A DNA stretch of 64,000 nucleotides from Hyphomicrobium sp. 99 (GTDB lineage: Bacteria; Pseudomonadota; Alphaproteobacteria; Rhizobiales; Hyphomicrobiaceae), in contig NZ_KQ031382.1 in the NCBI RefSeq assembly GCF_000384335.2, positions 2,046,001-2,110,000 of the forward strand, in the 5' to 3' direction. Under the pieces are notes generated by a model. It worked only from the letters and a program-made list of their open reading frames with translations. It searched no databases and was not told the origin of the DNA. Made by a program: the position numbers and the translations under genes. Below, piece by piece: positions 1-64,000 of this stretch. Position 1 is the stretch's first letter; every line of letters begins with the position of its first letter.

Positions 1-2
1 TG

Positions 3-2093
3 CCGCCCTCTGCCGGCCCTTCGCTTGCAGGTTTCGGCGCTTCCCCCGTGGAAGTCGCGGGAACGTCGGCACCGCATCTTGCGGCCGCGGGAACATCTCC
101 ATTGCCGACGGCTGGAGTGCCGGCGGCAACGATCGGAACGCCGGGAAGCGTGTCACCATTTGACGCCGCCGCGTTCGACGATCGCGTGTTCGATAGTCTT
201 TTCGGGGCTGTGGTTCCGTCTCCGCCTTCTGGCGGGCCGTTGGGGCCATCCCTTCCGGGCTTTGGCGCATCGCCGACAGAGCTCGGCGGTCAGGCAGCCG
301 CACAGCCGGGACCATCGCCGTCGCCGACACCCGCTGTCGCGTCAGTGCCGGGTATCGGCGCGCCGGTCAGCGGCACTCCGGTTTCCGCGGCTGATGTCTC
401 CGTGATCGACCTCAAAGGCGTAAATGATCTGACGCGCGCGCCAGATCCGCTATTGCCATCGACCGTCGATGCTGGACCGTCGCTTTCCGGTTTCGGAGGC
501 TCGAAGGAAATTCCTGCGCGTCCGGAGCAATCGCGTTCTGCGAATTCGCTTCCTGGCGTTTCCCAAGCGGCACCTCCTCAGCCGCCGCCGGCGACACCGC
601 CTCCGCAGGTTTTATCCAACCATACCGGCATCGAAACACCCCATTCCGGCGGCACCGTTTCGAACTACGACTGGATTGGCATTCCCTTCGAAGCCGAGCT
701 CAAATCGTTGCTGGCTCCGCTTGCGGCCGAACCCCTCACGGGCGTTCCGCGCGCGGACGCGGGATCGAGTCTCTACTTTTTGGATGGGATTTTCTCGCCA
801 TCGAGTGGCATTAGCGTCCCTGGCGAGGCTGCACCCGTCCGCGTGGGGGAGACGGGTGGCATCGGATTTGATGTCGGTTCCGTTCGTCGCGACTTCCCGA
901 TCCTCAACGAAACGGTCAATGGCCGTCCGTTGATCTGGTTCGATAACGCCGCAACGACGCAAAAGCCGAAGTCGGTCATCGAGCGACTGAAGTATTTCTA
1001 CGAGCACGAGAACTCGAATATCCATCGCGCAGCGCACGAACTTGCCGCGCGAGCGACCGATGCCTATGAGGGCGCGCGCAATAAAGTTGCCCGCTTCCTC
1101 AATGCTGGTTCGGTCGACGAGATTATCTTTACTCGCGGGACGACGGAGTCGATCAACCTCGTTGCGGCAACCTTCGGCAATCAGCACGTTGGCCCCGGCG
1201 ACGAGATCGTCATCACCCATCTCGAGCACCACGCCAACATCGTTCCCTGGCAGCAGCTTTGCCTCGCCAAAGGCGCGAAGCTGCGCGTCGCGCCGGTCGA
1301 CGATAACGGTGCCTTGCTGCTCGACGAGTTCGGCAAGCTCCTGAACAGCCGCACGAAGATCGTCGCATTCACTCAGGTTTCGAATGCGCTCGGAACGATC
1401 ACGCCGGCGAAGACAATTGTCGAGATGGCGCATCGCGTCGGAGCCAAAGTGCTTGTCGATGGCGCTCAGTCCGTCTCGCACATGAAGGTCGATGTGCAGG
1501 ATCTCGACGCCGACTTCTTCGTGTTCTCAGGCCACAAGCTCTTTGCTCCAACGGGCATCGGCGTCGTCTATGGCAAGAAGGATCTGATGGATTCGCTGCC
1601 GCCATATCAGACTGGCGGCAACATGATCCGTGACGTGACCTTTGAGCGGACCGAGTTCCATAAGTCGCCTTCGCGGTTCGAGGCCGGAACCGGTAACATC
1701 GCCGACGCGGTCGGGCTCGGAGCGGCGATCGATTATGTCGAGCGCATTGGTCTCCACAATATCGCGGAGTACGAGCATAAGCTTCTCGTCTACGCGACCG
1801 AGCGTCTGCTTCAGATCCCGGGCTTGAGGATCATCGGAACGGCACCTGAAAAGGCGAGCGTCATCTCGCTGACCATGAAGGGCCTCAAGAGTGAGGAGAT
1901 CGGCGCGCGGTTGAACAAGTACGGGATCGCCGTGCGTTCTGGCCACCACTGCGCCCAGCCGATCCTCAGGCGTTTCGGCCAGGAGACGACCGTCAGACCG
2001 TCGTTTGCCTTCTACAATACGTGCGGCGAGATCGACGTTCTTGTCGCTGCATTGAAAGACATCCAGGCCGAAACCGGTTTGACACGGCTCTAA
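3..2093 (+). CDS. Cysteine desulfurase, family 2A encapsulin cargo type (5' end outside window)
   Basis: PLP enzyme that removes sulfur from cysteine as a protein-bound persulfide. The C-terminal ~400 residues are SufS-like: the PLP lysine lies in SGHK (codon 1536-1538) and the catalytic cysteine in RSGHHCAQP (codon 1950-1952). Before this domain lie at least 280 residues rich in Pro, Gly, Ala and Ser, apparently disordered. That layout is typical of cysteine desulfurases loaded into family 2A (SrpI-type) encapsulin shells. The frame is open from base 3, so the GTG at 48 is not a credible start and the gene begins upstream; the shell gene may lie there too (inference). The motif GPSLxGFGxS occurs three times at 15-44, 243-272 and 474-503, about 76 residues apart. 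A SufE partner is encoded at 52.2-52.6 kb. Confidence 0.85.
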   Translation, partial: PPSAGPSLAGFGASPVEVAGTSAPHLAAAGTSPLPTAGVPAATIGTPGSVSPFDAAAFDDRVFDSLFGAVVPSPPSGGPLGPSLPGFGASPTELGGQAAAQPGPSPSPTPAVASVPGIGAPVSGTPVSAADVSVIDLKGVNDLTRAPDPLLPSTVDAGPSLSGFGGSKEIPARPEQSRSANSLPGVSQAAPPQPPPATPPPQVLSNHTGIETPHSGGTVSNYDWIGIPFEAELKSLLAPLAAEPLTGVPRADAGSSLYFLDGIFSPSSGISVPGEAAPVRVGETGGIGFDVGSVRRDFPILNETVNGRPLIWFDNAATTQKPKSVIERLKYFYEHENSNIHRAAHELAARATDAYEGARNKVARFLNAGSVDEIIFTRGTTESINLVAATFGNQHVGPGDEIVITHLEHHANIVPWQQLCLAKGAKLRVAPVDDNGALLLDEFGKLLNSRTKIVAFTQVSNALGTITPAKTIVEMAHRVGAKVLVDGAQSVSHMKVDVQDLDADFFVFSGHKLFAPTGIGVVYGKKDLMDSLPPYQTGGNMIRDVTFERTEFHKSPSRFEAGTGNIADAVGLGAAIDYVERIGLHNIAEYEHKLLVYATERLLQIPGLRIIGTAPEKASVISLTMKGLKSEEIGARLNKYGIAVRSGHHCAQPILRRFGQETTVRPSFAFYNTCGEIDVLVAALKDIQAETGLTRL

Positions 2094-2196
2094 ACATCGA
2101 AGGGCGCTTCGATAAACTCCGCGCGGGATTGTGATTTCGCGCGGAGGAACCGCAGAGCAGCGGGCACTGTTTATTCATCATTGGATGGAGGAGCAG

Positions 2197-2370
2197 ATGT
2201 CGAAAACGAATTACACTGACCCGACGAACGCCACCGACCCGCCCGGCGGCAAGCATCACGAAACCAATAAGGAAGGCATGAAGCTTCCGACGGAGCGCCC
2301 GTCCGCGAAGGGCGAAAAGGACGCGAAGAAATCGGTCAGCCCCGAGACAGCATCAAAGACTGAGCGGTAA
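2197..2370 (+). CDS. Small hydrophilic protein, 57 aa, unknown function
   Basis: A 57-residue protein rich in Lys, Thr, Pro and Glu, with no hydrophobic segment, so probably cytosolic and disordered. The ATG at 2197 is chosen because a GGAGGAG ribosome-binding site lies just upstream (about 2187-2193) and the charged, low-complexity composition starts there; the open frame extends further upstream without support. It is followed directly by a rho-independent terminator. I do not recognise a family. Small proteins of this composition are common in alphaproteobacteria, but no function can be given from the sequence. Confidence 0.6.
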   Translation: MSKTNYTDPTNATDPPGGKHHETNKEGMKLPTERPSAKGEKDAKKSVSPETASKTER

Positions 2371-2409
2371 GCGGCCACGGCAAAAAACGCTTCGGCCGCC
2401 ATTTTTTTT
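2371..2409 (+). terminator. Rho-independent terminator
   Basis: GCGGCC (2371-2376) pairs with GGCCGC (2394-2399) and is followed by an uninterrupted T-run to 2409. It immediately follows the stop codon of the 57-aa gene. Confidence 0.8.
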
Positions 2410-2419
2410 ATGATCCAGT

Positions 2420-2548
2420 CTACTTTGGCTTCTTCTGAGAGCGCGGGGCGGCGGCCTCCGCGCGCTTTGAGGTGTTCAGCGCCACGGCGTTGCGAATAAG
2501 GTCCTTCAGCGCCTTTTCATCGATCTTCGCACCCTCTTGGTCGTGACG
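2420..2548 (-). pseudogene. 3' remnant of a DUF1801 protein gene
   Basis: Reading the minus strand from 2548 gives about 42 residues ending at TAG (2420-2422), including IDEKALKDLIRNAVALN followed by an Ala/Lys-rich tail. This resembles the C-terminal end of DUF1801 proteins as I remember them. An in-frame stop lies immediately upstream and the rest of the domain is absent, so this is a decayed fragment. It fills most of the 2410-2746 interval; the remainder shows nothing recognisable. Confidence 0.4.
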
Positions 2549-2746
2549 TTACCCATTGGTCCGTCCTTTTACGTCATCATCAGCAAGTTCGAGCACGCCT
2601 CGGAGTGGTGCCACGGCGAGCCACTCATCTGTTGATCAGTTCCATCGTATCCTTGCTCCGTTAGGACGCATCACGCCATATTGCTCCGCTGTTGCAGAAA
2701 GACGGACAGATACTGCTATACTTTTTTGACAAGCGGAGACCGGCTT

Positions 2747-4423
2747 ATGTGGTTGTCACGCCTCATTCGAAATGCAGTCGGTCATCGCAAAACTATCAAT
2801 ACCTCCAACGATCTCTCGTTCGAGTCGGAGCGTCTGCCGGAGCTTCGCGGCAAACCGATTAAATTCGGACCGATCAGGGTGCTATCCTTTGTACCACCCA
2901 TTTTCCTTTCGGGCATCCCCTATGATGAGTTTCTTGGAATAGCACGGTCCTTTGGACGGCGTTACGGAGACGTCAAAGCCGGGTTCGTTATCTTTCCGAC
3001 TTGGTCGATAGAAACGCCAAAAAAAGCGAAGGCGATTCGACAGTCATTTCTTGAGCATACCAAGCGCTACCCCCAGCATGCGATCCGGTACATCTGCAAC
3101 ACACCGGGCGAGGCTCAGCTACTTGAGGAGTTTGGTCAGCCAGCGACGTTTCTCAATCACAAGTTTACTGTTTCTGAGCGCGTATTCCGACCGCTTCCTG
3201 GGGCCAATGTCGAGTTCGACGCGATTTACAATGCTCGGTTCGTCTCCGGAAAGCGGCACGAGTTGGCAGCAGAGATAGAGAAAGTAGCCTACATCGCCTA
3301 TTGCGAGCCGCAGGAAAGCCGGCGGCAGGATTTCAAACGCCTGTGGAGCGAAACGAAGGCGCGCTGTCCGGCACATGAATTGCTGAACGAGTTGGCAGGT
3401 GATTTGCCTGTCGGCCTGTCTCATCCCAACGTTAATGCCGCCCTGGCTCGGGCGTCGACCGGCCTTCTCCTTTCCGAGGTGGAAGGCGCCAGCTACGCAG
3501 CGGTGGAATATATGCTTGCAGGTCTTTCCATTGTCAGCACGCCGAGTACCGGAGGACGGGACGCGTATTTCGATCCAGAATACTGCATCGTTTGCGAAGC
3601 AAACCCGCGAACGGTTCGCGATGCAGTCGCAGCGCTCGGGAGCAGGAACATCCCGAAATCGTATATTCGCGACAAAACACTGAAGAAGATTGAGCCGGAG
3701 CGGCAACGGTTCCTGGCCATGGTCGATAGCCTCATTGAGGAGCTTGGCGGCCAGCCGCAATTTTCTGGTGCTTGGCCCTTCGGAGAAATAAGCGGCGTTC
3801 CGTGGGGGTCATTTAAGAAGCACCTCGCCGACTTTGATCAGTCTGCTGGTAAAATGCTTGAAAAGGAATTCGGCCTCAAAGAGGGGGCATGTGCCGATAT
3901 TCAATTATCGCCTATCGAAATCCGTACGATCATCAACGAGATCCAGAGAAAGCCGAACTGTTCGCTGCTTGTGTTCGGATGCGGAAACGATTCATTGCTC
4001 TGGGAGAAGGTCAACGCCGGCGGCACGACTGTCTTCGTTGAGGACAATCCGGAATGGGCAGCCAAGACGCTTGCTAAATTGAACAGCTCGGGCGTCCACG
4101 TCGTAAAATACAATTCGCGCCAAGCGGACTGGCGCGATTGGCTCGACCGTCCGAGCCGATTGCGGATGGATCTGCCCGCCGAGGTCCAGTCCCGTCGCTG
4201 GGATATCATCCTCGTCGACGGTCCTGCCGGTGATACCGGCGAACGGCCGGGGCGTATGAAAAGCATATACGCGGCATCAGGTCTTGTCGCAGGCGGGGGC
4301 CTGGTTTTCGTCCACGATTGCGACCGGCCCGCGGAGGACGCGTTTGCTTCGCGCTATCTCGGCGCTCATCGGCTTGCGGTCGAAGTCAGTGGCAGAGCGC
4401 TCCTGCGAGGGTATGCCTTCTAA
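2747..4423 (+). CDS. Glycosyltransferase fused to GXM/DUF579-like methyltransferase
   Basis: 558 residues from the ATG at 2747 (AGCGGAG about 8 nt upstream; the open frame extends to 2681 but that part looks non-coding). Residues ~30-320 resemble a retaining glycosyltransferase, including EGASYAAVEYMLAGLSIVST and GGRD, which fit the donor-binding E-x7-E region of GT4-like enzymes. Residues ~385-558 resemble the SAM-dependent glucuronoxylan O-methyltransferase (GXM/DUF579) family: LLVFGCGNDSLLW, then DIILVDGPAGD followed by PGRM, then VFVHD. The combination suggests an enzyme that adds and O-methylates a sugar on a surface polysaccharide (inference). No signal peptide or membrane segment is visible, and no polysaccharide cluster surrounds it. 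Confidence 0.7.
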   Translation: MWLSRLIRNAVGHRKTINTSNDLSFESERLPELRGKPIKFGPIRVLSFVPPIFLSGIPYDEFLGIARSFGRRYGDVKAGFVIFPTWSIETPKKAKAIRQSFLEHTKRYPQHAIRYICNTPGEAQLLEEFGQPATFLNHKFTVSERVFRPLPGANVEFDAIYNARFVSGKRHELAAEIEKVAYIAYCEPQESRRQDFKRLWSETKARCPAHELLNELAGDLPVGLSHPNVNAALARASTGLLLSEVEGASYAAVEYMLAGLSIVSTPSTGGRDAYFDPEYCIVCEANPRTVRDAVAALGSRNIPKSYIRDKTLKKIEPERQRFLAMVDSLIEELGGQPQFSGAWPFGEISGVPWGSFKKHLADFDQSAGKMLEKEFGLKEGACADIQLSPIEIRTIINEIQRKPNCSLLVFGCGNDSLLWEKVNAGGTTVFVEDNPEWAAKTLAKLNSSGVHVVKYNSRQADWRDWLDRPSRLRMDLPAEVQSRRWDIILVDGPAGDTGERPGRMKSIYAASGLVAGGGLVFVHDCDRPAEDAFASRYLGAHRLAVEVSGRALLRGYAF

Positions 4424-4565
4424 TCCTGAGCGATCGGACAACAACGCAACTGCCAGAAATCGGCATCCCTTGACGCGCGCGGGCTTTCCATTTCAACGTC
4501 GCTGCTCTGGATGAATTTCGCGATCGAGGCGGCGGAGCAAACTCGTGGCGGAGGAATGACTGTCC

Positions 4566-5063
4566 ATGACGGTCGATGCAAAAAGCGACTTCTTGAGCAA
4601 AGTCGAGCGCGCCTACCAGGGCGAGGTCTACGGCGAGGCGCTCTACAGCGGCATCGCGGAAGTGATGGACGATCCCGCCCGGGCAGAGAAGTGGCGCGTT
4701 TTGACCGAGCTTGAAGTTGTCACGAAGGCCAAAATGCGGGATCTCGTCGCCAAGCTCGGCGGCGACACGCGCGAAAGCGACGTTTATCGTCAAAAGGGCA
4801 TCGACCACGTCCAGAAGTATGCCAGCATGCCGTGGGATGACTTCATGAGGCTCTATAGCCGCGAGCTCAATCCGGTCATTACACGCTACGCGGCTCTGGA
4901 GCAGCGATGCGCCCCCGAAGATGCTGAGACATTGCGGTTCCTGACCGAGCATGAAGTCGTGACCCAGGCATTCTGTGACCTCGAGTTGGCGGGAAAATCG
5001 GACGTGTCGATCAATCCGACACTCGAGCTGATCGCCAAGATGCGCGGAGCTTGGCAAGGGTGA
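4566..5063 (+). CDS. Ferritin-like helical protein, unknown function
   Basis: 165 residues, predicted all-helical. Acidic and His residues recur at helix positions in a ferritin-like rhythm: ERAYQGEVYGEALY, then TELEVVTKAKM, then YSRELNPVITRYAALEQ, then LTEHEVVTQAF. The second and fourth helices share an E-x-E-V-V-T pattern, as if the fold were a duplicated helix pair. A diiron or other metal site is possible, but the ligand set is not a canonical ExxH pair, so enzymatic function is uncertain. It starts at ATG 4566. It stands alone between the glycosyltransferase fusion and the sarcosine oxidase genes, with 143 nt before soxB. Confidence 0.6.
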   Translation: MTVDAKSDFLSKVERAYQGEVYGEALYSGIAEVMDDPARAEKWRVLTELEVVTKAKMRDLVAKLGGDTRESDVYRQKGIDHVQKYASMPWDDFMRLYSRELNPVITRYAALEQRCAPEDAETLRFLTEHEVVTQAFCDLELAGKSDVSINPTLELIAKMRGAWQG

Positions 5064-5206
5064 CGCATCGGCCCTACTGTGTCGTAATTAGCAAAGTTTG
5101 CGTCTTCTGCGGCTGCACGGAAAGCGGGCTGCCCGCCTAACTAACGCATGCATCTCGACAAATGGTTGTTCGTGGCCGCGTCGCACGATGCGAGTGGGGA
5201 GTTTTG

Positions 5207-6460
5207 ATGAGGAAAGACTACTCTTCCTGGTCGCTTTTCACGAAGGGCCTCAGGCACAATGAAGGCTGGGATCCGGCGTGGCGGAGCGCCGAACCGAAGC
5301 CCTCCTATGACGTCGTCATTGTCGGCGCAGGCGGACACGGTCTCGCGACCGCCTATTACCTGGCGAAGGACCATGGCGTTCGCAACATCGCGGTCATCGA
5401 GAAGGGCTATCTCGGCGGCGGCAACACCGCGCGCAACACCACGATCGTCCGTTCCAATTATCTTTGGGACGAAGCAGCTCTTCTCTACGAGCACGCACTG
5501 AAGCTGTGGGAGGGACTGACCGAAGACCTGAATTTCAACGTCATGTTCAGTCAGCGCGGCGTCTTCAATCTCGGACATACGCTGCAGGACATGCGCGATA
5601 TCGAACGCCGCGTGAATGCCAACAATCTGAATGGCATCGATGCGCTCGTGCTCGACGCCGCCGAAGTGAAGAGCCGAATTCCCATCCTCAACACGGCGAA
5701 GACGGCGCGATTCCCGGTGCTCGGCGCAAGCTTTCAACCGCGCGGCGGCATCGCTCGCCATGATGCCGTGGCGTGGGGTTTTGCCCGCGCGGCGAGCAAA
5801 TACGGCGTCGACATCATCGAGAATTGCGAAGTCACAGGAATGGACATCGCAAACGGCCGCATCGTGGGATTGGAGACGACGCGCGGCACGATCAAGTCCG
5901 AGCGCGTTGGCTGCGTTGCCTCCGGTCACTCGTCTGTTCTCGCGAAGATGGCAGGCATTCGCATGCCGATTGAAAGCCATCCGCTTCAAGCCTTCGTCTC
6001 GGAATCGATGAAGCCCGTGCTCGATACGGTCGTCATGTCGAACGCCGTGCATGGCTATGCAAGCCAGTCCGATAAGGGCGAACTCGTCATCGGAGCGGGC
6101 ATCGATCACTATACGAGCTACACGCAGCGCGGCAGCCCGCATATCATCGAGCATACGGCCGCAGCAATCATCGAGCTCTTCCCGATGTTTTCGCGTGTGC
6201 GCATGAACCGCCAATGGGGCGGCATCGTCGACACCACCCCCGATGCGTGCCCGATCATCAGCAAGACAAAGGTAAAGGGGCTCTACTTCAATTGCGGTTG
6301 GGGCACGGGCGGCTTCAAGGCGACGCCGGGCTCCGGAAATGTCTTTGCCTATACGATCGCGAAAGACGAGGCGCATCCGCTCAACCGGGCATTCGATCTC
6401 GCCCGCTTCTCAACAGGACATCTCATCGATGAGCACGGCGCCGCTGGCGTCGCTCACTAA
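5207..6460 (+). CDS. soxB: Sarcosine oxidase, beta subunit
   Basis: Flavoprotein subunit of heterotetrameric sarcosine oxidase, which oxidatively demethylates sarcosine to glycine and passes the C1 unit to tetrahydrofolate. About 417 residues from ATG 5207 (MRKDYSSW), preferred over an upstream ATG at 5162 because this N-terminus matches the family. The dinucleotide-binding motif [18 protein letters not shown] is near residue 36. The motif ARHDAVAWG contains the His that binds FMN covalently in characterised SoxB. It is the first gene of a tightly packed soxB-D-A-G, dgcA-B, etfA-B, gbcA-B run, all plus strand, with only 14 nt to soxD. Confidence 0.93.
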
Positions 6461-6474
6461 TTCAGGACCGCACG

Positions 6475-6774
6475 ATGTTTGTGTTGTTTTGCCCGCATTG
6501 CGGGGAAAAACGGGAAGAAGAAGAATTCGGCTACGGCGGCGAGGCGTTCATTCCGCGTCCATCGAAGCCCGAAACGCTAGATGACGACGCATGGGGCGAT
6601 TATCTTTTCATGCGCAAGAATCCCAAAGGCTGGCATTGGGAAATGTGGTCCCACAACACGGGCTGCCGCAAGTTCTTCGTCGTGAAGCGTAACACAGCGA
6701 CAAATGCCATAGCCGGATCATGGACGCTCTCAGACGGCCGCAAGGCCTACGACGCGGAGGGCGGCGCGACGTGA
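6475..6774 (+). CDS. soxD: Sarcosine oxidase, delta subunit
   Basis: 99 residues, the usual size. It begins with the zinc-binding pattern CPHCGEKRE; the later His and Cys in SHNTGCRKFF complete the expected Zn site. The segment FGYGGEAFIPRP is typical of SoxD. This small subunit is structural within the heterotetramer. Its stop overlaps the GTG start of soxA (GTGA at 6771-6774), indicating translational coupling. Confidence 0.92.
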   Translation: MFVLFCPHCGEKREEEEFGYGGEAFIPRPSKPETLDDDAWGDYLFMRKNPKGWHWEMWSHNTGCRKFFVVKRNTATNAIAGSWTLSDGRKAYDAEGGAT

Positions 6775-9700
6775 CCAGTTCTCGGGTCCGCACCCCAGGC
6801 GCGCGGATTGATTTCGACAAACCGCTCGCATTTACGTTCGACGGCCAGACGTACGATGGCTACGCCGGAGATACGCTCGCGTCTGCACTGCTCGCGAACG
6901 GTGTGCGCATGCTCGGGCGAAGCTTCAAGTACGGTCGACCGCGCGGCATTGTCGGTGCCGGGCCCGAAGAGCCGAACGCGCTCATGCAGATCGAGGCGGG
7001 CGCCCATACGATTCCCAATCTCAAGGCGACGCAGGTCGAACTGTACGATGGGCTCATCGCGCGCCGGACGACCGGCTGGCCCACGCTGGAGTTCGATCTG
7101 AAAAGCTTCGGCGGATTGTTTTCGCGCTTCATGCCAGCGGGCTTCTATTACAAAACGTTCCAGGACAAAAAGCTCTGGCCGAAGTTCGAGCACATCATCC
7201 GTCAGGCCGCGGGCTACGGCAGTTCGCCCAAGGAAGCCGACCCGGAAACGTACGATCACAGCCATCGTCACGCGCAGGTTCTCGTCGTCGGAGGAGGCGC
7301 CTGTGGATTGCTCGCGGCTCTTGCTGCAGGGCGTGCCGGACTGAAAGTCGTGTTGCTCGATGAGCAGAATGAATTGGGCGGCTGGCTGCTCTCCTCACCG
7401 CAAAGCGTTATCGGCGGCAAACAAGCGAACGCTTGGCTGAAAGCCGCGATCGGCGAACTGCAAAGCATGCCCAACGTGGAGGTGCTGACGCGAACGAGCG
7501 CCTTTGCGCTGCACGACATGAATCTTGTTTTGGCAGTCGAGCAGCTTCAGGACCATCTGCCGCTCGCAAAACGCGCCGCAAATCAGCCGCGCCAGAGGCT
7601 TCATCGCATCCGCGCGGAAAACGTGGTGCTCGCGACCGGAGCGATCGAGCGCCCGCTGGTGTTCGGCAACAACGACCTTCCGGGCGTCATGACCGCTTCG
7701 GCACTCACGACATATCTCAATCGTTACGGCGTGGCAGCCGGCAAGCGCGTACTTCTGCAGACGACCAACGATCACATTTATCAAGGCGCTTGTGATCTCG
7801 CCCGCGCAGGCTGCGAAGTTGTTCTTGCCGATGCGCGTGCCCGCATAAATCCCGCTTGGGAAAAGCGCGTGCGCGCCGCGGGTGTCGATGTTCGGGCAGG
7901 CTACGGCATCGCCTATGCAAAGGGACGACGCGCAGTCAGCGGCGCGCAGCTCGTGAAGCTCGATGCCGAACGAAATATCGTCATCGGCAACGGCCCGGAT
8001 ATCGATTGCGACGTGCTCGGGAGTTCCGGCGGCTTGTCGCCGACCGTGCATCTTTACTGCCACGACGGCGGCCGCCCGCATTGGAATGAAGCGAAACTGG
8101 CGTTCGTCGTACCCGCAACGGGGCGCGCGAAATCCGGCATCTACTGCGTCGGCGCGGTCACGGGCGAATTCGGCCTGCAACAGGCGCTCGAACAAACGCA
8201 ACAGACGTTGCGCGACCTACTTTCATCGCTCGGCAAGACCGCCACGACCGATGCAGTTGATTTGGGGACCGATGAGCCGACAACCATTCTGGCGCGCCGC
8301 ATCTTCCGTATTCCCGACGGCAAGCGCGAAGGACACGGCAAGAAAGCGTTCGTCGATTTCCAGAATGACGTTTCGGCAGCCGACATTCATCTGGCCGTGC
8401 GCGAGAACTATCGCTCGATCGAGCACATCAAGCGCTACACGGCGTTGGGTTTCGGAACCGATCAGGGCAAGCTGTCGAACGTCAACGGGTTTGCCATTGC
8501 AGCCGATGCACGCGGCGTAAGCATCCCTGAAGTCGGAACGACGACGTATCGCCCCGCCTATTCGCCGGTCACGTTCGGCACGCTCGCCGGCGCCCACGTA
8601 GACGATACTTTCGAGCCGCGGCGCTATTCGGCCATGCACGCAGCCCATGTTGCGCGCGGCGCGGAATTCGAGCCGGTCGGGCAATGGTTGCGTCCCTGGT
8701 ATTTTCCGAAGTCGGGTGAAGACCTGCACGCGGCCGTGCGGCGCGAATGTTTGGCGGCACGCCGCGGCGTAGGCATCATGGATGCTTCAACGCTCGGCAA
8801 GATCGATCTTCGCGGCAAAGACGTTCGAGAATTCCTCAATCGCGTCTACGCCAACGCGTGGACACAGCTAGCCCCCGGCAAATGCCGCTACGGCTTGATG
8901 CTGGATGAGAACGGCATGGTCATGGACGACGGCGTAACCGCGTGCATCGCCGATGATCACTTCCTCATGACGACGACGACGGGCGGCGCCGCGCGCGTCC
9001 TGACCTGGCTCGAGAAGTGGCATCAGACCGAATGGCCGGATCTCGACGTCTACATGACGTCTGTCACCGACCACTGGGCGACTGCCGCCATCGTCGGGCC
9101 GAAGAGCCGCCAAGTTTTGGCGAAGCTCTGTAGCGATATCGATCTGTCGCCGTCCGCATTCAAGTTCATGGATTGGCGTGAGGGAACAGTCGCTGGCGTT
9201 CCCGCGCGCGTCTTCCGCATCAGCTTTTCGGGCGAGCTCGCCTTCGAGGTCAACGTCGACGCAAACTACGGCCATCACGTGTGGGAAGCGCTGATGGATG
9301 CAGGCCGCGAATTCGACATCACGCCCTACGGCACCGAAACGATGCACGTCCTGCGCGCGGAGAAGGGCTTCATCATCGTCGGTCAGGATACGGACGGCTC
9401 GATGACGCCGCTTGACCTCGATATGGCATGGGCCGTCAGCATGAAGAAGCCGTTCAGCTTCATCGGCAAGCGTTCGTTCGCGCGCAGCGATACCGCCGGG
9501 CCCAATCGAAAGCAGCTCGTCGGGCTACTGACGGACGATCCCGAAACCGTCCTGGCCGAAGGCGCGCAGATCATCGAGAGCGCCGACATCACGCCGCCCG
9601 TTCCGATGCTCGGACACGTGACGTCGAGCTACTACAGCGCCGAACTCGGCCGCTCGATTGCACTCGCCGTTGTCCGCGATGGCATCAATCGGCGGAGCGA

Positions 9701-9818
9701 AGAAGGCCGCAAGAACGGCAGCGATAATCTCTACGCCTACGCCGGCGGCAAGGCGCACAAGGTCAGGCTCGTCTCTCCCGTCTTCATCGATCCGCAGGGA
9801 GCACGGCAGAATGTCTGA
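6771..9818 (+). CDS. soxA: Sarcosine oxidase, alpha subunit
   Basis: 1015 residues from GTG 6771, chosen because it overlaps the soxD stop and gives the family N-terminus. The N-terminal ~100 residues form a ferredoxin-like [2Fe-2S]-type fold (IDFDKPLAFTFDGQTYDGYA) as in SoxA, followed by an FAD/NAD domain (VLVVGGGACGLLAALAAG) and a C-terminal aminomethyltransferase (GcvT-like) half that binds tetrahydrofolate and receives the methyl-derived carbon. In a methylotroph-like genome this feeds C1 units to folate metabolism. The gene overlaps soxG by 8 nt. Confidence 0.93.
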   Translation: MTSSRVRTPGARIDFDKPLAFTFDGQTYDGYAGDTLASALLANGVRMLGRSFKYGRPRGIVGAGPEEPNALMQIEAGAHTIPNLKATQVELYDGLIARRTTGWPTLEFDLKSFGGLFSRFMPAGFYYKTFQDKKLWPKFEHIIRQAAGYGSSPKEADPETYDHSHRHAQVLVVGGGACGLLAALAAGRAGLKVVLLDEQNELGGWLLSSPQSVIGGKQANAWLKAAIGELQSMPNVEVLTRTSAFALHDMNLVLAVEQLQDHLPLAKRAANQPRQRLHRIRAENVVLATGAIERPLVFGNNDLPGVMTASALTTYLNRYGVAAGKRVLLQTTNDHIYQGACDLARAGCEVVLADARARINPAWEKRVRAAGVDVRAGYGIAYAKGRRAVSGAQLVKLDAERNIVIGNGPDIDCDVLGSSGGLSPTVHLYCHDGGRPHWNEAKLAFVVPATGRAKSGIYCVGAVTGEFGLQQALEQTQQTLRDLLSSLGKTATTDAVDLGTDEPTTILARRIFRIPDGKREGHGKKAFVDFQNDVSAADIHLAVRENYRSIEHIKRYTALGFGTDQGKLSNVNGFAIAADARGVSIPEVGTTTYRPAYSPVTFGTLAGAHVDDTFEPRRYSAMHAAHVARGAEFEPVGQWLRPWYFPKSGEDLHAAVRRECLAARRGVGIMDASTLGKIDLRGKDVREFLNRVYANAWTQLAPGKCRYGLMLDENGMVMDDGVTACIADDHFLMTTTTGGAARVLTWLEKWHQTEWPDLDVYMTSVTDHWATAAIVGPKSRQVLAKLCSDIDLSPSAFKFMDWREGTVAGVPARVFRISFSGELAFEVNVDANYGHHVWEALMDAGREFDITPYGTETMHVLRAEKGFIIVGQDTDGSMTPLDLDMAWAVSMKKPFSFIGKRSFARSDTAGPNRKQLVGLLTDDPETVLAEGAQIIESADITPPVPMLGHVTSSYYSAELGRSIALAVVRDGINRRSEEGRKNGSDNLYAYAGGKAHKVRLVSPVFIDPQGARQNV

Positions 9819-10461
9819 GCCAATCATGCGGTCGCCTCTCCATTCGCTTTGTCTCGAAAGTCAGGCGCGGCCAATCGACGACAGTTGTGGCGTCTGGGCG
9901 AACGAGATCCCGCACCTCGGCTACATCAGCCTTCGCGGAAATGTCAGCGATCAAGCTTTCGTAAACGCCGCATCGACGGCGCTCGGCGTCGCGCTTCCTG
10001 TGCAACCTTGCACGCTTGCATCTTCGAAAGACATGGACGTTCTATGGTTGTCGCCCGATGAGTGGATGATCGTCGCGTCAGTGAGCCAATCGCAATCGCT
10101 GCTTGCGAGCTTGCAGCAGGCGCTGACTGGCGTTCGCAGTCAAGTCGTCGACAATTCCGGAGGCTATACGCAAATCATCCTCGAAGGCGCGAACGCTCTC
10201 GACGTCCTCCAGCATGTGAGCGTCTATGATTTCGCAAGCTTGCAACCGGGCCGCGTCGTCGGCACGACGTTCGGAAAATCTTCCGCCTACGCATTTCGGC
10301 ACGGCGACGGCTTTCGCTTGCTCATCCGGCGCAGTTTCGCCGACTACATTTGGCGCTATCTCGCGCGCGCCGCCGCGCCTTACGGATTTGGTATCGTCGA
10401 TCTCCGTCGCGACGGCCAAGCTGAGCCGAGCGTCGGCAGCGTGAACGTGGCTCTCAGCTGA
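9811..10461 (+). CDS. soxG: Sarcosine oxidase, gamma subunit
   Basis: 216 residues from ATG 9811, overlapping the end of soxA (ATGTCTGA). The protein resembles the GcvT-like fold of SoxG: LWLSPDEWMIV, then VVDNSGGYTQIILEGANALDVL, then the C-terminal RRSFADYIWRYL segment. It is a structural subunit of the heterotetramer and lacks a catalytic site of its own. Gene order B-D-A-G is the standard one. dgcA starts 10 nt downstream. Confidence 0.9.
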   Translation: MSEPIMRSPLHSLCLESQARPIDDSCGVWANEIPHLGYISLRGNVSDQAFVNAASTALGVALPVQPCTLASSKDMDVLWLSPDEWMIVASVSQSQSLLASLQQALTGVRSQVVDNSGGYTQIILEGANALDVLQHVSVYDFASLQPGRVVGTTFGKSSAYAFRHGDGFRLLIRRSFADYIWRYLARAAAPYGFGIVDLRRDGQAEPSVGSVNVALS

Positions 10462-10471
10462 GGATCAGGCG

Positions 10472-12535
10472 ATGCGCTATCCGCACATCTTCACGCCCCT
10501 CAAGCTCAACCAACTGACGCTGCCAAACCGCATCTACTCGACGGCCCACGCCGAAGTCTATGCGGATGCAGGCGGCATGCCCGGCGATCGCTACATCCGC
10601 TACTACGAAGAGAAGGCCAAGGGCGGCCTCGGCATGGCGATCTGCGGCGGCTCCAGCCCCGTATCGATCGACGTTCCGCAAGGCGCGTGGCGCCCGGTCA
10701 ATCTCACGACAGATCACGTCATCGAACCGATGGCCCGACTGGCGGAAACCGTCCATCGCCACGGCATGAAGATCATGATCCAGGCGACACATATGGGCCG
10801 TCGCTCGGCCTATGCCGGAGATCCATGGCCTCATCTCGTATCGCCGTCGGGCGTTCGCGAGTTCGTGCACCGTGGGAACGCTAAGGCCATTGAAATCGAG
10901 GATATCCAGCGCATCATCGCGGACTTCGCAGCAGCCGCCAAACGCGTTCAGGCGTCCGGCTTCGACGGCATCGAAATCTCCGCCGCGCATCAGCAACTCA
11001 TCGATCAGTTCTGGTCGCCGCGCTCAAACATGCGCACCGACGAATGGGGCGGCAGCCTCGAAAACCGCATGCGGTTTGGTCTCGAAGTGCTCACCGCCGT
11101 GCGCGAAGCAGTCGGTCGCGACTTCTGCGTTGGGCTGCGCATGTGCGCCGACGAGTTCCACGACGACGGTCTCGATCATGAAGTCTTGAAGGAAATCGCG
11201 CAGCGCATGTCGGAGACCGGCATGATTGATTTCATCAGCGTGATCGGTTCGGGTGCAGACACGCACAACACGCTGGCGAACTGCATGCCGCCGATGGCGC
11301 TGCCGCCGGAACCGTTCGTGCATCTGGCGGCGGGGATCAAGTCCGTCGTCAACGTGCCCATACTGCACGCGCAAGGCATCCGCGACATCACGCAAGCCGA
11401 ACGCATTCTCGCGAACGGGTTGGTCGATATGGTGGGCATGACCCGCGCGCACATCGCCGATCCGCACATCATGAAGAAGGTCCGCGAAGGCCGCGAGGAT
11501 CAGATCCGGCAGTGTGTCGGCGCCAACTACTGCATCGACCGAATGTATTCGGGCTCCGATACGCTCTGCGTCCAGAACGCAGCGACATCGCGCGAGGCGA
11601 CGATGCCTCACATCATCACGCAGACGAAGGGCGCCAAGAGGCGCATCGTCGTCGTCGGCGGCGGCCCGGCTGGTCTCGAAGCCGCGCGCGTATCGCGGTC
11701 GCGTGGGCACGACGTCGTTCTGTTCGAGCGTAACGCGACCGTCGGCGGCCAGATAAATCTTGCAGCGAAGGCGCCGCAACGAGAGCAAATGGCCGGCATC
11801 GTCCGCTGGTTCGATCTCGAAACCAAACGCTTGGGTGTCGATCGCCGGATGGAAACCGAAGCGACACCCGAGATGGTGCTCCGCGAGCAACCGGACATCG
11901 TCGTACTCGCAACGGGCGGCCGCAGCTTTTCCGACCAAGTCGCAAACTGGGGCGCGAAGGACGGTCTCTCCATCAGCTCATGGGACATCCTATCAGAGAA
12001 AGTCGCCCCAGCTGAGAACGTGCTCGTCTACGACGGCATCAGCGCCCATGCGGGATTTGGCACGGCGGATTTCCTCGCAAGCCGCGGCTGCACCGTCGAG
12101 ATCGTCACGCCTGATACAAAAGTCTCCGATGATGTGGGCGGAACGACGTTTCCGATCTTCTATCGGCGCCTCTATTCGCAAGGCATCATTCCGACGCCGA
12201 ACCATTGGCTCGATCGAGTCTACGCAGAGGGCAACAAAAAGGTCGCCGTGCTGCGCAACGAATATACCGATGAGCTTGAAGAGCGCGTCGTCGATCAGGT
12301 CGTCATCGAAAACGGCATCACGCCGAACACCGAGCTCTACACGTCGCTGAAAGACCGCTCGCTCAATCGCGGGCAGGTGGATCTCAAGTCGTTGTACGCA
12401 GCCGAACCACAACCGGCGCTTCAGGACGCAACTGGGGACGGACGCTTTCTTCTGTTTCGTGTCGGCGATTGCGTTTCGATGCATAACATCCACGCCGCCA
12501 TCTACGACTCGCTCCGCCTGTGTAAGGATTTCTGA
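10472..12535 (+). CDS. dgcA: Dimethylglycine demethylase subunit DgcA (flavin/Fe-S)
   Basis: 687 residues. N-terminal old-yellow-enzyme-like TIM barrel (residues 1-~345) that binds FMN, then a cysteine segment, CVGANYC with a further Cys 12 residues on, for a 4Fe-4S cluster, then an FAD/NAD domain beginning VVVGGGPAGLEAARVSRSRG. The architecture is that of trimethylamine dehydrogenase; the neighbours identify it as DgcA, which oxidises N,N-dimethylglycine to sarcosine. One cysteine of the trimethylamine dehydrogenase cluster motif is Ala here, which I believe is normal for this subgroup. Electrons would pass to DgcB and the ETF encoded next. Confidence 0.88.
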   Translation: MRYPHIFTPLKLNQLTLPNRIYSTAHAEVYADAGGMPGDRYIRYYEEKAKGGLGMAICGGSSPVSIDVPQGAWRPVNLTTDHVIEPMARLAETVHRHGMKIMIQATHMGRRSAYAGDPWPHLVSPSGVREFVHRGNAKAIEIEDIQRIIADFAAAAKRVQASGFDGIEISAAHQQLIDQFWSPRSNMRTDEWGGSLENRMRFGLEVLTAVREAVGRDFCVGLRMCADEFHDDGLDHEVLKEIAQRMSETGMIDFISVIGSGADTHNTLANCMPPMALPPEPFVHLAAGIKSVVNVPILHAQGIRDITQAERILANGLVDMVGMTRAHIADPHIMKKVREGREDQIRQCVGANYCIDRMYSGSDTLCVQNAATSREATMPHIITQTKGAKRRIVVVGGGPAGLEAARVSRSRGHDVVLFERNATVGGQINLAAKAPQREQMAGIVRWFDLETKRLGVDRRMETEATPEMVLREQPDIVVLATGGRSFSDQVANWGAKDGLSISSWDILSEKVAPAENVLVYDGISAHAGFGTADFLASRGCTVEIVTPDTKVSDDVGGTTFPIFYRRLYSQGIIPTPNHWLDRVYAEGNKKVAVLRNEYTDELEERVVDQVVIENGITPNTELYTSLKDRSLNRGQVDLKSLYAAEPQPALQDATGDGRFLLFRVGDCVSMHNIHAAIYDSLRLCKDF

Positions 12536-12537
12536 TC

Positions 12538-14418
12538 GTGTCCGTCGCGGTGGCCGTTACGGTGCTCTTCTGGGTCTCGGTCGCGACACTCGCGATAGGC
12601 CTTGCGCGTCGCTCGGCCCTATGGCGAACGGGTCGCGAAGCACCCTTCGAGTGGTCTGAGCTGTTGGCCGTGCCGAAACGCTACTTCGTCGAATTGCATC
12701 ACGTCGTCGCGCGCGATCCCTATATCGCGAACACGCACATAGCGACGGCGGGCGGCGCCATCGCAGCCCTGTTGCTCGTTGCATTCAATTACGGCCTCGG
12801 AATTTATTCTTGGCTGCTCGATTGGGGAATTCTGCTCGCCGCAGCTGTTATGCTAACAGGCACGTTTTTCGTTTGGCAAAGACGCCGCGAGCCGCCTCCA
12901 CGACTATCGCGCGGTGCTTGGGATCGCTTGCCATATACTCTCGCGGCATTTGCGAACGGCCTCGCTATTCTGACGATGACGCGGCCTGAAACAGTATCGC
13001 TGGCCATCGCGGCGCTGGCGTTGCTCCTGCTGCTGGCCGGTTCGGCAGAACTTGCGCTCGGCATTGGCGTCGGCTCTCCAATGAAGCATGCCGTTGCCGG
13101 TCTTCTCCATCTGGCCTTTCATCCGAGACCTGAGCGCTTCGCTGGTGTGCGATCGACTGCGCTCTCACCGCTGGCACTAGGCAATCGCGAATTCGGAGTG
13201 GCTAAACCTTCGGATTTTCTCTGGACGGAACTGCTGAGTTTCGACGCCTGCGTGGAATGCGGAAAGTGCGAGCAATCGTGCCCAGCCTTCGCAGCCGGCC
13301 AGCCGCTCAATCCGAAGAAGCTTATCCAAGATCTCGTCGCCGGCTTATCGAGTTCGAGCGATGTCGCCTATGCGGGCCGACCCTATCCCGGCATCCCGAT
13401 CGGTTCCCACCGCGGAAGCCCGAACCAAGCGATTGTGCCGAAACTCATAGAAGCTGAGACGATCTGGTCTTGCACGACGTGTCGCGCATGTGTCGAAGAA
13501 TGCCCGATGCTGATCGAGCACGTCGACGCGATTGTCGGCATGCGCCGCAACCTCAACCTCACGCAAGGCGATGTACCAGGAACCGCGCCCGAGACGCTTG
13601 AGAATTTGCGAGAAACCGAGACGCAGGGCGGCTACGCGAAAACGGCGCGATACAACTGGGCCGTCGATCTCGGCGTGGCTGTTGCTGAGCCGGGGAAGCC
13701 TGTAGATCTTTTGCTCTTCGCGGGCGAAGGCGCATTCGACATGCGCTATCAGCGAACGCTCCGAGCGCTCGTGAAAAGTCTGAAGGCCGCGCGCGTTGAT
13801 TTCGCCATACTCGGAGAGCGCGAAAGCGATACCGGCGACACTGCGCGCCGTCTCGGCGACGAAGCGACGTTCCAGACTTTGGCGAAGCAGAATATTGCCA
13901 CACTGGCGTCGCTAAATTTCAAACGCATCGTAACGTCCGATCCGCATGTGCTGCACAGCTTGCGCAACGAATATCCAGCGTTCGGCGGCAATTACACCGT
14001 CATTCATCACACCGCGCTTCTTGCCGAGCTGGCGTCGCAAGGCAAACTACAACTCGGAAAAGATTCAGAAGCGCGCGCGTTGACCTATCACGATCCCTGC
14101 TATCTCGGCCGCTACAATGGCGAGACGGAAGCGCCGCGTGATCTATTGCGCAGACTTGGCATCGAGGTGCGGGAAATGCAGCGCTCCGGCCTTCGCGGCA
14201 GATGTTGCGGCGGCGGAGGCGGCGCACCACTGACCGACATTCCGGGCAAACAGCGCATTCCCGATATTCGTATGAGCGACGCGCGCGAAGTGGGTGCCGA
14301 CGTGATCGCCGTCGCCTGTCCCCAATGCACCGCCATGCTCGAAGGCGTCGCAGGCGCGCGTGCCGAAATTCTCGACATCGCGGAACTGGTGGCGTCATCG
14401 TTGGAAGGGCAGCCATGA
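12538..14418 (+). CDS. dgcB: Dimethylglycine demethylase-associated membrane Fe-S protein DgcB
   Basis: 626 residues from GTG 12538, only 2 nt after dgcA. The N-terminal third has hydrophobic segments near residues 3-22, 75-95, 98-115 and 140-180, so it is a membrane protein. Two 4Fe-4S motifs follow, CVECGKCEQSCP near residue 238 and CTTCRACVEECP near 312, and then CCG-type domains ending in RCCGGGGG. This is the heterodisulfide reductase-like layout used to carry electrons between soluble flavoproteins and the quinone pool. Its stop overlaps the etfA start (ATGA). Confidence 0.88.
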   Translation: MSVAVAVTVLFWVSVATLAIGLARRSALWRTGREAPFEWSELLAVPKRYFVELHHVVARDPYIANTHIATAGGAIAALLLVAFNYGLGIYSWLLDWGILLAAAVMLTGTFFVWQRRREPPPRLSRGAWDRLPYTLAAFANGLAILTMTRPETVSLAIAALALLLLLAGSAELALGIGVGSPMKHAVAGLLHLAFHPRPERFAGVRSTALSPLALGNREFGVAKPSDFLWTELLSFDACVECGKCEQSCPAFAAGQPLNPKKLIQDLVAGLSSSSDVAYAGRPYPGIPIGSHRGSPNQAIVPKLIEAETIWSCTTCRACVEECPMLIEHVDAIVGMRRNLNLTQGDVPGTAPETLENLRETETQGGYAKTARYNWAVDLGVAVAEPGKPVDLLLFAGEGAFDMRYQRTLRALVKSLKAARVDFAILGERESDTGDTARRLGDEATFQTLAKQNIATLASLNFKRIVTSDPHVLHSLRNEYPAFGGNYTVIHHTALLAELASQGKLQLGKDSEARALTYHDPCYLGRYNGETEAPRDLLRRLGIEVREMQRSGLRGRCCGGGGGAPLTDIPGKQRIPDIRMSDAREVGADVIAVACPQCTAMLEGVAGARAEILDIAELVASSLEGQP

Positions 14419-15539
14419 GCGATGTGAAGCGCATCGATCCGCGGCGTCCGTATCGTATCTCACCTTCGGGACTGCGTCGCATCGTGCTCGGAGAAATCGC
14501 AGGCGGTGGGCTGCACGTCGGCGCGTTTGCGCGAGCGAATGAAAAAGCGAGGCCGCGTCGCACATCCGAGCCCGCAAAGACCTGGCACATGGCGATCGCC
14601 CATTCCAATCGTGGCAAACTCGATGATCACGCGCGTGAAGCGATCGCTGCTGCCGCCATTATCGCCACGCCAGAAGTGGGCGTCATCGCCGTGATCCTCG
14701 GCGAGCTTCACGAGGACATAGCGCCATTGGGCGCCGATAGGATCATCGTCATTCCAGAGTTGGATGCGGCGAGATTTCAGCCGCAGCGTGAAGAAGCTGT
14801 TGTTCAATCGCTGTTGGACAAATACCAACCCGCACACGTCGTCATGCCCGACAACATGCTCGGCGACGGCGATCTCGGTCGCCGGTTGGTCGCAAAGCAT
14901 GACGACATGAAAGCAGCAACGCATGTGGCGGAACTGGATCGCCATCACGTCGCTATCTACTGGTCCGGTAGCAGCGTGCTCGCGAAAACGCCCCTTCCAC
15001 GCTTCGTGCTTCTTGCGCCCGGAACGATTGATACCGATCTGCCGCTTGTAGGAGCGGGAGAACGGCTGCCGCCCCCGCATTTTGCGAGCATCACCGAAGT
15101 TTGCCGTGATCTCGGTCTCGAGCAAACGGAGACATCAGGCATCGCACTGGAGGAAGCAGACTTCATCGTCTCCGCCGGTAGCGGCGTTCGCAACGTCGAT
15201 ACGATCGACATGCTTGCCCGAACACTCGGCGCTGCCGTGGGCGCCAGTCGCGTCGCGGTCGATGAAGGCAAGTTCCCGCGCGACAAGCAGATCGGTGCAT
15301 CGGGCAAAACGGTCAACGCGACGACCTATTTCGCGATCGGCATTTCAGGGGCCGTTCAGCATCTGCAAGGCATCAAGGGCTGCCGACACGTCATCGCCAT
15401 CAATCGCGACGCTGGAGCGCCGATCGTCAAGCGAGCGGATCTCACTGTCATCGGCGATGCTGAAGAACTCATGCAAGCGCTGATTACGCGTGTATCCCAA
15501 GCGCGCAATCAGGGCGAAGTCCCGGAGGGTGAACGATGA
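14415..15539 (+). CDS. etfA: Electron transfer flavoprotein alpha subunit, demethylase-associated
   Basis: 374 residues from ATG 14415, which overlaps the dgcB stop. The first ~75 residues are a variable extension; an ETF alpha N-domain follows and the C-terminal FAD domain is clear: VSAGSGVRNVDTIDML, then ATTYFAIGISGAVQHLQG. It resembles the divergent ETF alpha found beside dgcAB in Pseudomonas rather than the housekeeping ETF. It likely accepts electrons from the demethylases. It overlaps etfB by 4 nt. Confidence 0.87.
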   Translation: MSDVKRIDPRRPYRISPSGLRRIVLGEIAGGGLHVGAFARANEKARPRRTSEPAKTWHMAIAHSNRGKLDDHAREAIAAAAIIATPEVGVIAVILGELHEDIAPLGADRIIVIPELDAARFQPQREEAVVQSLLDKYQPAHVVMPDNMLGDGDLGRRLVAKHDDMKAATHVAELDRHHVAIYWSGSSVLAKTPLPRFVLLAPGTIDTDLPLVGAGERLPPPHFASITEVCRDLGLEQTETSGIALEEADFIVSAGSGVRNVDTIDMLARTLGAAVGASRVAVDEGKFPRDKQIGASGKTVNATTYFAIGISGAVQHLQGIKGCRHVIAINRDAGAPIVKRADLTVIGDAEELMQALITRVSQARNQGEVPEGER

Positions 15540-16321
15540 GCAACGCGTTCACAGTCGCGGCGTTGATTTCAGCAGGCCGGCATCCCGTGAGCGGCGCGCC
15601 GCGCGCATGCCGTGGAGACGCCATCGCGATGGCGTTAGGTCGCCGTATTGCCGGTGATGCGCTTCGCGTCATTCACGCCGGTGCTGCGGAAGAGCCGTCG
15701 CTTCAAGATTATCTAGCGCTTGGTGCGGGAACGATAGAGGTTCTGCCCGTGGAAGCGAGCGGCGATACGGCGCTGGTGCTCGCGGCTTATCTCAAGAATG
15801 TCGACATCATACTGACAGGCAGCAACACGGAATTGGGCGCAGGAAGCGGACTCCTCCCATATGCACTGGCGCGAGCCCTCAGCTGTCCGGTTGTCGCCAA
15901 TGTACTCGATGCGCGCGTTGATAAAAGCGCGGGCGAAGAGTGGGATGTCGAAATTCGCCAGTTTCTGCCGAAGGGACAGCGACGCCGGATAGCTTGTCCC
16001 TTGCCGCTCGTGATGACTGTTCATCCGCGCGCGCCCGTTGAACTCAAATATGCATATGCCCGGCGCATGTCAGGCCATATCACCACCGCTCCGGAACCAG
16101 CCATTGCGGATCGCGTCATGCCGCCTGACTGGACGGTCGAAACTGCGCCACGCCGCCCGGTGCGTCTTAAAGCGCAAGACAGAAAATCAGGACACGCGCG
16201 TATGCAATCGGCCGTTGTCTCCGAGGCGAAAGGCGGCGTTGTCGCTTTTGAGGGCACAATCGTCGATAAAGCACAAGTGATGCTGAATTATCTGAGAGAA
16301 CATCGGCTCGTCGATTTCTAG
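15536..16321 (+). CDS. etfB: Electron transfer flavoprotein beta subunit, demethylase-associated
   Basis: 261 residues from ATG 15536. It has the ETF beta arrangement: an N-terminal strand followed by DAIAMALGRRI, then VDIILTGSNTELGAGSGLLP in the nucleotide-binding region. It is more divergent than housekeeping EtfB, as expected for the copy paired with dgcAB. It binds AMP and, with EtfA, FAD. The gene ends 25 nt before the gbcA start. Confidence 0.85.
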   Translation: MSNAFTVAALISAGRHPVSGAPRACRGDAIAMALGRRIAGDALRVIHAGAAEEPSLQDYLALGAGTIEVLPVEASGDTALVLAAYLKNVDIILTGSNTELGAGSGLLPYALARALSCPVVANVLDARVDKSAGEEWDVEIRQFLPKGQRRRIACPLPLVMTVHPRAPVELKYAYARRMSGHITTAPEPAIADRVMPPDWTVETAPRRPVRLKAQDRKSGHARMQSAVVSEAKGGVVAFEGTIVDKAQVMLNYLREHRLVDF

Positions 16322-16346
16322 CATGCCCGTGCGAAGGGAGAACCAC

Positions 16347-17627
16347 ATGCAAATATCCAACGAACTGCGGGCGATGATCGGACGCCGCCGGCCGGGCTAC
16401 AGCCTCGAAGCGCCTTTCTACCGTACCAAAGAGGTCTTTGACCTCGATATGGATGTCATCTTCGGACGCCACTGGATTTATGTCGGCGTCGAGCCGGACA
16501 TTCCGGAGCCCGGCGATTATTTCACGGTGCCGCTCGGCCGCACGTCCATCGTTGTCGTGCGCGATGACGACATGACGGTCCGCGCCTTTCATAACGTCTG
16601 CCGGCATCGGGGCGCGCGCCTATGCGATGGAGAGAAAGGCAGCGTCGGCAACGTCGTTTGTCCATACCATCAGTGGACATACGATCTGACCGGAAAGCTC
16701 ATCCATACCGAGCATATGGGCGATGAGTTCGATCGCAGCCAGTTCAGCCTGAAGACGGTGCACGTTGGAAATATCGCAGGCCTGCTGTTCATCTGCCTCG
16801 CGGATGAACCACCCGCGGACTTCGAGCAGATGCGCCAGGAGATGGAGCCCTACATTCTTCCGCATCGGATCAGTGACTGCAAAATTGCCTACGAGGAAGA
16901 CCTCATCGAAAATGGCAATTGGAAGTTCACGATGGAGAACAATCGTGAGTGCTACCATTGCAAGGCAAACCATCCCGAGCTGACCGTCTCGCTCTACGAA
17001 TTCGGATTTGGCTATCAGCCGTCGCCTGAAAATGCCGACGAGGTTCAGGCATTCAGAGAGCTGATCGTTCGCGAACACGCACGATGGGAATCATGTGGGC
17101 TTCCCTCCGTCGAGCGCGAATTTCTCGATAGCCGCGTGACGGCCTATCGTACCGAAAGATTGCCGCTCGATAAGGCCGGTGAATCGCAGACCATGAACAG
17201 CAAGGTCGCCTGTCAGAAACTACTGGGCGATCTCACGCAGCGAAATCTCGGCGGCCTTTCATTCTGGACGCAGCCAAATTCCTGGCATCACTTCATGAGC
17301 GATCACATCGTGACCTTCAGCGTGTTGCCGATCGATCCGGAACGCACGCTGCTCAGAACGAAGTGGCTCGTTCACAAGGACGCTGTTGAAGGGCGCGATT
17401 ATGATCCGAAACAACTGAGCGAAGTTTGGCACGAAACGAACAAGCAGGACGGAGCCCTCGTCGAGCGCACTCAGATAGGTTCGCAGAGCGCGGCCTATCA
17501 ACCGGGGCCCTATTCGCCATACACCGAGGAGTTGGTTGAGAAGTTCATGTCCTGGTACTTCAAACGACTGCGAGCGGAGACCGGACATGAAACTGCGACC
17601 GTCAGCCCATTCGCTGCGAGCGCCTGA
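16347..17627 (+). CDS. gbcA: Glycine betaine monooxygenase, Rieske oxygenase component
   Basis: 426 residues from ATG 16347; AAGGGAGA lies 5 nt upstream, so the in-frame ATG at 16323 is rejected. The Rieske [2Fe-2S] ligands are Cys85-x-His87 and Cys105-x2-His108 (CRHRGARLC and CPYHQW). The mononuclear iron region follows at NNRECYHCKANHPEL. This enzyme hydroxylates a methyl group of glycine betaine, giving dimethylglycine and formaldehyde. The assignment as GbcA rests on family resemblance plus the adjacent gbcB and dgc/sox genes; a stachydrine or carnitine oxygenase is less likely here. Confidence 0.88.
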   Translation: MQISNELRAMIGRRRPGYSLEAPFYRTKEVFDLDMDVIFGRHWIYVGVEPDIPEPGDYFTVPLGRTSIVVVRDDDMTVRAFHNVCRHRGARLCDGEKGSVGNVVCPYHQWTYDLTGKLIHTEHMGDEFDRSQFSLKTVHVGNIAGLLFICLADEPPADFEQMRQEMEPYILPHRISDCKIAYEEDLIENGNWKFTMENNRECYHCKANHPELTVSLYEFGFGYQPSPENADEVQAFRELIVREHARWESCGLPSVEREFLDSRVTAYRTERLPLDKAGESQTMNSKVACQKLLGDLTQRNLGGLSFWTQPNSWHHFMSDHIVTFSVLPIDPERTLLRTKWLVHKDAVEGRDYDPKQLSEVWHETNKQDGALVERTQIGSQSAAYQPGPYSPYTEELVEKFMSWYFKRLRAETGHETATVSPFAASA

Positions 17628-17633
17628 TCCGAC

Positions 17634-18749
17634 ATGAGCGATGTAATACGGCCGAGCCGGTTGGGACCTGAACTTTGGGACGCGACGCCCGGCAAATGGA
17701 ATGCCGACGAGGATGATACGCTCATCTGTGCGCACGTCCGGCAGGAGACGCATGACGTCAAGAGCTTCCTTTTCCGCGCTCAGTCCCCGCGTCTCTTTCG
17801 TTTCCGGCCGGGACAGTTCATCACGCTCGAGCTTGAAATCGACGGCGCGGTGATCAACCGCTGCTACACGATATCGTCGCCGCCGACGCGCCCCGATACG
17901 CTGTCGATCACGGTGAAGCGCCACCCCGGCGGCAAGGTTTCCAACTGGCTGCACGACAACATGAAACCCGGCCTCAAGATTAAGGCGCTCGGGCCTTCGG
18001 GCGACTTCAGCTGCACTCTGCACGCAGGCCCGCGATATCTGTTCTTATCGGGTGGCTCGGGCGTGACGCCGTTGATGTCCATGGCGCGCACGCTTTACGA
18101 ACTGGGCGAGGATCACGATGTGGTCTTCGTGCACAGCGCGCGATCGCCCCGCGACATCATCTTTCGACACGAACTGGCGATGATGACTTACGGCACGAGC
18201 AACTTCCGAACGGCGTTTGTGTGCGAAAAAATCGGCGAAGCTCGCGATTGGAGCGCGCCGACGGGTTATCTTTCATTGCCGCTCTTGAAGTCGATCGTGC
18301 CAGACCTCGCGCAGCGCGAAATTTTCTGCTGTGGGCCAGAAGCCTATATGGCCAACGTCCGCGCAATGCTGCGAGACGCTGGTTTCGATATGGCGCACTA
18401 TCACGAGGAAAGTTTCTCGTTCGAACGGCAAGGCGTGCGGCAGCCTGAAGCTGAGACCGTGCTCGTAGGAGATGAAACGCCAGCGGCGAGTTTCAAGATC
18501 GAGTTCACCCGGTCCGGCCGCACGATCGATTGCCGTCCCGATCAGTTCATCCTCGACGCGGCGCGAGCGGCTGGTATGCGGCTGCCGTTTTCGTGCAGCA
18601 AGGGCGTGTGCGGCACCTGCAAAAGCAAGAAGCTTTCAGGTCAGGTGGCGATGACGCACGGTGGCGGAATCCGCCAACGCGAGATCGACGCCGGAATGAT
18701 CTTGATTTGTTGCAGCAAACCGCTCGAAAACGTCACCATCGAAAAATAG
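17634..18749 (+). CDS. gbcB: Glycine betaine monooxygenase, reductase component
   Basis: 371 residues. FAD-binding ferredoxin-reductase domain (RCYTISSPPTRPD), NAD domain (LFLSGGSGVTPLMSMAR and FCCGPEAYM) and a C-terminal plant-type [2Fe-2S] domain with CSKGVCGTC near residues 321-329 and the last Cys in LICCSKP. It passes electrons from NAD(P)H to the Rieske centre of GbcA. It starts 6 nt after gbcA. It is the last gene of the long plus-strand run and faces choV, 25 nt away, with no clear terminator between them. Confidence 0.9.
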   Translation: MSDVIRPSRLGPELWDATPGKWNADEDDTLICAHVRQETHDVKSFLFRAQSPRLFRFRPGQFITLELEIDGAVINRCYTISSPPTRPDTLSITVKRHPGGKVSNWLHDNMKPGLKIKALGPSGDFSCTLHAGPRYLFLSGGSGVTPLMSMARTLYELGEDHDVVFVHSARSPRDIIFRHELAMMTYGTSNFRTAFVCEKIGEARDWSAPTGYLSLPLLKSIVPDLAQREIFCCGPEAYMANVRAMLRDAGFDMAHYHEESFSFERQGVRQPEAETVLVGDETPAASFKIEFTRSGRTIDCRPDQFILDAARAAGMRLPFSCSKGVCGTCKSKKLSGQVAMTHGGGIRQREIDAGMILICCSKPLENVTIEK

Positions 18750-18774
18750 CGAATGGATAAGCGCGACGCTGCGC

Positions 18775-19965
18775 TCAATCCTTCCGCCGCAAGATCGCTT
18801 GCAGAACGTCGCGAATGCCGATCGCGCCGACGAAGCGGTCGTCTTCGTCGAAAAGCGCGACGGGCGCGGTGCCCGACTTATGCATGGCGAGAATGACGGT
18901 CTTCAGGCTCGTGCCGGGCCTCGCCCAATAGACGGGTGAGGAGTCTTCGCCGACGTGCTTTTCGCATTCGCCGCACGTAACCCAGGCGGCTTGGCGCCCG
19001 TCACATTCGGCCGCTTCCACTTTGCCCCCGGCATCGAGTTTGAATTTGGTCGTCTTTCGCCGATCGAGCCAAATCCAGTCATCACTCGTGCGCTCGAGAT
19101 CGCGCATGTCGCGCATGACGTTCCACGCCGTCAGAACCGACAGCGGATTAACGTTGGCGATGAAGTCGCGGACGTAGTCATCGGCGGGCTGAAGCACGAT
19201 CTCTTCGGGCGCGCCGGATTGCACGATCCGCCCGCCCTCCATGATGGTGATGCGATTGCCAATCTTCAGCGCTTCTTCAAGATCATGACTGACGAAAATG
19301 ATGGTCTTCTTGATCGACTTCTGCAATTGCAAGAGTTCGTCCTGCAGTTTCGTGCGAATGAGCGGATCGAGCGCCGAAAACGGCTCGTCCATCAGCAGGA
19401 TCGGCGCGTCTGTCGCGAACGCGCGTGCAAGTCCCACGCGTTGCTGCATGCCGCCCGAAAGTTCATGCACATGCTTCTCGGCCCACGTGTCGAGGCCGAC
19501 AAGCTTGAGCTGGCGGTCGACGCGCTCTTTCAGCTCTGCATGAGGAACACCGGCGAGTTCGAGGCCGAGCCCGACATTCTCGCGAACAGTTCGCCACGGC
19601 AGCAGCGCGAACTGCTGGAAGACCATCGCGACCTGCTTTTGGCGCATATGGCGAAGCGTCGTCGCATCGCACGACGCGATATCCACCATTCGCTCGCCGT
19701 CCTTCACGAGGACAGCGCCGCGCGACACCTTGTTGAGGCCGTTGACCGCGCGCAAGAGCGTGGATTTGCCGGAGCCAGAGAGTCCCATGAGGACGGATAT
19801 TTCGCCTTCCTTCACGGTGAGATTGGCGCCGGCCGCGCCGAGGACGGCTCCCGTCTTGGCGAGAATTTGCGCCCGCGTTGCGCCTGCGTCGACCATGGCC
19901 AAGGTCTTCGCTGTATCCTTGCCGAAAATGATATCGACGTTCTGGAAGTCAACCGCGACCGTCAT
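18775..19965 (-). CDS. choV: Choline/betaine ABC transporter ATP-binding protein
   Basis: 396 residues. Walker A GLSGSGKSTLL, ABC signature LSGGMQQRVGLARA and Walker B ILLMDEPFSALDP are all intact. The C-terminal ~100 residues resemble the CBS-like regulatory tail of the ProV/OpuAA class, ending in VGAIGIRDVLQAILRR, and may sense ionic strength. A C-x2-C pair (TCGECEKH) in this tail is unusual. It overlaps choW by 4 nt. Powers import by the ChoW permease with the ChoX binding protein. Confidence 0.9.
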   Translation of the reverse strand: MTVAVDFQNVDIIFGKDTAKTLAMVDAGATRAQILAKTGAVLGAAGANLTVKEGEISVLMGLSGSGKSTLLRAVNGLNKVSRGAVLVKDGERMVDIASCDATTLRHMRQKQVAMVFQQFALLPWRTVRENVGLGLELAGVPHAELKERVDRQLKLVGLDTWAEKHVHELSGGMQQRVGLARAFATDAPILLMDEPFSALDPLIRTKLQDELLQLQKSIKKTIIFVSHDLEEALKIGNRITIMEGGRIVQSGAPEEIVLQPADDYVRDFIANVNPLSVLTAWNVMRDMRDLERTSDDWIWLDRRKTTKFKLDAGGKVEAAECDGRQAAWVTCGECEKHVGEDSSPVYWARPGTSLKTVILAMHKSGTAPVALFDEDDRFVGAIGIRDVLQAILRRKD

Positions 19966-20816
19966 TTTCGCACTCCGGCCTGAACTGAGAGGGCGCGATC
20001 GAGGATGATGGCGAGGATCACAAGCGCCAGACCTGCTTCGATACCGAGCGGAATGTTCCTATTGGCAAGCGCCCGGTTGACGGGATTGCCAAGGCTCGGC
20101 GCTCCGATGAGTGTCGCGAAGACGACCATCGATAGGGAGAGCATGATGCACTGCGTAAGGCCCGCCATGATGGAGGGGAGGGCCGCGGGTAACTCAACCT
20201 TCCACAACAGCTGCCGCTTCGTCGCGCCGAAACTCTCGCCCGCTTCGAGCATCGGCTTCGGGATCGATGTCAACCCGAGATACGTCATGCGCACCGGCGC
20301 AGGCATCGCGAAGATGATCGTCACGATCAAAGCCGGCGCCGCGCCCAGACCGAACAGAATGAGAATGGGAATGAGATAGACGAACGTCGGCATCGTCTGC
20401 ATCAGATCGAGCAGCGGCTGCGCCACCTTCCAGACGCGGGGATTGTGGGCCGCCCATATTCCAAGTGGAACGCCGATCGCCATTGAGAGCGCTGTGGCCG
20501 CGACGACCAACACGAGCGTTTGGACGGTCTCCTTCCAGAGACCCTGATTGAGGATGAAAAGAAACCCGATCAGCACCCCGATCGCGAGCGGTTTGGATCG
20601 CCGAAGCCAGTAGGCAAATCCGGCAAGAGCGAGGGCGAGAACGATCGGGGGCACCTGCAGGAGCAGAGCGGATGTTCCATCGACGACCGTTTCAAGAACG
20701 CTGGAAATGGCGTCGAAGAGCCACTGGAAATAGTCTGTCACGAAATCGAATACGGACTTGCCGAACTGGCCTATGGGAATCTTCCAGGCGGCAATCAGCT
20801 TCGATACGGGATCCAT
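19962..20816 (-). CDS. choW: Choline/betaine ABC transporter permease
   Basis: 284 residues from ATG 20816 (AGGGGGAG 6 nt upstream); an in-frame ATG at 20843 is less well placed. About six hydrophobic segments are visible and the EAA loop reads EAGESFGATKRQLLW, the coupling helix that contacts ChoV. Family: ProW/OpuAB-type BPD permease. It sits between choX and choV, with a strong intercistronic hairpin upstream at 20852-20878. Confidence 0.9.
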   Translation of the reverse strand: MDPVSKLIAAWKIPIGQFGKSVFDFVTDYFQWLFDAISSVLETVVDGTSALLLQVPPIVLALALAGFAYWLRRSKPLAIGVLIGFLFILNQGLWKETVQTLVLVVAATALSMAIGVPLGIWAAHNPRVWKVAQPLLDLMQTMPTFVYLIPILILFGLGAAPALIVTIIFAMPAPVRMTYLGLTSIPKPMLEAGESFGATKRQLLWKVELPAALPSIMAGLTQCIMLSLSMVVFATLIGAPSLGNPVNRALANRNIPLGIEAGLALVILAIILDRALSVQAGVRK

Positions 20817-20851
20817 CGGCGCTCCCCCTGAGCTGAAGCTCATCCCCGTAT

Positions 20852-20878
20852 CGGACGGTCGCTGGATGCGACCGTCCG
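20852..20878 (-). promoter_or_regulatory. Intercistronic hairpin between choX and choW
   Basis: CGGACGGTCGC (20852-20862) and GCGACCGTCCG (20868-20878) form a perfect 11-bp stem with a 5-nt loop. There is no T-run on either side, so it is probably a processing or 3'-stabilising hairpin, or a partial attenuator, favouring the abundant periplasmic binding protein over the membrane components. Confidence 0.6.
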
Positions 20879-20906
20879 GATTTTCGGGTGGATGTCGGTG
20901 ATGACG

Positions 20907-21833
20907 CTACTTCGCGAGTGCAGCTGAAACGGCAGCCAACGCGTCGCCGCCATCGATCGTCGTGACGCCTGCAAGCCACGGCTTGGGGGCGTCGGGGTTT
21001 GCCTTAAGCCACTCGAGAGCCGTTGCTTTCGGGTCGGCGCCGCTCTTGAGGACCGGTCCCATCATCGCGCCTTCCATGGCGAGATTGAACTTGAGGTTGC
21101 TCAAGAACTTGCCGACGTTCGGGCATTCCTTCTCGTAGCCCGCGCGCACGTTGGTGCTGACGGTGGCGGCGCCGAAGCCGGAATCGCCCATGCCGTCCAG
21201 ATAGGCGATCTTCATTTCGCCCATGACCGGATGGGGCGTCCAGCCGAGGAACACGATCCACTCGTTCTTCTTCATCGCCTTTTCGGCTTGGGTCAGCATG
21301 CCTGCTTCCGAGCTTTCGACGAGTTCGAAGCCCTGCAGGTTGTTTTCGGGCTTGGCGATCATGCCGCTGATGATGCGGTTGCCGTCATTGCCCGCTTCGA
21401 TGCCGTAAATCTTGCCGCCGAATTTATCCTTATGCGCGCCAAGGTCCTTGAGGCTTTTCACGCCCGCGTCTGCAACATATTGCGGAACGACAAGACCATA
21501 GCCGGCGTCGCTCAGATTGACGCCGATCGTCTCGACGGACTTGTCATCCGTGTAGGGCTTGATGTCGGCCGTCATGCTCGGCATCCAGTTGCCGAGAAAC
21601 ACGTCGATGTCTTTGTTCTTCAATGATGCATACGTGACCGGAACCGAAAGCGTTTTGACTTCCGGCTCGTAGCCGAGAGCCTCGAGTAGGTTCTGGGCGG
21701 TAGCGGTCGTGACTTGAATGTCCGTCCACCCGACATCGGCGAAGCGGACTTTCTTGCAGCTCGCACTTTCTGCGTGGGCCGAAGTTGCGGCCAGACTCAG
21801 GGCAAGGGCGACCCCCATCGCGATGCGTGTCAT
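20907..21833 (-). CDS. choX: Choline ABC transporter substrate-binding protein
   Basis: 308 residues with a signal peptide (residues 1-21, cleavage after AHA). It belongs to the OpuAC/ChoX class: VRFADVGWTDIQVTTATAQN, then DIDVFLGNWMPSM, AGYGLVVP and VFLGWTPHPV. Trp and Tyr in these four segments match the aromatic box that holds the quaternary ammonium of choline in ChoX (inference from remembered structures). It is the first gene of choX-choW-choV and lies downstream of gbdR on the same strand. Confidence 0.88.
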   Translation of the reverse strand: MTRIAMGVALALSLAATSAHAESASCKKVRFADVGWTDIQVTTATAQNLLEALGYEPEVKTLSVPVTYASLKNKDIDVFLGNWMPSMTADIKPYTDDKSVETIGVNLSDAGYGLVVPQYVADAGVKSLKDLGAHKDKFGGKIYGIEAGNDGNRIISGMIAKPENNLQGFELVESSEAGMLTQAEKAMKKNEWIVFLGWTPHPVMGEMKIAYLDGMGDSGFGAATVSTNVRAGYEKECPNVGKFLSNLKFNLAMEGAMMGPVLKSGADPKATALEWLKANPDAPKPWLAGVTTIDGGDALAAVSAALAK

Positions 21834-22104
21834 GACAACTCCTGTTGTTGGCAGTACCAGGTGTTATTGACAACAGTCCGCCTGACGAGATCGGAGCAAG
21901 AGACAATGATCCCCTTGTGCTGGCAGTCCGTTGAAGGCGTTACCCAATCAAGTAACCTCTTTAGCTAATCACGGCCGTTGGCCCTCGATTTCACAATTGC
22001 GACGCGATCTGTCGTTTACGCGCCGAACTCGCGCACTCCTTCCACTTTGAAAGTTGGCTCCGTGCTGCCGGTTATCGGAATGTCGGCCCCCCACTTCGGC
22101 GAAC

Positions 22105-23145
22105 TCAAATCGACGGCAGTCTCGCGCGGCTCGTTTCGCGTCGCAGCGAAGACGTCGTGTTGAACTCGTGCTCGGACTTCTGCGGCTGACGCTCGCTTCG
22201 CGGCGTGCGGCCATAAAGGGCGCGATAGGACTTGCTGAAGTGACACGTCGATTGAAAACCGCAGGAAACCGAGATCTGCGTGATGGACATCTGCGACTGG
22301 AGAAGTAGTTCGCGGGCGCGACGCAGCCGCAGCTGCAAATAGTATTTCGTTGGCGTCGTATGCAGCGTTTCCTGGAACATCCGCTGAACCTGCCGCAGCG
22401 AAAGCCCGGCGAGGCTCGCAAGTTCGACAGCGCTCAACGGTTCCTCGAAATTGGCTTCCATCAGGGCCGCGATGTCGACGAGCGCGCCGTGGTTAAATCC
22501 TAGGCGTGCTGCCAGCGGAATATGCTGCCGATCGTAGCCGTCGCGCACACGCTCGAGAATAAACTGATTGGAGATCTCGGCGACCAGGGTCTTGCCGAAG
22601 CTGCTGCGCACGAGAGAAAGCATCATATCGATGGGGGCGATCCCGCCCGTGCACGTCATCCGGTCGCGATCGATCACGAACAGCTCTTCTTGGAACTTCA
22701 CCCGCGAGTGAAACTCGCGAAGACCGGCCATATTTTCCCAATGGATCGTGCATTTATAGCCGTCGAGAAGCCCTGACTTCACAAGTGCATAGGTGCCGGT
22801 ACAGAGCCCGCCCAGCACGACGCCATCCCGCGCTATGCGACGAAGCTGATTGACGACCTTGTCGTTGACGAAGTTCGCAACGTTGGTGCCACCGCAGACG
22901 AAAACCACGTCGAGATCCTCGGCGGCATCATAAGTGGTGGCGGCGGCATACGACATTCCGTTGCTCGCAGGCACCGGCCGGCCGTCGAGCGTAAGAAGGG
23001 TCCAAGAGTAATGAGGCTGACCGCTCAATCGGTTGGCCATCCGAAGAACCTCGATCGCGCTCGAAACCGCGATCATGGTGTATTCGTCCAATGTCAGGAA
23101 GCCGACCCTGCGGATGGTACTGATCTTCGTCGGGACTTCGTTCAC
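22105..23145 (-). CDS. gbdR: GlxA-family AraC-type regulator of choline/betaine catabolism
   Basis: 346 residues. The N-terminal half is a DJ-1/PfpI-like domain (FLTLDEYTMIAVSSAIEVL, then GGLCTGTYALVKSGLLDG) and the C-terminal half an AraC double helix-turn-helix (LAGLSLRQVQRMFQETLHTT, then ISVSCGFQSTCHFSKSYR). GbdR in Pseudomonas activates gbc, dgc and sox genes in response to betaine and dimethylglycine; the same role is likely here from context. The last ~25 residues after the HTH are polar and variable. It is divergent from betB across 347 bp. Confidence 0.85.
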   Translation of the reverse strand: MNEVPTKISTIRRVGFLTLDEYTMIAVSSAIEVLRMANRLSGQPHYSWTLLTLDGRPVPASNGMSYAAATTYDAAEDLDVVFVCGGTNVANFVNDKVVNQLRRIARDGVVLGGLCTGTYALVKSGLLDGYKCTIHWENMAGLREFHSRVKFQEELFVIDRDRMTCTGGIAPIDMMLSLVRSSFGKTLVAEISNQFILERVRDGYDRQHIPLAARLGFNHGALVDIAALMEANFEEPLSAVELASLAGLSLRQVQRMFQETLHTTPTKYYLQLRLRRARELLLQSQMSITQISVSCGFQSTCHFSKSYRALYGRTPRSERQPQKSEHEFNTTSSLRRETSRARLPSI

Positions 23146-23492
23146 GTCGCAAAAGCTCCCACGTAAGACGGGAAGGCTAGAGTATTTCGTGATCGCTACT
23201 TCAGGGTCTGCTGCACTCGCTAATAAAGTGCATCATATTAGAAATAGTATCACTAAGTCGCATTTTGACAAGTTCAGATGCTGCAATTCCGGGACCATTC
23301 GCGAGAACCCTTTGAGCAAGCTTCGACTGTCGCTGCCGAAGTCATTTGCGTCGTATCTGGGATGGCTTGCAAAAGGCGACACCGGCATAGGGAAAGAACG
23401 CTTCGGGTGGCGGCGGCTGAGTGCGCCGCAAAAGATAGTTTCGGTGCGAGATGACGTTCTCTCCGCCAATTTGCTAGGCAATCTGAGTGTTC
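23146..23492. promoter_or_regulatory. Divergent intergenic region gbdR / betB
   Basis: 347 bp with no supportable gene. An AT-rich segment at 23219-23256 and a TTGACA at 23265-23270 are candidate promoter elements. No exact palindromic operator was found by eye. GbdR and betB control sites are expected here because the two genes diverge. Confidence 0.4.
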
Positions 23493-24953
23493 ATGGTGCA
23501 ATCGCTGCAGAACTACATCGGTGGCCGCTTCGTCGCGTCGAAAGCTGGCGAAGTTTTCGAAAACACCAATCCTGCAACCGGAGAGCTGATTTCCAAGGTC
23601 GAAATCGCGCTCGAACCGGAAATCGACGCGGCCCTTCGCTCGGCCGAAGAAGGTTTGAAGCGATGGTCCGCGATGTCGGGCGCGGAGCGAGGCCGCATCC
23701 TTAATAGAGCCGCCCGTATATTGCGGGAGCGAAATGACGAGTTGGCCCGGCTCGAAGTTCGGGACACCGGCAAGCCCATTCAGGAAGCCGAGGCGGTCGA
23801 TGTGGTCAGCGGCGCTGATTGCATTGAATATTTCGCAGGCGTTGCTGGTTCACTGCGCGGCGAGCAGATCGCGCTGAATAACGCCTTCGTTTATACGCGC
23901 CGTGAACCCATCGGCATTTGCGTCGGCATCGGCTCGTGGAATTATCCAATTCAGATCGCCTGTTGGAAGTCCGCCCCGGCGCTCGCCTGCGGAAATGCGA
24001 TGATCTTCAAAACCTCGGAGCTGACGCCGACGACATCGGCGAAGCTCGCCGAAATCTACACCGAGGCCGGCGTACCCGACGGCGTGTTCAACGTCCTCCA
24101 CGGCGACGCCCGAACGGGATCGCTGCTGACGACGGATCCCCGCGTCGCCAAGATCTCGCTGACCGGCTCGGTCGGAACGGCCAAGAAGATCCTCGCTGCC
24201 GCGGCCGCTTCGCTTAAGCGAACGACCATGGAACTGTCCGGCAAGTCAGCGCTGCTAGTCTTTCCTGATGCAGATTTGCGCCAAGCCGTATCGGCGGCGA
24301 TGCTCGGCAATTTCTATACGCAAGGCGAAATCTGCACGAACTGCACGCGCGTCTTTGTTCATGAAGACATTCATGACAACTTCGTCGAGATGGTCGTGGA
24401 GCGCACGAAAAAGCTGCGCATCGGCGATCCCTTGGCTCCGGAAACGCAGGTCGGCGCGCTCATCTCGCAACCGCACATGGATCGCGTGCTGGGATTCATT
24501 GAGAAGGGCCGGAAAGAGGGCGCGCGCCTGTGCTACGGCGGGGAGCGCGTGGACGCTGCCCCGCTCGATCGCGGGAATTTCGTCAGGCCCGCAGTATTCA
24601 CCGAGTGCACGGATGACATGAGCATCGTCCGGGAAGAGATCTTCGGGCCCGTGATGTCGGTGCTGAAATTCCGCGATGAGGACGATGTGGTCGCCAGGGC
24701 CAACGCCACACGCTTCGGGCTGGCGGCCGGCGTCTTCACCCGAGACCTGGCGCGCGCGCACCGTGTGGCGGCGCGGCTCGAGGCAGGGATCTGCTGGATC
24801 AATAATTACAACATCACCCCGGTCGAGATGCCATTCGGCGGCATCAAGGAATCGGGCTTCGGCCACGAGAACGGACAGGCCGCGATCGATCACTACACGC
24901 AATTGAAGAGCGTCTACGTTGAACTCGGCGACGTCCAATGCCGCTATGAATGA
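23493..24953 (+). CDS. betB: Betaine aldehyde dehydrogenase
   Basis: 486 residues from ATG 23493 (an in-frame GTG at 23487 is possible; neither has a strong ribosome-binding site). It belongs to the ALDH superfamily: cofactor region GSWNYPIQIACWKSAPALA, catalytic Glu in TMELSGKS and catalytic Cys in QGEICTNCTRVFV. The two adjacent Cys-containing positions (ICTNC) fit BetB-type enzymes. It oxidises betaine aldehyde to glycine betaine with NAD+. betA follows 45 nt downstream. Confidence 0.9.
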   Translation: MVQSLQNYIGGRFVASKAGEVFENTNPATGELISKVEIALEPEIDAALRSAEEGLKRWSAMSGAERGRILNRAARILRERNDELARLEVRDTGKPIQEAEAVDVVSGADCIEYFAGVAGSLRGEQIALNNAFVYTRREPIGICVGIGSWNYPIQIACWKSAPALACGNAMIFKTSELTPTTSAKLAEIYTEAGVPDGVFNVLHGDARTGSLLTTDPRVAKISLTGSVGTAKKILAAAAASLKRTTMELSGKSALLVFPDADLRQAVSAAMLGNFYTQGEICTNCTRVFVHEDIHDNFVEMVVERTKKLRIGDPLAPETQVGALISQPHMDRVLGFIEKGRKEGARLCYGGERVDAAPLDRGNFVRPAVFTECTDDMSIVREEIFGPVMSVLKFRDEDDVVARANATRFGLAAGVFTRDLARAHRVAARLEAGICWINNYNITPVEMPFGGIKESGFGHENGQAAIDHYTQLKSVYVELGDVQCRYE

Positions 24954-24998
24954 AAAGACGACTAGGCTCCACTGAAACACCGGGGGATCTGTCCAGAG

Positions 24999-26660
24999 AT
25001 GAGCACCGCCCAGGAATACGATTATATCATCGTCGGCGCCGGATCGGCCGGATGTGTGCTCGCCAATCGCCTGACGGAAGATGAGGGAACGCGCGTATTG
25101 GTCCTTGAGGCCGGCCCGCAGGACCACAGCATCTTCATTCACATGCCGTCCGCATTCGCGTATCCGCTGGCCGGTACCAAATACAACTGGTGGTACGAGT
25201 CAGAGCCTGAACCGTTTCTCAATAACCGCAAAATGTACTGTCCGCGCGGCCGCGTCGTCGGAGGATCATCGTCGATCAACGGCATGATCTACATTCGCGG
25301 CCATGCGTTCGACTATGACGCCTGGGCGCGGCGCCAGGGCCTCGAAAACTGGAGCTATTTCCATTGCCTCCCGTACTTCAAGAAATCCGAAACGCGGCTC
25401 AAGGGCGGTGACGCCTATCGCGGCAGCTCCGGTCCGCTGTTTGTGACGACGGCGCCCTGCACCAATCCGCTCTATGACACCTTCATCGAAGCAGGCCGCC
25501 AGGCCGGCTATCCCGTAACCGAGGATATGAACGGCCAGCAGCAGGAAGGCCTCGGCCGGATGGATATGACCGTCTACAAAGGACGGCGATGGAGTGCTGC
25601 GAAGGCCCATCTCCGCCCGGCGCAAAAGCGCGGGGGCGTGGAGGTCAAGGCGAAGTCATTGGTGACGCGTGTCCTGTTCGAAGGGAAACGTGCCGTTGGC
25701 GTCGAATACAGCCGCGGCGGACGTCTTCAGTCGGCACGCGCCACGCGCGAAGTGATCGTCAGCGGCGGCGCGATCAATTCACCGCAAATCTTGATGCTCT
25801 CAGGCATCGGCAACGCCGACGAATTGAAGAAGCTCGGCATACCCGTCGTGCAGCATTTGCCCGGCGTCGGAGAAAACCTTCAAGACCACATCGAAGCTTA
25901 CGTGCAGTACGAATGCAAGGAACCGGTTTCGATTTACAGCGCCAATAACCCGCTGGCGAAACTGAAGATCGGCATCGAGTGGATACTGACAGGAAAGGGT
26001 CTGGGCGCGACCAACCACTTTGAATCGGGTGGCTTCATTCGCAGCGACGCCGGAGTTCTTCACCCCGATCTCCAATATCACTTCTTCCCGATGGCCATCA
26101 GCTACGATGGCACGTCCGCCGCGAAGGGACACGGCTTCCAGGCGCACATCGGCCCGATGCGTCCGACGAGCAGCGGCTACGTCAAACTGAAGTCCGCCGA
26201 TCCGCGTCAATACCCGCGCGTGCTCTTCAACTACATGCAGACCGAGCAGGATCGCAAAGAGATGCGCGCCGGCATTCGGCTGACACGCGAGATATTCTCT
26301 CAGAAGGCGTTCGACCGCTATCGCGGCGACGAGTTGGCGCCGGGCCCCGCAAGCGATAGCGATGCGGACATAGATGCATTCATCCGCGCCAAGGCCGAGA
26401 GCGCTTATCACCCGTCCTGCTCATGCCGCATGGGAACGGACGATATGGCGGTCGTCGACGGCCAGGGGCGGGTACACGACGTCGAGGGGTTGCGCGTCGT
26501 CGATGCCTCGATCATGCCCGACGTCGTCAGCGGCAACCTGAACGTCCCGACGATCATGATGGCCGAGAAACTCGCCGACGTCATCCGCGGCAGGCAGCCT
26601 TTGCCGCCCGAGCAGGTTCCGGTGTGGGTCAATCCCAACTATCAAACGAGCCAACGTTAA
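24999..26660 (+). CDS. betA: Choline dehydrogenase (GMC oxidoreductase)
   Basis: 553 residues, the usual BetA length. FAD motif DYIIVGAGSAGCVLANRL at the N-terminus, GMC signature GRVVGGSSSINGMIYIRG, and the C-terminal segment AYHPSCSCRMG with the active-site His, followed by VVDASIMPDVVSGNLNVPT. It oxidises choline to betaine aldehyde at the membrane, feeding electrons to the respiratory chain. With betB it completes the upper half of the pathway encoded in this island. No betI repressor is present. Confidence 0.92.
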   Translation: MSTAQEYDYIIVGAGSAGCVLANRLTEDEGTRVLVLEAGPQDHSIFIHMPSAFAYPLAGTKYNWWYESEPEPFLNNRKMYCPRGRVVGGSSSINGMIYIRGHAFDYDAWARRQGLENWSYFHCLPYFKKSETRLKGGDAYRGSSGPLFVTTAPCTNPLYDTFIEAGRQAGYPVTEDMNGQQQEGLGRMDMTVYKGRRWSAAKAHLRPAQKRGGVEVKAKSLVTRVLFEGKRAVGVEYSRGGRLQSARATREVIVSGGAINSPQILMLSGIGNADELKKLGIPVVQHLPGVGENLQDHIEAYVQYECKEPVSIYSANNPLAKLKIGIEWILTGKGLGATNHFESGGFIRSDAGVLHPDLQYHFFPMAISYDGTSAAKGHGFQAHIGPMRPTSSGYVKLKSADPRQYPRVLFNYMQTEQDRKEMRAGIRLTREIFSQKAFDRYRGDELAPGPASDSDADIDAFIRAKAESAYHPSCSCRMGTDDMAVVDGQGRVHDVEGLRVVDASIMPDVVSGNLNVPTIMMAEKLADVIRGRQPLPPEQVPVWVNPNYQTSQR

Positions 26661-26764
26661 GAATTTTGTCGGACGGGATGACCGCGGATCATTGTCAGGT
26701 CCGCAAGCGTTGTGCTCTACGATGAACGCCGGATTAAGCTTACCTTCCCGGCGGGAGATGCCCG

Positions 26765-26959
26765 ATGCGATGGCTGCTGGTCGAGCGAAAACCCGATGTA
26801 GTTTATGCTGGTCTCCAGGACATCTATTTGACGAAGAACGACATTGGGACCAGCGACCGCGGCACGGCTTTGACATTCGCCACACGAGAGGCCGCGGAAG
26901 ACCATCGCCGTCACCTGAAGCATCCCTACAACTGGGTTGCGATGAGCGTCGGCAATTGA
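26765..26959 (+). CDS. Small protein, 64 aa, unknown function
   Basis: 64 residues from ATG 26765 with GGCGGGAGA upstream. The composition is that of a folded soluble protein (MRWLLVERKPDVVYAGLQDI, ending HPYNWVAMSVGN). No family was recognised. It stands alone between betA and ku on the plus strand. Confidence 0.5.
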   Translation: MRWLLVERKPDVVYAGLQDIYLTKNDIGTSDRGTALTFATREAAEDHRRHLKHPYNWVAMSVGN

Positions 26960-27093
26960 CGCTTCGGACAATGTTCCCCGAAATCCTGGAGCCGGGAACT
27001 TCGCAAGGTCCCGCGCGTTCCGCCGGAACCCTTAGCGCCGGTAATCCTTCGTGCTAATCTACATAGAGTATTGCGTTCCCGAGGAGTTTTGCG

Positions 27094-27999
27094 ATGGCAA
27101 CTGCGCGGTCCTTCTGGAAAGGGCACCTGCGCCTGGCGCTCGTTACCATTCCCATTCGATTGGTTAGCGCGACCGCAGCCGAAGACAAAATTGCGCTGCA
27201 TCAGGTCGATAAAAAATCCAAGCAGCGCATTCGCTATCAGAAAATTGCAGGCGAGTCCGGAAAGGTCGTGCCACAGTCGGACATCGTTCAAGGCTACGAG
27301 CTCGACGACGGCAACTATGTTCTCTTCGAGCCTGATGAACTGGATAAACTGAAGCTCACGACACGCCACACCGTTGAGCTGACGGAATTCGTCGAAGCTT
27401 GCTCGATCGATCCGCTTTACTTCGCCAACCCGTACTACGTTCTTCCCGATGGCGACGTCGCCGAGGAAGGATACCGCATCATCCGCGACGCGCTGCGTGC
27501 AACAAAGAAATACGGCGTCGGTCAGCTGACCATCCGCGGCCGCGAGAACCTCATCGCGATGAAGCCGAGCGGCGACGGCCTGATGATCGAGACGCTTCGC
27601 TACGCGAGCGAGGTGCGCGACGCCGACGAGATCTTCGAGGGCATCGGCAATCAAAAGCTTCGCCCTGAGCTCGTCGACATGGCGAAGCAGCTCATCGAGG
27701 AACGCACGAGAAAGTTCAATCCGGCAGATTTCAAGAACCATTATGCCGAGGCGTTGCGCAGCCTCGTGAAGGAAAAGGTTGCGGGCGGCCTGTCGACAGA
27801 AGTCGCAGGCGGCGAAGAACCCCCGGCGGGTGGAACAGTGATCGACTTCATGGAGGCGCTACGCCGCTCCACGCAAAAGGCATCGTCCGGAAAATCTGCG
27901 CCGGCAAAAACCAAAACCGCAGCCTCGCGTCAGAAGCGCGAACCCGTGAAGCGCGCCGCGCCGAAGACGGCGAAACGAAAGTCGAAAGCCCGCGGATAG
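27094..27999 (+). CDS. ku: Non-homologous end-joining protein Ku
   Basis: 301 residues. The bacterial Ku core is clear: RSFWKGHLRLALVTIPIRL at the N-terminus, YFANPYYVLPDGDVAEEGYR, and LRYASEVRDADEI. The C-terminal ~60 residues are Lys/Ala/Thr-rich, as expected for the DNA-threading and LigD-contacting tail. The homodimeric ring binds double-strand ends and recruits LigD. The two ligD-type genes lie downstream on the opposite strand. Confidence 0.93.
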   Translation: MATARSFWKGHLRLALVTIPIRLVSATAAEDKIALHQVDKKSKQRIRYQKIAGESGKVVPQSDIVQGYELDDGNYVLFEPDELDKLKLTTRHTVELTEFVEACSIDPLYFANPYYVLPDGDVAEEGYRIIRDALRATKKYGVGQLTIRGRENLIAMKPSGDGLMIETLRYASEVRDADEIFEGIGNQKLRPELVDMAKQLIEERTRKFNPADFKNHYAEALRSLVKEKVAGGLSTEVAGGEEPPAGGTVIDFMEALRRSTQKASSGKSAPAKTKTAASRQKREPVKRAAPKTAKRKSKARG

Positions 28000-28161
28000 A
28001 TAAAGCGTCTGACGAGGGAAGACTCGTGTTATTGTTGCTGCGTCGCGAGGTTCAGACGCCAGCTCGAATTTCCAACGTGCATGAACGCCGCGTCTTCTCG
28101 ATCAACATGAGTACAGGAAGCGTTGTTGCCTGATTGCGTTTGGCAATTTCAGGAGGTTTCC

Positions 28162-28239
28162 ATGCACCCAATGTTTGCACTTTGGATCTGGATGATGATG
28201 ATTCCGCATTTCGCACAGCAATTGTTTCTGCCGTTCTGA
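28162..28239 (+). CDS. Hydrophobic microprotein, 25 aa
   Basis: Twenty-five codons from ATG 28162 to TGA 28239, preceded by a near-perfect AGGAGGT at 28151-28157 with ideal spacing. The peptide is hydrophobic and rich in Met, Trp and Phe (starts MHPMFALWIWMMMIPHFA), long enough for one short membrane helix. The strong ribosome-binding site is the main evidence. It lies between ku and the convergent ligase gene. No homolog is recognised. Confidence 0.5.
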   Translation: MHPMFALWIWMMMIPHFAQQLFLPF

Positions 28240-28251
28240 AGTTTTCAACTT

Positions 28252-29283
28252 TCAATCGCTGATGACCTTTGTGACAGGACGGCGAACGTCTTTCGCTGGC
28301 TTGTCCTCGCGCAGTCCCTTGAAGGCTGCGTGCCGCAAGAGGCCGTCGGACGTCCATGCGCGATATTCGATTTGTGCGACGAGCGTGGGCGTCACCCACG
28401 TCACATCTCGTCGCTGCAAGTTCGTGAGTGCGGAAGCAAGGGGCGGTGTCTCGATACGCATCGGCTTCAACGTGCGCATCAAGCTGCTCGCGATCTTGTT
28501 CGAATATCCCGTGCCGACGCGCCCGGCATAGACGAGCCGCTTCTTGTCGTAATAGCCGACGACGAGCGCACCGACGGCATTCGGCGCCGCTTTGCCCTTG
28601 AGATATCCAATGATGACAAACTCATCGACCTGAATGCACTTCGATTTCAGCCAGTCATCATGACGGCCCGAGCGATAGGGCCGGTCGATGCGTTTCGAAA
28701 TGATGCCTTCGAGACCAAGCGTGCAAACCTCCGAAAGCATGCGCGCCCCGTCGGTCGCAAGGTGTTCGCTGTACCGGATCTGTCCGACTTTAGATTTGCC
28801 AGAGAACAACTCTTGCAGTGCGGTTTTGCGATCACCGAGCTTGGCCTCGAGAAGATTCATACCGTCGAGATACAGAAGATCGAAACAATGAAGGACGAAC
28901 CGTTCGCTGCGTCCGCTTTTAAGCGCGTCGGCCAAAGCCAAAAAGCTCGAGTGTCCCTGGGCGTCATCGACGACAAGCTCGCAGTCGATGATTGCCGTGC
29001 CGTCATAAAATTCGGCTAGCAGCTGCGGAAGCTTGCCGAAGCGTTCGGTCCAGTCCAATCCGTTGCGTGTTAAAAGCCTGACTGACTTCTTCTCGATGCG
29101 GGCTTGGATGCGATAGCCGTCGAACTTGATCTCATGCACCCACTCATCACCGGTGGGAGGCTTTGCAACAAGCGTTGCGAGGCACGGCTCCACAAAATTT
29201 GGCATGGCCGTCTTCACAGCGCCGGGAATTTTCAGCGGGCGAACGGGCGAACGCTTAACGATTGTGTTGGTCTTCGCCGCCAC
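28252..29283 (-). CDS. ligD: ATP-dependent DNA ligase, LigD ligase module (separate gene)
   Basis: 343 residues from GTG 29283. The nucleotidyl-transfer Lys53 is in EIKFDGYR; further motifs include DCELV, FDLLYLDGMNL, EGIISKR and DDWLKSKC, and the C-terminal OB-fold part ends in YRAWTSDGLLRHAAFKGLRED. This corresponds to the ligase module of LigD, which seals broken ends held by Ku. It is normally fused to polymerase and phosphoesterase modules; here it stands as its own gene only 4 nt downstream of the PE-Pol gene. Confidence 0.88.
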   Translation of the reverse strand: MAAKTNTIVKRSPVRPLKIPGAVKTAMPNFVEPCLATLVAKPPTGDEWVHEIKFDGYRIQARIEKKSVRLLTRNGLDWTERFGKLPQLLAEFYDGTAIIDCELVVDDAQGHSSFLALADALKSGRSERFVLHCFDLLYLDGMNLLEAKLGDRKTALQELFSGKSKVGQIRYSEHLATDGARMLSEVCTLGLEGIISKRIDRPYRSGRHDDWLKSKCIQVDEFVIIGYLKGKAAPNAVGALVVGYYDKKRLVYAGRVGTGYSNKIASSLMRTLKPMRIETPPLASALTNLQRRDVTWVTPTLVAQIEYRAWTSDGLLRHAAFKGLREDKPAKDVRRPVTKVISD

Positions 29284-29287
29284 GCGC

Positions 29288-30970
29288 TTAAGGTCCGACG
29301 AGCTTCTTGATCGCGCTTTTGAGCGAGCGATCCGATGAATCGTAATCCTCCCAGGCGGTCATCTTTTTGAGCAGCGAAGGGACGGTGTGTAGAGTGAAGC
29401 GTTTGGGATCGAGCCCTTTCTTCACCTGGCTCCAGTTAAGAGGCATCGACACGGTTGCGTTCGGCCGGGCGCGCGGCGAAAGCGGCGCAACGGCGGTCGC
29501 CATGCGATCATTGCGAAGGTAGTCGAGAAAAATCCGGCCAGTCCGGAGCTTTTTCGTCATCTTGATCAGATAATCGTTCGGGCTGTCCGCGGCCATTTGC
29601 TGACACACGGCCCCCGAGAATGATTTTGCATCGGACCAGCTTGTGGTGTCGCCGCGTGTCGTCTTGAGGGGCGTGACGACGTGAAGTCCCTTGCCGCCGG
29701 TCGTTTTGCAGAAGGCGATAAGACCGAGCGCCTCGAGCCTCTCGCGAAGCTCGTTTGCCGCCCGCACGACGCGATCGAATTCGACGTCCGGCGCGGGATC
29801 GAGGTCGAAGACGAGGCGCCCCGCGATATTGGGATCGAACTCCGCGCAGTTCCACGGATGAAACTCGAGCGAACCGATTTGCCCAAGCGCAACTAATGCT
29901 TCGACCGAGTTCGCCTCGATATAGGGCTCGCGGTCTCCGGAAACGCGAACGACGTCGATTTCGGACGACATGCCCTTCATCGCATGGCGCTGGAAAAACA
30001 TTTCGCCGCCGATGCCGTCAGGCGCGCGAATGACCGAGCACGGCCGGCCTGTAACATGCTTGAGCATCCAGTCGCCGACGGTTTCGAGATAATGCGCAAG
30101 ATCGATCTTCGTGATGGCCGCGCCTTCCCCGGCCGGCCAGAGCACTTTCTCGGGATGCGAAATCGTGATGCCCAACACCGCGTTCTGTGATCCGTTCGTC
30201 GATGCAGACGCCGATCTGGCAGCTTTCGGCGCTTTGCGCACAAGCGTTCGCTTGAGTGGTTTCACCGATGCCGGAGCAGGGTCGGGGTCGCCCGCGTCGT
30301 CGTCCAAATTGTCGGAATTCCAAACGGCGTTGGGCTTTGCAGCGGTCCGCCGCCGCGTGATGAAGGGCTCCGGTCCTTTGCCCTGTCCGGCCGCGATCTG
30401 TGCCATCGTGCGGTTCGAAGCGACCGAGCGATCCTTCGAAAGGATTGCGTCATCGTCGCCAGGATGGGCGCCTTCGTCGCGATGCTTGATGAGAAGCCAA
30501 TTGGTGCGTTTCCCGCCCGTCCGGTCGGTCTTCATCCTGACGAGAACCCAGCTGCCTTTAAGCTTGTCGCCGGCGAGGATGAACTTCAGCTCGCCCTTAC
30601 GGAGCTGCTCCTCCGGACTCTCATCGCCAATCGGCTGCCAGAATCCGCGGTCCCACAGCATCACCGTTCCGCCGCCGTACTGACCTTTGGGAATGGTCCC
30701 TTCGAAATCGCCGTAGTCGAGCGGATGGTCCTCGACTTCGACGGCAAGACGTTTGTCCTTGGGATCGATCGACGGGCCCTTTGTCACCGCCCACGATTTG
30801 AATACGCCGTCGAGTTCGAGACGAAAATCGTAATGAAGCCGCGTCGCATCGTGTTTCTGGATCACGAAACGCAAATATTTCGCCGGCCTGACATTGGCAG
30901 CGCCGCTCGGCTCGGCTGTCTTGGTGAAATCACGCTTGGCGCGATACTCGGAAAGCTTCTTCTGTGCCAT
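29288..30970 (-). CDS. LigD phosphoesterase-polymerase protein (no ligase module)
   Basis: 560 residues from ATG 30970. N-terminal 3'-phosphoesterase: KHDATRLHYDFRLELDG, then EDHPLDYGDFEGTIPKGQYG. A linker rich in Lys, Arg and Ala follows, then the archaeo-eukaryotic primase-type polymerase: EFHPWNC, LVFDLDPAPDVEFD and TTGGKGLHVVTPL. It trims 3' ends and adds nucleotides during end joining. The order PE-Pol, with the ligase as a downstream neighbour, differs from the fused PE-Lig-Pol form known in Pseudomonas. Either gene fission or an ancestral split arrangement is possible. Confidence 0.88.
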   Translation of the reverse strand: MAQKKLSEYRAKRDFTKTAEPSGAANVRPAKYLRFVIQKHDATRLHYDFRLELDGVFKSWAVTKGPSIDPKDKRLAVEVEDHPLDYGDFEGTIPKGQYGGGTVMLWDRGFWQPIGDESPEEQLRKGELKFILAGDKLKGSWVLVRMKTDRTGGKRTNWLLIKHRDEGAHPGDDDAILSKDRSVASNRTMAQIAAGQGKGPEPFITRRRTAAKPNAVWNSDNLDDDAGDPDPAPASVKPLKRTLVRKAPKAARSASASTNGSQNAVLGITISHPEKVLWPAGEGAAITKIDLAHYLETVGDWMLKHVTGRPCSVIRAPDGIGGEMFFQRHAMKGMSSEIDVVRVSGDREPYIEANSVEALVALGQIGSLEFHPWNCAEFDPNIAGRLVFDLDPAPDVEFDRVVRAANELRERLEALGLIAFCKTTGGKGLHVVTPLKTTRGDTTSWSDAKSFSGAVCQQMAADSPNDYLIKMTKKLRTGRIFLDYLRNDRMATAVAPLSPRARPNATVSMPLNWSQVKKGLDPKRFTLHTVPSLLKKMTAWEDYDSSDRSLKSAIKKLVGP

Positions 30971-31152
30971 TCGTTTGCATCCGCCCGGTGGTGCCGCACA
31001 TTCTCGAGATCGCAAGTCAAAGCAAAGCCGCCGGAAGCGCGGAGCTCCCCAGCGGCCCTGGCACCCGAGTTAAAGGCGCCTGACGCACGCTGGTGCATGC
31101 GTCTCTATTGAAAACGGTTGTTGAAATCCTTTTGTTCCTCCGCGTCGCCCGG

Positions 31153-31380
31153 TCATGCCCACACCGTCATGTCGACGCCAAGCAACCGGCATTTCAAATG
31201 ATCGCGTCCAATCTCGTCGTTATGGATCGAGGCCAATACCTGCTTGGCGAGCCAATCCCGGCACTCGGACCCGCGGGGGCCACTGCGAACCCTGTTCGGG
31301 AGCGAGGTCCATATCTCGTTCAACACACGTTCGGCCCGCGCGAGGTCTTCAGGCTCAAAAACATTGTGAGCAACATGCAT
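31153..31380 (-). CDS. Small protein, 75 aa, unknown function
   Basis: 75 residues from ATG 31380. Predicted helical (EPEDLARAERVLNEIWTSL, then CRDWLAKQVLASIHNDEI), resembling the small helical proteins common in rhizobial genomes. No catalytic motif is visible. The opposite-strand open frames here have biased composition and look like shadows. Confidence 0.5.
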   Translation of the reverse strand: MHVAHNVFEPEDLARAERVLNEIWTSLPNRVRSGPRGSECRDWLAKQVLASIHNDEIGRDHLKCRLLGVDMTVWA

Positions 31381-31748
31381 GGAAACGTTCCTGTTCAGAA
31401 AAAATCAGTGTGCGCCAGTTCAGCCCTCTTGGAAATCCCTCACCGGCGATGACTGTGCCTCTCACTCCGAACGAACCGCATATATAATAAACACTTAGTT
31501 GGCAGAATGAGTAGGTAGCGCCGGTGCCGCCTAACGTTATTGGGAGCAGTATATTCCAGTGCCCTCCGATTGCGCGCATATTGCGATGGACGCCCTTCTC
31601 ATCCGGGGTCTCACGCTCCATTTTCGATGTGCTAAGGTCGGGCATCAGAAAACCAACCATTAGCTCTATCTGGAACTGCAACATTTACCCCCCGTTATTG
31701 CCGTGGATGTCGTGATGGCGTCCGCTTGAGAGACCTAGGAGCGTCGAA
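31381..31748. other. Intergenic, no gene supported
   Basis: 368 bp without a credible gene. An AT-rich patch at 31480-31500 contains TATAAT (31483-31488) but no convincing -35 box at the proper distance. The overlapping minus-strand open frame at 31355-31684 has Cys-rich, irregular composition and is not called. Confidence 0.4.
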
Positions 31749-32234
31749 ATGAAAATGAAAATCGTTACGGCGCTGGGAGCAATCCTGCTCCTGGCGTTCG
31801 GAACAGCTGTCGCCGAGGCGAGAAATGGCGGTGGCTGGGGCGGAGGAGGCGGCGGCGGCCCGCATTTTGGCGGCGGTGGAGGAGGGGGGCCCCATTTTGG
31901 TGGCGGTGGCGGACGCTTCAACGGCGGCCGGAATTTTTCCGGACGCTCGTTTCGTTCAGGCCCGAATTTCGGTGGCGGGAATTTTCGTGGCTATGGACCG
32001 CGCGGTCCGCGCATTGGCATTAATCGCGGTTTCCGGAATTACTCTGGGAATTACGGATATGGCCGTGGCAGACACCATCACCGTCGCGGAGGCTTCGTCG
32101 TAGGCTATCCCTATTACGACTACGGCTACTACGACGACGGTTATTACGGCTACGATTGCGGTTGGCTTTACCAGAGGGCGATCGAAACCGGCAGCCCCTA
32201 TTGGTGGAGACGGTATCAGGCGTGCGTTTACTGA
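31749..32234 (+). CDS. Secreted Gly/Tyr/Arg-rich low-complexity protein
   Basis: 161 residues. A clear signal peptide (MKMKIVTALGAILLLAFG, cleavage near AEA at 24) is followed by a Gly-rich stretch with two GGPHFGGGGGG repeats, an Asn/Phe/Arg/Gly region, a His/Arg cluster (RGRHHHRRGG) and a Tyr-Asp-rich section. The C-terminal CGWLYQRAIETGSPYWWRRY with two Cys resembles small envelope proteins common in Hyphomicrobiales. The function is unknown; a periplasmic metal-binding or structural role is speculative. Confidence 0.75.
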   Translation: MKMKIVTALGAILLLAFGTAVAEARNGGGWGGGGGGGPHFGGGGGGGPHFGGGGGRFNGGRNFSGRSFRSGPNFGGGNFRGYGPRGPRIGINRGFRNYSGNYGYGRGRHHHRRGGFVVGYPYYDYGYYDDGYYGYDCGWLYQRAIETGSPYWWRRYQACVY

Positions 32235-32252
32235 TTTCTGAAATTGGATTCA

Positions 32253-32286
32253 GCGAAGGCTCAGCGACTGATCACTGAGCCTTCGC
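32253..32286. terminator. Inverted repeat between convergent genes, probable bidirectional terminator
   Basis: GCGAAGGCTCAG (32253-32264) and CTGAGCCTTCGC (32275-32286) form a perfect 12-bp stem with a 10-nt loop. It lies between two genes that converge. There is no long T-run, so terminator strength is uncertain. Confidence 0.6.
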
Positions 32287-32301
32287 CACTTTCAATTATC
32301 G

Positions 32302-32631
32302 TCACGGGCTGGAAGTACCCGTTCCCGGCGGGGAGGTCGGAACCCGAGCGTCCGAGTCGGAACCTGCCGCTGGATCGTTGGGCGTATTGGTCGAAGGACC
32401 GGGCTGAACATTTTCGTTCGTGGTCGGATCTGCTGGAATGCCTGCTGGGCTCGATACGCCGGCATCACCCGTGCTGGCGCCCTCATTGGCCGGGGCGGGA
32501 GTTACGGTTTGTGCCTTCGTGCCAGGGGTAAGCGGCTGGCCGCCGTTATCATAGGTCGATTGAGCCATGGCTCCCACAGAACCGGCGGCGAGCAGCCCCA
32601 GCGTTACGACTGCACCTTTGAGAACCTTCAT
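32302..32631 (-). CDS. Secreted Pro/Thr/Ser-rich protein
   Basis: 109 residues with a signal peptide (MKVLKGAVVTLGLLAAGSVG, cleavage after AMA near 23). The mature ~85 residues are disordered, rich in Pro, Thr, Ser, Gly and Asp, with no Cys. Such proteins are frequent periplasmic or surface components of this order. Convergent with the Gly-rich secreted protein. No function can be assigned. Confidence 0.65.
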   Translation of the reverse strand: MKVLKGAVVTLGLLAAGSVGAMAQSTYDNGGQPLTPGTKAQTVTPAPANEGASTGDAGVSSPAGIPADPTTNENVQPGPSTNTPNDPAAGSDSDARVPTSPPGTGTSSP

Positions 32632-32803
32632 CCAAATCTCCTTTTCGTGTGGACATATCCCATCCGAAACGGCCTTTCGCAGCCGTTGGTTCCGTGCGCA
32701 GACTAGGTGCGCCGTTGGGTCTGGCTAGGAAAGCGTCCTATGACCGCGAAGGGGTTTGGATTAGTTTGTCCACGAAGGGATGGGTATCGCCGAGTGAAGC
32801 TTG

Positions 32804-33190
32804 CTATGCGTTCGTCCGGATGACGCGCGAGAAAATCTCTCGATGCAACAGGGCTTCCTGCTGAGCTTTGAAAACGAAATTTCGTGCATACCGCCGCAGA
32901 TGAGCCGGCTCTAACGATACGCTGCCGGTCCACTCGCGAAGCGCAGGCTCGTAGTTGCGATAGGCCGACGCGCCTGATGCTGCGATCGCCTTCAACAACA
33001 GGATCGATGCGGAGCACGTCGGCTGCGGATGCGCGTCCGACCCGCGGGCATACTCCAACATTCGAGATCCGGCTCGATATTGCCAGTCATTGAAATCAGG
33101 AAGTCGAGATTTAATGGAACGAACTTGGCGGTGGCAGAATTGCTCGATCAAAGGCATGGCTTCAAAGTAGTCCCCAAAGAAATTGAGCAT
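32804..33190 (-). CDS. Hypothetical protein, 128 aa
   Basis: 128 residues from ATG 33190 with GGGCGGGG just upstream. It has soluble, helix-rich composition with many Arg and aromatic residues (LPDFNDWQYRAGSRMLEYAR, then LLHREIFSRVIRTNA). No motif or family was recognised. Codon composition is compatible with a real gene, but evidence is limited to length and start context. Confidence 0.45.
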   Translation of the reverse strand: MLNFFGDYFEAMPLIEQFCHRQVRSIKSRLPDFNDWQYRAGSRMLEYARGSDAHPQPTCSASILLLKAIAASGASAYRNYEPALREWTGSVSLEPAHLRRYARNFVFKAQQEALLHREIFSRVIRTNA

Positions 33191-33378
33191 CCCCGCCCGT
33201 TGGCTAACGGCAATTAGCCTGATTGGTTCCAGTTAAGATTACATTTGATCGCTTTGTAGATTGTGCGATCATTCGAACGAAAGTCTCGCTTCGCAATGTG
33301 TCGTCAAATGGGCGCTACAATTGAAGTGAGACGGTTCTTCGCACATCAAGCGTCACGCGCCATAATGCGTCACGCAAC

Positions 33379-33454
33379 GGTCCCGTGGCTCAATGGATAG
33401 AGCGTCGGAATTCGACTCCGAAGGTTGCAGGTTCGAGCCCTGCCGGGATCGCCA
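33379..33454 (+). tRNA. tRNA-Arg (anticodon TCG)
   Basis: Full cloverleaf: acceptor GGTCCCG / CGGGATC (one G-T pair), D stem GCTC / GAGC, anticodon stem TCGGA / TCCGA with loop ATTCGAC (anticodon TCG), T stem GCAGG / CCTGC with loop TTCGAGC, discriminator G and encoded CCA (33452-33454). The loop has A at position 32 and C at 38, an uncommon pair, since position 32 is normally a pyrimidine. No integrase or duplicated 3' end is seen beside it. Confidence 0.92.
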
Positions 33455-33626
33455 AAAACTTCGTGCGCAATGTGGAACCCAACGCTGCGGTCGCGAGATT
33501 TCATTCGATGCGACACCAACATTTAACCACGGACTGCATTTGCAAAACTAGCTCTAGCGATGAGTCGAGACTGCATTAGGTTGCGTCCCAACGCGGTCTT
33601 GGAAAAGATAGTAGAGTGAAGTCTCG

Positions 33627-35591
33627 ATGACCCTGTCGCTCCGCCTCGCCCGTCGCCCCGTACACCTCGTGACAGTCATGGCGTTGAGCCTTGTGGGCAC
33701 TGCGCTTCTGCCCTCTCTCATTCGTGCGCAGAACATGCCTCCTGAAACGTCGAGCGAGCCACCAAGTGAGACGCAAAGCGAAACGCCGCGCGTTCAGCCC
33801 ACCGAAGCGCCTGCGGCGCTGCCCACAGTGCTGCCCCCGACGTTGGCAGGCACTCCCGCTGCAATATGCGCTAAGCTCTCGGACAAAACGGCAGCACCAT
33901 TCGAAGCGCAAGATCGCGCAGCTGTCGCAGCATTCTATCAGGCGCGCGAGTGCCGCCCGCTCTGGGTGGATGAACAGGGGCCCACGCGCGCCGCCACGCG
34001 CGTGATGGCTGAGCTGGCTCATGCTGAGGACTGGGGACTGAAGGCGTCCGACTTCGAACCCAAGGCCGTTAAGCAGCCGATGCCATCGGGCAGCTGGACT
34101 CCCGATGAAACGGCGGCCGCCGAGTTCGACATCAGCGCCGCTGTCTTGCGCTATGCACACCAGGCCGAAGGCGGTCGCATTCCCGAACCCGACAAGCAGT
34201 TATCGGGCTTCTTGGATCGAACGCCCATCATCACTGACGCCGCGACAGTGCTGACGCGCGTGGCGAGCGCGCCGAACCCTGACGAGACGCTCCGCGCGTT
34301 TCAGCCTTCGCAGGATCAGTTCTTAAAGCTGAAGGCGCTTCTCGCGCGCATGAGAGGCGGCGCGGCCGCGAACGAAAAGCGATTTGATATCGCGCGGCGA
34401 GGCGCGACCCTTCTCGACGGCGTGCGCGATCCCGATGTCGCGACTCTGAAGCAAAGGTTCGGAATTGTTTCTGCGCCGGGGGCCGAACAGCTTTTCGACG
34501 ACGCGCTTGCTGCCGCGGTCAAAAGTTTTCAGGCATCAAAGTCGCTCCGAGCCGACGGAATTGTCGGCCCGTCCACACGCGCCAAACTTTCCGGCGAAGA
34601 CCTCGCATCCTCTCCCGAAAAGATCACAGCCGTCATCGCCAACATGGAGGAGTGGCGTTGGATGCCGCGTTCCCTCGGCGACAACCACGTCTTGGTCAAC
34701 ATTCCATCGTTTTCAATCACGCTGACGGAAAACAATAAGCCCGTCTTCAACGAACGCGTCGTCGTCGGCGCAGCAACCACGCAAACGCCAATATTTTCGA
34801 AGGATATGACGAAGATCGTTCTACGCCCGAGATGGAACCTGCCGAATTCCATCAAGGCGACCGCACTGCGCACAGGGCGCTCCATCGAGCGCCAGGGCTA
34901 TATCGTCATGCGCAATGGCCGCGTCATCGATAGCAGCCGGGTGAACTGGGGCAGGGCGAAGCTCAGCGAGTATACGATCTATCAGCCGGCTGGCGACGAC
35001 AACGCGCTCGGCCTCGTCAAACTGCTTTTTCCGAACAAACACTCCGTCTACCTCCACGACACGCCGTCGCGATCTCTATTCAACGAACCTGTTCGCCTTT
35101 TCAGTCACGGCTGCATGCGTGTGCGAAATCCGCAGCAACTCGCGCAACTGGTCTTCGACATCGACCGGGGACCCCAGCCGCCGAACGTCGGGCATCTCGT
35201 CAACAAAGGGCCGATGGATAATCAGTTCGATCTGAATAGGCCGATTCCCGTCCACGTCGGATATTTTACTGTCTGGGTCGCAGACGATGGCACGCCTCAG
35301 TTCTTTGACGACTACTACGGTCATCAGAAGCGCATCACGCTGGCGCTCGCCGGGAAGTGGAAAGACATCGACGTCACCCAGGAGCACGTGACGCCCGAGG
35401 CGCTCGATACGTCCTCGGCGAAGAAATATCGCGTCGGCAGCAGCCGGAGAGATGAGGACGGTCGCGGATACGGATCGAGGCGCGCGGAGGAAAGCCGGTC
35501 TCGCGAAGAAATGGGTCTGACCCGATCGAGTCGCGGTTACTCGTACGGCAATACCGTCGGCGATATCGTCCGCCGCGCGCTGGGCTTTTGA
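33627..35591 (+). CDS. L,D-transpeptidase, YcbB type
   Basis: 654 residues. A signal peptide or membrane anchor (residues ~15-35) is followed by a Pro/Thr/Glu-rich linker, an N-terminal scaffold domain, a peptidoglycan-binding domain (FQASKSLRADGIVGPSTRAKL) and the YkuD catalytic domain, with the conserved His near NKHSVYLHDTPSRSLF and the catalytic Cys in SHGCMRVRNP. It cross-links peptidoglycan stems 3-3. The last ~70 residues are a charged Arg/Glu/Ser tail with no family equivalent that I recall. Confidence 0.88.
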   Translation: MTLSLRLARRPVHLVTVMALSLVGTALLPSLIRAQNMPPETSSEPPSETQSETPRVQPTEAPAALPTVLPPTLAGTPAAICAKLSDKTAAPFEAQDRAAVAAFYQARECRPLWVDEQGPTRAATRVMAELAHAEDWGLKASDFEPKAVKQPMPSGSWTPDETAAAEFDISAAVLRYAHQAEGGRIPEPDKQLSGFLDRTPIITDAATVLTRVASAPNPDETLRAFQPSQDQFLKLKALLARMRGGAAANEKRFDIARRGATLLDGVRDPDVATLKQRFGIVSAPGAEQLFDDALAAAVKSFQASKSLRADGIVGPSTRAKLSGEDLASSPEKITAVIANMEEWRWMPRSLGDNHVLVNIPSFSITLTENNKPVFNERVVVGAATTQTPIFSKDMTKIVLRPRWNLPNSIKATALRTGRSIERQGYIVMRNGRVIDSSRVNWGRAKLSEYTIYQPAGDDNALGLVKLLFPNKHSVYLHDTPSRSLFNEPVRLFSHGCMRVRNPQQLAQLVFDIDRGPQPPNVGHLVNKGPMDNQFDLNRPIPVHVGYFTVWVADDGTPQFFDDYYGHQKRITLALAGKWKDIDVTQEHVTPEALDTSSAKKYRVGSSRRDEDGRGYGSRRAEESRSREEMGLTRSSRGYSYGNTVGDIVRRALGF

Positions 35592-35616
35592 TTCTGTGCC
35601 GTCGCCGCCCTGGAGG

Positions 35617-36804
35617 TCAGCGCGCGGCTTCGATGCGCGCGAAGCCTTCGGCGAGATCGTTGATCAGATCCTCGACAGCCTCGAGGCCGACGTGGAACCT
35701 GAGCGCCGGTCCGGGTCCGCGCCAGCGTGTCGCCGTCCGGTATGACGTCGGATCGAACGGGATGACGAGGCTTTCGTAGCCACCCCACGAATACCCCATG
35801 CCGAAAAGCTTCAGTCCGTCGAGAAACGCCGCCAACGCTTTTTCCGGGATAGGTTTCAGGACGACGCCGAAGAGCCCACTCGCGCCGCTGAAATCGCGTT
35901 TCCAAAGTGCGTGGCCAGGATCACTCGGAAGGGCGGGATGCAGAACGCGGTCGACCTCGGGGCGCCCTGCGAGCCACTCCGCAATCGCGATGCCGGACCG
36001 CTGATGCCGTTCGAGACGAACAGCAAGCGTTCTGAGACCACGGAGCGCGAGATACGTCTCTTCCGAGCCCGGGCACGTGCCGAGTGTCTCCTTCGCGTTG
36101 TCGAGAAACTTCGCGGCCCGCGCGTTGCCGGTCACGGTACCCATCATGGCGTCCGCGTGTCCGACGATGTATTTCGTCGCGGCCTCGATCGAGACGTCGG
36201 CTCCGAGTGACAGCGGCTTGCAGAAGAACGGCGTCGCCCAGGTGTTGTCCGCCAGAACCCAGATGTTTTTGGCGCGAGCGGCGCCGGCGATCGCTGGAAT
36301 GTCCGGCATCTCGAACGTCTGCGAGCCCGGCGCTTCGACGAGCACGAGTTTCGTATTGGTCCGGAAGAGATTGGCGATGTCGCCGCCGATGAGCGGATCG
36401 TAATACGTCGTTTCGACGCCGAGTTTTTTCAGCATCTTATCCGCAAACGCCCGGCCCGGTTGGTAGACGTTGTCGGGAATGAGGATGTGATCGCCGCTCT
36501 CGGCGAACGCCAGGATCGCGGTCGAGATCGCGGCCAGGCCCGACGACGTCAGTACGGTCTCCGCGCCGCCTTCCAGATGCGTGATCGCTTCTTCGAGAGC
36601 CTTCGTCGTGGGTGTCGCGCGGCGTCCGTAGGTGAAGGACTGTGTCCGCTTCTTAATCGCGTCGAGTGTCGGATAAAGAACCGTCGAACCGCGATAGACC
36701 GGCGTGTTGACAAAGCCGTGCTGCTCGAACGGCTTCCGCCCAAGATGCACAACCTCGGTTTCCGGCAGCTCGCCGCGCTCGGAAGTTTCGTCTTTTTTGG
36801 CCAT
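35617..36804 (-). CDS. metC: Cystathionine beta-lyase
   Basis: 395 residues from ATG 36804. PLP enzyme of the Cys/Met metabolism family: FTYGRRATPTTKALEEAI, then LTSSGLAAISTA, then ADNTWATPFFCKPL, with the PLP Lys in SIEAATKYIVGHADAMMG. The SYSWGGYESL-like segment GMGYSWGGYESLVIPF is typical of MetC rather than MetB. It cleaves cystathionine to homocysteine, pyruvate and ammonia. It faces the L,D-transpeptidase gene at its 3' end, 25 nt apart, and diverges from the binding-protein gene at 37000. Confidence 0.88.
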   Translation of the reverse strand: MAKKDETSERGELPETEVVHLGRKPFEQHGFVNTPVYRGSTVLYPTLDAIKKRTQSFTYGRRATPTTKALEEAITHLEGGAETVLTSSGLAAISTAILAFAESGDHILIPDNVYQPGRAFADKMLKKLGVETTYYDPLIGGDIANLFRTNTKLVLVEAPGSQTFEMPDIPAIAGAARAKNIWVLADNTWATPFFCKPLSLGADVSIEAATKYIVGHADAMMGTVTGNARAAKFLDNAKETLGTCPGSEETYLALRGLRTLAVRLERHQRSGIAIAEWLAGRPEVDRVLHPALPSDPGHALWKRDFSGASGLFGVVLKPIPEKALAAFLDGLKLFGMGYSWGGYESLVIPFDPTSYRTATRWRGPGPALRFHVGLEAVEDLINDLAEGFARIEAAR

Positions 36805-36999
36805 TTTCAACATCTCCGAGGGCGGGTCGAGTCCTGGTGGCGCAAGTTTCGTTCACGGTCAAGGGCTTGACCATTCGTTGCTGGCGCGGGATGTCTGGCG
36901 GCGGGCGCGAGTTCGAGGCGGCCGCGCCGGAGGCCGTTGCTTTCGTTTGCCCGAGGGAAATGAAGAGACTTCATTGAAGCATTGGCCGGAAAAGCGCAG

Positions 37000-38037
37000 A
37001 TGAGAAGTGTGTCGAGGTTCTGGGCGGCAGCGTTTTTGCTTCTCGTCGCGGGCGTCGGAATGTCCTCCGAGGCATCGAGCGCGCCATCCAATACTCTCGA
37101 TGCTGTTCGCGCGAGGGGCAAGGTTATTTGCGGCGTCGCCGACCATGAGCCGGGCTTCAGCGAAGTTAACACGCGCGGGACCTGGAGCGGGCTGGACGTC
37201 GAGTTCTGTTCCGCATTGGCGGCAGCTGTCCTCGGAAATCGGGACGCGGTCAAATATCTGAGCCTCAACCCCGGCGATCGCTTCAAAGCCCTCCAGGACA
37301 ATGAGATCGACGTCTTGCTCGGCGCGACGACGTGGACGCTCACCCGCGATACGGAACTGGGCGCGCGCTTCACCGGCGTCCTTTATTATGACGGCCAAGG
37401 CTTCATCATCCCGCGCAACCATTCGATCGCAAGCGTCCTCGAGCTTTCGGGCGCCTCGATCTGCGTCCTGCCGGGTTCGAGCGATGAATCCGCCATCTCG
37501 GATTTCTTTGGCTCGCGGAAGATGCGCTATCAACTCATCAGGTCCGACCGTTGGGATGACTTGGTCAAGACCTATTCGAATGGCGGCTGCACGGTTCTGA
37601 CGGGCGAAATATCCCTGCTCGCCTACGAAAAAAGCCGCCTGGCAAACGGGTCGGACCAGATGATCCTGCCCGAAATGATCACCAAGGAGCCTTACGGCCC
37701 TGCGGTACGCATCGGCGATGATGGTTGGTTTGCCGTTGTCCGCTGGACGCAGATGGCGATCGTTGCCGCGGAAGAATTGAATATATCGAGTTCCAACGTC
37801 GAGGCGGCGAAATCCTTACCCTCCCACGAGGTGCGCCGCTTTCTGGGACTTGACGCAGACCTCGGCGCGCCACTCGGCCTGTCGCGCGATTGGGCCTATC
37901 AGGTTGTCAAGCAGGTCGGAAATTATGGCGAGATCTTCGAGCGCACGCTTGGCCAGGATTCTGTTTTGAAGCTCGATCGCGGCCCGAACAATGTATGGAG
38001 CAAAGGCGGCCTGATGTACGCAGCGCCATTCCGCTGA
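37000..38037 (+). CDS. Amino-acid ABC transporter periplasmic binding protein
   Basis: 345 residues from ATG 37000, with a signal peptide (cleavage near residue 27). SBP family 3, AapJ-like: VRARGKVICGVADHEPGFSE, then GLDVEFCSALAAAVLG, then FKALQDNEIDVLLGATTWTL and TRDTELGARFTGVLYYDGQG. The general L-amino acid binding proteins share this pattern. No permease or ATPase genes adjoin it, so it is an orphan binding component here. It is divergent from metC and upstream of a small membrane protein. Confidence 0.82.
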   Translation: MRSVSRFWAAAFLLLVAGVGMSSEASSAPSNTLDAVRARGKVICGVADHEPGFSEVNTRGTWSGLDVEFCSALAAAVLGNRDAVKYLSLNPGDRFKALQDNEIDVLLGATTWTLTRDTELGARFTGVLYYDGQGFIIPRNHSIASVLELSGASICVLPGSSDESAISDFFGSRKMRYQLIRSDRWDDLVKTYSNGGCTVLTGEISLLAYEKSRLANGSDQMILPEMITKEPYGPAVRIGDDGWFAVVRWTQMAIVAAEELNISSSNVEAAKSLPSHEVRRFLGLDADLGAPLGLSRDWAYQVVKQVGNYGEIFERTLGQDSVLKLDRGPNNVWSKGGLMYAAPFR

Positions 38038-38091
38038 TACAAATCGCGACGATAAAGAGTGCGGTGCGGCTCGTAAGCGATAGGGTCAGTC

Positions 38092-38679
38092 ATGGCCGAC
38101 AAGGCAACGCTTGAAACACTCCTGAACGCTGCTGTCGTCGCGATCCCGTTCACGCTCCTTCTCACGCTCATTGCTCTGTTTCTCGCCCGGCGATCGAAGC
38201 GTCCGAACGAAAGATCAAGCCGACTCTCGCCGTCGCCTTTGCCGGTTGCCGCACCGATTACGCCGTCCAGTCCAAACGAAGCGACGGCCGAACCGCCGCC
38301 TCGGATCGAGGACATCGAAACACTCCATAGCAAGATCGAACTGGCTCTCGCGCGCGGCGACAAGACAGCGCTCTCCGGCCTCTATTACGATCTGGCCCTG
38401 GGGTACGAACATCTTGGTAATGCCGACGCGCGCATGTCGGCACTCCGGTCGGCAGCGGGATATGGATCGCTCCACGGACCCGACGCAGCGCACGCCGCAG
38501 CGCGCCTTGCGCTGGGTGAAGCCGCGCAACGCGCAGGCGATCTGACGTCTGCTTGCGAGCAGTGGCAAATGGCGAGGACCGCATTTCTCCAAGCGGGCGA
38601 GACCGATCAACACGAACGCGTCGAAAAGCGGATGCGCGAAAACGGCTGCCCGACCGATTGGGTTCTGACGGATTTCTGA
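38092..38679 (+). CDS. Single-pass membrane protein with TPR-like helices
   Basis: 195 residues. One membrane helix at residues ~12-32 (NAAVVAIPFTLLLTLIALFL), a Pro/Ser linker (~40-70), then helical repeats resembling tetratricopeptide motifs: LSGLYYDLALGYEHLGNADA, then ARLALGEAAQRAGDLTSACE. Topology suggests a cytoplasmic helical domain anchored in the membrane. It is 54 nt after the binding-protein gene. The function is unknown. Confidence 0.6.
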   Translation: MADKATLETLLNAAVVAIPFTLLLTLIALFLARRSKRPNERSSRLSPSPLPVAAPITPSSPNEATAEPPPRIEDIETLHSKIELALARGDKTALSGLYYDLALGYEHLGNADARMSALRSAAGYGSLHGPDAAHAAARLALGEAAQRAGDLTSACEQWQMARTAFLQAGETDQHERVEKRMRENGCPTDWVLTDF

Positions 38680-38690
38680 AAATTACGCGA

Positions 38691-39749
38691 TCAGTTCGCG
38701 CCGCGCTCGGTCGGCATGATCGTCGTCGCACCGCTGGACGGTCGCTCGCCCCGGTCGTCGCGTGCCGTCGCCATCATCACCTCGACGCTCACGTGATCGC
38801 CGTCCTTGATCTGAAAAGCCTTCTGGAAAATATGCCCGCCGGACGAGGCCGTTACTTCATATTTGCCGGGAGCCAGCACGTGAGTCGGAAGCGCGCCGAC
38901 GCTTTCCTTGATCGTCTCGCCGTCGTCCGTTTGGATCGTCCACCGCGTATCGGGCATCGCTTCGCCGCCCGAACGGGTGACGAGTTTGAACGTCGCCATG
39001 CCGCCCGAATGCGTGACGGTCGTCTCGGTCAGCTTCCCGGCTTCGACGGTAACATCCGTTTCGATTTTGGCGTTTGCGTCGCCGTATTGGGAGACGACGC
39101 GGTAGATGCCGGAATTGAGCCGAATGATCAGGTTCGGCTTCGCCGCCGTGATTACGGCAGACCGGCTTTCTGACTGATCGCGGTCGTCGGCGAATATCGA
39201 ATATGTCACCGAGCCCGGCGGCGCGGGCTTGCCGTCGATGAGCGCCGAAAGCCGAAGTCCTCCAGCGTTCAAAACAAACGCTTCGAACGGCGGGCCATCG
39301 GCAGCCTTGACGGTGATCTTGCGCGTCAGATTAGCCCGGCCGAATGCGGCATTGACCGTGTATTCGCCGGGCTGGAGTTTGACGAACGGGCTCGCCTCAT
39401 GTGACTCCATGAGAAGCTTTGATTTTCCAGCTTGTCCTGCCGTTTGGAAAACCCGCCAGACCAGTCCTTGATCGATCTGCTGCCCGTCGCCCGTCAGCAG
39501 AGCCACAAGCCTAACGCCCGGCCCCTTGGTCTTGCCGCGTTCGACGACGGTGGTGTTCTTGCGTTTCTCGATCGAAGGTCCCCACGGACCGGTCGGCGGA
39601 CCGTCCGGGATCGGCTCTTCCGCAAACGAAACCGTTGCAGTGAAGATCGATAGCAAAACGAATACGAGTACAGCGGCCTGCGCGCCGATTGATGCGCGTG
39701 AGGGCCGCGCGATCCGCGCTCGCCAAGTTTTTAGTGCCGCTTCGATCAT
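38691..39749 (-). CDS. Secreted/anchored beta-repeat protein, partner of the VWA protein
   Basis: 352 residues. N-terminal hydrophobic segment (AAVLVFVLLSIFTATVSFA) as signal or anchor, then repeated beta-sandwich-like units containing LQPGEYTVNAAFGRANLTRK, LNSGIYRVVSQYGDANAK and LAPGKYEVTASSGGHIFQK. The x-PGxYxVxA motif recurs in the neighbouring VWA protein, so the two arose from a common repeat. It overlaps the upstream gene by 4 nt (ATGA), so the two are co-translated. Confidence 0.65.
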   Translation of the reverse strand: MIEAALKTWRARIARPSRASIGAQAAVLVFVLLSIFTATVSFAEEPIPDGPPTGPWGPSIEKRKNTTVVERGKTKGPGVRLVALLTGDGQQIDQGLVWRVFQTAGQAGKSKLLMESHEASPFVKLQPGEYTVNAAFGRANLTRKITVKAADGPPFEAFVLNAGGLRLSALIDGKPAPPGSVTYSIFADDRDQSESRSAVITAAKPNLIIRLNSGIYRVVSQYGDANAKIETDVTVEAGKLTETTVTHSGGMATFKLVTRSGGEAMPDTRWTIQTDDGETIKESVGALPTHVLAPGKYEVTASSGGHIFQKAFQIKDGDHVSVEVMMATARDDRGERPSSGATTIMPTERGAN

Positions 39750-41680
39750 CCTGGTCCGATCTCGATCTTCTGGCTTTCACCGGCGCGAACTTCGAACGAC
39801 GCTTGCCCATGCTTGCCGCGAGCCTCGCATCTCACCGTGTAACGGCCCGGCGCCAAAAGCGCGGTCGCCTGCGTCCCCGTCGCACGCCATGTCGGCATGC
39901 CGCTCTCGTCCGAGACTTCCCAAAAAACATCGCCGATGATCGCGGACTCGTCCGATGGCGGTGCGAACTTCACCTCGCCTGCCGCGATATCGATGACGGC
40001 GTTCGCCGGTTTTCCGGCAACGACGTCGAACTCTTTTGTTGCCGAGATATGAGAGACGGCAAGCGACGCGGTGACCCGGTAACGTCCGGGCGAAAGGTCG
40101 AGTGCGAGATCGGGCCCCATCGCTCGCGCCACGCCGGTGCGGTTGCCGTCGATGCGGTCGACGCGATAAAAAATATTCTGATCGGCCTTGGCAGGTGCGC
40201 CAGCGACGAGCGCCGAAACTTTGAACGGAACGAGGACGATAGCCAGCGTCTCCGTCACCGTCTGTCCCGCGCCGACCGCGATGCGTTTTCGAACATCGCC
40301 GCTGCGCGATCGCGCGCTGACATAGTAGGTGCCTTCCGGAAGAGTGAAGCTCGCGTTCGGACTGCGCGACCTCGCCACTTCGCGACGCCCGTCCGGACTT
40401 TCGGGATCATCGGCGGAAACCGCGAAAAGAACGTCTTTGATGCTGGTGCCGTCCGCCGCCGCGGCAGAAAGATCGACCTGACCTGTGCCAAGTGAAATAT
40501 CGAGCGGCTTGTCATCTCCGGCGGCGAGCTGCAGCGTTTGTGACGAGCGCGCTGCGCCATCGGCGGCCGTCAATATGTAGGTCTCTGGCGGCAGGTAAAG
40601 ATCGACCGCGCCGTTGCTCGCGATCGTCACGGGCTTCTCGCCGAGTGAGACGGTCAGAACAGCGGTTTGAGACGCGTTGGCGCCCTTGCTGGCGCTGACG
40701 CGTGCGCGAAGATGCGCGGCATTGAAAGGAACGATGATGCTCTGCTTGTCGCCATCGGCGATCGTGATGTCCTGGCGCGCCGTGAGCGATCCGAGTTCAG
40801 CCATGATCTCATAGCTGCCGGCGGGAAGCTTGGCGGTGATATCGTGCCCCTCGGCTTCGGTCAGCGGAGTCTTATCGCCCGTTTTAAAAATGCGCCACTT
40901 GAGCGGGATTGTGAGAAGTGGACCGGTGTCGACAAGTGCAGCCGATGCTCTGAGCGACGCGCCTGCAGGCGGCGGTGGCGCGGTCGGCTTGCCGTCAGCC
41001 GGATTGGCGCCGCCCGCAACCGTCGCGCCGGGCGACAAAATCGCAAGCTCCGTTGCTTCGTTGATCGCGGCCGTGAGCCCGTTTGAATCTGTGATGTCGT
41101 AGAAATGGCCACCGGTCGCGTCGGCGATGCACGCCATGCGCGGCCGTTCATTGGCAGGAATGCCGATGCCGATGACTTGCACGGCAACGCCTGGAAACGT
41201 CTTCGCGAGATTGCTTGCGACAGCGCAGGTATCCTGCTGGCAATTATCGGCGCCATCGCCGATGAACAGAATTTGCGCCGGACGCGATTGTCCGATCGCG
41301 CCCATCGCGACCTTGAGCGCGGCGGTGAGGGGGCCGGGCCCGCGCGGATTGAGCTTGGCAATCGGATCGAGAACCGCTTGCCGCGGACTTTCGGGACCAG
41401 CGATCAATTCCACATCGTTGCAGTCGCCGCGGCGGCGGTGGCCAAACGATACGAGCCCGAGCCGCGTCGAATTCGGCTGAGCCAGGAGACCGCCGAGTTT
41501 CTCGCGCACGATATCGATCTTGGCCCGATTATCGGGCGGAAGACGCGCCCACATCGAACCCGAGCCATCGAGCACGACCATGGCCGTCGGAGCATCGTCG
41601 CTTAAGGCGGATTCGGCGCCTGCGGCCAGAGAAACCGCTGCAATGACAGCCGCGACAAATTTCAAAAAATGCCGGCGCAT
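39746..41680 (-). CDS. Secreted von Willebrand factor A domain protein with beta-sandwich repeats
   Basis: 644 residues from ATG 41680; the open frame extends upstream to 41827, but the signal peptide (MRRHFLKFVAAVIAAVSLAA) starts here. The VWA domain carries the metal-ion-dependent adhesion motif DGSGSM and spans residues ~30-205, with IGDGADNC and IGIGIPANERPRM. About five PGxYxVxA-type repeats follow, related to those of the next gene. A cell-surface metal-dependent binding role is likely; ligand unknown. Confidence 0.75.
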   Translation of the reverse strand: MRRHFLKFVAAVIAAVSLAAGAESALSDDAPTAMVVLDGSGSMWARLPPDNRAKIDIVREKLGGLLAQPNSTRLGLVSFGHRRRGDCNDVELIAGPESPRQAVLDPIAKLNPRGPGPLTAALKVAMGAIGQSRPAQILFIGDGADNCQQDTCAVASNLAKTFPGVAVQVIGIGIPANERPRMACIADATGGHFYDITDSNGLTAAINEATELAILSPGATVAGGANPADGKPTAPPPPAGASLRASAALVDTGPLLTIPLKWRIFKTGDKTPLTEAEGHDITAKLPAGSYEIMAELGSLTARQDITIADGDKQSIIVPFNAAHLRARVSASKGANASQTAVLTVSLGEKPVTIASNGAVDLYLPPETYILTAADGAARSSQTLQLAAGDDKPLDISLGTGQVDLSAAAADGTSIKDVLFAVSADDPESPDGRREVARSRSPNASFTLPEGTYYVSARSRSGDVRKRIAVGAGQTVTETLAIVLVPFKVSALVAGAPAKADQNIFYRVDRIDGNRTGVARAMGPDLALDLSPGRYRVTASLAVSHISATKEFDVVAGKPANAVIDIAAGEVKFAPPSDESAIIGDVFWEVSDESGMPTWRATGTQATALLAPGRYTVRCEARGKHGQASFEVRAGESQKIEIGPG

Positions 41681-41793
41681 CTTATCTCCACGCCCGTTTT
41701 CCGCGCGTTGTTCCGATTCTGAACTTAACGGCCCGCTTGTAACAGGCCGGGCCCTCGTATAGCGAGACGGACACGAATAGTACGGAACATGAC

Positions 41794-42369
41794 ATGAATA
41801 CCGCGATTTTTGAATTTCTTGCGGCAAGACGTTCGGTGAAACCGGACCGGCTCGCCGAACCCGGACCGAACCCGGAAGAACTGCACAGCATCCTGACGAC
41901 GGGTGCGCGCGTTCCAGACCACAAGAAACTCTCGCCCTGGCGCTTCATCGTGTTCGAGGGTGACGCCCGTAAGGCGGCGGGAGAGATCTTCGTCGAGGCC
42001 TGCAAAAAAGAAGATCGGCAGGAGCCCTCGCCGATACGGCTGGAAACCGAGCGCAGCCGTTTCCTGCGCTCACCGGTCGTCGTTGCCGTCGTCTCCTCCG
42101 TGAAGGCGCGTCCCGGCGCACCCGAATGGGAGCAGGTGCTATCGGTCGGCGCGCTCTGCTTCAACATGTGCCTCACCGCCAACGCCCTCGGCTTCGGCAC
42201 GTCGTGGCTCAGCGAGTGGATCGCCTATAGCCCGACGGTCCGCGCGGCGCTTGGCCTTGCCGAACACGAAAAGATCGCGGGCTTCATCTACATCGGCACG
42301 CCGATGGAAAAACCCGAAGAACGCGAACGCCCGAATATCGACGCGCTGGTCAGCCGCTGGCCGGCCTGA
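41794..42369 (+). CDS. Nitroreductase family flavoprotein
   Basis: 191 residues. FMN-binding nitroreductase fold of the YdjA type: AARRSVKPDRL at the N-terminus, ILTTGARVPDHKKLSPWRFI, then GALCFNMCLTANALGFGTSW and GFIYIGTP near the C-terminus. These NAD(P)H-dependent enzymes reduce nitro compounds or quinones; the physiological substrate is unknown. It diverges from the VWA operon; the 113-nt interval would hold both promoters. Confidence 0.88.
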   Translation: MNTAIFEFLAARRSVKPDRLAEPGPNPEELHSILTTGARVPDHKKLSPWRFIVFEGDARKAAGEIFVEACKKEDRQEPSPIRLETERSRFLRSPVVVAVVSSVKARPGAPEWEQVLSVGALCFNMCLTANALGFGTSWLSEWIAYSPTVRAALGLAEHEKIAGFIYIGTPMEKPEERERPNIDALVSRWPA

Positions 42370-42522
42370 TCCGCCCAACGCTCAATTCGGGCGCCCAGGT
42401 CGTTAACACTTAGTTAACCATGACCTGTCAGTGTTTGGGAATGCGTGTTTGCGAACCGGATTCGTGGCCGCGGTATCAGCACCGCCAGGCCCGAGCCGGA
42501 ATGCAGCACAGGACCAAATCAT

Positions 42523-42561
42523 GGCCCTCCGCGCGTGCTCCAGGGCACCCGTAGGAGGGCC
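42523..42561. repeat. Inverted repeat, GGCCCTCC stem
   Basis: GGCCCTCC (42523-42530) and GGAGGGCC (42554-42561) bracket an inner GTGC / GCAC hairpin. It lies in the 334-bp gene-free stretch between the nitroreductase and NAD kinase genes, next to the palindromic element copies. Not obviously a terminator. Confidence 0.45.
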
Positions 42562-42578
42562 AGTCGGTTTCTGAAGCC

Positions 42579-42631
42579 GCGCTTGGCGGCCGGCTCGCGG
42601 AACGCGAGTCGCCAAGCGCCAACCAAAGAAT
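42579..42631 (+). repeat. Palindromic element, copy A
   Basis: Arms GCGCTTGGCG (42579-42588) and CGCCAAGCGC (42610-42619) pair perfectly, 10 of 10. Inside: GCCGG, inner stem CTCGCG-GAA-CGCGAG (42594-42608), then T. An A-rich tail CAACCAAAGAA follows. The core is shared with seven other copies in this window. Confidence 0.85.
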
Positions 42632-42634
42632 TCT

Positions 42635-42686
42635 GCGCCCGGCGGCCGGCTCGCGGAACGCGAGTCGACGGGCGCCAAGAAAAAAG
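42635..42686 (+). repeat. Palindromic element, copy B
   Basis: Arms GCGCCCGGCG (42635-42644) and CGACGGGCGC (42666-42675), 9 of 10 paired, around the same GCCGG + CTCGCG-GAA-CGCGAG + T core. The tail is CAAGAAAAAA. It is bracketed by two identical 17-bp sequences, 42611-42627 and 42686-42702, the second ending 1 bp before the NAD kinase stop codon. Confidence 0.82.
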
Positions 42687-42703
42687 CCAAGCGCCAACCA
42701 AAA

Positions 42704-43486
42704 CTAATACCTGAACTGCTCGGCCAGAACCCGCTCTTCCAGCCCATGTTCGCGATCGAACATCATGAAGAGCTCGATGGCGCGCGCCTGCTCGATATCG
42801 ACCTTCACGACGTGGCGAGTCTCGAAATGGTCGGCAACGGCGCTTACCGGCCGCTTCGCATCTTCCAGAACGGTGATCGTGATATGGACCTTGTTGGGAA
42901 CGAGGGCGCCGCGCCAGCGCCTCGGCCGAAAAGGGCTGATGGGCGTCACGGCGAGCAGCTGTGACTTGATCGGCAGAATGGGGCCGTGCGCCGATAGATT
43001 ATAAGCGGTCGATCCGGCAGGGGTGGAAACCAGCACCCCGTCGCAAATCAACTCTTCAAGGCGCACTTTGCCGTCTATGGCGATCTGCAACTTGGCGGCC
43101 TGATAGCGCTGGCGAAAGAGCGAGATCTCGTTGATCGCCAAGCTCTTGTGGGCCTTGCCCGACGCGTCCGTCGCGATCATCGAAAGCGGATGAATGCGGC
43201 TGATCTCGGCGGCAGCTAACCGCTCCAACAGGTTGTCTTCGTTATAATCGTTCATCAGAAAGCCGACAGAACCCCGGTTCATGCCGTAGATCGGGATCTT
43301 GTCGTTGATGAAGCGGTGTAGCGTCTGCAACATGAAGCCGTCGCCGCCGAGCGCGACAATGGCGTCGGCTTCATTGGGTGCGGTTTCCCCGTAGCGCTTG
43401 ATCAAGGCCGCTTGGGCTTCCATCGCTTCGGGAACCTCGCTCGCGACGAAAGCGATGCGTTCGAATTTGTGCTTTTCTTTAGGCAT
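42704..43486 (-). CDS. nadK: NAD kinase
   Basis: 260 residues from ATG 43486 (GAAGGGC upstream). Catalytic Asp49 in ALGGDGFML, the NE/D region AINEISLFR, and the SGSTAYN-like [18 protein letters not shown]. It phosphorylates NAD+ to NADP+ using ATP. The length is typical of alphaproteobacterial NadK. The stop codon abuts the palindromic element cluster, so the 3' untranslated region of its mRNA would contain these hairpins. Confidence 0.92.
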
Positions 43487-43540
43487 CTAGGCCCTTCGAT
43501 TCCTGAGGGGTCGCGCAGCAAGGCAGGGAAGCTCGCCCAA

Positions 43541-43921
43541 GTGTCGACAAACGACAAGCCCCCCACGCGGGATACCGGAGAGCCGACCGCTCCGCCAGCC
43601 GTCGATGTGGTGATGATTTACGCCACCTTCCCCGATAGGCAGGCGGCGCTGGCGCTGGGCCGGGAGATGGTCGAGCAAGGCTTGGCCGGGTGCATCAACG
43701 TGCTGCCGTCGATGACGTCGGTCTATGTTTGGAAAGGCGAGACGGAAACCGCCGAAGAAGCCGTGCTGATCGCCAAGCTGGCGCGTGAGGGAGCCGATCG
43801 CGCCGTCGCGCACATCATCGCCAATCATCCCTACGAGACGCCAGCGGTACTGGTGATTCCGGTGATGGGAGGAAGTTCCGATTATCTGACCTGGATCATG
43901 AACGGCACGCAGCGGGTATGA
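43541..43921 (+). CDS. cutA: Divalent-cation tolerance protein CutA
   Basis: 126 residues from GTG 43541, chosen over the far-upstream open start at 43412, which would overlap nadK. After a ~20-residue variable N-terminus the CutA fold follows: VMIYATFPDRQAALALGREM, then GCINVLPSMTSVYVWKGE, then HPYETPAVLVIPV. A trimeric small protein implicated in copper and other divalent-ion tolerance; its molecular role is not settled. Divergent from nadK with 54 nt between. Confidence 0.9.
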   Translation: MSTNDKPPTRDTGEPTAPPAVDVVMIYATFPDRQAALALGREMVEQGLAGCINVLPSMTSVYVWKGETETAEEAVLIAKLAREGADRAVAHIIANHPYETPAVLVIPVMGGSSDYLTWIMNGTQRV

Positions 43922-43926
43922 CGCGA

Positions 43927-45069
43927 TCAATAGATGCCGCCGAGCGATAGCATCAGATTGTACCGCGCGGTTCCAGGTCGTGGAGCGCCGCGCCGGCTGC
44001 GACCGGAGGCATATTTCCGCCTCGGCCTGTCGTCGTAATAATAGGAATCGGAGTGCCGAGACTTCCGCTTCACCACATGCGTTTTTGCATCGGCGTCTAC
44101 AGGAAGCAGGGGAGCTGCATTGGCATCGGTTGAGGCATCGGCTGAGAGATCGTCGGAATCGCCGGTCTGACCGAGAGCCGCAACAGTCGAGGAATCGTTG
44201 GACCCCCTCGCATCTCGCTGCTCAGGCACAATCGCAATCGGTTTCCACCGAGACGAGTCGTCCGCGGGCGGCGGAGATGCGGTCTCCGCGATCGGAGCGC
44301 CAACCGACATGCGGCCGGGCAGAGGCTCGGGAGGAGGGGCCACAGGAGCCTCGGCGACCTTCTCGTTCTGAAGCCACGGAAGCTTCTCAGGCTCCGCCGT
44401 CACCGCGGGCGAAACATTGCCGGCCAGACGCGCAGCTGCCAATCGGCGCTCCTCGAGCCGCTTCGATCTTTTCGTCGCCTGAGCGACGACGGCGCGCGGC
44501 ACGCAGCGGCCTCCATCGGAGATCTGGCCGGATGGACATTCGGCCGAGCAGGCGATGTCCTGATGGCTCTGCAGGAGAGCGAGCAACACGTAATCGGGAT
44601 TATCGAAGGGCAGTGTGGCGTTGGCGCGATCCATGAACGCCGCCATCGCGCGCCGGGTCGCCGCGTTCCATGTGCCGGTTATTTCGCCCTCGTAACAGCC
44701 AACGCGTCTGAGTTCCCGCTGCAGATCGCTTGCGAGTTCGGCCCGCGTTTCGGGATCGCCCGGGCTCGCCGACTTGAGCGGCGACGAGACGGCCTGTTCC
44801 GACGACACGACAGTCGTCCACGTTCCAGGCTTTTGCGATGTGAGAGCAGCAGATCCGGCAGCTTCCTCGGGGATCACCTCGCGGAAGACCGGGGATGCAG
44901 ATGAGAATACGCGCGCTCCGGTCTCGCTTCGATGAGCGCGATCGGGTGCAGCCGAGATGCGGACGACTTCATTGAGGTCTGCGGTGTGGTCGGATGCCGG
45001 GAATAAATAGCTATAGGCGGCGACCATCACCGTCGCCGTCAGCAACAGCACTCCACCGAGACGCGGCAT
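43927..45069 (-). CDS. Secreted peptidoglycan-binding-like protein with basic Tyr/Arg tail
   Basis: 380 residues from ATG 45069, where a signal-anchor begins (MPRLGGVLLLTATVMVAAYS); the open frame reaching 45384 has no supporting features. A peptidoglycan-binding-1-like segment lies near residues 115-170 (LQRELRRVGCYEGEITGTWN, then ATRRAMAAFMDRANATL), followed by CSAECPSGQISDGGRCVPRA, a Pro/Ala-rich linker and a C-terminal tail rich in Arg, Lys and Tyr. It resembles the peptidoglycan-binding proteins of Rhizobiales whose exact role is unknown. Confidence 0.7.
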   Translation of the reverse strand: MPRLGGVLLLTATVMVAAYSYLFPASDHTADLNEVVRISAAPDRAHRSETGARVFSSASPVFREVIPEEAAGSAALTSQKPGTWTTVVSSEQAVSSPLKSASPGDPETRAELASDLQRELRRVGCYEGEITGTWNAATRRAMAAFMDRANATLPFDNPDYVLLALLQSHQDIACSAECPSGQISDGGRCVPRAVVAQATKRSKRLEERRLAAARLAGNVSPAVTAEPEKLPWLQNEKVAEAPVAPPPEPLPGRMSVGAPIAETASPPPADDSSRWKPIAIVPEQRDARGSNDSSTVAALGQTGDSDDLSADASTDANAAPLLPVDADAKTHVVKRKSRHSDSYYYDDRPRRKYASGRSRRGAPRPGTARYNLMLSLGGIY

Positions 45070-45800
45070 GGTGCAAACTCCAACAAACTCACACGCGCGT
45101 CGCGAACGCTGGCGCGTGCACTCCGGACTGTAGCATCCGGCGCGACTTGGTAAACGGCAAATGCGCGCTATCGCTGACGGCGCATGCCGGTCGCGCGAAG
45201 GTCTCGTGGCAAAAGTCTCGTGGATCGAGTGCGATGGATGGCCGCTCGCTATGCTCATCTTGCCACAATTGCGCCGTGCATAAGTCTTGAGCGACCGGTG
45301 CAAAACCTCTTGATAACTGGGGTTTTTCAACCGCCGTCGGGTGCGAACCAGGGGGGTGCCGGGTGGCCGCGTCGCGCCGAACACGCGATACTAGAATTCT
45401 GATTCTCCTACGAATTCGGATTCACATACGCGGACGACTCAGTTACGGCTGAGGGCGAGGGGAGTTTAATTCGCGTAGTTTTCCACCCTCGCACGTGCCT
45501 TGAGGGAAAAAGTTTTCCACCTCTGATTTCTTGCGGCGAAATCGTGGCGATACTTTGAGGCGGTGTTGAGTGTGGTTGCTCTCGGCTTGCTTGGTTGCGC
45601 GGTATCCGCGTCGCTCGTCTGCCGATGTCATGGGGATGACATCGGAGCTCACAGTCGAACGAAACGGACATCATGGCAGCCACGCCCGTTGTGCGTTCCG
45701 GAGCCTGGTCGGCGTTCCCCCCTCGGGCGCAAAGACCACAACGAAATGGCCGGTGTTGTACTCGCGTAACGGAACCGGCCCTCACAGGAGAGGGCACACG
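45070..45800. promoter_or_regulatory. Long divergent intergenic region
   Basis: 731 bp with no supportable gene; the open frames crossing it have no ribosome-binding sites and erratic composition. It contains GTTTTCCACC twice, at 45478-45487 and 45512-45521, and a perfect palindrome CCGATGTCAT-GGGG-ATGACATCGG at 45622-45645. It precedes the membrane-wHTH gene at 45801 and the peptidoglycan-binding gene on the other strand. The size and the repeats suggest a control region; nothing identifies the regulator. Confidence 0.4.
45622..45645. promoter_or_regulatory. Perfect 10-bp palindrome, possible operator or hairpin
   Basis: CCGATGTCAT (45622-45631), loop GGGG, ATGACATCGG (45636-45645). There is no T-run. 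It sits about 155 bp upstream of the membrane-wHTH gene, in a position suited to an operator or a 5' leader hairpin. Confidence 0.45.
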
Positions 45801-47135
45801 ATGAGACACGTTTTAGGCGTGTTGGGGGTTCTAGCAGCAGGCGTATTGCTCGCCGTATCGGCTGCTATGAACTGGCGTTTTGGCTTCAGTCTCGGACGAA
45901 CCGAGCTTGATGGTCAAATCTACGGCGCAGCATCTGCTGCCGCTGACTGCATGAAAGCACTGGTACCGTTTTTCTTCTTTGCCGCAGTTCGAAATAGAAT
46001 CTGGTCGCAGGCTGCTGCGTCAGCGCTCGTCTGGGTGGTCGTGACGGCCTACTCAATGACGTCCGCGCTTGGCCACGCAGCGCTGAACCGGTTCGATTCG
46101 ACCGGGCAGCGTGCGCAAGAGGCTCAATCCTATCAGGATCTCAGAGGCGAGCTGAAGCGAGCGGAAGAGCAGGCCGGGTGGATCCCTCAGCATCGTCCCT
46201 ATGACGCGGTGCAGAGCCAGATCGACGGCATGAAAATGCAGAAGGCCTGGCAGTGGTCGAACGGCTGTAAGGACGTCAATTCGAAAACCGAACGGACGTT
46301 CTGCCAACAGCTGACGGCTCTCGACTCCGAACTCGCGTCTGCAAGCTCTGCCAAAGTGGCCGAAGCGCGCATCGCTGAGCTAAGAGCGAAGATCGATGCG
46401 ACCGCAGGTTCACCTGCTCTCTCCGAGGCTGATCCGCAAGCGAAGGTTCTGACCGAGCTTACGAACGCGTTCTTCCCGAACGTCAAAATCGAAAACATTC
46501 AGATGGCGTTGACGTTGTTCGTCGCGCTGCTGCTCGAAATCGGTTCTGGGTTCGGCATGTACGTCGCATTCAGTCAGTGGCGGCTTTATGATCGCCAGCC
46601 GATGCCTGTCACGCCGAGAATGGCGCTGACGGAGGAAAGCACCGCTGCGGCAGCGGTGGCGGTTCCGGTGCTCACACCGGTTATCGTTGAGACTGAAAAG
46701 CCGCGTTCAGGCGCCAATGACAACCGGTCGATCGAGATCCCTCTCGAAGCACCCATTGTCCAGGCGCAAGCAATCGAAGCTCAGCCCGCAGAAGTGCATC
46801 AGGTTGAGACGAAAGTTGCTGAAACTCGCAGCATGATGCCGGTTCGGCGTCTTGCTCCCGAAACCAACACGGAACGTTTCTACAAGGAGAACATCGAGGT
46901 CCGCGACGGATCGAGCGTTACGGCTACTGAACTCTACGAGGATTATTGTTCATGGTGTGAATCTAAGAACAAGGAACCCGCAGCACTTCCGAGCTTTGCA
47001 CGTGAATTCGCCGAGCTTGGCGTGAAGAAGGAAAAGGTAGCCGGCCGAGTGCGCTACATCGGTATCGCACTCAAGTCCGACACGGTTCTCGAGGAGGCTA
47101 CGAAATCGCCTCTCTTCGGCACGGTCGCAGCTTAG
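45801..47135 (+). CDS. Membrane protein with D5-primase-like winged-helix C-terminus
   Basis: 444 residues from ATG 45801 (AGGAGAGGG upstream; the frame opens earlier at 45570 without support). Hydrophobic segments occur near residues 5-25, 44-62, 70-92 and 232-256. A helical, coiled-coil-like region spans ~100-225 with four Cys. After an Ala/Pro/Glu/Val linker the last ~75 residues (SSVTATELYEDYCSWCESKN, then LPSFAREFAELGV) resemble the C-terminal winged-helix of phage and plasmid D5-type primases. No helicase domain is present. The function is unknown; a membrane-tethered DNA-binding protein is inferred. Two tandem terminators follow. Confidence 0.6.
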   Translation: MRHVLGVLGVLAAGVLLAVSAAMNWRFGFSLGRTELDGQIYGAASAAADCMKALVPFFFFAAVRNRIWSQAAASALVWVVVTAYSMTSALGHAALNRFDSTGQRAQEAQSYQDLRGELKRAEEQAGWIPQHRPYDAVQSQIDGMKMQKAWQWSNGCKDVNSKTERTFCQQLTALDSELASASSAKVAEARIAELRAKIDATAGSPALSEADPQAKVLTELTNAFFPNVKIENIQMALTLFVALLLEIGSGFGMYVAFSQWRLYDRQPMPVTPRMALTEESTAAAAVAVPVLTPVIVETEKPRSGANDNRSIEIPLEAPIVQAQAIEAQPAEVHQVETKVAETRSMMPVRRLAPETNTERFYKENIEVRDGSSVTATELYEDYCSWCESKNKEPAALPSFAREFAELGVKKEKVAGRVRYIGIALKSDTVLEEATKSPLFGTVAA

Positions 47136-47153
47136 CGCTGCATCCGAAGGTTA

Positions 47154-47177
47154 GGCCCGCTGCGGCGGGCCTTTTTT
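47154..47177 (+). terminator. Rho-independent terminator 1
   Basis: GGCCCGC (47154-47160) pairs with GCGGGCC (47165-47171), loop TGCG, followed by six Ts. It lies 19 bp after the membrane-wHTH gene. Confidence 0.85.
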
Positions 47178-47199
47178 CTTGCAAGTTTCTAACTCCGAC

Positions 47200-47226
47200 G
47201 GCCCGCCCTGTGCGGGCCTTTTTTTT
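47200..47226 (+). terminator. Rho-independent terminator 2, tandem
   Basis: GGCCCGC (47200-47206) pairs with GCGGGCC (47212-47218), followed by eight Ts. The same stem as terminator 1, 46 bp downstream, so probably a duplication. Confidence 0.85.
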
Positions 47227-47381
47227 GCCCAAAGCGCTGCCGATCACTTTTTTGAGTTTTGCAGCATTCTGATGATCGGCCCGCTCGTTCCCTTCTGGCG
47301 CTACCGTGGACAGTGTGAAACAGTGGCCATACACGCCGCAGGATTGTTGCGACGCGCCCTCTAACACCTAAGGGGTCTGCC

Positions 47382-47516
47382 ATGGCCAAAGGCCAACAGC
47401 GTTCGAACAAGGAAATCCGCAAGCCGAAGAAGAGCGCGGCTGCCAAAGCGCAGCCCGCCGTGAGCTCGGTCACCGCAACGTTTGCGAAGCCGCAGAAAGC
47501 GAGCGGCAAACGCTGA
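47382..47516 (+). CDS. Small basic protein, 44 aa
   Basis: 44 codons from ATG 47382 to TGA 47516, starting MAKGQQRSNKEIRKPKK and ending in a Lys-rich tail. This N-terminal pattern recurs in short proteins of many alphaproteobacteria. It is highly basic and disordered, possibly nucleic-acid-binding (inference). AAGGGG lies about 10 nt upstream and a terminator follows. Confidence 0.65.
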   Translation: MAKGQQRSNKEIRKPKKSAAAKAQPAVSSVTATFAKPQKASGKR

Positions 47517-47540
47517 CCGCCCGTTGCGTCATATGAAAAA

Positions 47541-47568
47541 AGGGCTCGCGCGAAGCGGGCCCTTTTTG
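47541..47568 (+). terminator. Rho-independent terminator after the 44-aa gene
   Basis: AGGGC (47541-47545) pairs with GCCCT (47559-47563) and the stem is extended imperfectly by the inner bases, followed by a T-run. It could also act for the opposite-strand peptidase gene that ends at 47613. Confidence 0.65.
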
Positions 47569-47606
47569 TTTGAGGTCTCTCTCGTTTTTGTTTGAGGTCT
47601 CTCTCG
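47563..47606. repeat. Perfect 22-bp tandem duplication
   Basis: The sequence starting TTTTTGTTTGAGG and ending CTCTCG occurs twice back to back, 47563-47584 and 47585-47606. It overlaps the terminator T-run and looks like replication slippage. Confidence 0.8.
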
Positions 47607-47612
47607 TTTTCG

Positions 47613-49766
47613 CTAAGCGCCGCCCGCCACCTTGACCGCAAACGCGTAGTTGAATGCCGTATCCTTCAGGCCGTCGAAGCGGCCAGAGGCGCCACCGTGG
47701 CCCGCGCCCATGTTTGTCTTGAGCAACACGAGATTGTCGCTGGTATTCAATTTGCGCAGCTTGGCGATCCACTTCGCAGGCTCCCAATAGGTCACGCGCG
47801 GGTCGGTAAGGCCGGCGAGCGCCAGGATGTGCGGATATTTCTTCGCCTCGACGTTATCGTAAGGCGAATAGCTGCGGATGTAGTCGAAGTCCTCTTTGCT
47901 CGCGAGAGGGTTCCCCCACTCGGGCCACTCGGGCGGCGTCAACGGAAGATCCTTGTCGAGCATCGTGTTCAACACATCGACGAACGGAACGTCGGCGATG
48001 ATCGCGAGGAAAAGATCGGGTGCCATGTTGGCGATTGCGCCCATCAGCATCCCGCCCGCAGACCCGCCGTTGGCGACAATCCGGCCGCGCTGCGTGAAGC
48101 CTTCCGCAATCAGATGTTCGCCCGCCGCAATGAAATCTGTGAAGGTGTTTTTCTTCTTCTTCATCCGGCCGTCGGTGTACCAGCGATAGCCCTTGTCCTT
48201 GCCGCCGCGAATGTGGGCAATCGCAAAGATGAAGCCTCGGTCGACGAGCGACAGCCGCCCAGTCGAAAACGACGCCGGCATGGCAATGCCGTACGCGCCG
48301 TATCCGTAGAGAAAGAGCGGCGCCGAGCCATCGAGCGGGGTCGTCTTCTTGTAGAGCAGCGTGACCGGAACGAGTTCGCCGTCGGCTGCGGGCGCGAGGA
48401 GCCGGCGCGTCACGTAATCAGCCGGATTGTGCCCGCTCGGAATTTCCTGGCGCTTGCGCAACGTCCTCTCGCGCGTCGCCATGTCGTAATCGTAGGTCTC
48501 CGCCGGCGTCGTCATCGACGAATAGGTGAAGCGGATCCGCGTCGTGTCGAACTCGTAGCCTGAGCTGAGGCCAAGCGCATAGGCCTCCTCGTCGAAAGCG
48601 ATCGTGTGCTCTTCGGCGAGATCGAGGAATTCATCCGTCTCGGGCTTCAGCGGCGTGACGACAATGCGCGGCAAGCTCTCTTCGCGCTCGAGCCGCGTCA
48701 TGTAGTTTTGAAACACGCTGACGTCGATGATCAGACGCCCCGGCTTGTGCGTGACGATTTCCCGCCAATTTTCTTCGCCGGGATTTTCGACGGGCGCCGT
48801 CACGATCCGGAAATCTTCCGCCGCGTCCGAGTTCGTCGCGATGACGAGGTGCGAGCCGTGGTGTTCGACGCTATACTGATGCCCGACACGGCGCGCCGCG
48901 ACGAGGCGCGGGCCCGCTTCGGTATTCTCGGCATCGATGAGACGGACTTCGCTCGTCTCGTGGTCGTGAATGTCGATGATGATAAACTTCCGCGACTGTG
49001 TCGAGGACAAACCGACGAAAAAGCCGGAATCGGGTTCGGCGTAGACGAGCTTGTCTTCCGAGGCTGGCGTCCCGAGTACGTGGCTGTAGACGAACAGCGG
49101 CCGCTGGTGCTCATCGACCTTGATGTAGAACAGCGTCTTCCCGTCGCTCGACCACTCGAGCCCGCCATGGGTGTCCGGAATTTCGTCGGCGAGGTTCTTG
49201 CCCGTCGTGAGATCGCGGACGCGGGCCGTATAAAGCTCCGAACCCTTGTCGTCCGTCGCATAGGCGAGCAGCTTGTGGTCGCCGGAGTGGGCCGTCGCGC
49301 CGAGGTCCCAATAGCTTTTGCCTTCGGCTTCCGCGTTGCCGTCGAGAAGGACTTGTGGCTCGTCGACCGAGCCGCCCGACGGAATACGGCAGAGCTGAGC
49401 ATACTGGCCGCCTTTGACGAAGCGCGGGAAGTATTCGTAGGGCCCATGAGGTTGAGGAACTTGCCGGTCGTCTTCCTTGAGACGTGCCTTCATCTCGGCG
49501 AAGAGCGTTGCCTGTAGGTCTTCCGTGTCCGCGAGCATCCCTTTCGTGTAGGCGTTTTCGGCTTCGAGGTGGCTTCGGATATTCGGCGCGAGTTCGCCGG
49601 GCTTGCGCATCACCTCCTGCCAGTTCTGCGCTCGAAGCCACGCGTAATCATCGCTGATCGAAACGCCGTGGTGGGTGGCGACGGTCGGCACCCGCTCCGC
49701 CAGCGGCGGGGACGGCAGTTCCGCAGCCTCTTTTGCGATCGCAGACGGTTTCGTTTGGCCGGTCAT
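47613..49766 (-). CDS. ptrB: Oligopeptidase B / prolyl oligopeptidase family (S9A)
   Basis: 717 residues from ATG 49766, preferred over the open start at 49838 because the preceding ~24 residues are low-quality. N-terminal seven-bladed propeller and C-terminal alpha/beta hydrolase domain. The catalytic Ser is in NGGSAGGMLMG, preceded by AHIRGGKDKGYRWY; the Asp lies near LAGLTDPRVTYWEP and the His in NMGAGHGGASGRF. This family cleaves short peptides after basic residues, or proline in other members; substrate preference cannot be read here. Probably cytosolic, no signal peptide. Confidence 0.88.
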   Translation of the reverse strand: MTGQTKPSAIAKEAAELPSPPLAERVPTVATHHGVSISDDYAWLRAQNWQEVMRKPGELAPNIRSHLEAENAYTKGMLADTEDLQATLFAEMKARLKEDDRQVPQPHGPYEYFPRFVKGGQYAQLCRIPSGGSVDEPQVLLDGNAEAEGKSYWDLGATAHSGDHKLLAYATDDKGSELYTARVRDLTTGKNLADEIPDTHGGLEWSSDGKTLFYIKVDEHQRPLFVYSHVLGTPASEDKLVYAEPDSGFFVGLSSTQSRKFIIIDIHDHETSEVRLIDAENTEAGPRLVAARRVGHQYSVEHHGSHLVIATNSDAAEDFRIVTAPVENPGEENWREIVTHKPGRLIIDVSVFQNYMTRLEREESLPRIVVTPLKPETDEFLDLAEEHTIAFDEEAYALGLSSGYEFDTTRIRFTYSSMTTPAETYDYDMATRERTLRKRQEIPSGHNPADYVTRRLLAPAADGELVPVTLLYKKTTPLDGSAPLFLYGYGAYGIAMPASFSTGRLSLVDRGFIFAIAHIRGGKDKGYRWYTDGRMKKKKNTFTDFIAAGEHLIAEGFTQRGRIVANGGSAGGMLMGAIANMAPDLFLAIIADVPFVDVLNTMLDKDLPLTPPEWPEWGNPLASKEDFDYIRSYSPYDNVEAKKYPHILALAGLTDPRVTYWEPAKWIAKLRKLNTSDNLVLLKTNMGAGHGGASGRFDGLKDTAFNYAFAVKVAGGA

Positions 49767-50110
49767 GGGGATGCGGACCTTTTCATGAATGGAGGAAGAA
49801 TTTGCGCCTGTTCTCGGCCGACCGCGCCCGCGCGTCAACGCGCCAACATGACGGAGTAAAGACCAGTTGAAGAAGAGAGACCGCCAAGAATTAGTGATGC
49901 CGTAATCTAAACAGCCGCCGAGATTGACAAGGAAGTCGCCATGTAGTCAAAGCTTTCGCAAGTGAAGTCGAGTTGATCTCCCTATCTACTTCGTGATTTT
50001 GGGATCCGCGACGGGCTTTGTCGGCGACGACTACGCGATTGCGGGATGTGGATATGGAAGAGCTATCGGCGGCGGGGTTTCGCTCGCCAGAGGATGTGGA
50101 AGACAGGCGG
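49767..50110. other. Intergenic between ptrB and mucR
   Basis: 344 bp with no gene supported. A TTGACA at 49924-49929 is followed 17 bp later by TCAAAG, a poor -10. No operator-like palindrome is obvious. MucR family genes often repress their own promoter, so such a site may lie here unseen. Confidence 0.35.
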
Positions 50111-50518
50111 ATGGAAACTACAGCTTCTCCCGAGCTCGTGACGATCACTGCCACGATCGTCGCGGCCTACGTTAGCAACAACTCGATCTCGTCGACCGAA
50201 CTGCCGGGATTGATTGCTGAAACCCACGCCGCGCTGAGCCGCGCCGCAGGTCGAATCGTGCCGCAGGAGCGGGAAGAGGCGAAGCCGAAAGTCGCGGTGA
50301 AGAAGTCCGTCATGCCGGATTTCATCATCTGCCTCGAAGACGGCAAGAAGTTCAAATCGCTGAAGCGCCATTTGCGGACGCACTACAACTTGTCTCCGGA
50401 AGAGTATCGGGAGAAGTGGGGCCTGCCGCCGGACTACCCGATGGTCGCACCAAACTACGCCAACGCGCGGTCGCAGCTCGCCAAGAAGATGGGACTAGGC
50501 ACCCGCCGCGAAAAATAG
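50111..50518 (+). CDS. MucR/Ros family transcriptional regulator
   Basis: 135 residues from ATG 50111, the usual MucR size; in-frame ATGs at 50054 and 50018 would add an atypical N-terminus. Core: [19 protein letters not shown], then the prokaryotic zinc-finger region [20 protein letters not shown], then [20 protein letters not shown]. In the finger the second Cys of Ros is Asp, as in many rhizobial MucR proteins. These proteins oligomerise and silence AT-rich promoters in an H-NS-like way. Confidence 0.9.
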
Positions 50519-50556
50519 CTTTCGCAATCGAAGCGTTCGCGCCCGAACCTCGAATA

Positions 50557-50925
50557 TTAACGCGGCATCTCTTGGCCGCGGTCTGAACTTTCTGCGCCGC
50601 CGCGACGACGCTTTCCGAACTGAGAAAGCTCGATCGCTATAAGCGACTGGCGCTCGTCCTTGAGCAAACGAACGAGCTTTGCGTGTCGGGCGACATCGTA
50701 CGCTGCATTGCCCGCGATCCCGCGCTGCCGCTCTTTTCGAAGCTCCCGCTCGATGACGGCGACGAGCTTCTTTCTGCCCTCGAGCGTTCGGTTGCCAAGA
50801 TCTCTCGGCCAGAGCGGCAAAAGGCGCAGAGCGTCGCGTGCGCAACTGGACTCTGAATTGCGAGCGTTTACGCGCCGCGCATTCCCGGGCGCTCTGATGT
50901 CTCGTATCGAAACGCGATTTTGCAT
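50557..50925 (-). CDS. Small conserved-looking protein, ~122 aa, unknown function
   Basis: From an ATG at 50925 (start uncertain, no clear ribosome-binding site). The first ~40 residues are unremarkable, but the core reads LLPLWPRDLGNRTLEGRKKL, then VIERELRKERQRGIAGNAAY, then DVARHAKLVRLLKDERQ. This resembles a short protein that I recall as frequent near the DnaA-like gene in rhizobia. Helical and basic. The plus-strand open frame at 50660-51112 in the same place has Arg/Ser-rich shadow composition and is rejected. Confidence 0.5.
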   Translation of the reverse strand: MQNRVSIRDIRAPGNARRVNARNSESSCARDALRLLPLWPRDLGNRTLEGRKKLVAVIERELRKERQRGIAGNAAYDVARHAKLVRLLKDERQSLIAIELSQFGKRRRGGAESSDRGQEMPR

Positions 50926-50993
50926 GCCGTCGAATGTGCGGCAGGCGCGAGATGCGGGGATATCTTTTTGCGATCCCGATCCCGTTAGGGTGA

Positions 50994-51587
50994 ATGACGG
51001 AGCCAACAAAAAACTTATCCCCGCGCTTGGGCACCACCGTATTCTTCATCGTCATGTCACAGACCCTGAAGTCAGTTTTGACCGAGGATACGGCCGGCGA
51101 AGTCGGCATTGACCGCACGCGGTTCAAGCCAGGCCTCCGGCTGGTGTTGCGAGCCGCGTCCGCGCCGTTGGAAATGCGCCGCCACGTTGCTCCTCGTTCC
51201 GGCAGGCGGGAAGTTTTCCGCCACTGCCGCGCACGCCTCGCAATAGACATCGCGATATCGAACGTCTTCGGCATTGAGTCCGAAGGCCTTTGGCACGGCA
51301 AACGCGGCGTCAGGGACGTCGCCGAGGCGCGGCAGGTGGCAATGTATCTCGCACACGTCTGTTGCCGCATGACGCTGACGGAAGTCGGATTGATGTTCGG
51401 CCGCGATCGGACCACGGTTGCGCACGCATGTCTGAAAGTCGAATACCGCCGCGACGACCCATCATTCGATCGCGCGCTCGACGTCCTGAGCTGGGCCCTT
51501 CCGACGCTGGTGATGCGCGAAGTCGCCTCAGACGCATCGCAATCGTCAGACGCCATCGACAATCAGCACACCGGGGATCAGCAATGA
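50994..51587 (+). CDS. Stand-alone DnaA domain IV-like DNA-binding protein
   Basis: 197 residues from ATG 50994; an in-frame ATG at 51054 is an alternative. Residues ~80-160 match the C-terminal DNA-binding domain of DnaA: ISNVFGIESEGLWHGKRGVR, then DVAEARQVAMYLAHVCC, then MTLTEVGLMFGRDRTTVAHA. The last segment is the DnaA signature that contacts the 9-mer box. There is no AAA+ ATPase domain. It might bind DnaA-box-like sites and modulate replication or transcription (inference). It overlaps the next gene by ATGA. Confidence 0.78.
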   Translation: MTEPTKNLSPRLGTTVFFIVMSQTLKSVLTEDTAGEVGIDRTRFKPGLRLVLRAASAPLEMRRHVAPRSGRREVFRHCRARLAIDIAISNVFGIESEGLWHGKRGVRDVAEARQVAMYLAHVCCRMTLTEVGLMFGRDRTTVAHACLKVEYRRDDPSFDRALDVLSWALPTLVMREVASDASQSSDAIDNQHTGDQQ

Positions 51588-52159
51588 CAGTAAGATCGTC
51601 TCGCGCTGCGAGCCTTTCCGCGAACGAGGAACGCCAACCCCCTGAACGCAATCTCGCTGAAAGTCCGCTCGCCTGGCTGGCGCGGCGGAAGGACAAGGAC
51701 GGACGGCCGATGCTGACCGATGCCGAGTTCGATGCCGGCGAAAAGCTTCGCGCCGATTTCTGGTTTGCTCGAATGACGCCGCGCGTCACAGCCAACTGGT
51801 CGAACTTGCTGAGCGGGGGAGGCGGCTCCAGAGGGGCGCCCGATATTGGTCCCGATATTCGCGATTCCGTTATAGCGGCGCACGAACGCGTGAAGCGGGC
51901 GCTTGCAGCCGTCGGTCCCGACCTCGCAGGCGTCTTGATCGACGTCTGCTGTCATTTGAAGGGACTGGAAGCGAGCGAGAAGGCGAGTGGTTGGCCGCAG
52001 CGCTCCGGCAAGATCATCCTGCAAATCGCGTTGCGCCAGCTCGCCCGGCATTACGGGATGCTCCCGCAGCCAGCGCAAGCCAACGATCAAAAGCCCGTGC
52101 GGGTCAGGCACTGGGGCGCGAGCGACTACCGTCCCCAGATCGACGCAGGTCAGGTTTGA
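51584..52159 (+). CDS. DUF6456-type protein
   Basis: 191 residues from ATG 51584, translationally coupled to the DnaA-like gene. A disordered start is followed by SPLAWLARRKDKDGRPMLTD, then AEFDAGEKLRADFWFARMTP, then RVTANWSNLL, and a helical C-terminus with VLIDVCCHLKGLEASEKASG. This layout is recognisable as DUF6456, common in Rhizobiales. No catalytic residues are known. The fixed pairing with a DnaA-domain-IV protein suggests they act together. Confidence 0.72.
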   Translation: MTVRSSRAASLSANEERQPPERNLAESPLAWLARRKDKDGRPMLTDAEFDAGEKLRADFWFARMTPRVTANWSNLLSGGGGSRGAPDIGPDIRDSVIAAHERVKRALAAVGPDLAGVLIDVCCHLKGLEASEKASGWPQRSGKIILQIALRQLARHYGMLPQPAQANDQKPVRVRHWGASDYRPQIDAGQV

Positions 52160-52174
52160 AGCGGAGCGGCTGAG

Positions 52175-52603
52175 TTAGGCAGCCAGCATCTCGGCGGCGT
52201 CAGAGCGGATGCGCTTCACCATCGAGGCGAGCCCGTTCGAGCGCTGCGGTGTGAGATGATCCTTGAGGCCGAGGCTCGCGAAAATTCCTTCCGCATCGGT
52301 CTTCAGAATTTCGTCGAGCGTCTTGCCCTCGTAGATGATGAACAAGAGGGCGATGAGACCCTGGACGATGTGGGCGTCGCTCATGCCCTGCATTTCGAGC
52401 TTGTCGCCGGTGCTCGGGTTGCCGGAACCAGAGCGCCTGGTTGCAAGCCAAACCTGGCTCGCGCAGCCACGGACCTTGTTGGCGTCCGTCCGAAGCGCTT
52501 CGGGAAATGGCGGAAGCGCGCGGCCGAGCTCGATCACATAGCGATAGCGATCCTCCCAATCATCAAGAAGCGCGAAATCGGCGCGGATGTCGTCGAGCGT
52601 CAT
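52175..52603 (-). CDS. sufE: SufE family sulfur-acceptor protein
   Basis: 142 residues, the usual length. The persulfide-accepting Cys47 lies in KVRGCASQVWL. The segment DAHIVQGLIALLFIIYEGKT and the C-terminal LTPQRSNGLASMVKRI are also family-typical. SufE takes sulfur from a SufS-type cysteine desulfurase and activates it. The only desulfurase in this window is the encapsulin-cargo type at the left edge; a housekeeping SufS is presumably elsewhere. Confidence 0.92.
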   Translation of the reverse strand: MTLDDIRADFALLDDWEDRYRYVIELGRALPPFPEALRTDANKVRGCASQVWLATRRSGSGNPSTGDKLEMQGMSDAHIVQGLIALLFIIYEGKTLDEILKTDAEGIFASLGLKDHLTPQRSNGLASMVKRIRSDAAEMLAA

Positions 52604-52720
52604 TGGAAAATCCAGCCTGCAGCCCGCTAAATCGGGCGCTACACTACACTTAGGTGCGAGGACTGGTCGAGAGCAAGGGGCGGATACGATTGGCCAGCTG
52701 CCGGTCGCTCAAAGCATCGA

Positions 52721-53104
52721 TCAAATGCCGTTCTTGTTCAGGTTTTTACCGCGCCAATCGGGCTCTTTGTCGAGAGGCGTCAGAGTGCCGCCCTCGCGCT
52801 CAAGGAGAGCTGGCGCAACCCGGCCTTTGTTCTGATCCAGGTTCAAGCTCGACGTGGCGAGCCCGGAAGCTTCGTGCTCGCGTATCATGTCGTAGGCGAG
52901 CTTGGCCCCGAATTCTGCCTTGGCAACGAATTGCGACCACAACTCCGAACCCTTCGCGCACGCGGCAGAGTTACGGTCGCAGAATGTGACGACCCATTCA
53001 GCCGTTGACCCGGCGCGCTCGTAGAGACGCTGCTGCTGCTCGCGATCGGACGGCAACAGCGCGATGGCCACCGCGGCAAACGTAGCAATTCGCAACATAC
53101 CCAT
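52721..53104 (-). CDS. DUF5330 family protein
   Basis: 127 residues. Begins with a short hydrophobic segment (MGMLRIATFAAVAIALLPSD), probably a membrane anchor, followed by REQQQRLYERAGSTAEWVVT and FCDRNSAACAKGSELW with two conserved Cys, then FVAKAEFGAKLAYDMIRE. This pattern matches DUF5330 proteins of Hyphomicrobiales. The function is unknown. It diverges from the peptidoglycan-binding protein at 53373. Confidence 0.75.
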   Translation of the reverse strand: MGMLRIATFAAVAIALLPSDREQQQRLYERAGSTAEWVVTFCDRNSAACAKGSELWSQFVAKAEFGAKLAYDMIREHEASGLATSSLNLDQNKGRVAPALLEREGGTLTPLDKEPDWRGKNLNKNGI

Positions 53105-53372
53105 AGCTCAAACCTTCGCTTCTGCGGCCGAACGCGGTCCGGCCGTTGAACGGATTGGTGGTGAGGCATTTGCCCTCCATCAACGGATAACAGCCCCGGC
53201 TCAAGGTCACGCTAGTTTGTGCACCGCAATTCGATGTGCTTTTGCTTCAAATTTTAGATAAATCCGATCGATCCTTTGGGAGAAGTTTTAGGTGCAATTC
53301 GCCGACGGTTAAGCAGGTCTTAACGGCTGACTCGCCATAGTTCTCAGCTTGGAACGAGCAACGGGCGTCAGT

Positions 53373-54098
53373 ATGACCGAGAGGGATATAAAGCTCGCAG
53401 CTGTCATTTCGCTGCTGGCGACGACGAGCGTGGCTTTGAACATGTTCGTCTTCCAGAATACGACCCCGGGCAGTGCCATCGAAACCGGCGGCATCGTCAC
53501 CGATCGCACCTCATGGGTCGACGGGCCGGGCATCGCGCTCGGTCCGACGTCGCCCGGACCTGCGGCCGATCCACCTGCGGACGAAGGCGTGTTGCCGCCT
53601 GCGCCGCTCAGTCAAATCGATGATGCCAACCGCGCCGAACTCACGAAGGGCATCCAACGCGAACTCGGCAACATTCACTACGAGCCCGGTCAGGCCGATG
53701 GCGTTTTGGGAATGGTCACCCGCGCCGCGATTTTCGCCTACGAGTACGACAACGGCTTGGTGTTGACCGGTCAACCGAGCGAACAGCTTCTAAGCCAACT
53801 GATCCTGGGCTCATCGTCCATGACGCCGAGCGCGGCACGGCCCGGCAAAACGATGACGGCCGATGGCGAAAGTCTCGTTCGCACGGTGAAGCAACAGCTC
53901 GCGGCGCTGGGTTATCAAACGGGCGTTCCGGGTTCAGCCATGACGCCCGAGTTCGCGCGCGCCGTCCGCGAGTTCGAGACCGACCAGAAACTTAAAGTCA
54001 CCGGCCGCATATCCGGCCCCTTGATGAGCCGGCTTATTCGTCTGCAGGGTGAACCCAAGGCGCGGCGCGAAGCGATCGCCAAGGCAGCGAAGCACTAG
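53373..54098 (+). CDS. Membrane-anchored protein with two peptidoglycan-binding domains
   Basis: 241 residues from ATG 53373. One N-terminal membrane helix (LAAVISLLATTSVALNMFVF), a Pro/Gly/Ala linker, then two peptidoglycan-binding-1 domains: QRELGNIHYEPGQADGVLGM near residues 95-150 and QQLAALGYQTGVPGSAMTPE near 170-225. A periplasmic anchored wall-binding protein. It precedes a DUF1491 gene by 34 nt, a pairing I associate with this order. Confidence 0.75.
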   Translation: MTERDIKLAAVISLLATTSVALNMFVFQNTTPGSAIETGGIVTDRTSWVDGPGIALGPTSPGPAADPPADEGVLPPAPLSQIDDANRAELTKGIQRELGNIHYEPGQADGVLGMVTRAAIFAYEYDNGLVLTGQPSEQLLSQLILGSSSMTPSAARPGKTMTADGESLVRTVKQQLAALGYQTGVPGSAMTPEFARAVREFETDQKLKVTGRISGPLMSRLIRLQGEPKARREAIAKAAKH

Positions 54099-54132
54099 AA
54101 TATTTCCTGTCGCTCGCCGATAACGTGGAGAC

Positions 54133-54477
54133 ATGCGTCTCAAATCCGAAATCTGGGTCAAAGCTTATCTCCGTCGCTGCCAAGTCAATGGCGCGACGGG
54201 CGTCGTCGTCCGTCACGGTGACGATGATGCAGGGGCGATCTTCATCAAGATCATACGGTCGGATCAGACGGCGGCCGTATTCTCGCCAGCACCTGCGGGC
54301 CTCGATGATGCCGATATCGATCGGCGCTGGGTCAGCCGTTTCAAACAAGGCTTCGTGGCCGAAGCCGACGCAGAAGCGCTCCTGAAGCGCGAGGCGGAGT
54401 TCGACAGCGACATCTGGGTCATCGAGATCGAGGATCGCGAGGGACGGCACTTCCTCGGCGACGAATTGATGAACTAA
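54133..54477 (+). CDS. DUF1491 family protein
   Basis: 114 residues. MRLKSEIWVKAYLRRCQVNG at the N-terminus, GDDDAGAIFIKI, then RRWVSRFKQGFVAEADAEAL and EFDSDIWVIEIEDREGRHFL near the end match DUF1491, a small alphaproteobacterial family. Cytosolic, with mixed alpha/beta composition. The function is unknown. It ends 25 bp before the convergent tetR-type gene. Confidence 0.85.
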   Translation: MRLKSEIWVKAYLRRCQVNGATGVVVRHGDDDAGAIFIKIIRSDQTAAVFSPAPAGLDDADIDRRWVSRFKQGFVAEADAEALLKREAEFDSDIWVIEIEDREGRHFLGDELMN

Positions 54478-54502
54478 GCATTGGCGCGCAGGAGTTGATT
54501 GC

Positions 54503-55141
54503 TTAGGCGTAAGGCGTGCCAGCCATCGCAGCTTTGACGCCGATGCTTCCCTGATCGACAATAGCGAGGAAAGCGGCTCTCGCTTCTTTTGAATCTCGCG
54601 TTTCTCGAAAGGTCCGGTGAGCCTGGATGAAGGCCACGGTCCACGTTGCCAGGAGGAGACTGGCTGCCAGACAGGCATCGGGATCGGTAGGTTCGCGCCC
54701 TACGCTTTCGGACAGCGCCACCGTCACGACTTGCGCGAACTCGTCTCGTATCGCCCTGGCCCGAGCCTTCAGGGTTTCGCTGCCCTCGATTGTCTCGATG
54801 AAGCCTTGGCTCCTCGCAGAAAATTCGACAGCAGGGCTTTGTTCCGCCACCAGCCTATGCGCGAGCCGGCGGTACGTCTCGATCGGAGCGACACCGGGAT
54901 CGCGCTGCAGCAAAGCTTGCCGCAGAATCTCTCGGCCTTCCTCGTCGCGATCGAAGAACATGTCCTCCTTGCGAGGGAAATGGTTGAACACCGTCATCCG
55001 TCCGACGTCGGCGGCGAGGGCGATCTCATCCACCGTCACATGATCGAACCCCCGCTCGATGAAGAGGCACGTTGCGGCATCCGAGATGGCTTGCCGCGTG
55101 GCAAGGCGCTTACGGGATCGGCGGTCGGATGGCACTGACAT
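54503..55141 (-). CDS. TetR family repressor
   Basis: 212 residues from ATG 55141; the open frame extends upstream through the operator, which argues against the longer start. Helix-turn-helix: ISDAATCLFIERGFDHVTVD, then EIALAADVGRMTVFNHFPRK. The C-terminal ligand domain is variable. It diverges from an FAD-dependent monooxygenase gene; the shared 104-bp interval contains two copies of a palindrome ATGTACT(G/C)AGTACA. Likely ligand: an aromatic substrate of the monooxygenase (inference). Confidence 0.88.
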   Translation of the reverse strand: MSVPSDRRSRKRLATRQAISDAATCLFIERGFDHVTVDEIALAADVGRMTVFNHFPRKEDMFFDRDEEGREILRQALLQRDPGVAPIETYRRLAHRLVAEQSPAVEFSARSQGFIETIEGSETLKARARAIRDEFAQVVTVALSESVGREPTDPDACLAASLLLATWTVAFIQAHRTFRETRDSKEARAAFLAIVDQGSIGVKAAMAGTPYA

Positions 55142-55163
55142 GCAGCTTCCGATAGCACAATTT

Positions 55164-55178
55164 ATGTACTGAGTACAT
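55164..55178. promoter_or_regulatory. Operator palindrome 1 (TetR)
   Basis: ATGTACTGAGTACAT, a palindrome with a single central base; it lies 22 bp upstream of the tetR start. The same motif recurs 52 bp away. Confidence 0.75.
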
Positions 55179-55215
55179 ATTTGCATTGACATCGACCGCA
55201 GACCACATCCAGTTT

Positions 55216-55230
55216 ATGTACTCAGTACAC
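55216..55230. promoter_or_regulatory. Operator palindrome 2 (TetR)
   Basis: ATGTACTCAGTACAC, a second copy of operator 1 (two differences, one at the centre), 15 bp upstream of the monooxygenase start. It would block transcription or initiation of the monooxygenase when occupied. Confidence 0.75.
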
Positions 55231-55245
55231 ATTGGGATATGGTAT

Positions 55246-56769
55246 ATGGGAATCGCGGTCGACGTCGTGGTTGTGGGGGCCGGTCCGGTCGGGCTCTTGA
55301 CCGCCATTGAGCTGGCATTGGGCGGCGTGCGCGTCCTCATTTTGGAGCGTCTGTCCGCACCGAGTACGGCCACGAAGGCAAAGGCGCTCGGCCCTCTTGC
55401 GAGCGAAGCGTTGCAGCGCCGCGGGATGACTGCGGCCATCGTTGCCGAAGAGATGCGCAGCTTCGCGGCGATCCAGCAGTTTATTGAGCAGAACGGGCCG
55501 GATGCGCGCGGTCCACGGTCGAAGTTGAGCGGCCATTTTGCCGGTTTGCCGATCCGAAAGGATGCGCAGAATAAGCTGGAACGGCGCGCCCGTGCAGTGG
55601 ATCAGCATGGGCTCGAAGCCATGCTGGCCGAGCGCGCGCGCTCCCTCGGCATCGAGGTGCGCCGCGCTTGCGAGGTCATCGGCTTCGCCGAGCAGGACCA
55701 CGGGATTGATGTGGAATGGTCGTCTCCGGCAGGCGGAGGCCATATAAGATGCTCCTATCTCATTGGTTGTGACGGAGGACGCAGCTTCGTCCGCAAGCGC
55801 GCCGGTTTCGATTTCCCTGGCACGCAGCCAACGTCAACGCTCTACCAAGTCATCGCCGACATCGATCATCCCGAACGCCTGTTGCCCAATGGCTGGAATC
55901 GCACGCCGGGCGGCGTATTCTCCTACGGCCCCATTCCCGGCCGGCTGGTCATGATCGACTTCAGCGGGCCGCCCGAAGACCGGGAGGCTCCGCTCACACG
56001 CGAGGAGATCGAAGCCGTATTGCGCCGCATCAGCGGCAAGGACGTGGGCGTGAAATCGCTCGAAAGCGGCAGCCGCTGGGCAGACAATACGCGGCTCGTC
56101 GATACCTATCGCAAAGGCCGGGTGCTGCTCGCTGGTGATGCGGCGCATATCCATACGCCGTTCGGCGGTCAGGGCCTGAGCCTCGGACTCGTGGACGCTG
56201 CAAACCTCGGCTGGAAGCTCGCGGCCGTCATTCGCGGCGAGATGCCGGAAAGCCTGCTCGACACCTACACGGCCGAACGGCGGCCCGTCGCCGAAGCCGT
56301 TCTGGCGAACACTCTTGCACAGATGGCCATCATGCGCCCCGATCCACAATCGGGTGCGATGCGGGACATCGTAGCGAGGCTCATGCAGTTCGACGACGTC
56401 AACCGGTTCATCGGCGAGATCATGAGCGGCCTCTCCATCCGTTACGATCTCGGGTCGAAGCTGGACGACATCGGACGGCTGATCGAAGACAAGCCGATCC
56501 GCCACGGCGATGCCGACGTGTCTCTCTACGATCTCATGCAGGATGGCATGGCCGTACTTCTCGACGCCTCAACCGAGCAGAGGGCTTCCAAGCTCGTCGC
56601 AGTCAGCACGCAGAGGATACGTTGCGTCGTCGTCGATGCAGAGCGTTCGATGCTGATCCGTCCCGATGCCTGCATTGCTTGGACCGGTGAAGAGAATAGC
56701 ATCGACGGATTGGACGAAGCACTCCGCCGCTGGTTCAAGCCAACACTGGATGTCGGGCCCATGGCGTAA
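55246..56769 (+). CDS. FAD-dependent aromatic monooxygenase
   Basis: 507 residues from ATG 55246; the open frame starting at 55186 crosses operator 2 and is rejected. Class A flavoprotein hydroxylase: FAD motif VVVVGAGPVGLLTAIELALG, the DG motif in IGCDGGRSFVRKRAG and the GD motif in LLAGDAAHIHTPFGGQG. The C-terminal thioredoxin-like part is short, as in PheA/TfdB and polyketide hydroxylases. NAD(P)H-dependent hydroxylation of a phenolic or quinone substrate is likely; the substrate is not readable. Controlled by the adjacent TetR repressor. Confidence 0.85.
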   Translation: MGIAVDVVVVGAGPVGLLTAIELALGGVRVLILERLSAPSTATKAKALGPLASEALQRRGMTAAIVAEEMRSFAAIQQFIEQNGPDARGPRSKLSGHFAGLPIRKDAQNKLERRARAVDQHGLEAMLAERARSLGIEVRRACEVIGFAEQDHGIDVEWSSPAGGGHIRCSYLIGCDGGRSFVRKRAGFDFPGTQPTSTLYQVIADIDHPERLLPNGWNRTPGGVFSYGPIPGRLVMIDFSGPPEDREAPLTREEIEAVLRRISGKDVGVKSLESGSRWADNTRLVDTYRKGRVLLAGDAAHIHTPFGGQGLSLGLVDAANLGWKLAAVIRGEMPESLLDTYTAERRPVAEAVLANTLAQMAIMRPDPQSGAMRDIVARLMQFDDVNRFIGEIMSGLSIRYDLGSKLDDIGRLIEDKPIRHGDADVSLYDLMQDGMAVLLDASTEQRASKLVAVSTQRIRCVVVDAERSMLIRPDACIAWTGEENSIDGLDEALRRWFKPTLDVGPMA

Positions 56770-57010
56770 TCCGAACAGTGATCATTTGTGTTCAAGCTAT
56801 CCACCAGCGTCAATCGATCTGTCCAAGAAGCTTTGCCGCTTTACCCAACGTTAAGCACTCCCGGACACTACTTCATCGATTGCGATGATTCTGGCGGCCG
56901 CAGCGCATTCACGCCACCATTCAGTATGCGTCCCAATTTTGTGGCGGGAGCCTTCAAGGCGGGAGTGCCGCATGGGCGGGCAGGTTGCCCGCGCCTTCGG
57001 GGGACCATGC

Positions 57011-57214
57011 ATGGCGAGGATCATCGCATTCAAGACGGCACCGAAGCCGACAGCGGCATCGGTGCTCGCCGCATACGGAGCAGGACAATCAGCCGAGATC
57101 GTGCTTTTCCCAGGTGTGCGCTACGAGCGCCACGACGAGGAGAAAGGCAAGAAGCCGAAGAAAACGCGACGCCGACGAGATAGGCTCGAGATCGACAGCG
57201 AAACGAGATCCTAA
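57011..57214 (+). CDS. Small basic protein, 67 aa
   Basis: 67 residues from ATG 57011, starting MARIIAFKTAPKPTA, with a central AEIVLFPGVRYERHDEE and a Lys/Arg-rich C-terminus. I recall short proteins with an AEI-LFPGVRYER core in rhizobia; no function is known. The tail after residue ~45 is poorly conserved in character. The first palindromic element copy C begins 10 bp downstream. Confidence 0.6.
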   Translation: MARIIAFKTAPKPTAASVLAAYGAGQSAEIVLFPGVRYERHDEEKGKKPKKTRRRRDRLEIDSETRS

Positions 57215-57223
57215 CATCCTTAC

Positions 57224-57274
57224 GTCGCGTGCGGCCGGCTCCCCGAAGGGGAGTCGCACGCGACAATCAAAAAA
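57224..57274 (+). repeat. Palindromic element, copy C
   Basis: Arms GTCGCGTGCG (57224-57233) and CGCACGCGAC (57255-57264), 10 of 10 paired; GCCGG, inner stem CTCCCC-GAA-GGGGAG (57239-57253), T; tail AATCAAAAAA. Confidence 0.85.
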
Positions 57275-57298
57275 TCGCGTGCGGGCGGTCACCGACAC

Positions 57299-57400
57299 TG
57301 TCATCCTGGGCGAGCCCTTTGCGAGACCCGGGACCCAGAATTCGCATTCTGCATGGTGGCATGGGTCCCGGCTCTTCGCTTCGCTGCGGCCGGGATGACA
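57299..57400. repeat. 102-bp element with terminal inverted repeats
   Basis: Ends TGTCATCCTGG and CCGGGATGACA form an 11-bp terminal inverted repeat with one mismatch. Inside, GACCCGGGACCCA and TGGGTCCCGG make a second stem. It is a MITE-like sequence similar in its ends to the 130-bp elements at 61.9 and 62.6 kb. It lies between palindromic element copies C and D. Confidence 0.65.
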
Positions 57401-57410
57401 GGGGGCGAGC

Positions 57411-57461
57411 GTCGCGTGCGGCCGGCTCCCCGAAGGGGAGTCGCACGCGACAAACAAAAAG
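57411..57461 (+). repeat. Palindromic element, copy D
   Basis: Arms GTCGCGTGCG (57411-57420) and CGCACGCGAC (57442-57451), perfectly paired; same core as copy C (identical through 41 bp); tail AAACAAAAAG. It ends 5 bp before the stop codon of the minus-strand DUF1254-like gene. Confidence 0.85.
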
Positions 57462-57466
57462 TTCTC

Positions 57467-58039
57467 CTAAGCGCCGCCTGGGTTGCATGAGGCTTTGGCG
57501 AGAACGGCTTGCTCATCGGCGCGATAGGGATCGCCCTTGTCGGGCGCGCGAACGACAATCAGCCCTTTGGCTGCAGCGATCGACTGCTGCGCGTCGACGG
57601 GCGGCGGGGCGCCGGGTATCGCGATGGCTTGCGGAAGCCCAAGAAAGCGATCGTCGGCGGGCACGATCGAGAGATCGACCGCTGTCTCCCGGTCGGCGGA
57701 AGCGGCGGCGAAATAGAGATTGTGTCCATCCGGCGCATAGATCCCGATGGTCCAGCCGAGATCGGGAAGCAGCGCACGGACGCGCATCGTTGTATCCGTC
57801 GTATCGAAAAGACAGAACGCATATCGCGCGTCAGGCGCAAGAAACGGCAGCAGCTGCCGCTGTGGAGCAATTGCGTCGGTGATCACCATCTTGTTTTGCG
57901 GAAGCGACCGCGCGAGCCGCGAGTAAGCCGATCCGCGCGCATCGTTGACCGCCAGGAACGTCGCGACGAGATGCACGATCCCGGCAACCAGCAGGAAGAT
58001 AGCGAGTAGCCGGAAGTCGAAGCGCTGCAGCACCTTCAT
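57467..58039 (-). CDS. DUF1254-like membrane-anchored protein
   Basis: 190 residues from ATG 58039, overlapping the DUF1214 gene (ATGA). One N-terminal membrane helix (RLLAIFLLVAGIVHLVATFL), then an extracytoplasmic domain: KMVITDAIAPQRQLLPFLAP, then AFCLFDTTDTTMRVRALLP, and LGWTIGIYAPDGHNLYF. In many genomes a short DUF1254 protein follows a DUF1214 protein in this way. The pair is thought to act in the envelope; no reaction is known. The 3' end abuts palindromic element copy D. Confidence 0.7.
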   Translation of the reverse strand: MKVLQRFDFRLLAIFLLVAGIVHLVATFLAVNDARGSAYSRLARSLPQNKMVITDAIAPQRQLLPFLAPDARYAFCLFDTTDTTMRVRALLPDLGWTIGIYAPDGHNLYFAAASADRETAVDLSIVPADDRFLGLPQAIAIPGAPPPVDAQQSIAAAKGLIVVRAPDKGDPYRADEQAVLAKASCNPGGA

Positions 58040-58707
58040 GAACAGCCCTCCCGCGTGATGACGGGCAAATGCTTGTTGCGCTCTGCACGCTCTTCGCTCG
58101 AAAGACCCGTCGCCGGATCGAGAACGGTTAGCACGAGCACGAGACGTCCAGCGCCGCTCGTCGGCAGCCAGTTGCCAGGACGCGCATCGCGCCCGAGCGT
58201 GACGACGAACGATCCGTTCGGATTGGGAGCGATCGTGTCGGCCGTGAACTCGTAGCGGTCGGCGTCGTTCGAGATGAGATTGCCGCGCGCGTCGAACACG
58301 GCGAGGCTCCACCACAAGCCCCGCATGTTCGCGCCTTCGACGATGTAATTGCACGACGAATGAAGGCGCGCCCCCTGCGAGTCCGTGCGCGCCTCGAAGA
58401 CACCTGCGCTATCGGCTGAAATCCTAAGCTTCCCCGTAGTGATGATGTGGGCCTTGGTATAGGGATCGGCGCTCTCGCGGCCAATGTCTCGCCACTGTTG
58501 CCAGGGCCCGTACATGTCTGTCGAAAGTGGCGAGCCGCGCGAGATCATGTAGCGGCTCGACCAGACGCCGACGGTCACGGCGAGCATGATCGTCAGGATG
58601 AGGCCGATCGTGCGTATGAGGCTCGCAAATATCGTGCGCGCCAAGCTACCGCGCGATGACGACGGCGGCGCGGGCGATACCGCTGGCTCGAGTTCGACCG
58701 ATGCCAA
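58036..58707 (-). CDS. DUF1214 domain protein
   Basis: 223 residues. N-terminal membrane helix near residues 28-48 (LIRTIGLILTIMLAVTVGVW), then a DUF1214-like domain with NYIVEGANMRGLWWSLAVFD, then ADRYEFTADTIAPNPNGSF and a late VLTVLDPATGLSS. Translationally coupled to the DUF1254-like gene downstream and 27 nt downstream of the penicillin-binding protein gene. Probably periplasmic-facing; function unknown. Confidence 0.75.
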   Translation of the reverse strand: MASVELEPAVSPAPPSSSRGSLARTIFASLIRTIGLILTIMLAVTVGVWSSRYMISRGSPLSTDMYGPWQQWRDIGRESADPYTKAHIITTGKLRISADSAGVFEARTDSQGARLHSSCNYIVEGANMRGLWWSLAVFDARGNLISNDADRYEFTADTIAPNPNGSFVVTLGRDARPGNWLPTSGAGRLVLVLTVLDPATGLSSEERAERNKHLPVITREGCS

Positions 58708-58734
58708 GTGCGTGGCTTCCTGTTCAACGCGCGG

Positions 58735-61089
58735 CTAGCGCCGCGCCTCCGAGTTTGTAGACGACGTGCCGAGCGGTGCCCCGCTCGGCACCGCGGCCGG
58801 TATCGAAAGATCGTCGTGAGAGGTATCGAAGAGCGTCGCACGCCGGTCGGCCTTTGGCGTGTCCGGACGGACTGCGGGCTGCGGCGCTTCCTTCGGATCG
58901 ATCGGCTGCGTCGGCGAGTGCGAAGGTGCGGACGGTTGAGGCGCGACTTCGGATTGCCCGTTCGCCTTGCGCAGCGCCGCAACGAGAACCTTCAACGCAT
59001 CGCGCGTCTTCGACGGCATGATGGCTGGCGTCTTCGAAGAGTCGGACGCCGCCTGCGCCGGCTCGAGGCCCGCCGCGACTTGCTGCGCTCTGATCTCCGC
59101 GAGACGTTTTTGCTCCTCAACCTGGCGGGGATGCGGAGCGAGACCCGGAATGGTCGGAATGTTCATGTCGGCGTGAGCGACCGTCATCAGGTCGTGCCAG
59201 ATCGGCGCCGCCTGATGACCGCCGGTGACGCCCGCGCGCATCGGCCGGTTGTCGTCGTTGCCGATCCAGACGCCGGCCACGTATTTGCCGGTGAAGCCCA
59301 TGAACCACGCGTCCTTCGGGCCGGTGGATGTGCCGGTCTTGCCCGCGACGTTGGTAAAATCGAGATTGGCTAACCCGCCCGTGCCTTCCGTCACGACGCG
59401 ATTGAGCATGACGTTCATCTCTTCGGCGACGTGGCGCGATATGACCTGCCGCGGCGGTGGCTCGTCGCGCTCGCGCGAATAGAGGAGATCGCCCTTCGAT
59501 GTCGTGATGTCAAGAATGCCGTAGGGCTTGGCAAGCTTGCCGCCGTTCGCAAACGTCGCGACGCCGCCGGTATGCTCGAGCACCGTGATGCCGCCGTCGC
59601 CGAGCGCCATCGAGCAGGTTTTCTTCACGCCGTCGATGCCGAGCCGCTTGGTCATCTCGACGACCTTTTCGCGGCCGACGACGAACGACAGCTCGGCAGC
59701 GACCGTATTCAATGATTTGGCGAGCGCCATCCAAAGCGGTACCTTCGAGCCCGAGCCGCCACCGCCGCCGTAGTTCGAAGGCGACCAGTTTCCGCATGAC
59801 CGCGAGGCGTCGCGCACGATGGTTTCCGGTGTGAAGCCGTTCTCCATCGCCGTCGCATAAACGTAGACTTTGAATGACGAGCCCGGCTGGCGTTTGGCAT
59901 GGGTCGCACGGTTGAACTGGCTTTCGCCGTAATCCGGTCCGCCGACGATCGCGCGGACTTTTCCGTCCGTCTCCATGAGAACGATCGCGCCGGAGGTGAA
60001 ATGAAGATCGCGGCCTTCCTTGCGAAGCGCCGCGGCAAGCGCCTCTTCGGCCTGCCGCTGCAGCGTCAGATCGACCGTCGTCCGCGCCGTCAGCACGTAC
60101 TGGTTCTTGCCCTCGGCAAGGCGCTGAACTTCTTCATAGGCCCAATCGAGATACCAATCGGGACTGGTCGTCGCGCGCGCTTCGACGATCTTCGCCGGGT
60201 TCATGCGCGCCGAATGGACTTGCCCCGCCGTGTAATATCCCGCTTCGACGAGGTTATCGAGAACCTGATTGGTACGCGCGCGCGACGCCGCGAGATCAAC
60301 GAGCGGCGAATACTTCGACGGCGCCTTGAACAGACCGGCGAGCACAGCTGCTTCCGGCATGGTGATGTCGCGAACGGATTTCCCGAAGTAATATTGCGAC
60401 GCGGCCTCGACGCCGAAGGTGCCGCCGCCCATGTAGGCCCGGTCGAAGTAGAGCTTCAGGATCTCGCGCTTGGAGTAGCGGCTCTCGAGAAGAAACGAGA
60501 GGAACAGTTCCTTGATCTTTCGCTGCAGCGAGCGCTCGGACGACAGGAACAGGTTTTTCGCGAGCTGCTGCGTCAGCGTCGAGCCGCCTTGCACGACCTC
60601 GTTGGCCTTCACGTTGGTGACGAGCGCGCGCAGCGTGCCGAGCACGTCGACGCCGTAGTGCTCGAAGAAGCGCCGGTCTTCCGTCGACAGCGTCGCCTTG
60701 ATCAGAACGTCGGGAATTTCCTCGAGCGGCACGGCGTCGTTGTGCAGAATGCCGCGCTTGCCGATCTCGTTGCCGTTGACGTCGAGAAACTTGACTGCGT
60801 ACCGCCCGGTCAGAAATTTACTCTCGTCGAACTCTTCGAATGCGGGGAGGGCAAGGCCGTAGAGAACGACCAAGCCGCCGAACAGCATCGTCAGGCTTTC
60901 GGAGGCGAATTCATTGAGAAGACGGCGCCAGCCGACGAGCTGAAAGCGGGCGAAGTAGCTCGATCCGGCGTTCCAGTAGTCTTTGACGCGCGACCATGCT
61001 TCCCCGAGCGCGGAATTGATCTGCGAGTCGAGCCGAAGCCAGTCAATGAAGCGGTCGCGGCCGCCCTGCCTGTGAAACCAGTCGTTCAA
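58735..61089 (-). CDS. Penicillin-binding protein 1A (bifunctional)
   Basis: 784 residues. A cytoplasmic N-terminus and one membrane helix near residues 65-85 (LTMLFGGLVVLYGLALPAF) are followed by a GT51 glycosyltransferase domain with EDRRFFEHYGVDVLG, GGSTLTQQLAKNLFL and KREILKLYFDRAYMGGG. The transpeptidase domain has the active Ser in PGSSFKVYVY, SLN in AKSLNTVAAEL and KTGTS near residue 580. A Pro/Ala/Ser-rich C-terminal extension follows. It polymerises and cross-links peptidoglycan at the inner-membrane surface. Confidence 0.93.
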   Translation of the reverse strand: MNDWFHRQGGRDRFIDWLRLDSQINSALGEAWSRVKDYWNAGSSYFARFQLVGWRRLLNEFASESLTMLFGGLVVLYGLALPAFEEFDESKFLTGRYAVKFLDVNGNEIGKRGILHNDAVPLEEIPDVLIKATLSTEDRRFFEHYGVDVLGTLRALVTNVKANEVVQGGSTLTQQLAKNLFLSSERSLQRKIKELFLSFLLESRYSKREILKLYFDRAYMGGGTFGVEAASQYYFGKSVRDITMPEAAVLAGLFKAPSKYSPLVDLAASRARTNQVLDNLVEAGYYTAGQVHSARMNPAKIVEARATTSPDWYLDWAYEEVQRLAEGKNQYVLTARTTVDLTLQRQAEEALAAALRKEGRDLHFTSGAIVLMETDGKVRAIVGGPDYGESQFNRATHAKRQPGSSFKVYVYATAMENGFTPETIVRDASRSCGNWSPSNYGGGGGSGSKVPLWMALAKSLNTVAAELSFVVGREKVVEMTKRLGIDGVKKTCSMALGDGGITVLEHTGGVATFANGGKLAKPYGILDITTSKGDLLYSRERDEPPPRQVISRHVAEEMNVMLNRVVTEGTGGLANLDFTNVAGKTGTSTGPKDAWFMGFTGKYVAGVWIGNDDNRPMRAGVTGGHQAAPIWHDLMTVAHADMNIPTIPGLAPHPRQVEEQKRLAEIRAQQVAAGLEPAQAASDSSKTPAIMPSKTRDALKVLVAALRKANGQSEVAPQPSAPSHSPTQPIDPKEAPQPAVRPDTPKADRRATLFDTSHDDLSIPAAVPSGAPLGTSSTNSEARR

Positions 61090-61291
61090 GAAACCGCCAC
61101 CCTAACGACGTCGCTCTTGTCACGCGTGAGACGTGGGCTTAAGCCCTCAACAGCGAGAGTCTTTCTTGCAACAACAATCGCGACGCCTCCCACCGGACGC
61201 GCCGCTTAAACCGACGAGCCGACGTTACACGACGCAACTCGACGGAATTGTGGTTATCGTGACTGAACCGGCAAGGGAAGAGCAAGACTTG

Positions 61292-61822
61292 ATGTTGGAC
61301 GGCAACGATCCACCGTTCTGGCAGACCAAAACGCTCGAGGAGATGAGCCGCGACGAGTGGGAAGCTCTGTGCGACGGCTGCGGGCGGTGCTGCCTCGTCA
61401 AGCTCGAGGACGAGGACACGGCCGAGATCTACTTGACGCGCCTGGCGTGCGGCATGCTCGACACCCGCACCTGCCGCTGCAAGGACTATCCCAACCGCTT
61501 CAAGAAGATGCCGGATTGTCTTGAGATCGATATTGCACGCGCGCGTGAGCTTTCATGGCTGCCGAAGACGTGCGCCTACCGCCTCATCGGCGAGGGCCGC
61601 GATCTCATGTGGTGGCATCCGTTGGTCTCCGGCTCGCCCGACACGGTCCACGAAGCCGGCATTTCCGTCCGCAGCTTCGCGATGAGCGAACGACGCGTCA
61701 AACAAGAGAATTATTGGAAGTACATCATTCCGGACGAGGGTCCGGAAGCTGACGAGGTTCAGCCCAAGCAAAAACGCCGCCGCTCCGGCACCCGCCAAAA
61801 TCCCCCCGAACCAGTCGAATAG
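61292..61822 (+). CDS. YcgN-type cysteine-cluster protein (UPF0260)
   Basis: 176 residues from ATG 61292 with AGGGAAGAG upstream; an in-frame GTG at 61259 is an alternative. [20 protein letters not shown], then [18 protein letters not shown] and [20 protein letters not shown] are typical of UPF0260, a family with a multi-Cys cluster that may bind metal. The C-terminal ~30 residues are charged. Divergent from the penicillin-binding protein gene. Function unknown. Confidence 0.88.
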
Positions 61823-61929
61823 CGGCCGAGCCGCCGCACCACATATCGCGGTCTGTTGCTTCGCGCGCCTGCCATCCCGAAGTCAGCGAAGACCGCGCGC
61901 GAAGTTCCGAAGTTCCCGCACCATTCACC

Positions 61930-62059
61930 GTCATCCCGGCGCAGGCCGGGATCCATGCAAGCCTCCGCATGCGTTCTCGCGCGAGCGGCATCGTCCGCGC
62001 AGCACATTCGCTTCGCCGTCGCTGATACGTGTCTGGTTGCCGGCCTGCGCCGGCATGAC
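61930..62059. repeat. 130-bp MITE-like element, left copy
   Basis: 20-bp terminal inverted repeats, GTCATCCCGGCGCAGGCCGG at 61930-61949 and its near-complement at 62040-62059 (one mismatch). About 96% identical to 62623-62752 (about five differences); similarity extends about 18 bp further right to 62077. It occupies most of the 331-bp gap between the YcgN-type and GIY-YIG genes. Confidence 0.85.
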
Positions 62060-62153
62060 GGTGGTTGAGGCGAGCGCGAAGGTACGTTCGCCCAAAGAAG
62101 AGAATCGTAGAAAATGCTCATACAGCGCGAAACAAGAAGTGGGGGGAAGTACA

Positions 62154-62594
62154 ATGCTATCCGTTCCCGAACTTTTTCGAAGAGCTTCCATAGAAATCCG
62201 CGGACACGTGGCTTGGGGAAGCGCAGTGCCAGACACCTCGTCTGGTGTATATGTCATCGCCCTTGCCGAGCCGGCGGCCAACTTCACGGCGAAATTGTCA
62301 GAAGACCAACTGAAACGTTGGAATGCTGACGAAGAGATCATCTACATCGGAAGAGCGACCCAGCTTCGGAAGCGGATCGCACAATTCTATCGTCACGAAT
62401 ACGGTCGATCGAGTCCACATCGAGGCGGCCAGGATATCAAGTTGCTGACTGGCTTGACCGAGGTTTACTGGGGTAGCGCATTGGATTTCGCGGAAGCAGA
62501 AAAAGCCATGATCGATGCATTCCACGCCGAGGTTGGTGCGCTTCCGTTCGGCAATCGAATGCGTGCAGCCCAGAAGCGAGCCGCTTCAAACTGA
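62154..62594 (+). CDS. GIY-YIG-like protein, bracketed by MITE-like repeats
   Basis: 146 residues from ATG 62154 with GGGGGGAAG at 62140-62148. The fold resembles a GIY-YIG nuclease: SSGVYVIALAEP for the first motif, then EEIIYIGRATQLRKRIAQFY for the second with its conserved Arg, and a Glu in ALDFAEAEKAMIDAF. Standard members have GIY and YIG; here the first is GVY and the second IYIG, so the enzyme may be active but diverged. A single-gene island flanked by direct copies of the 130-bp element. Confidence 0.6.
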   Translation: MLSVPELFRRASIEIRGHVAWGSAVPDTSSGVYVIALAEPAANFTAKLSEDQLKRWNADEEIIYIGRATQLRKRIAQFYRHEYGRSSPHRGGQDIKLLTGLTEVYWGSALDFAEAEKAMIDAFHAEVGALPFGNRMRAAQKRAASN

Positions 62595-62622
62595 GTGCGA
62601 GGAAGCGGTTCCTCCACCCTCT

Positions 62623-62752
62623 GTCATCCCGGCGCAGGCCGGGATCCATGCAAGCCTCCGCATGCGTTCTCGCGCGAGCGGCATCGTCCGCGCAGCACAT
62701 TCGCTCCGCCCTCGCTGATACTTGTCTGGTTGCCGGCCTTCGCCGGCATGAC
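62623..62752. repeat. 130-bp MITE-like element, right copy
   Basis: Same orientation as the copy at 61930-62059, with 20-bp terminal inverted repeats at 62623-62642 and 62733-62752. Differences are limited to a few substitutions (such as CTCCGCCCTCG for CTTCGCCGTCG). The 18 bp following both copies also match. Confidence 0.85.
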
Positions 62753-63030
62753 GGTGGTTGAGGCGAGCGCTGAACTCCGACAACGAAAAATATCAGAGCA
62801 AACTTATCCTCGCTCTGCGGCGCGGGTTTACAATCGGAAAGTTTGGGCTCTGAACTCTCATTTTACATATAAAAATCAATATGTTGCATGATTTTTCCAG
62901 TTGACAGCGTAACGCTCTTCGGGTAGTTTTTTGTATAACGCGGAAAGTGTGAGAGGCCGGCGAGACGGCCTCGGGGCTGCAATGTCGGCGCGTCGCGTTC
63001 CAAGCTAAATTTTCCAAAAAGGCAGTGTGC
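62753..63030. promoter_or_regulatory. AT-rich leader before the packaging genes
   Basis: 278 bp with no supported gene. The stretch 62857-62945 is unusually AT-rich for this genome, with a TTGACA-like element about 62901-62906 and TATAAC about 62933-62938; their spacing is longer than the optimum, so a promoter is only suggested. Such AT-rich leaders are common before horizontally acquired or silenced genes. Confidence 0.35.
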
Positions 63031-63534
63031 ATGGCAGCGGCTTCGACGGCGCGGCGAACCCCTACGCGTGGCCGCCGCGAGACGAAGGCTGCCAAACCGG
63101 GCGAGCCGGAATCCGAGGACGAAAGCTCGGCGCCGAAGTCGAAGCCGATCGCGAAGTCCGCCGCTTCGACGGCGAAGCCAAATTCCAAAGGGGGCGTCAC
63201 GGCAAAGTCCGCTCCCGCGAAACGAACGAGCGCGAAGCCGAATGTCCTCGTTCAGCGCGTCTACAACACGATCGATGGCGAACTGACGAAGCTCGAGAAG
63301 CAGAAGGGGCTCACCTCGCAGGATCGCGAGCGGGCATCCCGCGCACTGTCGCAGATGGTCAACGCACTGGAGAAAGCTGTTGAGATGCAACGCGTGATGA
63401 CGAAGCGGAAGTCAACGGGAGGTGACGCCAAGAGCAAGGAGGCGCTAGCCCATGCGGAAGACCTACGCCGCGAAATTGCGGAACGTCTTGAACGCCTCAA
63501 TCGCAAACGGTCGCCTCAGCGAAGTTCTGAATGA
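63031..63534 (+). CDS. Putative small terminase of a gene-transfer-agent/phage cluster
   Basis: 167 residues from ATG 63031. A basic, Ala/Lys/Ser-rich disordered half is followed by a helical C-terminal half: VLVQRVYNTIDGELTKLEKQ, then TSQDRERASRALSQMVNALE, then KAVEMQRVM. Placement directly before the large terminase, overlapping it by 83 nt, suggests the small terminase (gp1-like of gene transfer agents), which recognises DNA. Sequence support for the small-terminase call alone is weak. Confidence 0.55.
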   Translation: MAAASTARRTPTRGRRETKAAKPGEPESEDESSAPKSKPIAKSAASTAKPNSKGGVTAKSAPAKRTSAKPNVLVQRVYNTIDGELTKLEKQKGLTSQDRERASRALSQMVNALEKAVEMQRVMTKRKSTGGDAKSKEALAHAEDLRREIAERLERLNRKRSPQRSSE

Positions 63535-64000
63535 ACTGAGCGCGGACGAACTCGAGTTCATCTCTCACGATTGGGAACTGTGGGCGCGAGACGAGCAACT
63601 TGCGCCCGTATTGATTGGCGCTTCCGACTCGCGTTCCGCGAGCCGGCCGGAAGCGCCGGGCTTGTTGGACGAGCCTCGCGCAACATCGAGCGCACCCGGC
63701 GGCCGGCTCCCCGCAGGGGAGTCTCCGGGTGCAAACAAACAATGGCGTGTGTGGTTGCTGCTTGGCGGCCGCGGATCTGGAAAGACCCGCGCCGGTGCGG
63801 AGTGGGTGCGCAGCCTCGCACTCTCCGAGCCGCCGGACGACGCAACATCCCCGCACACGGCGGCCGGCTCCCCGCAGGGGAGTCGCCGTGAGCAAACAAA
63901 AAACTCGGACGATGCAACAAGCCCGCGCGCTACGGCCGGCTCGCGGAACGCGAGTCGCAGCGCGCCAACAATAAGAATCGCGCTGGTGGGCAAAACACTC
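63452..64000 (+). CDS. Large terminase (GTA/phage-like) with in-frame palindromic insertions; 3' end outside window
   Basis: 183 codons from ATG 63452 (AAGGAGG about 10 nt upstream) run open to the window end. The ATPase motif is clear: WRVWLLLGGRGSGKTRAGAE at about residues 98-117, and RIALVGKTL near the end fits the next conserved strand. Between the N-terminal helix (LNELSADELEFISHDWELWA) and the Walker A strand, and again between Walker A and RIALVGK, the protein is expanded by residues encoded by palindromic elements E, F, G and H. All four keep the frame. Whether the enzyme stays active is unknown. Confidence 0.8.
   Translation, partial: MRKTYAAKLRNVLNASIANGRLSEVLNELSADELEFISHDWELWARDEQLAPVLIGASDSRSASRPEAPGLLDEPRATSSAPGGRLPAGESPGANKQWRVWLLLGGRGSGKTRAGAEWVRSLALSEPPDDATSPHTAAGSPQGSRREQTKNSDDATSPRATAGSRNASRSAPTIRIALVGKTL
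63607..63668 (-). repeat. Palindromic element, copy E (inverted, in-frame in terminase)
   Basis: On the plus strand: GGCGCTTCCG (63617-63626), A, CTCGCG-TTC-CGCGAG (63628-63642), CCGGC, CGGAAGCGCC (63648-63657). Arms pair perfectly. The tail on the left reads AATCAATAC on the complement strand, and the complement of the right flank has CCAACAAGCCC. It encodes GASDSRSASRPEAP in the terminase frame. Confidence 0.85.
63692..63742 (+). repeat. Palindromic element, copy F (in-frame in terminase)
   Basis: Arms GCACCCGGCG (63692-63701) and CTCCGGGTGC (63723-63732), 9 of 10 paired; GCCGG, CTCCCC-GCA-GGGGAG (63707-63721), T; tail AAACAAACAA. It encodes APGGRLPAGESPGANKQ and is followed at once by the Walker A strand. 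Confidence 0.85.
63853..63903 (+). repeat. Palindromic element, copy G (in-frame in terminase)
   Basis: Arms GCACACGGCG (63853-63862) and CGCCGTGAGC (63884-63893), 9 of 10 paired; GCCGG, CTCCCC-GCA-GGGGAG (63868-63882), T; tail AAACAAAAAA. It encodes HTAAGSPQGSRREQTKN, read in a different phase from copy F. Confidence 0.85.
63925..63975 (+). repeat. Palindromic element, copy H (in-frame in terminase)
   Basis: Arms GCGCGCTACG (63925-63934) and CGCAGCGCGC (63956-63965), 9 of 10 paired; GCCGG, CTCGCG-GAA-CGCGAG (63940-63954), T; tail CAACAATAAG. It encodes RATAGSRNASRSAPT just before RIALVGK. Confidence 0.85.

Follow-up and report, generated by a model that had tools for sequence, protein, structure and literature searches.

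Rickettsia palindromic elements (RPE-1, RPE-4 and RPE-6) are many-copy palindromes that are tolerated inside unrelated protein genes, and RPE-4 and RPE-6 have been filed under the CGTC REPs (PMC3733652, available sections). The CGTC REPs of Alphaproteobacteria are described there as short hairpins with a stem of 8–9 bp, a loop of 4–5 nt, an unpaired CGTC tag and a CCA tail, which have no known transposase, lie mostly between genes near 3' ends and occur sometimes in genes, including uvrA and those of tRNA synthetases (PMC3733652, available sections). Inverted repeats kept inside protein genes are also reported from the mitochondria of nematomorphs, where, going by the accessible part of that paper, they apparently form no dispersed family with a conserved core (PMC6649704). 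GTAG REPs, which go with RAYT, are asymmetric hairpin repeats as well, some of them in genes.

Here we describe a short palindromic element that recurs in the genomes of Hyphomicrobium, a free-living budding genus. Like the RPEs, it lies in frame inside unrelated protein genes for which insert-free orthologs exist. It differs from them in its host group, in having variable complementary arms on a fixed core and an A-rich tail, in being mostly intergenic and in having one prevailing chromosome orientation; this distinction is drawn from descriptions of the RPEs, and a literature search on RPE structure returned nothing of use. Compared with the CGTC REPs, the element has stems of 10 and 6–7 bp with a bulge, a 3-nt loop, no tag and an A-rich tail, so that neither the tag and CCA tail nor the stem and loop sizes of that class are found; CGTC-like repeats coexist with it in the same genome. 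It is set apart from GTAG REPs and REPINs by the lack of a GTAG tag and of matches to their transposase family in Hyphomicrobium (see below).

The first-pass annotation of this DNA had suggested that the element might be undescribed. This stands for the family, which is new as far as searched: titles and the beginnings of abstracts on Hyphomicrobium palindromes and GC skew held no description of it, and a search for four core sequences found no paper that contains one. It does not stand for the kind, since palindromes translated in genes, including in-gene REPs of alphaproteobacteria, are already known (PMC3733652, available sections). Distinctive for this family are its free-but-paired arms and its prevailing orientation, and with it in-frame palindromic insertion is extended to Hyphomicrobium, by a family without a visible transposase.

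Element copies in a large terminase gene

The window analysed is the whole 64,000-nt stretch C3:2046001-2110000 of a 4.11 Mb genome (G000, the window's own genome). It had been proposed that four copies of one palindromic repeat, three direct and one inverted, lie within the first 549 bp of a large terminase gene and are all coding. Each part of this proposal was borne out. The host protein matches both Pfam terminase domains (ATPase and nuclease), exact core matches place one copy on the minus and three on the plus strand, and the reading frame that starts at 63452 has no stop within the window and continues beyond it to a complete protein of 526 aa. The four peptides quoted for the copies are correct on translation of this frame. 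The features are as follows.

63031–63534, plus strand: ORF upstream of and overlapping TerL, in the place of GTA gene 1 (named from position only)
63452–64000, plus strand: 5' part of TerL, the GTA large terminase (PF03237, PF17289); 526 aa in full, frame end at C3:2111029 in the adjoining stretch
63607–63657, minus strand: element E in linker 1; hairpin 63617-63657, tail 63607-63616; antisense reading GASDSRSASRPEAP; DNA fold z -5.5
63692–63742, plus strand: element F in linker 1; hairpin 63692-63732, then tail; peptide APGGRLPAGESPGANK
63853–63903, plus strand: element G in linker 2; hairpin 63853-63893, then tail; peptide HTAAGSPQGSRREQTK
63925–63975, plus strand: element H in linker 2; hairpin 63925-63965, then tail; peptide RATAGSRNASRSAPT

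The ORFs 3' of the terminase resemble a gene transfer agent cluster; they were named by eye, and the portal was confirmed in the relative G008. No paper on a GTA terminase of Hyphomicrobium turned up in a literature search, and the terminase had no match by sequence among solved structures. Upstream of the gene, the window also holds a different repeat, in two 157-bp copies that are 95% identical (61921-62077 and 62614-62770) and whose stem, CGTCATCCCGG...CCGGGATCC, is CGTC-REP-like.

Structure of the element and pairing of its arms

A 24-nt core occurs in eight mismatch-free copies in the window (starts 42587+, 42643+, 57232+, 57419+, 63626-, 63700+, 63861+ and 63933+), as against a mean of 0.07 and at most 1 in shuffled sequence. 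Allowing up to three mismatches, the whole genome holds 94 core matches, compared with 8 for a reversed-pattern control. Palindromes could in principle arise by chance from the GC-richness of coding sequence, with no element involved, but the excess of exact copies in the window and the genome control refute this explanation, to which we give practically no chance. Likewise, a known Rfam RNA was rejected, a tRNA being the sole match above gathering score within the window.

The element is an asymmetric hairpin. It has an outer stem of 10 bp, an inner stem of 6–7 bp with a 3-nt loop, and a tail that is A-rich across about ten bases; a conserved bulge, approximately GCCG, lies on the 5' side. 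When the four terminase copies were folded as DNA, the same order of outer stem, 5' bulge, inner stem and 3-nt loop was obtained. Core, loop and tail are conserved, whereas the outer arms are variable yet complementary, even at one gene site. The outer 10-bp arms of the eight window copies differ but pair, and over the whole structure 96.9% of the pairs are standard (71.9% in shuffles), with 30 cells changed on both sides (10.8 in shuffles). Of 351 copies, 159 are open in all six frames, which is only slightly above the 117–143 seen in shuffles.

The same pattern was seen in a larger collection of 239 sequences (3.02 Mb in total, with 845 loose copies, a figure that counts overlapping loci and also 7 from unrelated organisms). 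Here, 485 distinct 41-nt copies, in a set restricted to those with 7 or more of 10 pairs, carried 288 different 5' arms. Among exact-core copies taken with no pairing filter, 7 or more of the 8 outer Watson-Crick pairs were formed in 232 of 287, compared with 29 when partners were shuffled, and 140 distinct 8-nt arms were present. Thirteen directed comparisons of occupied orthologous sites, which include single pairs seen twice (L093 and L238 are of one genome, L217 and L275 of one assembly), comprised five with identical arms, four with both arms changed and paired at 9/10 or better, three paired below 9/10 and one changed on one arm only. At the site of element F in the terminase, nine sense copies had 98.6% pairing and 24 cells changed on both sides. 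These few orthologous comparisons, together with the terminase site, show a concerted change of the two arms at one site.

Terminase linkers compared with homologs

The four copies had been placed in two linkers in which an insertion might be tolerated. To read these linkers, 120 homologs listed of 8000 found were used; in 13 of the 120 neither linker could be read, and in others just one could. Among those listed, element-free homologs have a linker 1 mostly of 8–14 aa (two of 21 aa) and a linker 2 of 9–15 aa, for example LAPEGDWR and EEAAGGVSNGKDPA, while carriers have up to 87 aa in linker 1 and up to 69 aa in linker 2. In an AlphaFold model of a 514-aa form (mean pLDDT 77), pLDDT falls below 50 at 44-82 and 118-157, which are the two linkers, and at 507-514, the last eight residues. 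The linkers are accordingly short where the element is absent and disordered in the model, consistent with the tolerance proposed. Element-free homologs with the same residues at these positions would have spoken against insertion, but those listed lack these residues and have short linkers.

Each unit had also been given as 51 bp, which is divisible by 3. In the terminase this length holds, as linker 1 has 51 residues in P0006 and 34 in P0024, and the 17 extra residues lie where P0006 has the element E peptide. As a fixed length it does not hold elsewhere, where tandem copies are 53–54 bp apart and glyQ gains a net 14 residues from its copy. When 11 terminase genes were aligned with their DNA, the elements fell in these two linkers, and their arms frequently differed. 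In P0036, P0038, P0051, P0052 and P0108 the same linkers are filled by other repeat-like peptides (VIPGEPSRETRDP..., LGERVGVRG...), and several repeat families thus seem to use them as landing sites.

Copies in ileS and other genes

In a loose set of elements (up to 4 mismatches), 291 of 804 copies lay in genes, mostly falsely as judged by their peptides, and this set was replaced by a strict, deduplicated one. By codon score, 36 of the 336 strict unique copies are interior to coding sequence, compared with 2123 of 4000 random positions under the same score. The frames used are mostly two of the six, sense frame 0 with 16 of the 36 in-gene copies and antisense frame 2 with 13 (29 together), and these two give Gly/Pro/Ser-rich hydrophilic peptides such as APSGRLPAGES and APGDSPAGSRPPGA. 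An NCBIfam scan of ten in-gene host proteins identified GlyQ, IleS (four loci), UvrA, MazG, TrmB, a phage portal and a weakly matched methyltransferase. A Pfam search of six further in-gene ORFs found no family, and for this reason some of the 36 cases may not be genes. The UvrA copy lies inside the gene at L228:6614-7999 (+), and uvrA is likewise interrupted by unrelated REPs in other bacteria (PMC3733652, available sections).

Exactly one ileS above cut-off was found in each of seven Hyphomicrobium genomes. The only ileS of the window's genome carries one translated copy and no stop, as does that of G007; the ileS genes of G001 and G008 have core matches inside by position alone, and that of G018 has no core match inside among the matches listed. 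Across six ileS sequences the element has three landing places, the middle of which holds an antisense copy in L247 and sense copies in three others. At this middle place, G007 and L238 share the same core and have different arms, GCGCTTGGCG and GCGTCGGGCG, each perfectly paired. The IleRS of Hyphomicrobium sp. MC1 has an element-spanning segment around MDKPLSALGGRLPEGESPSANKR. A single ileS at L247:588-4121 (-) has four element copies at the three places within an open frame of 1178 codons.

Estimates of dN/dS were 0.08-0.10 for the terminase outside its linkers and 0.05-0.10 for ileS; judged from these ratios, both genes are under purifying selection. Copies confined to pseudogenes would have told against tolerated insertion. 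This is not what was found: a pseudogene reading of the terminase and ileS copies is ruled out by the stop-free copy in the sole ileS of the genome and by the low dN/dS. Given the open frames, the copies are probably translated within their host proteins. The two best-studied hosts, terminase and ileS, take copies in surface-like linkers or loops, and the terminase linkers and the three ileS places are recurrent landing sites. With arms that differ and are perfectly paired in the same loop of one essential enzyme, it becomes possible to ask whether selection or template switching keeps them so.

Distribution and gene context

A model of the element had 112 matches in the window's own genome, a number that is likely a lower bound because 150 of 1425 first-look candidates were scored; the GTA cluster, over roughly 9.2 kb, accounts for 14 of the 112. 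A genome-by-genome search with the model, using stricter filters and 90 candidates per genome, found matches in 22/22 Hyphomicrobium genomes (this one included), 6/14 genomes of other genera of Hyphomicrobiaceae and 0/24 of other families of the order. Among 75 other genomes of the class, five had one or two two-mismatch hits each, no more than a control pattern. An exact-core scan of named genomes gave at least 120 loci; among the matches listed, 91 were of Hyphomicrobium or Hyphomicrobiaceae, 22 had broader alphaproteobacterial or proteobacterial titles and 7 were of unrelated organisms.

In the genome, in-gene copies exist but most are intergenic. In stretches of the own genome, 10 of 71 copies lie inside gene calls and 61 between them, a count in which density is inflated, since half of the 40 stretches were picked for holding elements. 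The 61 intergenic copies fall in convergent (26), codirectional plus (24), codirectional minus (2) and divergent (9) gaps, where the background gaps number 63, 177, 101 and 114, respectively. Four of the window's copies are intergenic.

42579–42629, plus strand: core match between convergent gene calls
42635–42685, plus strand: core match in tandem with the preceding copy
57224–57274, plus strand: copy between convergent gene calls, starting 10 bp past a 109-aa ORF (56885-57214) that is uncounted in the gene calls
57411–57461, plus strand: copy with 18 bp between its hairpin and the convergent gene called downstream of it

The last two, which are nearly identical, flank another inverted repeat (at about 57300-57400, by eye) between convergent gene calls (57224-57461).

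Insertion and maintenance

At several loci the element is an insert of about 40–60 bp at a site that is empty in relatives, as in the G000 copy near 2422402 compared with G003, in L310 compared with L179 of G008, and in L097 of G019 compared with five loci. These alignments showed no clear target-site duplication, such as a MITE would have, the relatives being too distant for base-exact insertion ends. Taken together, the comparisons show a dispersed family that has inserted relative to relatives and that lies in frame within loops of genes under selection.

Some of the evidence would also suit a hairpin that acts as an RNA or DNA signal under selection, for instance as an mRNA 3'-end stabiliser or a protein-binding site, with the in-gene copies as by-products. 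Convergent gene pairs are preferred by the intergenic copies, covariation is strong even at one site, and the bulge is conserved. However, some orthologous sites are empty in relatives, and orientation tracks the chromosome and not the transcript: between codirectional genes on the minus strand there are only two copies, both of them plus. Moreover, template switching, as argued for RNA hairpins, can alone yield multi-base compensatory changes (PMC8794818, available sections). We regard a functional signal as possible but doubtful. The scarcity of copies in codirectional minus gaps fits a one-strand insertion bias plus removal of antisense copies, on small numbers.

The size, bulged hairpin, dispersal and mostly intergenic position of the element, with some copies in genes, are also those of a REP family (PMC3733652, available sections), which could be moved by a RAYT-like tyrosine transposase. 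Against this, the element has neither a GTAG nor a CGTC tag and its tail is A-rich instead of CCA, and the Y1 (IS200/RAYT) transposase family PF01797 was found in 0/11 Hyphomicrobium genomes, whereas the same search gave matches in 2/3 genomes of other genera and in 5/14 named control genomes. A Y1/RAYT-driven element was rejected on this result, and we consider mobilisation of this kind very unlikely; no mobilising enzyme was found.

The account that we favour, and think probable as a whole, is that these short palindromes, dispersed through genomes of Hyphomicrobiaceae, make up a family not described before, whose members insert and are tolerated in genes. Most surviving copies lie between genes and a minority persist in frame within them, and the peptides that these encode would be functionless and simply tolerated. 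The free-but-paired arms could be kept by template-switch (palindrome-correcting) mutation together with exchange between copies or, alternatively, by selection on the hairpin as the recognition site of a protein. Spread may proceed through single-stranded DNA, as suggested by the asymmetry of the hairpin and its strongly biased orientation.

Orientation and base skew

Insertion and tolerance alone do not explain the uniform orientation of the element, which is the most interesting lead. Among the matches with up to three mismatches in the own genome, 86 are forward and 8 reverse. Outside the GTA cluster, the two replication arms of G000, delimited by parS-like sites at 0.355 Mb and a switch of polar motifs near 2.3 Mb, have counts of 31:1 and 45:4 with the same majority strand. 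The arms of G008 (2:13 and 9:23) also share their majority strand, more weakly, and an orientation that depends on the replichore is contradicted by both genomes. At up to two mismatches, strand counts were 4:47 in G003, 9:36 in G018, 4:34 in G019, 6:59 in G001 and 18:70 in G007, the totals for G001 and G019 being sums over several contigs that are not oriented relative to one another. CGTC-type repeats in the same G000 stretches are biased in one arm only (24:7 and 8:6), compared with 22:3 and 14:2 for the strict core. A literature search found nothing on such an orientation bias of REPs.

The GC skew at four-fold sites, estimated from 14–43 stretches per genome with simple gene picking, was of one sign in the two arms of G000 (-0.037 and -0.111), G007 (+0.145 and +0.049) and G008 (+0.122 and +0.046), and was +0.102 and +0.009 in G003, the latter within error of zero. 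The control G053, which lacks the element and belongs to another family, also has a one-signed skew (-0.066 and -0.083); the element is therefore not what produces the skew. A second control, G073, for which the sampled part was the initial 2.97 Mb of 4.62 Mb, was near zero on both arms (+0.017 and -0.004). In G000, G003, G007 and G008, and in G053, the motifs GGGNAGGG and GCGCTGGG flip between the arms and the sign of the base skew does not.

In SkewDB, some 250 chromosomes are recorded as having very unequal skews, which it calls hard to explain (PMC8941118, available sections), and chromids are a demonstrated case of unidirectional replication (PMC7858055, available sections). Across four alphaproteobacterial orders, most genomes have the usual sign-flipping skew, and Hyphomicrobium is not named in the accessible text of that study (PMC9836097). 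We offer the speculation, to which we give only a small chance, that the Hyphomicrobium chromosome is copied mainly one way: one fork would be launched every time, its counterpart would in many rounds start late or not at all, and the signals for segregation would flip at the terminus all the same. By inserting in one strand at the fork, the element would then record the direction of replication around the whole circle, and its orientation and the non-flipping skew would be one thing. If this were true, it would bear on the asymmetric skews of the SkewDB chromosomes (PMC8941118, available sections).

Unlike the rest of the chromosome, the GTA clusters have copies on mixed strands (10:3 in G000, 7:5 in G008 and 4:6 in G018). 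These hot spots lie at C3:2109602-2118752 in G000, C1:1153351-1163132 in G008 and C1:1898775-1907350 in G018.
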